From: Candidatus Parabeggiatoa sp. nov. 1
GTDB taxonomy: Bacteria; Pseudomonadota; Gammaproteobacteria; Beggiatoales; Beggiatoaceae
Direction of reading: 5' to 3'
NCBI GenBank assembly: GCA_003646175.1
Contig: QNER01000006.1
Span: 1 to 34,289 of the forward strand
DNA length: 34,289 nt
In this document: positions 1 through 34,289 of the stretch, piece by piece
Layout: every line of letters begins with the position of its first letter
Position numbering within the stretch: the first letter of the stretch is position 1
Notes under the pieces: generated by a model
Database searches by the model: none
Told to the model about the DNA's origin: nothing
The model's input: the letters and a program-made list of their open reading frames with translations, nothing else
Made by a program: the position numbers and the translations under genes

Positions 1-43
1 AAGAATCAATAACCATTAGTTTGTTACTCAATTTTGGTTGTAA
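1..43 (-). pseudogene. Second copy of a vapB 3' end / vapC 5' start junction, truncated by the CTAG element
   Basis: Bases 1-43 are identical to 7211-7253 (vapBC junction). Identity stops where the CTAG element begins. Confidence 0.75.
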
Positions 44-44
44 C

Positions 45-237
45 CTAGTGCACGATCGCGCAAGGATCGAGACCACCTCAACCAACAGCCAAAGCAGTTG
101 TCTGAAAGCTCAAGTCCCCTGAAGGGGACTAAAAAATTCCAACTGTTGGGGCGAGTCCCCTTTAGGGGACTTAAGCTTTTAGCCATGAGCTTTAGCTCAT
201 GGTGGGTGGTCTTGATATTTTCGCTCGAATGTACTAG
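45..237. repeat. CTAG-bounded MITE-like element (copy 1) with internal hairpins
   Basis: Begins CTAGTGCACGATCG..ACCACC and ends GGTGGTCTTG..GAATGTACTAG. Internal palindromes AGTCCCCTGAAGGGGACT, GAGTCCCCTTTAGGGGACTT and CCATGAGCTTTAGCTCATGG. Ends shared with copies at 3230, 18520 and 18687. Confidence 0.7.
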
Positions 238-372
238 TTTGAAGCAAGTCCATGAGACGCGACTTTGATAAGGCATGAGAGAACTGAGTAGTGGATAGCC
301 ACGCACCAAAATCTCAAATTCTGAAAATTCTGATTCAGACAAAAGGGTGCGTAAGACGCACCCTACGCTTGC

Positions 373-520
373 TATCGTAAGGAAAACCGACGAGATAGTT
401 TGGTAAGCGTTTTTCGTTTAGGGTAGGATGGGCAGAACTTTCGTTGCATCCATCATTTTTGATCATGTTGAATTATGATGGGGGCAACGAAAAGTATGGG
501 GTTCGCATAGCCCACTTTGA
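373..520. repeat. Imperfect-palindrome repeat family A (GTAGGATRGG..CATCCATCATTTTTG..ATGATGGG), copy 1
   Basis: Shares the 'gataGTTTGGTAAGCGTTTTTCGTTTAGGGTAGGAT' block and a dyad with 6696-6840, 8790-8932 and 9500-9643. Confidence 0.75.
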
Positions 521-541
521 GAATTTCACCCTAAAGTGGCA

Positions 542-2467
542 TCACAACAGCCCCATCTGGATGTACCCGGTTGGACAAACATCTTTACATATATGACAGC
601 CAACGCACTTAGCGTAGTCAGTATCAACGTAGCGCCCCATGACATGTTGGTCATTTTTCACGCGAAATACCGCATTTTGCGGGCAGTAAGTGATACAGTT
701 TTTGCATTCAAAGCACATACCGCAACTCATGCAGCGGTTGGCTTCGGCAATGGCCGGTTTTTCTGTTAGCCCAATAAAACGTTCCTTAAAGTTGCCTAGT
801 ACCTGCTCCGAGGTGATTTTAACCTCTTCACGCGGGTGAAGAGGTTCGTAGGAAAAATGGCCTAAGAAGAGTCGTTCACTATGAATGACCTCGCTGGATG
901 AACGCTCTTCGTAGTTGTGAACGGCAAAATTAGAACAGCCGGTGCCCCAAGTCTCTTGATGATCGTATTCGTCCGGTTGCAGATTGTGGGCCTGTAGTTC
1001 TTGAAGTAGGCTGAAGTGATGAACGTCTACCTTCGGGCGAACTGAAATTTCTTTACCCATCAGGTAGTGATCCATACTCTCGACTGCAATGAAGGCATGG
1101 CCAATTGCCGTGGTCAACAAATGTGGTTTGACCGCGTCTCCACCTACGAAATGGCCGGGCTTGGATACCACTTGATACGTTTTGTCAGAACCTATCTGGC
1201 CCCGGCCATTATCAAGTTCTTCAATGCCAGTATAATCACCGTTCTGGCCGGTGGCTCCGACAATCATGGTACACTCAATATTAAATTCCTGACCTTCCCT
1301 TGGCACCATTTTGCCGTTTACCCAATCTACCGGCATCACCCTCAGCGCGGTAGCCCGACCGTCTTCGCCTCGAATGACTTCTAACGGTGCCAAGCTCTCG
1401 TGAATTTCCACACCCTCGGAAATAATGGCCTCCAATTCGTGTTTAGTCGCCGGTGCCTTTGAAATGGGACGACGGTAGACAATCCACACATCCGCGCCTT
1501 GTCGGCGAGCCGCTGATGCTATGTCGTGGACGGTGTGACCCAAGATCACATTTTCCGGGCGATCTTTTTCGTGGCTATGAGAAATATGGCCTATACGCCG
1601 GGCTACCGCTGCCACGTCCATAGCGGTATCGCCACCACCGACAACCAAGATGCGGCCCGATAAGTGTTGTAGCCGCCCTTCATTAAATGCGCGTAAAAAC
1701 GCCATGCCATCAACGCAATTTGGCGCATCCGCACCGGGGATAGGCAATGCTTTGCCCGATGTGGCACCGATCCCCCAGAAAATGGCATCGTATTCCTTTT
1801 CCAATTGCTCAATGGTAACGTCAGTGCCTACGCGGGTATTCAATTTTACCTCAACCCCCATATCAAGGATTCGCTTGATCTCGTGTTCAAGAACATCGCG
1901 GGGTACGCGGTAACCGGGGATGCCGAAGCACATCATGCCACCGAGCGCGTTATATTCCTCAAAAATAGTACAGCTATGTCCCCGGCAGCGCATAAAATAC
2001 GCGGCCGCCAAGCCGGCCGGCCCACCACCGACAATGGCCAATTTTTTGCCAGTCTCATGCGCCGGTTTGGGGAAGGTAAGATTGTTTTCCCGCGCCCAAT
2101 CACCGATGTATTGCTCAATCGAGTTGATGCCAACATGGTTTTCCACTTCGTTGCGATTACAACCGTCTTGGCAAGGTGCGGGACAGACGCGACCCATAAT
2201 GGCCGGGAAAGGGTTGGCCTCAGTCATGCGCCGAAATGCGTATTCCTCCCACTGCATTCCCTTTGGGGGTTTGTCCAGTCCACGTACAATAAGTAGCCAG
2301 CCACGGATATCGTGACCGGAGGGGCAACTTGCTTGGCAGGGTGGTGTGCGATGCACATACGTCGGGCAGAGGTAGGACTCTCCTGACTCAATGACATCTT
2401 TATTCCATTTCAAGTGTGCGCTGTCGTTGTCTTTGTAACGCCGGAATGTGAAATTGACTTCATTCAT
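542..2467 (-). CDS. dsrL: DsrL-like iron-sulfur flavoprotein / GltD-like NAD(P)H oxidoreductase with C-terminal 2x[4Fe-4S]
   Basis: 641 aa. N-terminal Cys motif (TPPCQASCPSG..VCPAPCQDGCNR), FAD/NAD Rossmann motifs GGGPAGLAAA and GGGDTAMD, C-terminal CMSCGMCFECKNCITYCP..CVGCHICKDVCP ferredoxin clusters. DsrL is favoured over GltD by the C-terminal clusters. Confidence 0.7.
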   Translation of the reverse strand: MNEVNFTFRRYKDNDSAHLKWNKDVIESGESYLCPTYVHRTPPCQASCPSGHDIRGWLLIVRGLDKPPKGMQWEEYAFRRMTEANPFPAIMGRVCPAPCQDGCNRNEVENHVGINSIEQYIGDWARENNLTFPKPAHETGKKLAIVGGGPAGLAAAYFMRCRGHSCTIFEEYNALGGMMCFGIPGYRVPRDVLEHEIKRILDMGVEVKLNTRVGTDVTIEQLEKEYDAIFWGIGATSGKALPIPGADAPNCVDGMAFLRAFNEGRLQHLSGRILVVGGGDTAMDVAAVARRIGHISHSHEKDRPENVILGHTVHDIASAARRQGADVWIVYRRPISKAPATKHELEAIISEGVEIHESLAPLEVIRGEDGRATALRVMPVDWVNGKMVPREGQEFNIECTMIVGATGQNGDYTGIEELDNGRGQIGSDKTYQVVSKPGHFVGGDAVKPHLLTTAIGHAFIAVESMDHYLMGKEISVRPKVDVHHFSLLQELQAHNLQPDEYDHQETWGTGCSNFAVHNYEERSSSEVIHSERLFLGHFSYEPLHPREEVKITSEQVLGNFKERFIGLTEKPAIAEANRCMSCGMCFECKNCITYCPQNAVFRVKNDQHVMGRYVDTDYAKCVGCHICKDVCPTGYIQMGLL

Positions 2468-2738
2468 TTGTCTTTCCTCCGTTGTTTATTGTGGTATTTG
2501 AAGCAACAAGGCTTGACCTTTGGGCTTAAGATAAAAATCAGTGGTAGTACTTGGCACTGGGGCAACTAATAATAATATACCAAAGGCAACCACAAGGGAT
2601 TGCCCCATTGGTGGTATATTAAATTTTTGGATTTGCCTGTGGGGTCGTGGCTATCGGTGAAAAATTATGTCCCAAACCTCGATAGGTCAGCCAAACCTCT
2701 CTCGGTTTTTGCATAGGTAAAAAACTTTTTTGGGTAAC

Positions 2739-2856
2739 TATAGCACTTTCCGATTGAATAAACTACACTTAAAAATTCCATGCGAAGACTGGATTACCGC
2801 GTCAAAGGAATGACGCAATGCGAATTTTGTACTTAACTGAATCGGAAAACGCTATA
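2739..2856. repeat. MITE-like inverted repeat (TATAGCACTTTCCGATT..AATCGGAAAACGCTATA)
   Basis: Terminal inverted repeats TATAGC(A)CTTTCCGATT / AATCGGAAAACGCTATA with further internal complementarity (TTAAAAATTC / GAATTTTGTACTTAA). Confidence 0.65.
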
Positions 2857-2871
2857 TAATAGGTAATAGGT

Positions 2872-3045
2872 TAATGGCACGCACGATAGGAAAATCCCCC
2901 GAACAAAGGGGTGATGATTTTATACCCATTTTCAAATGATTGTTTGCCCTGCTTTTCATAATTCCTAATTCGCTATAGAAGTTTTTCTAGAAAATCTTTA
3001 GGCACGAACACACATTCAGTTATTTGTCTATCGTGCGTGCCATTA
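2872..3045. mobile_element. MITE-like element with 18-bp perfect TIRs (TAATGGCACGCACGATAG)
   Basis: TAATGGCACGCACGATAG at 2872 and CTATCGTGCGTGCCATTA ending at 3045. Flanked by AGGTAATAGG on both sides. Confidence 0.7.
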
Positions 3046-3229
3046 GGTAATAGGTAATAAGGCTTGGCAAACTTCCTACGGCAGTATCAAAGTGTCCAAA
3101 AGTCTCTGTTTGGCCACCGGCTGAATTTTGCTAAAGCCGCGCAGATCGCCCATTACCCATTACCCCGACAAGCCCATTCACCCTATCCCATTAAATGGCC
3201 CCAGTGCCAGCATTGATATGTTTGGATGG

Positions 3230-3377
3230 CTAGTGCAGGATAGCAGAAATATCCTTTCGAGGCTAAAGTTTCTTCGATCCTTTAGCCTCGAAACCACCCC
3301 GAAATCCGATTTTCCCCCAAAATCGGATTTCTTGCCTAATTTTTTGGTGGTACCGAAACTTCCGCTCTCCAGCACTA
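3230..3377. repeat. CTAG-bounded MITE-like element (copy 2)
   Basis: CTAGTGCAGGATAGCAGAAA...ACCACCCC...GGTGGTACCGAAACTTCCGCTCTCCAGCACTAG. Internal hairpins CGAGGCTAAAG..CTTTAGCCTCG and GAAATCCGATTTTCCCCCAAAATCGGATTTC. Confidence 0.7.
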
Positions 3378-3434
3378 GCAAACTGTCTAAAACGCTTGCT
3401 ATTGGAGTTCCCATCGTTAAGGAAAACCTACGAG

Positions 3435-3545
3435 CTAACCTTTTGCTTTCCAATTCAAGATACCTAATTGTTCCACTAATAAATTCCATCCTTCACGAAT
3501 AATGGCAACGCTATCAGTCGTCGGTATAGCAACGGTTAAGTTCAT
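3435..3545 (-). pseudogene. PIN-partner small ORF, copy 1, with in-frame internal deletion
   Basis: Reads MNLTVAIPTTDSVAIIREGWNLLVEQLGILNWKAKG*. Same N- and C-terminus as the 73-aa copy at 12566-12787, lacking the middle ~37 codons. Confidence 0.7.
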
Positions 3546-4035
3546 TCAAAGTTCTCCGTTTTCCAGTTTTTAAGGCGAAACGTATTGGGTTCCTCACAGA
3601 ATATTTAGCTAAACGACGGTAGCACTTAGCTTGTTTCATTTGTGTGACCTTTTTATCACCAGAAAGAAAATAGCGAGCGTTACCGATAATCGCCGAAGCA
3701 ACATGTAAAGCATCACGCGCTTTTATTTGACACGGTGTTTCTAATTGTTGGCCCAATTTTAAAATTTCATCTGAGCTGTCAACATGATAAGATGATAAAG
3801 TCAAATAGTTTTCAACTTTAGCCGGTTTTTATTTTTCAAAGATGTTGTAGACTTCAAACATAACAATATCTGAACAAAGCAGGGTAAAGCGTTTCATTTT
3901 TATAGCCTGAATAATTTCAAGGCAAGCATTGGCTTATTTTTGAATATTAGGTTTGGTTTGATCATCAAAAAGACGCGAAGACATGTTGGTGTCAAAATAA
4001 ACTCAAATGGCATTGATATTAGATAAATGTTATTA
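3514..4035 (-). pseudogene. PIN-domain protein, copy 1, with in-frame stops and a C-terminal frameshift
   Basis: Reads ..NAI*VYFDTNMSSRLFDDQTKPNIQK*ANACLEIIQ..FEK*KPAKVENYLTLSSYHVDSSDE..ARDALHVASAI.., collinear with the copy at 12785-13294. Confidence 0.75.
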
Positions 4036-4169
4036 GCATCATGATTGTTTGGGAAAAAACCATGAGATATAGCACTTGTTAAGGTTTTCGTTATGAAGGA
4101 ACGCCAATTCATGGTGATGGTAATTCAATGAATTTGTTGGACTTTCTATCGTAAGGAAAACCGACGAAC

Positions 4170-4511
4170 TTATGCCACCGCAAATCCAGTCAGAGGCCGT
4201 CTTTTTGGGTTACGAAAACCTAAGACAATCTCATCATTGGAAACGCCCGCCTTCAATAACTCTGTAGCAATACCATTTTCAGTCCAATCTGGTTGCATCC
4301 AAATTTTTTCATTGTGTAAACGAAGATGAAGGGTAATGCCATGCACGCGATGAGAATGAAGCCAGCCTACTTGTAGCCAAAGATATTGATCGTGTTCTTC
4401 ATCAAAGCTCAGAAGTGTATCCATTTCTTGAGTACACTGACGTGCTACGATGTTGGCATGTTGAGTTAAGAGACTTTTAATCAAGCGACGGTATTGAGTG
4501 GTTTTGTCCAT
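4170..4511 (-). CDS. xisI: XisI-like protein (fdxN excision controlling factor family)
   Basis: 113 aa, MDKTTQYRRLIKSLL..QYLWLQVGW..RVHGITLHLRLHNEKIWMQPDWTENGIATELLKAGVSNDEIVLGF..TGFAVA; matches the XisI pattern. Start overlaps the xisH 3' end. Confidence 0.85.
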   Translation of the reverse strand: MDKTTQYRRLIKSLLTQHANIVARQCTQEMDTLLSFDEEHDQYLWLQVGWLHSHRVHGITLHLRLHNEKIWMQPDWTENGIATELLKAGVSNDEIVLGFRNPKRRPLTGFAVA

Positions 4512-4910
4512 TTCACAATCTCCTCAGTTTCGACATTGACGATGATAAAAGGTAATTGGTGCCGCTTTATTATAAACTGATAAGCCTTTTGCTGAAATAT
4601 CTCATTGTCGATTTCGCTGCTAATAGCGAGATAAAGTTGGCATTCTGGTTCGGTGACTTCCAAAAAATTTTTGTATATTTCGTATTGTCCTAATGCTACT
4701 TTCAAATCAGTCAACGGTGACGGATTGATAAAACTTTTGACTTCTACTACAATCTTGCGACTTTATTTTTCGGCAGCCATATTCGGCACCCAAATCAGCA
4801 TAAACGGTCACTTCTTCATATCTTATCGTGTACGGTTCATGCGTGATTTTCCATCCATCTTTGATGAGGGCGTTTTTAACAGCATCATGAATAATGTATT
4901 TAGCTGGCCT
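4481..4910 (-). pseudogene. xisH: XisH-like protein, frameshifted and with an in-frame TAA
   Basis: RPAKYIIHDAVKNALIKDGWKITHEPYTIRYEEVTVYADLGAE, then a frameshift to AAEK*SRKIVVEVKSFINPSPLTDLKVALGQYEIY..; pieces lie in ORFs 4707-4976 and 4481-4714. The expected start Met is AGG. Confidence 0.8.
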
Positions 4911-5377
4911 ATAAAAAAAACTATTGATTCTATTGAGTTTTACCAAATAAAACCGATGAAAATGGCTTGCCTTCATAGTTGCAACAAAACCATTTGTGAC
5001 AGAGCCATGAAACTAGGCTGACGAATAGATATGATAAAAGGTGAAATGTAGATATTCGCGCCTCGGGGGGGAAGTAGTTGTGGTGGGTGCTGCATAGTTC
5101 TATCCGCCCTACGCTTGTACCAAAGCCCGCAACGCTTGCCAAAAATCCCCCAAGTCTTTGAGAAATGATTGAGTCTCAAATTCCCACGCCCGTGCGTTCA
5201 TCGTTATACATAAGTCAAAACGTAGGGTGGGCAAAGTCTTTTTTTTGCCCACCATTTTCAAGGGGCCGGCAAAAAAGTTCTTGCCAGCTCCTACAAATAT
5301 GATTTAAAATAAAATGCTTAAATACTTATGTATAACGATGAGCGCCCGTGCGTGGGAACTGCTAAGGGATAAATAAA

Positions 5378-6436
5378 TTAGTGAGGTTTTTTGTGTGCCG
5401 ACAAATATTCTTTAATCACTTCTGGTGGAACTCCAAAGTGTTTGAACACCTCTTCGACGGGAGGCAAATTTAAGATTTCCTCGACGGGAAGCCCACTCAA
5501 TCGTTCCTGGGGACTGAGCAAATGAACATGCGCTTTGGCATAGTCTCGCTCAAAATCTTCCCAAGTATAAGGCATAACAACCTCCTCTTTTAAATACAGT
5601 TCATACAACTGATTGAGCAACTGTTTGCCTTTAGGATGATGCCAACAATAGTGATTATTCCCATAGGCTCCCGTTATCCGCGACTCCGCTATACAGATGC
5701 CATAACGCATTGTGTTTCTGTTTAGAAATCTCACTGGTCACAATCAGCCGTATCATGTTCATTAGACATTATATCGATTTAATCTTAAGCTTACCCTAGG
5801 TTTCACCTAGGGCTATTCAAATTCAACCCCTACGGGGTTGTCCCGGTTTTTCCAGGTGTGTGTTATTAAGGGTATTTTTAATACACCAACCCTGAAGGGG
5901 TTGAATGTGAATAGCCCTAGGTGAAACCTAGGGTTTTGATTGATCTAACATTCGGTATAATGTCTATTCCCCAGAATATCTCATAGACACCTGGCACTAT
6001 TTTTTTGACTGCCTGTTTCAAAATCGCTTCAAGCCTCGCTGACTCAAGGTTTAAGCCCGCAACCAGACTTTTCTGGTATCCCTTGATTTGACCGGTTAAT
6101 TATTTGTTGAGGAAAACGGGTAGAAACCGCATAGAGCCGAAAATGCTCTTTTGGCAATAATTTGTTCAGGGACGGACTGACTTGCTTTCGATAAATCACA
6201 TAACTGCTAATCAGTTCATTGATGGCCCAACTATCTAGCGGTTCCCAGAGCGATTTGTACGTCAATAGATTATGTTCAGACAGATTATCTAATCCATCGG
6301 GCACCTCTTTAAGCGGTTTGCCTTCGGATTTTTTAATAATCACTACATCCAAATATTGTTGCTGTAGTGATAACGATTTTTCTAACTCCACTTCATAGTT
6401 TGATTCGAGACCAAATAGGTGATGCCAGTCAATCAT
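5378..6436 (-). pseudogene. Rpn/PD-(D/E)XK-like conserved protein, interrupted by a 200-bp TA-flanked MITE and by frameshifts
   Basis: N-terminal half MIDWHHLFGL..YLDVVIIKK.. in ORF 6044-6436; C-terminal half ..NNHYCWHHPKGKQLLNQLYELYLKEEVVMPYTWEDFERDYAKAHVHLLSPQERLSGLPVEE in ORF 5378-5734. Intervening frames encode ..KQAVKKIVPGVYEIFWG | MITE | MNMIRLIVTSEISKQKHNALWHLYSG. Confidence 0.75.
5765..5964. mobile_element. 200-bp MITE-like palindrome with TIR GACATTATAYCGA and TA target duplication
   Basis: TA|GACATTATATCGATTTAATC..ACCCTAGGTTTCACCTAGGGCTATTCA..TGAATAGCCCTAGGTGAAACCTAGGGT..CGGTATAATGTC|TA. Removal restores the host reading frame. Confidence 0.85.
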
Positions 6437-6695
6437 CTGTTTTACCTATCAATGCTAATTGGTATGTCATTTGGCTTTCCTAAATAGTGCTTGAATCATT
6501 ACGTTGGTATCAAGCTGTTTATTCGTCGGTGTGTCAATGATTAACGAAAGTGCTACGGAACCCAGTTTTACCCGTTCAAATTCTAGCATAAGTCACTCAT
6601 TGGGAGAGGTTTTCGCGTGGTAACCAGAAGTGGAAAACACGGTATCATTATAACAAAACACCAATTTATGGTGTTGATAATTCAATGAATGTGTT

Positions 6696-6840
6696 GGACT
6701 TTCTATCGTAACGCAAACCGATAAGAGAGTTTGGTAAGCGTTTTTCGTTTGGGGTAAAAAGGGTGAATTTTCGTGACATCCATCATCAAAACTATTGTGA
6801 TGGGTTTCGTGTAACGAAGCCCATCCTACGCTTGCTACGA
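6696..6840. repeat. Imperfect-palindrome repeat family A, copy 2
   Basis: GTTGGACTTTCTATCGTAACGCAAACCGATAAGAGAGTTTGGTAAGCGTTTTTCGTTTGGGG.. plus CATCCATCATC..GTGATGGG dyad. Confidence 0.7.
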
Positions 6841-6881
6841 AACGCTTTCTTATTTTTCACTTAATGTCTGTTTTACTAAAG

Positions 6882-7241
6882 TCATTGCCTTTGAACAATT
6901 GAAACTTTTGCCAAAGCATAAGAGAAACAATCACCAAAGTTTAAAGCGGCTGGATGTCGTCCTTTGCCATAAGTACGGAATGCAACACGGGTGATTTCAG
7001 CCTGTTCAGCGGTGACAGGTTCTATTTTCATGTGTGCTTTAGACAGTAACAAATCCAGTTTGCGTCCACCTTCTTCACCGTATCGGGATTCAATCACGAT
7101 TGAAGTTTCCAACAATGAGGCGGCTGACATAAGCCGAGTTGAATCATTTTCAATAGCCGCTGCAAAACGTCCAGCGTCTGGTTCATCACATAAAATGGCA
7201 ATAATTGCTGAAGAATCAATAACCATTAGTTTGTTACTCAA
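6882..7241 (-). CDS. vapC: VapC-type PIN toxin with frameshifted C-terminus (TTG start)
   Basis: MVIDSSAIIAILCDEPDAGRFAAAI..ALNFGDCFSYALAKVS, then an out-of-frame IVQRQ*. The alternative frame just downstream reads FKGNDFSKTDIK, the usual VapC ending. Confidence 0.8.
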   Translation of the reverse strand: MSNKLMVIDSSAIIAILCDEPDAGRFAAAIENDSTRLMSAASLLETSIVIESRYGEEGGRKLDLLLSKAHMKIEPVTAEQAEITRVAFRTYGKGRHPAALNFGDCFSYALAKVSIVQRQ

Positions 7242-7477
7242 TTTTGGTTGTAATTTAGTATTTCTTCAGGACGACGATTGTCCAATACGGGCAGTGCCGC
7301 ACATTGTTTACCAATTTGTAACCGTTCATCTTTTAGAGAAATGGCTCGCTTTTCTTTCTCTTTTTTGAGTCGTTCCCGCAACGCATTTAAGACCGCTTGT
7401 GTCAGTGTTTCACCGGTATAAGCTATCAGTTCTTGAACCAACCGTTCTGCGTCTGGATGGTTGACGGTTAATGCCAT
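7238..7477 (-). CDS. vapB: VapB-family antitoxin
   Basis: 79 aa MALTVNHPDAERLVQELIAYTGETLTQAVLNALRERL..; stop overlaps the vapC TTG start (TTGA). Confidence 0.85.
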   Translation of the reverse strand: MALTVNHPDAERLVQELIAYTGETLTQAVLNALRERLKKEKEKRAISLKDERLQIGKQCAALPVLDNRRPEEILNYNQN

Positions 7478-7613
7478 ACTTGTTTTCCTCTGTGTTTAAA
7501 ATGATGAAACCGTTGCTGATACCGATTTTGGTTTCATCAAACTGTCTAAAATGTTTGCTATTGGAGTTTCCATCGTTAAGGAAAACCTACGGGCTAACCT
7601 TTTGCTTTCCAAT

Positions 7614-7805
7614 TCATAATTTGTCTTTTATGCCGCTATTTCCCCAATAGTCTGCTATTTCTTGTACGGTATCACCTTTGCCCCGTTCAATTAATACAAT
7701 AAATTGTACTGCCTTTTTAAGGCCTAATTGTTCCATTAATAAATTCCATCCTTCACGAATAATGGCAACGCTATCAGTCGTCGGTATAGCAACGGTTAAG
7801 TTCAT
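7614..7805 (-). CDS. PIN-partner small ORF, copy 2 (orphan; PIN gene missing)
   Basis: 63 aa MNLTVAIPTTDSVAIIREGWNLLMEQLGLKKAVQFIVLIERGKGDTVQEIADYWGNSGIKDKL. Near-identical to 12566-12787; no PIN CDS abuts it. Confidence 0.6.
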   Translation of the reverse strand: MNLTVAIPTTDSVAIIREGWNLLMEQLGLKKAVQFIVLIERGKGDTVQEIADYWGNSGIKDKL

Positions 7806-7845
7806 TCAAAGTTCTCCGTTTTTTCACCCTACGCTTGCTTTCACC

Positions 7846-8049
7846 CTACGCTTGCTTCGTTTCACAGCGTTTTACACATTCTACGTTGGTTTCTACATCA
7901 ACATTTTTATTGTCATTAAACAATTTTGATTGATGGTTCTTTTGTCGCTGAAGATAGTATGCTACCAATTTTTTCGGTTCATGGTCACATTGCATCGATA
8001 TAATATGCCGAGCTTCCTGTATTCGGTTAAGAACGGGATCATTTTTCAA
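7846..8049 (-). CDS. Small putative partner (antitoxin) of the upstream PIN gene
   Basis: 67 aa, start overlaps the 3' end of the PIN CDS at 8039-8524. C-terminus runs into repeated CACCCTACGCTTGCTT. Confidence 0.5.
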   Translation of the reverse strand: MKNDPVLNRIQEARHIISMQCDHEPKKLVAYYLQRQKNHQSKLFNDNKNVDVETNVECVKRCETKQA

Positions 8050-8524
8050 CTTCTGTTTCTCCTATCAATTCAAGGGGGGTTAATAAAGTGGGTACAAACA
8101 AACCCAGCAGGGTATTTATGCGTCTTATATGGGTAAATTTATTGGCGTTTGCAATATTTTTGCAATTCCAAGTGAGTAGAAAATCACATTTATGGTACGA
8201 TGCCACAGCGAGATGAAGTGCATCTCCCAACGGATCTTTTGGCATTAATTTATGTGCGAGGTAAATTTCGACAATTTCCGAAATGTCTTCTTCAAATGGG
8301 AGAAGCGGTATATTGCTAACCAATTCTAAAGTGTTAGCTTTAGTGGGATAGTCCCCTTTATTCAATTCATCAATGACCGCATCACTGGTAACGAGTTCAT
8401 AATTTTGTCGAGATTCATTCCACCATTGACGTGTCCAATTTCGACGTGCAACGATTTCCGGGGCGGTACGAATCTCATAATAAAAACTAGGAATAGACGT
8501 TTCAATATAGACTTTATATTTCAT
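8039..8524 (-). CDS. PIN-domain protein (type II toxin-like), apparently intact
   Basis: 161 aa MKYKVYIETSIPSFYYEIRTAPEIVARRNWTRQWW..VIDEL..DPLGDALHLAVASYHKCDFLLTWNCKNIANA; typical PIN acidic positions. Confidence 0.8.
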   Translation of the reverse strand: MKYKVYIETSIPSFYYEIRTAPEIVARRNWTRQWWNESRQNYELVTSDAVIDELNKGDYPTKANTLELVSNIPLLPFEEDISEIVEIYLAHKLMPKDPLGDALHLAVASYHKCDFLLTWNCKNIANANKFTHIRRINTLLGLFVPTLLTPLELIGETEVEK

Positions 8525-8789
8525 AAGTTACCTTTCTACCAGTGAATTGAGGTGAGGCTTTATCAAAGCTTCCTTTGTTGGGAGTGTATCAAATATTATC
8601 CGATAATTGTTCAAATTCAAATTTTATGCCTTTGATATTGTCATTTCTGGTTTAGGTATTGTGCCGTTTTTTTTTGGCTCACTTTTAATAATATCGCTAA
8701 CTCGCCTGAAGGAAATCAAAAGCACTGTAGGTTTTCGTTATGAAGGCACGCCAACTTATGGTGATGGTAATTAATTCAATGAATCTGTT

Positions 8790-8932
8790 GGACTTTCTAG
8801 CGTAACGCAAACTGACGAGATAGTTTGGTAAGCGTTTTTAGTTTAGGGTAGGATAGGTAGCACTTTCGTTACATCCATCATTTTTGTTCAGGTTGATATT
8901 ATTATGATGGGTGTAACAAAAATGCTACCCGT
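8790..8932. repeat. Imperfect-palindrome repeat family A, copy 3
   Basis: GTAGGATAGGTAGCACTTTCGTTACATCCATCATTTTTG..TATGATGGGTGTAACAAAAATGCTACCC. Confidence 0.75.
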
Positions 8933-8979
8933 TCGACGTTCGTTTTTTTGTAACTTACTTAATCATCAAAGTTTTTTAT

Positions 8980-9196
8980 TTAAAGGTTATCAAGAAACTC
9001 ATCTATATCAACCTCGGCATCAAGCAAAGCACCTTTGAGTGTGTAGCGATCAATTTCATCATGGTATGGAAAAACTATTGTTACTGAAATCTGGATGCTT
9101 CATTTTTACATGACTGCCCTTACGGTGAACTTCAAAAAAATCGAGCCGTTCTAACGCGCCCAACACTTGCCTTCCTGATAATAGTGGTAATTTCAT
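8980..9196 (-). pseudogene. hicA: HicA-like toxin, single frameshift
   Basis: MKLPLLSGRQVLGALERLDFFEVHRKGSHVKMKHPD, then a frame change to VTIVFPYHDEIDRYTLKGALLDAEVDIDEFLDNL*. Absent from the supplied ORF list. Confidence 0.8.
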
Positions 9197-9396
9197 AAGC
9201 TAAGCTCAACTGCCCCGCTGTTTTCACTTTGGATGAGTTCAAGGGGTTCTGGCTCCAAATACAAATCAATGGCCTCACGGATATTGTGGAGTACTTGTTC
9301 TCGTGTTTTTCCCTGTGACCAACAACTTTTTAATGATGGGCAATGGGCTACGAAGTAGCCATATTCACCGGGTTCGATAATCACTTTTAGGTTCAT
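9193..9396 (-). CDS. hicB: HicB-like antitoxin
   Basis: 67 aa MNLKVIIEPGEYGYFVAHCPSLKSCWSQGKTREQVLHNIREAIDLYLE; ATGA overlap with the hicA remnant. Confidence 0.85.
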   Translation of the reverse strand: MNLKVIIEPGEYGYFVAHCPSLKSCWSQGKTREQVLHNIREAIDLYLEPEPLELIQSENSGAVELSL

Positions 9397-9499
9397 GATA
9401 ATTCCTGTTAGTAAAGCTAAGTAAAGCGTGGTTTATTCTTCATGTCTGTTTGGAAAACAAATTTTCTCTTTTTAGAAAATCTAGCACCACGTTGGTCTG

Positions 9500-9643
9500 T
9501 TGGACTTTCTATCGTAACGCAAACCGATAAGAGAGTTTGGTAAGCGTTTTTCGTTTAGGGTAGGATAGGTAGAACTTTCGTTACATCCATCATTTTTGTT
9601 CATGTTGATATTATTATGATGGGCGTAACGAAGTTCTACCCAT
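9500..9643. repeat. Imperfect-palindrome repeat family A, copy 4
   Basis: GTAGGATAGGTAGAACTTTCGTTACATCCATCATTTTTGTTCATGTTGATATTATTATGATGGGCGTAACGAAGTTCTACCC. Confidence 0.75.
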
Positions 9644-9648
9644 GCTTG

Positions 9649-12240
9649 CTAAAAAGCACCGCGTCCCGATAAGACAGCTGGTAGAGTTTTAAGCAATAGT
9701 GCGATATCGTAAGTAAAAGATTGATGTTTTATATATTTTAAATCCATCTCAACTTGTTGTTCAAAAGGAATGAAAGAACGACCAGAGACTTGCCAAATGC
9801 AGGTAATACCAGACGTAACTTTTAAACGCTGACGTTGATAGGGCGTGTACTTAGCCACTTCGTCAGGCAATGGCGGACGTGGGCCTACCAAAGACATGTC
9901 ACCAATCAACACATTCCATAACTGAGGTAGTTCATCAATAGAATATCTGCGAATAAAACGACCTACCCGTGTTATCCGTGGGTCATGTTCCATTTTAAAC
10001 AATACGCTACCTTTCATTCCATTTAGTTTCATTAATGCCACTTTATGTTTTTCTGCATCAATATACATATAACGAAATTTCCACATTTTAAACACTCTAC
10101 CGTTCTTGCCAACACGTATTTGAGAAACAAATATAGGACCTTTGGAATCTAAACGAATCTGTAATGCTATTGTTAATAACAAAGGGGACAAAAAAATAAG
10201 AGCTGTTGCCGACACAACTATATCAAAAATACGTTTAGTGAACTGAAGTTGGTCGGGATTGATATTCTTTTTTAAGTGAGGTATCCATTTTTTTGGATAT
10301 TCAAATAACAATCTATGCAATTCCTTTGGAACTCTAACAGCCAATCTGTTTTCCATAAACGTCAAAAACACATAATCCCGCAAGCTATTTTTTGGAGCCT
10401 GCTTTTTCCATTTAGACGATAACCATTGTCTCAACGCAGAAAATGTACTTTTTTGTGAATCTGCAATTTCTAATTGAAAATCAGATATAGGTTTATCTGA
10501 GGCTTCATCCAATAATGTTTTTAAAGCCGTGCGTATTTTATTTTCTTGAGATAAAGGCAAATCTTTTATCAATTGATCGCGTAACCAATTAGGCATATAC
10601 CCATACCTAAACCAAGGCAAACGCGCAAGTTTAGCCAGGTTGTCGTTAGTCAACAGTTTGTTGCCGTCGGTTGTTTTAAGGTTATAGCCTAAATACAGTG
10701 TTAATTGCCAACGTATTTCTGGATACACGGCACACGCACTAAACCAGTCATAACCGTCTTTTCCCAAAAAATCGCGGACTTGTTTTAGTAATTCGGTGAC
10801 TTTAGCGCGAGCTGGGGCATGGCGTTCTAACCACCAATGGGAGAATTCATTGAAATAGCTGGGAAATGCGGTGAAATCCTTGGTAGAGTGCTTTGGGTTG
10901 AAATTGTCCGGTTGCGCTATTTCCGCTTTAATCTGTTCGGCCAATGTCATTAAGTCATTTTCATTGACGGGTACTGTTCTAATCAGAAAGTCCGCGTTTT
11001 CTAATAACTTTTCTTGATAGCCCCATTGTCCAGGCTGCTCTAACGTGAAAAAGGTTTTTTGTGTCCACACCGAAAATTGCGCAATCCAACGCACAATGTC
11101 GCCAGTTATCGGATCAATAAAACCATTGCCATCCGAAAACATCAGTAACCGATGGGCCGGATAATGATCGGCGAGTTCTGTTAGCAACAACGGTGGCAGA
11201 TCATCGTTTTCCGGATAACAGTGGCGCGGATCACCATCAAAATAATAACGGGCCACAAATACGCCTTCGGCAATGAGTTGATTGACTAACGCATCAATAA
11301 AATGGCTATGATGATCCTTGAAAGTGGTTCTATCTATTAAAACTAAATACTCTGGTATCGTTTTCGCAAAGCCTGTCACCGGCGTAAACCAACCACCGGC
11401 TTTAATCGTGCGTTTAATCGTCGCTTTTAGATCAACACAATCGGTGGCAATGGGCGTGTGTTTACGCAACTGTTGGGCAACCCGCGCCAAACCCACCGAT
11501 TGAAAAAGTCCGGCATTGATATTCTTAGCAAATAACTGTGTTATCTTTGGCGATTTGGATGTGCTTTTCCTAGTTAAATAAGGTTGTGCTTTGTATCGCT
11601 GCCATAAATACCAGAATAACCAACCGCATAGAATTAACCACAAAATTCCCCATACCCACCATTTTTGATAATAAGGTTGGTTTTCTATAGAGTTTCCGTT
11701 ATCTGTCGGTTTTATGTCATCTGATAAATTTAGAGTGGGCTCCGTAGATATTGTTGACGGTGAACCTTCGGAATCGTTTGGCGTTGGCGTTATTTGTTGC
11801 GAGGGTGTTTTTGGGGCATTATCTTTTTTATTGGATTGTTCAACATAAAAAACAGTAGGAAAAACAGAGAGTAACAAAAATATTATCAATGCAAAAATAA
11901 GAAACCCTTTTAAGTTTTTAACCGCCTGTTTTAATGCTTGCCACAGTTTTTGTACAAAAGTGAGTTGCGTTTCCTCAGGTTTTACGCTTTCGACGCGATT
12001 CACCCAATTATCAAAATGCTGGTTAAAATATTCTTGTTCTTGAAGTGAGTGACACAATATAGGCATTAACAGCGTTTTCATTGCGGTTAATTGCGGTGGG
12101 AGTTTATCCTGCGCCGCTAATGCCACGATTAAATCTTGGGCTGCAAAAAATTCTGTCGTGCCAATGTCATAGCCGGCTAGACGCAAGCCTTCTATAAAAA
12201 GCACGAGTTCGCCGTTATCTAAAATGTCGATGGTGTTCAT
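9649..12240 (-). CDS. vWA-like, two-TM conflict-system protein fused to a C-terminal bacterial sugar transferase
   Basis: 863 aa. TM segments GFLIFALIIFLLLSVFPTVF and WWVWGILWLILCGWLFWYLW; vWA-like EYLVLIDRTTFKDHHSHFIDALVNQLIAEGVFVARYYFDGDPR; from about aa 665 FTKRIFDIVVSATALIFLSPLLLTIALQIRLDSKGPIFVSQIRVGKNGRVFKMWKFRYM..IDELPQLWNVLIGDMSLVGPRPPLP..SGITCIWQVSGRS (PF02397-type). Confidence 0.8.
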   Translation of the reverse strand: MNTIDILDNGELVLFIEGLRLAGYDIGTTEFFAAQDLIVALAAQDKLPPQLTAMKTLLMPILCHSLQEQEYFNQHFDNWVNRVESVKPEETQLTFVQKLWQALKQAVKNLKGFLIFALIIFLLLSVFPTVFYVEQSNKKDNAPKTPSQQITPTPNDSEGSPSTISTEPTLNLSDDIKPTDNGNSIENQPYYQKWWVWGILWLILCGWLFWYLWQRYKAQPYLTRKSTSKSPKITQLFAKNINAGLFQSVGLARVAQQLRKHTPIATDCVDLKATIKRTIKAGGWFTPVTGFAKTIPEYLVLIDRTTFKDHHSHFIDALVNQLIAEGVFVARYYFDGDPRHCYPENDDLPPLLLTELADHYPAHRLLMFSDGNGFIDPITGDIVRWIAQFSVWTQKTFFTLEQPGQWGYQEKLLENADFLIRTVPVNENDLMTLAEQIKAEIAQPDNFNPKHSTKDFTAFPSYFNEFSHWWLERHAPARAKVTELLKQVRDFLGKDGYDWFSACAVYPEIRWQLTLYLGYNLKTTDGNKLLTNDNLAKLARLPWFRYGYMPNWLRDQLIKDLPLSQENKIRTALKTLLDEASDKPISDFQLEIADSQKSTFSALRQWLSSKWKKQAPKNSLRDYVFLTFMENRLAVRVPKELHRLLFEYPKKWIPHLKKNINPDQLQFTKRIFDIVVSATALIFLSPLLLTIALQIRLDSKGPIFVSQIRVGKNGRVFKMWKFRYMYIDAEKHKVALMKLNGMKGSVLFKMEHDPRITRVGRFIRRYSIDELPQLWNVLIGDMSLVGPRPPLPDEVAKYTPYQRQRLKVTSGITCIWQVSGRSFIPFEQQVEMDLKYIKHQSFTYDIALLLKTLPAVLSGRGAF

Positions 12241-12565
12241 GTGCCAATATTATTTTCTTTTATAAGGAGTGACGCTGGTGATGGTCATTTATTGAATTTG
12301 TTGGATTTCCTTTCGTCATTCGTTGTGGTGGGTTTCGCGAAAGCTTTACCCACCCGACAATTTACCCATCCTACGCTCGCTTTCCAAAGGAAAACCTACG
12401 GGCTGGGGTGTTAAATATAGCATGATTTTGCCAATTACTCTTCACCCTATTTTTGTTCTGCTCTATATTTTTTCTTTAATAATCAAGTACTTAATATATA
12501 CTTGATAAATTCATGGTGAAAAATGATTGGTCATTTCTTGATTGATTTAACACCCTACCTACGGG

Positions 12566-12787
12566 CTAACCTTTTGCTTTCCAATTCATAATTTGGTTAT
12601 GGATGTCTTCTATACCGGTATTTCCCCAATAGTCTGCTATTTCTTGTACGGTATCACCTTTGCCTCGTTCAATTAACACGATAAATTGCGTGGCTTTTTT
12701 AATACCTAATTGTCCCACTAATAAATTCCATCCTTCACGAATAATGGCAACGCTATCAGTCGTCGGTATAGCAACGGTTAAGTTCAT
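12566..12787 (-). CDS. PIN-partner small ORF, copy 3 (full length)
   Basis: 73 aa; ATG overlaps the stop of the PIN reading frame (GAA TTT GAA TGA / ATG AAC). Confidence 0.6.
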   Translation of the reverse strand: MNLTVAIPTTDSVAIIREGWNLLVGQLGIKKATQFIVLIERGKGDTVQEIADYWGNTGIEDIHNQIMNWKAKG

Positions 12788-13294
12788 TCAAATTCTCCTT
12801 GTTTCATTTTTTCAACGAAACGTATTGGATTCATGACAGAAAAATAGGTTTGATGATATGATTTAGCTAAACGACGGTAGCACTTAGTTTGTTTAATTTG
12901 TGTTACCTTTTTGTCACAAGAAATAAAATAGCGAGCTTTACCGATAATCGCTGAAGCAACATGTAAAGCATCACGCGCTTTTATTTTCTACTTTAGTTTC
13001 TACTTGTTGCCCTAATTTTAACGTTTCATCAGAGCTGTCAACATGATAAGATGATAAAGCCAAATAGTTTTCGACTTTAGCCTGTTTTTCTTTTTCAAGG
13101 ATATTATACACTTCAAACATAACAATATCTGAACCAAGCAGGCTCAAGCGTTTCATTTTGATAGCCTGAATAATTTCAAGACACGCATTGGCTTCTGTTT
13201 CGATATTAGGTTGTGTTTGGTCATCGAAAAGACGCGAATACATGTTGGTATCAAAATAAACTAAAATGGCATTGATATTAGATAAATCTTGCAC
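12785..13294 (-). pseudogene. PIN-domain protein, copy 3, frameshifted near 12990
   Basis: ORF 12971-13294 MQDLSNINAILVYFDTNMYSRLFDD..LKLGQQVETKVENKSA*; the other frame continues KARDALHVASAIIGKARYFISCDKKVTQIKQTKCYRRLAKSYHQTYFSVMNPIRFVEKMKQGEFE*. Confidence 0.75.
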
Positions 13295-13659
13295 TTTGAT
13301 ATTTCCTAAATGTTATTAGCATCATGACTGTTTGGGAAAAACCATGATATATAGCACTCGTTAAGGCCTGATAAAAAGTATCATTTATTACACACTTAAA
13401 GCATGAGAGTCAACAAAAGCGCAAATTTGAGTTTGATGCCTTTGATATTGCCGAAGGTATTGTGCCGTTTTGTTTAGCTCACCCTTGATAATGTCGCTGA
13501 CTCGTTGGTAAAAATCAAAAGCATGGTAGTTTTTTGTTATGAAGGAACGCCAATTTATGGTGATGGCAATCCAATGGATTGGTTGGATTTCCGAACAAAT
13601 TATGCATTCCAACGCGCCAACGTTGGAACGCGAAATTTCTTCGAGACAAAGTTTCTGAT

Positions 13660-14697
13660 TTATACTTTATCGATACTGAGTAATCCTGTATTTGTCAAAG
13701 AGTCTGCGACAATCACTTGATCCAACCAGTTATCTAATTGTTCAATATCATCGGTGGATTCTATTTTCTTTATCACGTTATCGGGTATGGTTGAAAATTT
13801 GCGTTGTAATTGACGAATCAATATGCGGTGTTGAGTGTGCAATGTTCCCCAATCTTTACCCGCTTGCTGTCCATGCCATGCGCTTTCAGCCAAGGCCTCT
13901 CGGATTACGCCAATTCTCCACATTTGTTCTGGCAATTCTCTGAAATACCGATCGATATAAGGTATTGTGTCTTCATGTATTTTCGGTTTCATTTGTTTCA
14001 CCTCCAAAATTTTTTCCCATATCACTTTGGGATCTGTGGCAAATCCAACGTCTATTACCAATTGAAGATAGTTTGTCAAGCCTTCACGGAGACATAATGA
14101 AATAAACTGTGACAATTTTTCACCCCGCGCTAATGGTAACAGGGGATAGTTACCCTCAACCAATGCCAGTTCTGAAGGACAAATAATCCATTGTGAAAAT
14201 CCTTCTTCACAGTTGTAAATGCCATCCTCAATCTTAACCAATCTCACGTCTGGTTTCATTTTATTAAGAATTTTAATGGGTTTCGTGACACAAACAATTG
14301 TGAGTGTTCTCAGGCTTGGATATCGGTTGAGTTTGCTATCGTCAACGTCATCATTAGTCTCTTCATCAAGGGTGTCAGTGTCTGTATCTTCATTCTCTTC
14401 ATTTTCAGATTTTAAAGCACCCAGTCCCCATGATCGCATCATAATTAGATTATAGTCTAACAGGGTTAATGGATCATGGATGCCTTTCAATTCAAGGGCA
14501 TTAAGCCTACGAAAATGGGAAAAAACAGTGTTTTGTAATTGCGCTTTGTCGGAATCAGTACATGTGACTACTAAATCAATACTTCGCCCCCGAAAAAATA
14601 CCTCTCGTTCGGTTTCTACAGCAATGCCTTTATTTTCAAAGAATTGTCTATAAAAGGCTTTAGTGGTATCGTCAAACGGTTCGTGTGAAGAAGTCAT
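13660..14697 (-). CDS. Conserved hypothetical, possible PD-(D/E)XK nuclease-like fold
   Basis: Start moved to MTSSHEPFDDTTKAFYRQFFENKG because upstream codons run into a repeat. FFRGRSIDLVV..LNALELKGIHDP resembles a D..ExK nuclease core. Confidence 0.55.
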   Translation of the reverse strand: MTSSHEPFDDTTKAFYRQFFENKGIAVETEREVFFRGRSIDLVVTCTDSDKAQLQNTVFSHFRRLNALELKGIHDPLTLLDYNLIMMRSWGLGALKSENEENEDTDTDTLDEETNDDVDDSKLNRYPSLRTLTIVCVTKPIKILNKMKPDVRLVKIEDGIYNCEEGFSQWIICPSELALVEGNYPLLPLARGEKLSQFISLCLREGLTNYLQLVIDVGFATDPKVIWEKILEVKQMKPKIHEDTIPYIDRYFRELPEQMWRIGVIREALAESAWHGQQAGKDWGTLHTQHRILIRQLQRKFSTIPDNVIKKIESTDDIEQLDNWLDQVIVADSLTNTGLLSIDKV

Positions 14698-14766
14698 ATC
14701 AGTTACCCATTTTATTTTCAATTCAATTCTAAGGAGTGATGCTAGCGCGTTGAAACGATAAATAGT

Positions 14767-15060
14767 TGAGTACAACGAATTTTGTTCCTAAACGAATATT
14801 GATTAAATCCTTTTCTGGTGTTTGTAAAAAAGGCTATTTTTCAACACAGAGAACACAGAGTACCACAGAGTACCACAGAGTATAAGTCTAGGATTTTTAT
14901 ATATTATTATACAAAACACTGTGTAACGTTGTGTTTTTTTTGCCATCGAATTTGAAAACTGATAGGTGATAAGCCTTTCTTATATACAATCCCTGTAGTT
15001 CCAGTTTTTTTTGATAGCGGGAAAACCGAATTCGTTTAGGAACAAAATTCGCTGTACTCA
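14767..15060. mobile_element. ~294-bp element bounded by near-perfect 31-bp inverted repeats
   Basis: TGAGTACAACGAATTTTGTTCCTAAACGAAT (14767) versus ATTCGTTTAGGAACAAAATTCGCTGTACTCA (15030), one mismatch. Interior carries CACAGAG repeats. Confidence 0.8.
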
Positions 15061-15063
15061 TAT

Positions 15064-16068
15064 TTAACCTTTATTTTTAAGCCAGTCTTCAAAAATGTCT
15101 TTGGCAAGTTCTTGATCATCGGTATTGGTGACTAACGTACTTAATGTCCGTGCTAAATCATCAGGATAGCGATATTCGGTATTGCGCCCTTTAAACATTT
15201 GATGCAATGTCTTTAACCAATTTAATAATTTGGCGGTGGCTGGTTTTTCTTTTAATTGATTTCGCAATTCAAAGAATAAATCCAACGCATCGTTTAGCAA
15301 TTCACTGCTATGTTTGGCAATTTGCCCCAACCGTTTTTCCACAATTTGAGATAATATTTCCCGCGTTGGAAAAGGAATATTGTAGTAAACGCAACGGCGC
15401 AAAAAGGCCGCAGGTAAATGCTTTTCTGAGTTGCTGGTGAGTATCAATATCGGTTTAAACCGTTCATCCGCCACGCTAATTTCATCATCAATGTCCAATT
15501 CAGGCACATGAAAATAGTTATGTTCCACTTCATTCAGAATATCGTTAGGAAAATCGCGGGGGGCTTTGTCGATTTCATCAATCAATACCACAGAACGTTG
15601 TGCTTTGCCCGGATGTTTAAAACCGGTGGGCAAAAAAGGCTTAACCTTTTCTTCATCATTCGCCAGTATAATCGCTTTACCTAACGCAGTATATTTCAAA
15701 TAATCTTTAGCGTTTGGCGTATCTTGGTTGCGCGCTTGTGCCACTTGTACCGCGTGAAAATGCCGCAGCGCATCGTAAATATAAAACAAATCTTGTGCTT
15801 TATGATCGGATTTGGTTTCAAATTTAAGCACCGGTAAACCAAATTGCCATGCGACATGATGGGCGAGAGGTGTTTTACCTGTTCCCGGCTCCCCGGTTAA
15901 TAATAGCGGTTGCCCTAATAATAAAGCGACATTAACCGCATCCACTAACCCATCATCAGGCCTATAAGTTTCTGGACGTATTTCGCTAATTGGGCGCGAT
16001 GACGGTAATTCAACCGGATTGCTAGGGGGTGGCTCTGGCAGTGTTTTTTGGTAAAATGGGAAATCCAT
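15064..16068 (-). CDS. MoxR-family AAA+ ATPase
   Basis: 334 aa. Walker A GEPGTGKT, Walker B VVLIDEIDKAP, sensor ILILTSNSEKHLPAAFLRRC. Confidence 0.9.
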   Translation of the reverse strand: MDFPFYQKTLPEPPPSNPVELPSSRPISEIRPETYRPDDGLVDAVNVALLLGQPLLLTGEPGTGKTPLAHHVAWQFGLPVLKFETKSDHKAQDLFYIYDALRHFHAVQVAQARNQDTPNAKDYLKYTALGKAIILANDEEKVKPFLPTGFKHPGKAQRSVVLIDEIDKAPRDFPNDILNEVEHNYFHVPELDIDDEISVADERFKPILILTSNSEKHLPAAFLRRCVYYNIPFPTREILSQIVEKRLGQIAKHSSELLNDALDLFFELRNQLKEKPATAKLLNWLKTLHQMFKGRNTEYRYPDDLARTLSTLVTNTDDQELAKDIFEDWLKNKG

Positions 16069-16081
16069 GTTTGATAAACCT

Positions 16082-16375
16082 TTATTGGTTTTGGTTGAAT
16101 ATTTTTTCTAATTCAGAAGCCAATTCATTCATTGGAATAGCGTCTCTATTTTCGTAAAGCGCATCAATTTTAAGTTCTAAAGCATAAGAAAATTTTTTTT
16201 CTAACAGATCTTTGTATTGATCGATCCAACGATAAACTGCTCCTTTGTTGATACTATTAAGTTTTTGTAATACTTCAGCGTGGATTCCTTTTTTTTCAAA
16301 AAATTCGGTATTTAAAGTTTCAAATTGATTCAATAGCATTGAGCTGGTTGCTGTCCTACTATTTTTCCAGCGCAA
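16082..16375 (-). CDS. In-frame continuation of the caspase/iSTAND-like protein after TGA
   Basis: Same frame, zero gap: ..FSFVKK-TGA-LRWKNSRTATSSMLLNQFETLNTEFFEKKGIHAEVLQKLNSINKGAVYRWIDQYKDLLEKK... Confidence 0.6.
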   Translation of the reverse strand: MRWKNSRTATSSMLLNQFETLNTEFFEKKGIHAEVLQKLNSINKGAVYRWIDQYKDLLEKKFSYALELKIDALYENRDAIPMNELASELEKIFNQNQ

Positions 16376-17719
16376 TCATTTTTTAACGAATGAAAATTTT
16401 TCATCTTTATAATTAAAGGAGAGAAAAACGAGAAAAGGATGACGTTGAGCAATCATTTTTGGCCAATCTGCCCAAAATTCAATAAAACCATCAATAATCG
16501 TTTTTTTATCTTGCCAATCTGCTAAATCTTCAGTGAAGATACGAATAGAAAAAATAATAGGTTGCTGTTCTCTAGCAAGTTTATTGGCAATAGCCTCCTT
16601 TTTAGCAGCCGTATTTGTTTCACTTTCTAAAAACCATAATATATCTTGGTGCAATTTTTCAACGGTCTGAAATTCATCAACTCGAATTTCTCGGTTAAAT
16701 ATTCCGGCCCCAAAATATTTAGAAAGAACATTATCTGTTGGTAAGAAACCTTCTAGTAAACATCTTACAAATTCACCATATTCACTGTTATCACCATATA
16801 TAAAACAAAGTAAAGGATGTTGCCATTGTCCTTGATAATTTTGTATTGTTGTTCTTAGCTGGTGTTTTTGTCGTTCACGATTAGGTAACAAGAACAGCAG
16901 AGGCTCAAGCTGTGTTTCTGATGATTTATCCTTATCATTTTGTGACATTAGCCCGGTTTTACCGACACCACTTGTCCCTGGTGTTAATGAAATATTTTGA
17001 TAAGCTGGGTTTTTACAAATTCCCAATTTATCAGGCGAACCATGAGCACTTGACTGAGGTTCAGGTAAATCCTTATCAGTCAACTGCTTATTTAAATGAT
17101 TGATAATATCTTGAAGCGTTAAAATTTCTCCGGCATTTTTAATGCCTTGTTTCAAAATAACCAATAGTTCATGGGTAAAAGCCGTATAATACGCATTTTC
17201 TGGCGATTCATCCTTAGCCGCTTGGTTAGAAGGGGCTGCAGTCATAAAAAAAACGTTTTTGCCTCGACTATCTACGCCCTCTTTTGCCATCGCACTAAAA
17301 CAACAATCTATGATAAAAATGAGGTTTTTTACTCTGGCTTTTTTTATCACTAAATCGACTAGACGCTTTGAAGGCATTGCACCAGTATATTCAGGTTCTT
17401 CGGGCCGCGTTTTTTTAGTCGCTAAATAGAAATTTTGTGAACGATAAATACCATGCCCAGCATAATAAACAATTATCGTATCCAAAACATTAGGAATAAT
17501 ACCAATGATTTCTGAAGTGATTTCAGTGACATTATCCCTATCTAGCATCATACAAATCTGGTTTTTATCAATACCAACCATTTCAATGAGCAAGCGGCGA
17601 AACTCGACAAGGTTACTTTTTACATTAGGTAAATTTTGGAAACCTTCATTTGCAAAGTCAAATTCACTGGCTCCAATCAAAATGGCTTGGGTATTGTTTG
17701 GATCAATCAGCGTCATCAT
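16376..17719 (-). CDS. Caspase-like (C14) peptidase with C-terminal iSTAND-like region; ends at an in-frame TGA
   Basis: YYAGHG and IIDCCFSAMAK give the His/Cys dyad. C-terminal LFLLPNRERQKHQLRTTIQNY..PLLCFIYGDNSEYGEFVRCLLEGFLP resembles the iSTAND region of EACC1-linked conflict proteins. Confidence 0.85.
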   Translation of the reverse strand: MMTLIDPNNTQAILIGASEFDFANEGFQNLPNVKSNLVEFRRLLIEMVGIDKNQICMMLDRDNVTEITSEIIGIIPNVLDTIIVYYAGHGIYRSQNFYLATKKTRPEEPEYTGAMPSKRLVDLVIKKARVKNLIFIIDCCFSAMAKEGVDSRGKNVFFMTAAPSNQAAKDESPENAYYTAFTHELLVILKQGIKNAGEILTLQDIINHLNKQLTDKDLPEPQSSAHGSPDKLGICKNPAYQNISLTPGTSGVGKTGLMSQNDKDKSSETQLEPLLFLLPNRERQKHQLRTTIQNYQGQWQHPLLCFIYGDNSEYGEFVRCLLEGFLPTDNVLSKYFGAGIFNREIRVDEFQTVEKLHQDILWFLESETNTAAKKEAIANKLAREQQPIIFSIRIFTEDLADWQDKKTIIDGFIEFWADWPKMIAQRHPFLVFLSFNYKDEKFSFVKK

Positions 17720-18075
17720 TTATTCCTACGTGATTTGCCTTTGATTTCAGCAAGCAATGCTTGAATTTTAGCCTCGTTTTCTGGTAAAACATCAGCCGGA
17801 TTTTTCAACGTGGGCTGTATCACAACCTCGTTATGTTTTCGCCAACTGGCAATATTAATCGCAATATCTGCTAATGCAACAACCGTTGAAACAATAGCAA
17901 TGAGAGTCGAGGGATCAACCAACCCGCCCATATCGCCTTTGGTGTGGGGGAGTTCTTTTCTCACCACCGTTAAGCCGTCAATATTTGCCCGCTCTAACCA
18001 ACCCATCAAATCCGATAATGTGTCTTCATTGGCATCTTGCCCTTCTAGGCGCAATTCTAATTCTAAACTCATAAA
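17716..18075 (-). CDS. EACC1-like effector-associated component
   Basis: Likely start MSLELELRLEGQDANEDTLSDLMGWLERANIDGLTVVRKELPHTKGDMGGLVDPSTLIAIVSTVVALADIAINIASWRKHNEVVIQ; stop overlaps the caspase ATG (ATGA). Confidence 0.75.
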   Translation of the reverse strand, partial: FMSLELELRLEGQDANEDTLSDLMGWLERANIDGLTVVRKELPHTKGDMGGLVDPSTLIAIVSTVVALADIAINIASWRKHNEVVIQPTLKNPADVLPENEAKIQALLAEIKGKSRRNK

Positions 18076-18233
18076 AACCTCTGGCAAAATGTATAAAAAA
18101 TATAAATAGTTTGAAATTGAGACAATAGCCAAATCAATAGGCTGTGTAAACTACTGCGTATATGTAGGTGCGTTTAAATTCTTTAATACTTATAATATTT
18201 TTAGGGTTCAAGATCAAGAAAACCAAATTTATA

Positions 18234-18340
18234 GACGTTCAGAAAAATATTTAGGGTAAAACCGTAAAGCGTTTCCAAAACGCTTTACGGTTTCATTCTT
18301 AAATTATTATTCTTACAAACTATAGCATGATTCAACTCAA
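18234..18340. repeat. ACCGTAAAGCGTT hairpin repeat (copy)
   Basis: AAACCGTAAAGCGTTTCCAAAACGCTTTACGGTTT plus TTATTATTCTTACAAACTATA. Related sequences at 19775-19806, 24850-24960 (inverted) and 33610-33685. Confidence 0.7.
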
Positions 18341-18519
18341 TTATTTTGCAATAAAATTAATCAGGGAGTTGCGGTTAAAGATCAGTAGCTTTAAGAAGTT
18401 TTTGCGCGCAAAAATTTTTGCAGCGACTACAAAAGAACCCAAGTTTTTTGACAAAACTTGGGTTCTGAAGCGGGTATATTATTTTCCCGCTAATCCCTAA
18501 TCAATTGGTTATCAAGACA

Positions 18520-18690
18520 CTAGTGGAGGATGGCGGAAATCTTCGGACCACCCCAACAGCCTTGTCTGAAAGCGAAAGTGCCCTAAAGGGCACTACCAGA
18601 CGGTTAGTCGGCTTTAGCCTTTTTCGCTTTTAGACAACGGCCCAACGCCGTTGGCGGGGTGGTACGGAAATTGGAGCGATCGTGCACTAG
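18520..18690. repeat. CTAG-bounded MITE-like element (copy 3)
   Basis: CTAGTGGAGGATGGCGGAAATCTTCGGACCACC..GGTGGTACGGAAATTGGAGCGATCGTGCACTAG, hairpin AGTGCCCTAAAGGGCACT. Confidence 0.75.
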
Positions 18691-18890
18691 TACAGTAAAG
18701 CGGAAATCTTCGGACCACCCGCCATGAAAAGCCTGGGGAGAAATCCCCAGGCTAAAAGCGAAAAAATGCTAAAGCAGACTAACCCCCCCAGGTTTAGTTT
18801 TCGTAGTGCCCTGATACGTACTTGAGCTTTCAGACAACCGCTTTAGCTGTTGGCTGAGGTGGCACTGAAACTGGAGCGATCGTGTACTAG
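18687..18890. repeat. CTAG-bounded MITE-like element (copy 4), tandem with copy 3
   Basis: Shares CTAG at 18687-18690; GCGGAAATCTTCGGACCACC..GAGGTGGCACTGAAACTGGAGCGATCGTGTACTAG; hairpin AGCCTGGGGAGAAATCCCCAGGCT. Confidence 0.75.
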
Positions 18891-18921
18891 AATTTTCACC
18901 TAGTGAAAAATGACAATACAT

Positions 18922-19527
18922 TTAAGTTATTGCCTTTTCGCATTCTGAAAACAGCAGATTTAAAACCCCCAATAACTCTTCTATATGTTGAATGCCAACA
19001 GCAATCGGATGCCGAATAAACACGTTTTTTTCTAATTTGCCAAATTGCCAAGTATCGCCCGTCGTGACAATAGACAAAATTGGAATATCAACAGAGTTAT
19101 TCATTTTTTGGCAAACAACCGATTGCAATAAGGCTTGCGTCCAACCTTCATCAAAGTTCTCATTTTTGACTTCCACCGTCAAAAGCAAAGGTTTATAAAC
19201 TTTTTTATACCCTGTCGGTGTTTTGGCAGTGATTAAATAATCAGGAATGACAATCACATCATCCGCTTTAATTTGAACATGGCTAAATAGATTTAATCGC
19301 GAATGCTTTTTCCATACTTCTTTTAAAAACGGCACCACAATAAATTCGGTAGAAAATGCTTCTTTGTCATCTTCCCCCCGGTTTTTGAGAGAAAAAGCCA
19401 GTTCTTCTTTAAACCAATCCATGACACTAACGGGTTGAATTTTATCAAAATCAATAAATTCAACCATTTGATACTTCAGATGGTAATGGTCTAAAATTAC
19501 CATAATATTGTCAAGTTTATTAGTCAT
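18922..19527 (-). CDS. Conserved hypothetical with PD-(D/E)XK-like core
   Basis: Start taken at MTNKLDNIMVILDHYHLKY because the longer N-terminus is repeat sequence. VIPDYLITAK..PLLLTVEVKNENFDEGWTQALLQ resembles D..ExK. Confidence 0.6.
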   Translation of the reverse strand: MTNKLDNIMVILDHYHLKYQMVEFIDFDKIQPVSVMDWFKEELAFSLKNRGEDDKEAFSTEFIVVPFLKEVWKKHSRLNLFSHVQIKADDVIVIPDYLITAKTPTGYKKVYKPLLLTVEVKNENFDEGWTQALLQSVVCQKMNNSVDIPILSIVTTGDTWQFGKLEKNVFIRHPIAVGIQHIEELLGVLNLLFSECEKAIT

Positions 19528-20100
19528 CACTTCTTTCCTAACATTTCTATAGTATTCCAGTTCAATCCGTCCAAACTTTAGTTTGGTAAGCCCAAGATAA
19601 ATCTTGAACTCCAATTCAAGATAAATCTTGGACTCCAATTAAAAATTGCGCAAGTTTGTCATAAATATAATTATAATTAATGGCGGCATCTAAAATACTT
19701 TGCTGTTTGGCCTCGCCTTGGATATCCGTCCTTGCCATCTCTGGTTGTATAGTTGCCCATAAATGTTTGTGCCAAACCGTAAAGCGTTGCCAAACGCTTT
19801 ACGGTTTTTTCATAAGGCGGATAACATCGCGGCATGATTTTCACAAATCGCCTATGTCATTATTCTAACGCGCCAAACTAAAGTTTGGACTCCACTAGTG
19901 CCGGATCGTGGTGGATGGTACTCGCCTCATAATCCTTTCTTGATTCATTGGTAAAATCACGGATGGGTAAAGAAACGGTGGTATTTTGATAAACCACCGG
20001 GATTATCCAGTCTGCTAGGGCGGTTTTTGTACTTTAGGCGCGTTCCCAATTCCCAATTTCCAAGTACAATGTATTTAACTTCAATCACCACGCGGCCCTC

Positions 20101-20228
20101 TCGTACAAGGTTCGCCTTGTATTCCTGAGAATCGGCCTCGTACAAGGTTCGCCTTGTATTCCTGAGAATCGGCCTCGTACAAGGTTCGCCTTGTATTCCT
20201 GAGAATCGGCCTCGTACAAGGTTTGCCT
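20101..20228. repeat. 37-bp tandem repeat array (3.5 units), each carrying TACAAGG-TTCG-CCTTGTA
   Basis: TCGTACAAGGTTCGCCTTGTATTCCTGAGAATCGGCC repeated at 20101, 20138 and 20175, partial at 20212. Confidence 0.9.
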
Positions 20229-20338
20229 GAAACGAATTTAAGCATATGCGGCAAGCTGTTGGCTGAAGTGGTATGGAGTAAAAACCCTTCATTGACTGTT
20301 CTTCAACCAAGAATACGAGCCATTTCATTTTGGTTCTG

Positions 20339-20651
20339 CTCCTTCAAATAAACCCTTTTCCCATAACCATCCCGGTTTATCGCATAGTGCAACGACATCA
20401 GGATAGGTATACAACCCTGTGGAACTTACCTTGACACGCATGTCATTGGCATACACCCGGCAAGGACGCTTTTTGAATTGTGTGTGAATTTAAGCTAAAA
20501 CATTTGCTGTGATCTGATTATGTTCTGGACTTGCACCTGGCATCGCAAATATTTAGCCATCAAAATATTCGCTTTTGTATTCAGCCTCGCGTTCCAAAGC
20601 TAAATATTCTTCTGGTGTCATATAGGCTATCTGAGCTTGTGCGGGCATCAT
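20339..20651 (-). pseudogene. Uma2/DUF820-family nuclease-like remnant with two in-frame TAA
   Basis: MMPAQAQIAYMTPEEYLALEREAEYKSEYFDG*IFAMPGASPEHNQITANVLA*IHTQFKKRPCRVYANDMRVKVSSTGLYTYPDVVALCDKP. Confidence 0.8.
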
Positions 20652-21254
20652 ATTTTCTCAGTTTTAAGTTTCGCTCATCTTGGAAATGAGGTTTCACCGA
20701 TTTTTTTATTCCCGATAAAAACCTTACCACTTCTCATTATACACACAGAGGGCACAGAGTTGACACTGAGGAACACAGAGAAAGTTTTTTTAATTAATTC
20801 AAATAGTTATTTTATTATTTGGGTTTATTAAAAAGTCAAATTTGTTCCCTTGCTCAGTATAGTTGTACTTTTGGCTTTAATTCGTTGATTTCTGGGATGA
20901 GTTGTACTTGGCTTTTAGGTGGTAAGGGGTTTGGTAGGGAATGGTTCTGGGCAGGCTAACTTGATGTATTAAAATCTAGCACAACGGATACCCTTCATTG
21001 CCGAATAAAGAGACTCAATTCACCCATAAGTCTTGTGATTCATTCTCCATCCACAGATTAGAAAAGTGGCCGCTATCGGTGCGAATAATTCCTTAATAGC
21101 CTTATCAGTTTATTTCGAGTATCCGTTGTACTATATGCCTATTGCCGTGTTAAAGCGTCCCGTGTTTGTGGGTCGGCAGCAGCGACGCTCCAGCAAAGAT
21201 AATGCGATCGGGCTCAGGCGCGCTCCCGCGATAAATAATTTAATTGGTAAAATC

Positions 21255-21827
21255 AGTTACTTAAATACTTATGTATAACGATGAGCGCAGGGCGTGGGAA
21301 TTACCAAGAATTAGTGAGGTTTTGTGTGTGCCGGCGAATATTTTTTAATCACCTCTGGTGGAAGCCCAAAGTGTTTGAACATTTCTCTCATAGACACCGG
21401 GCATAATTTGTTTGAATGCCTGTTTTGAAATCGCTTGTGGCTGAATCAAGGTTTAAGCCAGCAACCAGACTTTTCTTTGAGGAAAACGGGTAGCCACCGC
21501 ATAAAGCTGAAAATGCTCTTTTGGCAATAATTTGTTCAAGGACAGACTGACTGGTTTTCGATAAATCACGTAACTGCTAATCAGTTCATTGATCGCCCAA
21601 TCATCTAGCGGCTCCCAGAGCGATTTGTACGTCAATAAATTATGGTCAGACAGATTATCTAAACCATCAGGCACCTCTTCAAGCGGTTTGCCTTCAGATT
21701 TTTTAATAATCACCACATCCAAATATTGTTGTTGTAGTGATAAAAATTTTTCTAACTCGACTTCATAGTTTGAATCTGTCAAATAATCCGCTATGGTTAG
21801 ACCAAATAGGTGATGCCAGTCAATCAT
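21255..21827 (-). pseudogene. Second copy of the Rpn-like locus with a large internal deletion
   Basis: ORF 21453-21827 matches 6044-6436; 21255-21390 matches 5315-5450; the junction CATTTCTCTCATAGACACC joins sequences 500+ bp apart in the first copy. Confidence 0.75.
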
Positions 21828-21983
21828 CAGTTTTACCTATAAATTAAACATGAAACAGCAATTGATTAGCCAAAATCTTATCAGTTTTTCTCTTTCCCCT
21901 AGGTTTCACCTTTTCATAGTTTTTGCGCGCAATAACGTTTGGTGGGCAACAAAAAGACGTTGCCCACCCTACGATATACAAAC

Positions 21984-23798
21984 TTAAGCGGCCCGTGCTG
22001 CTCGTTTGCGTTCAAATTCTTTTAGTAATTTTTTACGCAAACGAATCGTTTTCGGGGTGACTTCCACTAATTCATCATCATCAATGAATTCAAGGGCTTG
22101 TTCTAATGTGAGCCGAATGGGGGGGGTCAATAATATGTTTTCGTCGGTTCCGGCTGCGCGAATGTTGGTTAATTGTTTGGCCTTGAGCGGGTTGACGACT
22201 AAGTCGTTGTTCCGCGAGTGGATGCCTATAACCATGCCATCATAAACTTCTTCGCCGGGGCCGATTAATAAGCGGCCTCGTTCTTGTAAATTGAAGAGCG
22301 CGTAACCTAAGCTCTTGCCTTCCCCATTAGCAATTAAAACGCCGTTGATACGCTGTCCAATTTCGCCCGGCTTCACCGGGGCGTATCGCTCAAAGACGTG
22401 ATACAGTAACCCGGTGCCAGAGGTTGCTGTCAAAAACTCGGTGCGAAAACCAATCAGTCCGCGTGCTGGGATGGTAAAGTCAAGGCGCATTCGGCCTTTG
22501 CCATCAGGTAGCATATTGACTAAATCCGCTTTGCGTTCCCCCAGCAATTCCATCACTGTGCCTTGATAGGCTTGTTCGACATCTATTGTGAGGTTTTCGT
22601 AAGGCTCGCAACGCACGCCGTCAATCTCTTTGATAATCACTTTGGGACGGGAGACAGCGAGTTCATAGTTCTCACGGCGCATGTTTTCAATCAAAATGCC
22701 AAGGTGCAATTCACCACGTCCAGATACCAGAAATTTATCGGGGTCCTCAGTGTCTTCAACGCGCAACGCGACGTTATGCAATAATTCGCGTTGGAGGCGT
22801 TCACGAATTTGGCGAGAGGTGACATATTTGCCTTCTTTTCCAGCAAACGGTGAGGTGTTTACCTGAAAAGTCATGCTCACGGTTGGCTCATCCACCGTGA
22901 GGGCGGGCAACGGGACAATATGCTCCGGATCACAGAGGGTATCGGAGATGTTTAATTTGTCTATCCCGGTAAACGCAATAATGTCGCCGGCAGTGGCTTC
23001 CGGCATTTCCACCCGTTCCAAGCCATGAAAACCCAGCGCTTGTAGCAGTCGTCCCTGACGTTTTTTACCTTCCACATCAATGATAACGACCGGGGTATTG
23101 CTTTTAATTCGCCCGCAACTAATCCGCCCGATGCCAATCACGCCGACATAACTGGAATAATCTAGCGCGCTGACTTGCAGTTGAAACGGCTCATCGGGAT
23201 CGACATCGGGAATGGGCACATATTCAATAATGGCTTCAAACAAGGGCTGCATATCCCCTTCGCGCACATCGCTGCTGGAACTGGCATAGCCCTCAAGTGC
23301 TGAGGCATAAATCACTGGGAAATCCAGTTGGGCATCGTCGGCCCCCAAACGGTCAAATAATTCAAAGGTTTGGTCTAACACCCAATCGGGACGTGCGCCA
23401 TCGCGGTCAATTTTATTAATCACCACAACGGGGCGCAAACCACGCGCTAAAGCTTTTTGGGTAACAAAGCGGGTTTGTGGCATAGGCCCTTCCACCGCGT
23501 CAACCAGTAACAGTACCGAATCCACCATCGACAACACCCGCTCAACTTCGCCACCAAAATCGGCATGTCCGGGGGTATCGACAATATTAATTCGATAGTC
23601 CTGCCAACGAAGGGCGGTATTTTTGGATAAGATGGTAATGCCACGCTCTTTTTCTAAGTCGTTGGAATCCATCACCCGCTCAACGTTGTTGTTACGGTTT
23701 TTTAAGGTACCCGATTGTTGCAAGAGTTTATCAACAAGGGTGGTTTTGCCATGATCAACATGGGCAATAATAGCGATATTACGCAGTTTGGTAATCAC
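21984..23798 (-). CDS. typA: TypA/BipA ribosome-associated translational GTPase (GTG start)
   Basis: [64 protein letters not shown]; 604 aa from GTG at 23798. Confidence 0.95.
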
Positions 23799-24095
23799 AC
23801 CAATAATCTCAATTAGGGAAAAAAAGTAAGTAAAAGTTGAAGGCTCATAAGGCTCATAAGGCTCAACCAAAGTCGTTTGCCTGAGCTTGTCAAAGGCAAC
23901 AAAAGCTCGATACGGTGGCGAGTATACATAAGGGAATGAAATCACACACAACACTGAAGACTTATAGTTGTTCAGAAAAGTTTTATCCCCCAAAGGTTTA
24001 GCACCGAATTTTTCTGGACATCTGTCACATTCACAATAAGTCCCCACTATAGCAAGTTGGCTTCATTGTTGAATAAGCCAACTTAAATTTATTCA

Positions 24096-24641
24096 TCATA
24101 TCGGTTTGACATGGAATTTAAAACTCCCGCTGGGATCTATTTCAAATGTCATTTCATGATCATCGCCAGACATGACTACCACGGTGACTCCTATAGTAAA
24201 TCCAAGCACGGCACCGACGCCGGCGGCAATGGCTATGGTTGCGGGTGCTACTGGCCCCCCGGCGGCCCCAACCGCGGCCCCGGCGACTACGCCTCTTGCC
24301 ATAAATGCAGAACCAACTACCGCACCGGTGCTGACGGCCGATGCCAAAGAAGCCCCTGCTAATGTCAATATGGCCGTCGTTTTTGCGCCTTCCATAAATG
24401 AGCCATCTTTATCGACTAATGAGTCGCTATGCTCATCTAACTTGATCAACTTATTCAGTTTTTCAGGCACTTGTTCAGGATGGGTAAAATCCGTTACGAC
24501 GTCAAAACTCACCTGACGGAAGGCTTGTTCTTCCAACTCTTTATAAAATTGTTCACTATCAGTGAACGTGAGTGTCTTAAAAGTCTCAGCCAGTGCTGAG
24601 TGAGTGAAAATGACTAACCCAATGGAAACTAACCATTTCAT
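24096..24641 (-). CDS. Secreted/membrane-associated protein with Gly/Ala-rich hydrophobic core
   Basis: Signal peptide MKWLVSIGLVIFTHSALA; glycine-zipper-like GAVVGSAFMARGVVAGAAVGAAGGPVAPATIAIAAGVGAVLGFTIGV. Confidence 0.7.
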   Translation of the reverse strand: MKWLVSIGLVIFTHSALAETFKTLTFTDSEQFYKELEEQAFRQVSFDVVTDFTHPEQVPEKLNKLIKLDEHSDSLVDKDGSFMEGAKTTAILTLAGASLASAVSTGAVVGSAFMARGVVAGAAVGAAGGPVAPATIAIAAGVGAVLGFTIGVTVVVMSGDDHEMTFEIDPSGSFKFHVKPI

Positions 24642-25030
24642 AAGTTTTTACCTCCCAATATCGAGCGTTGTCAACGCTATTAATCAGATGCGCTCTTATA
24701 TGGTGTGTCCCTTGAATTTGTGAAACAATCTTTTCACGGTTTTCAAGTGCGTTCTTTCTATATAATGTCCATCCGGCAACTCAAGCTTGTGTCATTTCAA
24801 CCAAGCCTGCGATTTTACTGACGCTATCCATTTAACGGGATAATATCCGTTTTAACATGTATAGTTTGTAAGAATAATAATTTCAGTTAGAAACCTTCAA
24901 TGCGTTTTGGAAACGCTTTACGGTTTTGCCCTAAACGTCTGATAACATATTCTGGGTGGACATAGATTAATTGTTATCAGCTATTTTTGTCTTGTCAAGT
25001 TCACAACTATAGATGTTCATATAAATAGCT

Positions 25031-25066
25031 TACGGATAGTATCCATTCGAGGGATGCTATCTGTTA
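25031..25066. repeat. ACGGATAGTATCC..GGGATGCTATCYGT palindrome (copy 1)
   Basis: TACGGATAGTATCCATTCGAGGGATGCTATCTGTTA. Confidence 0.8.
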
Positions 25067-25602
25067 TGGCTGGTAGAACGCGCACCATTGAAACACACCT
25101 GCATTTTTTTTGCAATCAATTCTTATTGCAAATAGTCCAAAGTGCTGCTATGCACAGCAGTACACCATCACGGAAAATTTTTTACCACCTGCGCCTATTA
25201 TCCATTACCAATTACCCATTACCAAAAATAAAAAAACTTGAGCATTGGGTAGTAGGTTTGTTAGTATATGCAATCTTTATAACGTGAGTTCGACTGACTT
25301 TTCAATGACTTATAAAATATTGTCAACTAATAAGTGAGATTTAACTGATTGAATATAAAACGATTTGAAATGTCAACAAACTTAGGTATTGTGGTAATTA
25401 ATGGATTTTCAATGATCCATCTTTACCCCGCTTTGAAAAAACGTATTGTTTTATAACTTATTGATATATCATATATTAATTGTAACGACTTGGACGACAA
25501 TAATTTTATAAGCTATTGATATTAAAGCGGAACTCACGTTGATATAGTTGTCCAGAAAATTTTTTGCGCTATCCTTTGATGTTTGCTAAACCTCTTATGA
25601 AA

Positions 25603-25635
25603 ACGGATACTATCCCATCGAGGTATAGCATCCGT
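25603..25635. repeat. ACGGATACTATCCCATCGAGGTATAGCATCCGT palindrome (copy 2)
   Basis: Identical to 33552-33584. Confidence 0.85.
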
Positions 25636-25661
25636 AACTAAGCTTTTTTGGGGATACCTAA

Positions 25662-26105
25662 ATGAAAGTCTGTGTAGTGAACAGCAACGTTAATCCAAAC
25701 AATAACTGTCCAGACTGTTTTAAATACATGCTGAGACAAAACCGAGTGATAACTTATTATGAGCGTGCCACTCAGATCGATGGCATTGAAGCCGGCGATT
25801 TAATTTTGTTGTACCACAATGATAACCGGGTTATCGCGGTGGGTTTTGCCACAAATGACCATGCCGAACACAATTTTCCCGATATTGCTGCTCATGAGCA
25901 TTGGATAGATGTCAACTGGATATGGAAATGTGTTCTGGATCAGAACGACAATCCCATTAATCCCATTGACAGAAATTCTCTGGGATTTAATATCCCCCGG
26001 CACACAGTGGTGGATGTCACAAAAAAAATTAATTTATCAAACTTGTTGAGTGAAATAGGAATAAGGCAGGTACATTTGTCAGAGAGCGAATTTTTTCCAG
26101 TCTGA
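25662..26105 (+). CDS. Hypothetical; possible PUA/EVE-like small domain
   Basis: 147 aa MKVCVVNSNVNPNNNCPDCFKYMLRQNRVITYYERATQIDGIEAGDLILLYHNDNRVIAVGFATND..WIDVNWIWKC; GDLILLYHN..VIAVG is reminiscent of PUA-like folds. Confidence 0.45.
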   Translation: MKVCVVNSNVNPNNNCPDCFKYMLRQNRVITYYERATQIDGIEAGDLILLYHNDNRVIAVGFATNDHAEHNFPDIAAHEHWIDVNWIWKCVLDQNDNPINPIDRNSLGFNIPRHTVVDVTKKINLSNLLSEIGIRQVHLSESEFFPV

Positions 26106-26192
26106 CAATGCGCTAATGTAGGTGGGCAACGTATTTTTGTTGCCCACTATCAAGGTGGGCTTGGTTTCTTGTCTGGACAAAAATCACCGTTC

Positions 26193-26323
26193 ATATTATC
26201 ATTCGTTTCAGGCGTACCTTGTACGAAAAAACGGCCGAAGAACCTCAGGAGTACAAGGCGAACCTTGTACGAAAAACGGCCAAATATTCTGGTACAAGGT
26301 ACGCCTGAAACGAATGATAATAT
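26193..26323. mobile_element. MITE-like element with perfect 32-bp TIRs
   Basis: ATATTATCATTCGTTTCAGGCGTACCTTGTAC (26193-26224) and its exact reverse complement (26292-26323). Internal GTACAAGGCGAACCTTGTAC resembles the 37-bp tandem units at 20101. Confidence 0.85.
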
Positions 26324-26413
26324 GGCATTGTTAAATATGAACTGCAATAAAATCAATGAGTTATATTAAATCGCTATAAACGTCTATTACCTATTACCCA
26401 TTACCCATTACCA

Positions 26414-29398
26414 TTATCGTATTTCAAAAGGCTGACAATCCAAAGCCAGCCAGTTTTCCTGTTGCCACGGATCGGCGTTTTCGGCCGTCACCACACCGCA
26501 GCCTTGATACATCCCCGGTTTGAGGCCTACTGGCAAAATCAAGTCTAAAATCGAAAAGGTTTGTTGCCCGGTTAAATCAAGCTGAGTTCGGTAGACTTGG
26601 ATAGTGTCAGGCAAACTAAAATTCAGCGGGTAATGGATAGTGATAAAGTAGCCTTGCGGAAACACAATGGCGGCATATAAATCATAGAAGTTGCCATTGG
26701 GTTCGCCATTGGTTTCGAGCGTAAATCTCAGTTGTTCGCCAATACGATAGGCGGATTGGTTGAGTGTCGCGTCTATGGTCACCATTTGTTCGACACCGCC
26801 GGCTTGCACTTCACCAAATGCGTTTTCTGACCATTCGCCGTTGGGGTTTTGGGCTTGATATATCACTTTCCAAGTGCCGCTTTCCCGAAAATTGGGATAA
26901 CGCAATTCATAGCGTTCCTGATATTGGTTATAACCCATGTCCACTTCTTCCCGATTAAATTGCGTCGCTTCGCCTTGATACGCAGCCAGTTGTAAGCTGG
27001 GGGGGACCATAATCGCGCGCACTTTTTGCAACGCACCCGCGCCACTGGGTGAGGTTTTAATCCATACCGTTTCGCTGGCTTGTCCCTTTGGCACCACTAG
27101 GGGGTTATGGACTTCTGTGATATACGGCGGGAGTTCGGGTGCGCTCTCGCCTGGTTTGCCAATGTAAATCCCGGCAACCCGTTTACCATCGGCACTGGTA
27201 TTGGCATAACCATCACCATCGTCATCCAATTGGGGCCGCTGGCTCCCGAATAATTTGGGATCGTCTTGCATCAAATGTTCAGTCGCTATAAACGCATCAT
27301 ACAGTGTGACTTCGTGCCGCAATTCGGAAATCAAGGTTTCCGAAAAATTGGCATATCTGACATTCCAAGCGGTATCGTCGGCATTCGCGCTGGTGAGGAC
27401 GCTGCGTTGTGGTACGCCGCTTAAATCGTCAATAAACGATCCGGCATAACAGCTATCCAAAATAATGATTTGTTCAACCCCGGCTGGGATTTGGGCTAAC
27501 AAGCCTTGCAAGTCTTGGGCCGATAGTTCAACGTCGCGTGTGAGTTTGAGATAATCTGGGCGGGCATGGCTATGCACATAAAAAATAAATTGTTGCCCAG
27601 CCACTAAGTCGGCCGTGGCACTTTGAAAGGCCGTCGCAAGTTCATTGACGGGGTCAAATAGTTGAAAATCAACCACATTATCTTCCGCACCATCGCCATT
27701 GATGTCTTGCCAGTCCACCGGATTCATATAAAAAATATCGGCATCGGTAAATCCCCGCTCAGAGAGCATAAAGTACATGCGCCGAGATAAGTCGTTGCTA
27801 TATTTAAATAGCGTGTTTTGCTTCTGCGCGCCACCGCCGGCAATGATAATGGCTTTGCCAACGTTTTCTGGCGTAACGCTTTCTGGCGTTACCCTAATTT
27901 CGTGTTGGGCAGTGGCAGTCAGTCCTTGATTATCAGTGACTGTCAGGATAATCGTGTACTCGCCGGCCGTAAAAGCATTGGTCAGTGGCTCACTCGTGCC
28001 TACCTTAGCAAACAGATTATTATTAATTGTCCATTCATAACTGACAATCTCACCATCCGCATCTTCAGAACCGCTGGCATCCAGTGTTACTAATAGCGGT
28101 GCTGCGCCTTGGCTGGGTAAGGCCGTGAACTGTGCCACCGGCGGTGCCATGACAGTCACCGTTTGCGTGACCACATTCTTATTTCCCAAACCAGTGTTAT
28201 CAGCAACAGCAAAGTTAATGGTATAAGTCCCTGGATGTGTGAAGGTCATTGTGGCGATAGGGGTCTCACTTGACACCGGTTGGTCGGCCGCAATCCACCA
28301 ACTATAATCGGTAATGGTATTATCTTCAGGTGAGTGGGAATCGCTACCATCTAAGGTGACTGTCAGCGGTACCATACCTTGGGTAGGTGAAGCACTGAAC
28401 TGAGCAATCGGACTGCCATCACTTACATAGACGGTTTGTTGCGTAGTATTCGTATTACCCCAGCTGTCCATGACAATTAACTCGACTGGATATTCATCAC
28501 TGATAGTAAAGGTATAAGACGCATTTTGGCCCGACAAATGTTGTCCATTGACGATCCAATGATAATCCGCAATCGGCCCATCCGGATCTGTCGAACCACT
28601 GCCATCAAAGGTCACTGGCAACGGCGGTTTGCCCGAAGACGGTGAGAGGGTAAAAACCGCAGTGGGGGGCTGGTCGGTGACAGAGACAATTTTCTCGACA
28701 GACGCGGTGAAACCCTCACTATCAGTGACGGTGAGCACCACTGGATATTCCCCGGCTACTGCAAATGTAATACCCATTACCATGCCATGCAGTGTTTGAC
28801 CATTGGCTGACCAACTGTAATCCACAATATGACCGTTTGAATCGCTTGACGCACTGGCATCCAGCCTAACAGTCAATGGCGGTAAACCCGATTCGGGGGA
28901 CAGGGTAAAATCGGCGAGAGGCGCAAAAAAGGATGGCTGAGTGACCGTAAACAATGTCTGACCGGCAATGGTAAAAGTTCCCTTACGTTCGTCATTGGTA
29001 TTATTGGCGGCCACCGAATATTCAATAGTGCCATTGCCAGTGCCACTATTGCCGGCGGTGAGAGTCAACCAATCAGCGCTACTACTGACAGTCCAAGGGG
29101 GGCAGTCGGCGGGCGTTACACTGACATTCATACTACCACTTTCTGTATTGAAATTGGCAACTTGGCTGTTTGGCGTAATGCTGTAGTTGCAATCAAGATA
29201 CGTTCTCCACAATTTCAAAGTGCTATCATTACTGCCAGAGAGCGCGTAGTGACCATCCGACGAGAAGGCCACTGACCGAACCCAATGGCTATGCCCTGTA
29301 AAAGTGCGGATTTCAGTTCCGCTGGCAACATCCCACAGTTTCAACGTCCAATCCGAACTGCCAGAAAGTGCGTAGCGACCATCCGGCGAGAAGGCCAC
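26414..29398 (-). CDS. WD40-BACON-PKD(x5)-caspase-like protein, distal part
   Basis: BACON-like CPPWTVSSSADWLTLTAG..GTFTIAGQTLFTVTQ; repeated PKD units (PPLTVRLDASASSDSNG..YSW); peptidase signature FIFYVHSHARPDYLKL..IIILDSCYAGSFID. Confidence 0.85.
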   Translation of the reverse strand: MAFSPDGRYALSGSSDWTLKLWDVASGTEIRTFTGHSHWVRSVAFSSDGHYALSGSNDSTLKLWRTYLDCNYSITPNSQVANFNTESGSMNVSVTPADCPPWTVSSSADWLTLTAGNSGTGNGTIEYSVAANNTNDERKGTFTIAGQTLFTVTQPSFFAPLADFTLSPESGLPPLTVRLDASASSDSNGHIVDYSWSANGQTLHGMVMGITFAVAGEYPVVLTVTDSEGFTASVEKIVSVTDQPPTAVFTLSPSSGKPPLPVTFDGSGSTDPDGPIADYHWIVNGQHLSGQNASYTFTISDEYPVELIVMDSWGNTNTTQQTVYVSDGSPIAQFSASPTQGMVPLTVTLDGSDSHSPEDNTITDYSWWIAADQPVSSETPIATMTFTHPGTYTINFAVADNTGLGNKNVVTQTVTVMAPPVAQFTALPSQGAAPLLVTLDASGSEDADGEIVSYEWTINNNLFAKVGTSEPLTNAFTAGEYTIILTVTDNQGLTATAQHEIRVTPESVTPENVGKAIIIAGGGAQKQNTLFKYSNDLSRRMYFMLSERGFTDADIFYMNPVDWQDINGDGAEDNVVDFQLFDPVNELATAFQSATADLVAGQQFIFYVHSHARPDYLKLTRDVELSAQDLQGLLAQIPAGVEQIIILDSCYAGSFIDDLSGVPQRSVLTSANADDTAWNVRYANFSETLISELRHEVTLYDAFIATEHLMQDDPKLFGSQRPQLDDDGDGYANTSADGKRVAGIYIGKPGESAPELPPYITEVHNPLVVPKGQASETVWIKTSPSGAGALQKVRAIMVPPSLQLAAYQGEATQFNREEVDMGYNQYQERYELRYPNFRESGTWKVIYQAQNPNGEWSENAFGEVQAGGVEQMVTIDATLNQSAYRIGEQLRFTLETNGEPNGNFYDLYAAIVFPQGYFITIHYPLNFSLPDTIQVYRTQLDLTGQQTFSILDLILPVGLKPGMYQGCGVVTAENADPWQQENWLALDCQPFEIR

Positions 29399-29437
29399 TG
29401 AATTTACACTATCGTTATGCCCTGTGAAGGTGCGAAT

Positions 29438-30157
29438 TTATGCCCCGCTGGCAACATCCCACAGTTTTATTTCCTGATAACTGCCCGATAGCGCGTAGCG
29501 ACCATCCGGCGAGAAGGCGGCTGACAAAACACCATACCTACCATGCCCAGAGAAGGTGCGAATTTCAGCCCCACTGGCAACCTCCCATAATTTCAAAATC
29601 CCGTCACCATAGCTAGAAAGTGCGTAGCGACCATCCGGCGAGAAACCCACTGACGAAAAACCACTGCGCCCATAAAAGGTACGAATTTGGGCCCCATTGT
29701 CCACCGACCACAATTTCATCGTCCTATCAACACTGCCAGAGAGCACGTAGCGACCATCCGGCGAAAAGGCGGGGTTATGCCCAGCGAAGGTGCGTATTTC
29801 TGCCCACCCAGAAATATCTAATAGTTTCAATTTATTTGAACTGCCAGAAAGTGCGTAGCGACCATCCGGCGAAAAGGCCACTGACGCAACACGGTTATGC
29901 CCAAATAAAGTATGGATTACTGCCCCGCTGGCAACATTCCACAATTTCAAAGTCTTATCATCACTGCCAGAAAGCGCGTAGCGACCATCCGGCGAGAAGG
30001 CCACTGAAGAAACACCATTGCTATGCCCTGTGAAGGTGCGGACGGGTTCTGTAATGGTATCGGCCGTAGCAGCCGCGCTATAGCCGAGCAATAGGGCCAG
30101 TAATAATAGGCTTGGCGATAGGTGTTTACCTAGGTTTTTCAATAAGTTATATGACAT
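29438..30157 (-). CDS. Signal peptide plus WD40 repeats; proximal part of the same protein
   Basis: Signal SLLLLALLLGYSAAATADT, then GHxxxVxSVAFSPDGRYALSGSxDxTxKLW repeats. Ends SGA-TAA, in frame with IRTFTGHNDSVNSVAFSPDG of the next ORF. Confidence 0.85.
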   Translation of the reverse strand: MSYNLLKNLGKHLSPSLLLLALLLGYSAAATADTITEPVRTFTGHSNGVSSVAFSPDGRYALSGSDDKTLKLWNVASGAVIHTLFGHNRVASVAFSPDGRYALSGSSNKLKLLDISGWAEIRTFAGHNPAFSPDGRYVLSGSVDRTMKLWSVDNGAQIRTFYGRSGFSSVGFSPDGRYALSSYGDGILKLWEVASGAEIRTFSGHGRYGVLSAAFSPDGRYALSGSYQEIKLWDVASGA

Positions 30158-30398
30158 GTGCGTTTCTCCTGTTAGGATTTAGGGTAGTTCTGACAAATTT
30201 TAGCACATAATAAATCCCTTATAAAATACAATCCTTGTAGTTATTATACTGGAAGTACAGCTTCTTTCCGGATTTAACGGATTTTTTTCACCCTTTTCAA
30301 AGGAACGAAGTATATCCCTTATAAAATACAATTATTGTAGTTATTGTTCTCATCAACCATCCTTTTTTATCCTTATAAAAATAGTTCAAAGGGCAAAG

Positions 30399-32042
30399 TC
30401 AGCGGGTGTTGCGCTGACACTCACTTTGCTTGGTATAAGACGCTTTTTGCCCCGACAAATATTGTCCATTAACGAGCCAATGATAATCCGCAATCGCCCT
30501 CTTACCCGAAGACGGTGATAGAGTAAAAACCGTAGTGGGGGGCAAGTCGATGACAGAAACTATTTTCTCGACAGACGCGGTGAAACCCTCACTATCAGTA
30601 ACAGTCAGCATGATTGGATATTCCCCAGCGGCTTCAAGCGTAATACCAATTATCATGCCCGGTAGCGTTTGACACTTGGCTAAACGACTTGACCAAGTGT
30701 AATTCACAATATCACCGTTTGGATCGCTTGACGCACTGGCATCCAGCCTAACAGTCAATGGCGGAAAACCCGACTCAGGGAAGAAGCTAAAATCAGCGAT
30801 AGGTACGGGAGAAGGTTGAGTGAGCGTAAACGTTTGACCGGCAATGGTTAAAGTCCCCGCGCGCTCGTCGGGGGTATGATTGGCGGCCACCGAATATTCA
30901 ACAGTGCCATTGCCGATGCCGCTATTGCCGGTAGTGATAGTCAACCAATCAGCGTCACTACTGACAGTCCAAGGGCAGTCGGCCGGTGTTGCGCTAACAC
31001 TCACATTGCCACTTTCGGTAAAATTGGCTATTTGGCTGTTTGGCGTAATGCGGTAGGTGCAATCAAGATAGATTCCCCACAGTTTCAAAGTCTTATCATC
31101 ACTGCCAGAGAGCGCGTAGTGACCATCCGGCGAAAAGGCCACTGACCGAACATAATCGCTATGCCCTGTGAAAGTGCGGATTTCTGTGTCCACTAACCAC
31201 AGTTTCATAGTCCTATCAGCACTGCCAGAAAGCGCGTAGCGACCATCCGGCGATACGGCCACTGAATTTACAGTATTGCTATGCCCAGAGAAGGTGCTTA
31301 TTTCGGCTCCGCTGGCAACCGCCCACACTTTCAGATCATAACTGCCAGAGAGTGCGTAGTTGCCGTCGGAGGTGAAAGCAACTGATTGAACCCAACCGGT
31401 ACGCCCAGAGAAGGTGCGGATTTCGGCCCCGCTGGCAACCCCCCACAGTTTCAAAGTCTTATCATAACTGCCAGAGAGCGCGTAGTTGCCGTCGGGGGAG
31501 AATGCCACTGACAAAACACCACTGTTATGCCCATAAAAAGTGCGTATTTCTGAACCGCTGGAAACCTCCCACAGTTTCAAAGTATTATCCCAACTACCAG
31601 AGAGTGCGTAGTTGCCGTCGGGGGAGAATGCCACTGACAGAACATAATGGCGGCTATGCCCTGTGAAGGTGCGGATTTCGGCCCCGCTGGCAACCTCCCA
31701 CAGTTTCAAAGTCCCATCCCAACTGCCAGAGAGCGCGTAGTTGCCGTCGGGGGAGAAGGCCACTGACAAAACACCACTGCTATGCCCTGTGAAAGTACGG
31801 ATTTCTGCTCCGCTGTCCACTGCCCACAGTTTCAAAGTCTTATCCCGACTGCCAGAGAGCGCGTAGCGACCATCCGGCGAGAAGGCCACTGAAGAAACAC
31901 CACTGCTATGCCCTGTGAAGGTGCGGACGGGTTCTGTAATGGTATCGGCCGTAGCAGCCGCGCTATAGCCGAGCAATAGGGCCAGTAATAATAGGCTTGG
32001 TGAGAAAAGCTTAGCTAGGTTTTTCAATAAGTTATCTGACAT
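30399..32042 (-). CDS. Paralogous secreted WD40-BACON-PKD protein, truncated (no peptidase domain)
   Basis: Near-identical signal peptide and WD40 units; diverges after VNGQYLSGQKASYT into KQSECQRNTR*, an out-of-frame BACON-like fragment. Confidence 0.85.
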   Translation of the reverse strand: MSDNLLKNLAKLFSPSLLLLALLLGYSAAATADTITEPVRTFTGHSSGVSSVAFSPDGRYALSGSRDKTLKLWAVDSGAEIRTFTGHSSGVLSVAFSPDGNYALSGSWDGTLKLWEVASGAEIRTFTGHSRHYVLSVAFSPDGNYALSGSWDNTLKLWEVSSGSEIRTFYGHNSGVLSVAFSPDGNYALSGSYDKTLKLWGVASGAEIRTFSGRTGWVQSVAFTSDGNYALSGSYDLKVWAVASGAEISTFSGHSNTVNSVAVSPDGRYALSGSADRTMKLWLVDTEIRTFTGHSDYVRSVAFSPDGHYALSGSDDKTLKLWGIYLDCTYRITPNSQIANFTESGNVSVSATPADCPWTVSSDADWLTITTGNSGIGNGTVEYSVAANHTPDERAGTLTIAGQTFTLTQPSPVPIADFSFFPESGFPPLTVRLDASASSDPNGDIVNYTWSSRLAKCQTLPGMIIGITLEAAGEYPIMLTVTDSEGFTASVEKIVSVIDLPPTTVFTLSPSSGKRAIADYHWLVNGQYLSGQKASYTKQSECQRNTR

Positions 32043-32125
32043 CTGCGTTTCTCCTGTTAGGGTTCAAGTTTAGGGTAGTCCCGACAGTATAGTACAACTC
32101 TTATTTAGTATACGACAATACAGTA

Positions 32126-32266
32126 CAGTACAACTAATTACGTGGATAAACGAATTATTTTTTGGCCATATTGACTATCTAAGCTAACCTTTTGGACCTT
32201 TATGAATGTAAGAGCAAACGACTGATATTGGTTTTAATTCGTTTATCCACGTAATTAGTTGTACTG
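32126..32266. mobile_element. MITE-like element with perfect 31-bp TIRs
   Basis: CAGTACAACTAATTACGTGGATAAACGAATT (32126-32156) and AATTCGTTTATCCACGTAATTAGTTGTACTG (32236-32266); followed by related ATTCGTTTAGGAACAAAATTAGTTGTACTG. Confidence 0.85.
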
Positions 32267-32524
32267 TTATTCGTTTAGGAACAAAATTAGTTGTACTGTT
32301 ATGGATGACTCGAATTGCGAGGGCGAGAGTCTAATACAATGAAGAGAATAGGACAACAACTACAAGGATTGTATTTTAGAAAGGATTTATAAGAAAGGAT
32401 TTCTACATGCATATCCGCCCGACTCATGATACTGGAAGTACAACTTCTTTCCGGATTTAACGGATTTTTTTCACCCTCTTCAAAGGAACGAAGTATATCC
32501 ATTATATTTATAGTTAATTACCAA

Positions 32525-33433
32525 TTACGTCACCGTTGGCCACAACCAGGCAGCGCCTCGCACACCGCTAGAATCTCCATACTTTGCAGGTTTTAACACA
32601 GTATCCACCCGATCTGAAAACACATAACGTTCCCATAAACGCGGCACTTCTGTGTATAACTGGGCAATATTTGACATGCCACCGCCTAATACAATCACAT
32701 TGGGGTCTAACACATTGATTATACTGGCTAATCCTCTGGCAAGACGGTCGGTGTAGCGCGATAAACACGTTCCCGCTGCCTTGTCGCCCGCGTTGGCTAA
32801 GGCCACAATTTCATGGGGTGTTTTTGATTGCCCAGTGGCCGCTTGATAATCCCGCGCCATCCCCGGCCCCGATAAGAAAGTTTCTATGCAACCCTGTTTA
32901 CCGCAATAGCAGCGAGGCCCGGGCAATTCATCTGGTTGCGGCCAAGGTAACGGATTATGTCCCCATTCTCCAGCAATGCCATTGATGCCAGTTAAGACTT
33001 GTTGATTGATAGCAATACCCCCACCGGTGCCAGTGCCGATAATGACACCAAAAACAACCGCAGCCCCGGCCGCAGCCCCGTCTACCGCTTCGGACAGCGC
33101 AAAACAGTTGGCATCGTTGCTTAATTTCACTGTGCACTGCAAAGCCGTACTGAGATCATGATCTAAAGGCCGTCCAATCAAGCATGTTGAATTCGCATTT
33201 TTTATCAGGCCAGTTGCCGGCGATAACGCGCCTGGCATCGCAACACCAATACTGCCCTGACTGCCTAAACGTTGTTCAATGTGGTGAACTAAATCAACGA
33301 TGGTTTGCACAGTGGCAGCGTAGTCTCCGATGGGCGTTGGCACACGCTCGCGGGCTAAGGTTTGTCCTTGATTATCAAGCGCAATGACTTCTATTTTCGT
33401 GCCACCTAAATCAACACCTATGCGTAATGACAT
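32525..33433 (-). CDS. ROK-family sugar kinase
   Basis: 302 aa. MSLRIGVDLGGTKIEVIALD, GTGTGGGIAINQQ, Zn motif GPRCYCGKQGCIETFLSGPG. Confidence 0.9.
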   Translation of the reverse strand: MSLRIGVDLGGTKIEVIALDNQGQTLARERVPTPIGDYAATVQTIVDLVHHIEQRLGSQGSIGVAMPGALSPATGLIKNANSTCLIGRPLDHDLSTALQCTVKLSNDANCFALSEAVDGAAAGAAVVFGVIIGTGTGGGIAINQQVLTGINGIAGEWGHNPLPWPQPDELPGPRCYCGKQGCIETFLSGPGMARDYQAATGQSKTPHEIVALANAGDKAAGTCLSRYTDRLARGLASIINVLDPNVIVLGGGMSNIAQLYTEVPRLWERYVFSDRVDTVLKPAKYGDSSGVRGAAWLWPTVT

Positions 33434-33477
33434 ATTTTTTCTCCAAGTGTTTTTCGGAGTCCAAACTTTAGTTTGGC

Positions 33478-33507
33478 ATTAAGGAGTTAAAATCTCAGAA
33501 ACAGGGA
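33478..33507 (-). pseudogene. 3'-terminal remnant of a Uma2-like gene
   Basis: Reverse complement reads ..PVSEILTP*, matching the Uma2 C-terminus at 34106-34135. Confidence 0.55.
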
Positions 33508-33551
33508 AAGTACAACGGATTTACGGATTTTACGGATTTATCATTATTAGA

Positions 33552-33584
33552 ACGGATACTATCCCATCGAGGTATAGCATCCGT
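33552..33584. repeat. ACGGATACTATCCC palindrome (copy 3)
   Basis: ACGGATACTATCCCATCGAGGTATAGCATCCGT. Confidence 0.85.
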
Positions 33585-33998
33585 AAAATGGGATTCGTTG
33601 TACTTACTACAACGTAGGGAAAACCGTAAAGCGTTGCAAAAACCTTGAAGGTTTCTAACTGAAATTAGTTATCTGAAAAACTATAGAAATGGCTTTCTAG
33701 AAAACACCAGTGCGGTTAAACGCAAAAACATGGAGTGCGTATGCGTAGTAGAAAAAATTCGTTTATTTAGTCAATTCGCTGTACTCAGTAAATGGGTATC
33801 TTTTCATCACGATCATGGTGGACTGTTGTGTCCGAGACTTCTATACGGAAAGTACAACTTCTTTCCGGATTTGACGGATTTTTTTAAGGCCGATGTGGCT
33901 TTTTGTTATTGTATTTTCCCATTTTGTGCCATTTTGAGACACTAATTCGATGTTTTTGGGGAGTAAGGCTCATCATTAATCTCCTTTAAGCCGTTAAA

Positions 33999-34072
33999 AC
34001 GGATACTATCCCATCGAGGGATAGCATCCGTAAGTGGAAACGGATAGTATCCCTTCGAGGGATGCTATCCGT
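33999..34072. repeat. ACGGATACTATCCC palindromes (copies 4 and 5) in inverted tandem
   Basis: ACGGATACTATCCCATCGAGGGATAGCATCCGT-AAGTGGAA-ACGGATAGTATCCCTTCGAGGGATGCTATCCGT. Confidence 0.9.
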
Positions 34073-34105
34073 TATGGATGAAAAATCCCCATTCTTAATG
34101 AACCA

Positions 34106-34289
34106 TTAAGGACTTAAAATCTCAGAAACAGGGATTTTAATATGGGGCAGTTGCGACGGTATAATTGTTTGTTCTGAGTCAAAAATGCGTTTGTTGGTAT
34201 AGCCATTTGCCGTCGGGTTTAGGTAAACTTCAACTTGAAACTCGTTCAAGTCCACTAGCCAACATTCAACAATGCCGTCTTTCGCATAA
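34106..34289 (-). CDS. Uma2/DUF820-family nuclease-like protein, C-terminal part (runs off the window)
   Basis: Reverse frame reads YAKDGIVECWLVDLNEFQVEVYLNPTANGYTNKRIFDSEQTIIPSQLPHIKIPVSEILSP*. Confidence 0.75.
   Translation of the reverse strand, partial: YAKDGIVECWLVDLNEFQVEVYLNPTANGYTNKRIFDSEQTIIPSQLPHIKIPVSEILSP

What the first reader, a model, noticed from the sequence alone, without database searches (positions are those of the whole stretch)
9649..18075. Conflict operon with a vWA-like membrane component fused to an undecaprenyl-phosphate sugar transferase
Seen: EACC1-like gene (ATGA overlap) then caspase/iSTAND-like gene, a 13-bp gap, MoxR ATPase, nuclease-like gene, then a vWA-like two-TM protein whose last ~200 aa are a full sugar transferase domain in one uninterrupted frame. 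Established: EACC1, caspase, iSTAND and MoxR-vWA components occur in predicted bacterial conflict systems. Inference: the fusion may point the system at the cell envelope (lipid carrier or exopolysaccharide), or the sugar transferase may be an accidental fusion.
Basis: partly seen in the sequence, partly recalled or inferred. Interest (0 to 1): 0.8.

Follow-up and report, generated by a model that had tools for sequence, protein, structure and literature searches.

The report
Defence-type operon ending in sugar-transferase effector
A filamentous sulfur bacterium (a Candidatus Parabeggiatoa relative) carries a known type of predicted bacterial immune or cell-death operon whose swappable "weapon" slot holds, in this one case among about 110 compared, the enzyme domain that loads sugars onto the lipid carrier used to build the cell envelope.

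Summary
The 863-aa ORF (9649-12240, -) is one open frame: an N-terminal helical domain, two TM helices, a vWA domain and helical linker, then a complete monotopic phosphoglycosyl-transferase (monoPGT, Bac_transf) domain. The vWA call is supported by a predicted fold whose only significant PDB match is NorD, the vWA partner of the MoxR ATPase NorQ. The operon is an iSTAND-type MoxR-vWA ternary system (Kaur et al. 2020), with an EACC1 gene and a caspase-iSTAND fusion upstream. In 75 loci from other genomes the iSTAND-MoxR-vWA order is standard and the vWA C-terminus is a swappable effector slot. At the same locus in two congeneric species, the vWA core is about 80% identical in DNA and stops matching at the same boundary, where other domains follow. 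The sugar transferase is therefore a module in that slot, not an arbitrary accident. It was the only one among about 109 distinct vWA frames. Catalytic residues are intact, but two motif positions are unusual. Corrections: the iSTAND gene carries an in-frame TGA, leaving its last 98 codons as a separate frame, and the nuclease-like gene is a multicopy insertion, not core. Function is inferred; nothing has been tested experimentally.

The parts
17716..18075 (-). EACC1 gene: small protein with one TM segment (ATG start at 18075; ORF opens at 18132)
   Evidence: PF19953 28.1 bits, cut-off 23.6; hydrophobic segment in the 138-aa ORF aa 68-97; stop TGA overlaps next ATG
16376..17719 (-). caspase-iSTAND gene (447 aa), ended by an in-frame TGA at 16378-16376
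   Evidence: Peptidase_C14 aa 12-223 E=5e-11; iSTAND aa 277-433 E=2.5e-9, both above cut-off; NCBIfam caspase_w_EACC1 136.7 bits, cut-off 140; YYAGHG at 85 and IDCCFS at 137
16082..16375 (-). 98-codon frame after the TGA: remainder of the iSTAND C-terminus
   Evidence: same frame as the caspase-iSTAND gene; 43-46% identical to the C-terminal ~95 aa of iSTAND proteins in relatives, where there is no stop
15064..16068 (-). MoxR-type AAA+ ATPase, 334 aa
   Evidence: AAA_5/AAA; Walker A GEPGTGKT at 59, Walker B VVLIDEIDKA at 160; 75-87% identical to MoxR of closest homologous loci
13660..14775 (-). nuclease-like gene (PD-(D/E)xK-like by motif; weak DUF4351): insertion between MoxR and vWA, not a core part
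   Evidence: DUF4351 below cut-off; four other matching places in the genome; no match at this position in relatives
10291..12240 (-). vWA component core, aa 1-650: N-terminal helical domain, 2 TM, vWA domain (~230-440), helical linker (~445-645)
   Evidence: AF2 model mean pLDDT 77; Foldseek NorD 9qhf_G E=5.6e-4; 68-73% identical to the closest congeneric and family homologues
9649..10290 (-). effector slot: linker (aa 651-668) and complete monoPGT / Bac_transf domain (aa 669-857)
   Evidence: PF02397; aligns to WbaP (30us, 8t53) and PglC (8g1n) over the whole domain, with the catalytic DE

Best explanation
An iSTAND-type MoxR-vWA ternary conflict system, with an EACC1/caspase front end, whose effector slot holds a monoPGT. 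Shown: the gene set and order, the vWA fold (by model), the conserved core, effector swapping at a fixed boundary at the same locus in congeners, and an intact monoPGT active-site set (K721, R764, D769-E770, R788, D673-x12-P686, D833). Inferred: the two TM helices hold the vWA protein at the inner membrane with the PGT on the cytoplasmic face. EACC1 and the caspase-iSTAND protein sense an invader or membrane stress. MoxR ATPase action on the vWA protein (with or without caspase cleavage) releases or assembles the PGT. [quoted passage not shown] Because the operon encodes no later glycan-building enzymes, the likeliest outcome is diversion of the scarce lipid carrier, slowing wall and envelope synthesis in the attacked cell (about 0.3). 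Induced surface-glycan synthesis with enzymes encoded elsewhere is the second reading (about 0.25). The confidence given is for the system assignment and the effector-slot reading, not for either outcome.
For: Domain hits; NorD fold match; iSTAND upstream of MoxR upstream of vWA in 57 of 75 loci, MoxR in 68, several of the rest being cut by contig ends; variable C-termini; DNA match to congeners ends at window 10286 (L044) and 10313 (L046), while flanking genes match again (7902-8535 at 86%; 18936-19546 at 94%); EACC1-caspase/iSTAND-MoxR-vWA repeated in Halobeggiatoa HSG11 with an FGE-sulfatase effector; PGT residues. Published model: PMC7159879.
Against: No experiment on any iSTAND ternary system was found. 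The PGT fusion is a singleton. The TGA removes a conserved C-terminal part of iSTAND, so the system may be decaying. KFRSM is KFRYM (Y724), and PGIT is SGIT (S810); a Tyr or a Ser at these places was not seen in the other 31 PGTs compared, which could mean relaxed constraint. An 'effector' could instead be a localisation or sensing domain.
Confidence: 0.75

Rival explanations
1. Regulated glycan initiation rather than conflict: the MoxR-vWA-iSTAND switch controls the first step of an exopolysaccharide or sheath pathway in a filament-forming bacterium, much as the response regulator EpsW activates EpsZ.
For: The PGT is closest to stand-alone family PGTs, 72% identity to one in a congener; no other intact copy of this PGT type was found in the (80% complete) genome, only a decayed fragment. 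Post-translational control of a monoPGT by a partner protein has precedent (PMC12802240).
Against: No glycan-assembly genes recognised in the operon or window; homologous operons carry unrelated effectors; a caspase and EACC1 are not expected for a housekeeping pathway.
Confidence: 0.15
2. Decaying system: the fusion is real but no longer functional, as the TGA in iSTAND, the insertion between MoxR and vWA and the unusual PGT residues suggest.
For: In-frame TGA where relatives have Trp; a nuclease-like gene and a PIN fragment between MoxR and vWA; unusual motif residues; the linker-sharing copy in a congener is clearly degraded.
Against: The 863-aa frame, the MoxR motifs, the caspase His/Cys motifs and the PGT catalytic set are all intact; the vWA core remains 71-75% identical to congeners.
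Confidence: 0.25
3. Assembly chimera or sequencing error joining a vWA gene to a stand-alone PGT gene.
For: Fragmented assembly (1343 contigs); no read data; the PGT half is not independently joined to a vWA in any other genome.
Against: The join lies at the boundary where relatives also change effector. Paralogues of the vWA core in this genome are below 60% identical, too different for an assembler to confuse. A congener shares the linker DNA to within about 10 codons of the PGT, where its contig ends.
Confidence: 0.06

Closest known systems
iSTAND-type MoxR-vWA ternary systems (Kaur et al. 2020, PMC7159879)
   Same: iSTAND protein with N-terminal caspase, MoxR, vWA protein with a helical N-terminal domain and TM helices, variable C-terminal effector, membrane-proximal subset.
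   Different: Effector is a monoPGT, not named in the main text; an EACC1 gene precedes the caspase-iSTAND gene; in-frame TGA in iSTAND.
EACC1 two-gene membrane system (System 4 of Kaur et al. 2020)
   Same: 5' EACC1 gene with TM helix, then a gene with N-terminal caspase carrying a further C-terminal domain.
   Different: The C-terminal domain is iSTAND and the pair is joined to MoxR-vWA; a merger of the two systems, also seen in Halobeggiatoa HSG11.
Monotopic phosphoglycosyl transferases (PglC, WbaP, EpsZ)
   Same: Complete catalytic domain with re-entrant helix, DX12P and Asp-Glu dyad.
   Different: Instead of no partner (small type) or the 4-TM bundle plus DUF of the large type, the N-terminal partner is a two-TM vWA protein; it fits the loose 'bifunctional' class only by having a fused domain.
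NorQD / CoxDE MoxR-vWA chaperone pairs
   Same: MoxR ATPase next to a vWA partner; predicted fold matches NorD.
   Different: NorD has no TM helices or swappable effector (own knowledge).

Membership tests
iSTAND MoxR-vWA ternary system | iSTAND domain in the third component | tested here: met
   PF19995 38.2 bits, cut-off 24; but the gene is cut by a TGA 14 aa after the domain match
iSTAND MoxR-vWA ternary system | MoxR AAA+ gene next to the iSTAND gene | tested here: met
iSTAND MoxR-vWA ternary system | vWA component with helical N-terminal domain, optional TM, variable C-terminal effector | tested here: met
iSTAND MoxR-vWA ternary system | conflict (anti-invader) function | not testable with these tools
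   predicted only, also in the source paper
EACC1 system | 5' EACC1 with a TM helix, then a caspase-containing gene | tested here: met
VMAP ternary system | VMAP protein as third component | tested here: not met
   no VMAP Pfam hit in the operon proteins; iSTAND present instead
monoPGT | re-entrant helix DX12P, Asp-Glu dyad and substrate-orienting K/R/R | tested here: met
   D673/P686, D769-E770, K721, R764, R788, D833
monoPGT | sugar-phosphate transfer to polyprenyl phosphate | not testable with these tools
   needs a biochemical assay
Large monoPGT (WbaP type) | 4-TM bundle and cytoplasmic DUF before the catalytic domain | tested here: not met
   two TM helices and vWA instead

The most novel reading that the evidence does not exclude
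A conflict system that acts by capturing the cell's undecaprenyl phosphate: a MoxR/vWA/caspase-gated monoPGT converts the shared lipid carrier to a dead-end lipid-linked sugar and so stops wall synthesis in the infected cell of a filament.
Probability: 0.22. Interest if true: 0.75.

Novelty: new variant of a known kind. Interest (0 to 1): 0.45.

Why it matters
It adds an envelope-lipid enzyme to the effectors placed behind MoxR-vWA switches. It also gives a natural series at one chromosomal locus in congeneric bacteria, in which the switch core is kept while both ends (sensing front and effector tail) are exchanged. That makes the idea that the vWA C-terminus is a plug-in effector slot directly testable.

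Tried and rejected
Search for other vWA-PGT fusions in genome-contig loci, the family (43 genomes), the class (369), the phylum (399) and viral contigs: none. The class and phylum scans scored few candidates per genome, so they are not exhaustive. PADLOC: no direct system match. Phage records: no vWA relatives. TGA recoding was considered and rejected: EACC1 in the same operon ends with TGA. Azospirillum protein annotated 'O-antigen polymerase' in the vWA slot: no Pfam hit, so not used as a parallel. The full-length AF2 model is poor at aa 675-757 (shallow alignment), so no claim is made about how the PGT packs against the vWA part. Alloyangia hits are to a gene annotated as WecB-type glycosyltransferase in a glycan cluster, not to a vWA protein with this operon. 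Pfam iSTAND misses several clear iSTAND proteins in relatives; relatives were recognised by an iterated profile instead.

Full report
What is there. On the minus strand, in order of transcription: EACC1 (18075-17716), caspase-iSTAND (17719-16376), a 98-codon continuation (16375-16082), MoxR (16068-15064), a nuclease-like gene (14775-13660), a truncated PIN-like ORF (13294-12971) and the 863-aa gene (12240-9649). Pfam supports EACC1, caspase, iSTAND, AAA+ and Bac_transf above curated cut-offs. NCBIfam's 'caspase, EACC1-associated type' scores 136.7 against a cut-off of 140.

The genome. The window is one contig of an 8.8-Mb, 1343-contig assembly, 80% complete.

The vWA component. No vWA Pfam model matches aa 225-440. 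An AlphaFold2 model of aa 1-650, from 40 homologues, has mean pLDDT 77, with the N-terminal helical domain, vWA and helical linker largely above 80. The only PDB match below E=1e-3 is NorD in the NorQD complex (9qhf_G, 5.6e-4, probability 1.00; 9qhe_G follows at 1.1e-3). NorD is the vWA partner of a MoxR ATPase, so the fold, the partner gene and the literature agree. The metal-site motif looks degenerate (LIDRTTF at 301-307), and its Asp-Arg part is kept in most relatives. Hydropathy gives TM helices at about 105-131 and 194-213 with a low-confidence loop between them.

The core is conserved and the tail is not. Seventy-five loci from named genomes (Beggiatoaceae, Cyanobacteria, Saprospiraceae, Chloroflexota and others) encode relatives. 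iSTAND lies upstream of MoxR upstream of vWA in 57 of them, and MoxR is present in 68; several of the others are cut by contig ends. The C-terminal regions are unrelated to each other: FGE-sulfatase in 15 of 72 and WD40 in 14, and in the family also caspase, LRR, LysM, bactofilin, TIG/DUF11/vWA, ABC-2-like and other multi-TM tails, with trypsin-like and CHASE2-like tails by inspection only. This matches the description of iSTAND ternary systems in PMC7159879, including TM helices in 28% and caspase fused to iSTAND. Related loci also change the front end: bDLD3 in Marithrix, a PNP_UDP domain in Halobeggiatoa, trypsin in this genome's own paralogue, no caspase in sp. nov. 3.

A natural swap at one locus. 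DNA comparison: against HSG14 (L044) the match runs 10286-12278 at 80% and resumes at 7902-8535 (86%, the downstream PIN gene). Against sp. nov. 3 (L046) it runs 10313-12240 (81%), 15071-16095 (87%, MoxR), 16070-16822 (67%, iSTAND) and 18936-19546 (94%, the upstream gene). The match thus stops at the vWA/effector boundary and at the caspase/iSTAND boundary, while outer flanks remain, each flank being seen in one of the two congeners. In sp. nov. 2 a degraded copy (L063) matches to 10268, in the linker, and its contig ends there. A search for the linker motif found it only in the window and in that contig.

The sugar transferase. The domain aligns end to end with WbaP and PglC. Residues named as catalytic or structural in PMC12802240 are present: DX12P (D673, P686), K721, R764, D769-E770, R788, D833 (correspondence by alignment and motif). 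It falls among stand-alone PGTs of the same bacterial family, nearest 72% identity to one in G001, without firm placement. Two positions stand out: KFRSM/KFRTM is KFRYM, and the Pro of PGIT is Ser; where the motif could be read, no other of the 31 PGTs has Tyr or Ser there, although the Pro is Gln or Val in two. In this assembly the only other trace of this PGT type is a decayed fragment on C370.

Defects. The iSTAND frame is stopped by TGA at 16378-16376, at a position where relatives read Trp. The 98 codons that follow are 43-46% identical to the end of relatives' iSTAND proteins. Whether this is a real nonsense change or a sequence error cannot be settled here. The nuclease-like gene has four other matching places in the genome and is absent at this position in relatives. 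A 31-bp inverted repeat (14767-14797 / 15030-15060) lies beside it.

Mechanism and confidence. The system assignment and the effector-slot reading are well supported (0.75). Conflict function is a published prediction, not a tested fact; no experimental paper on these systems was found (open-licence library only). Topology is consistent: with two TM helices the region after the second is cytoplasmic if the N-terminal domain is, which is where a monoPGT works. Sequestration of undecaprenyl phosphate is known to damage cells (cited in PMC10942596), which is why lipid-carrier capture is preferred over glycan synthesis when no later pathway genes are in the operon. Both outcomes remain inference.

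Novelty. New variant of a known kind: known system class, effector not named in the main text of the defining paper. That paper does mention three glycosyltransferase families among VMAP-system effectors, and its supplementary lists could not be read, so prior listing is not excluded.

Noticed in passing
window 368-491, 6692-6786, 8784-8930, 9496-9648: A ~140-nt repeat, 84-93% alike, occurs four times on this contig (the last copy lies right after the sugar-transferase stop codon) and otherwise only as short fragments in the genome. It contains a hairpin-forming stretch; function unknown.
   Followed up: partly
window 14767-15060; 32268-32297: 31-bp near-perfect inverted repeat with a 232-bp interior between MoxR and the nuclease-like gene, resembling a small non-coding mobile element; one arm is also found near 32.3 kb.
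   Followed up: partly
window 26414-32042: Neighbouring WD40-repeat ORFs (547 and 239 aa) followed by a 994-aa ORF with WD40, BACON and PKD domains and a Peptidase C13 match, possibly one broken gene.
   Followed up: no
L053 / L078 (Halobeggiatoa HSG11): Same EACC1 - caspase/iSTAND - MoxR - vWA arrangement with an intact iSTAND end and an FGE-sulfatase effector: the cleanest comparison operon for the window.
   Followed up: yes
L045 / L071 (Candidatus Marithrix): Death-like domain bDLD3 fused to the iSTAND protein beside MoxR, and a vWA protein carrying caspase domains at its C-terminus.
   Followed up: no
L149, L030: Family PGTs fused to a WecG/TagA/CpsF glycosyltransferase (about 696 aa): apparently two glycan-synthesis steps in one polypeptide.
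   Followed up: no
L066 (Azospirillum lipoferum 4B plasmid): A trypco2 - serine protease - MoxR - vWA operon on a conjugative plasmid, whose vWA protein is annotated 'O-antigen polymerase' with no Pfam support.
   Followed up: partly
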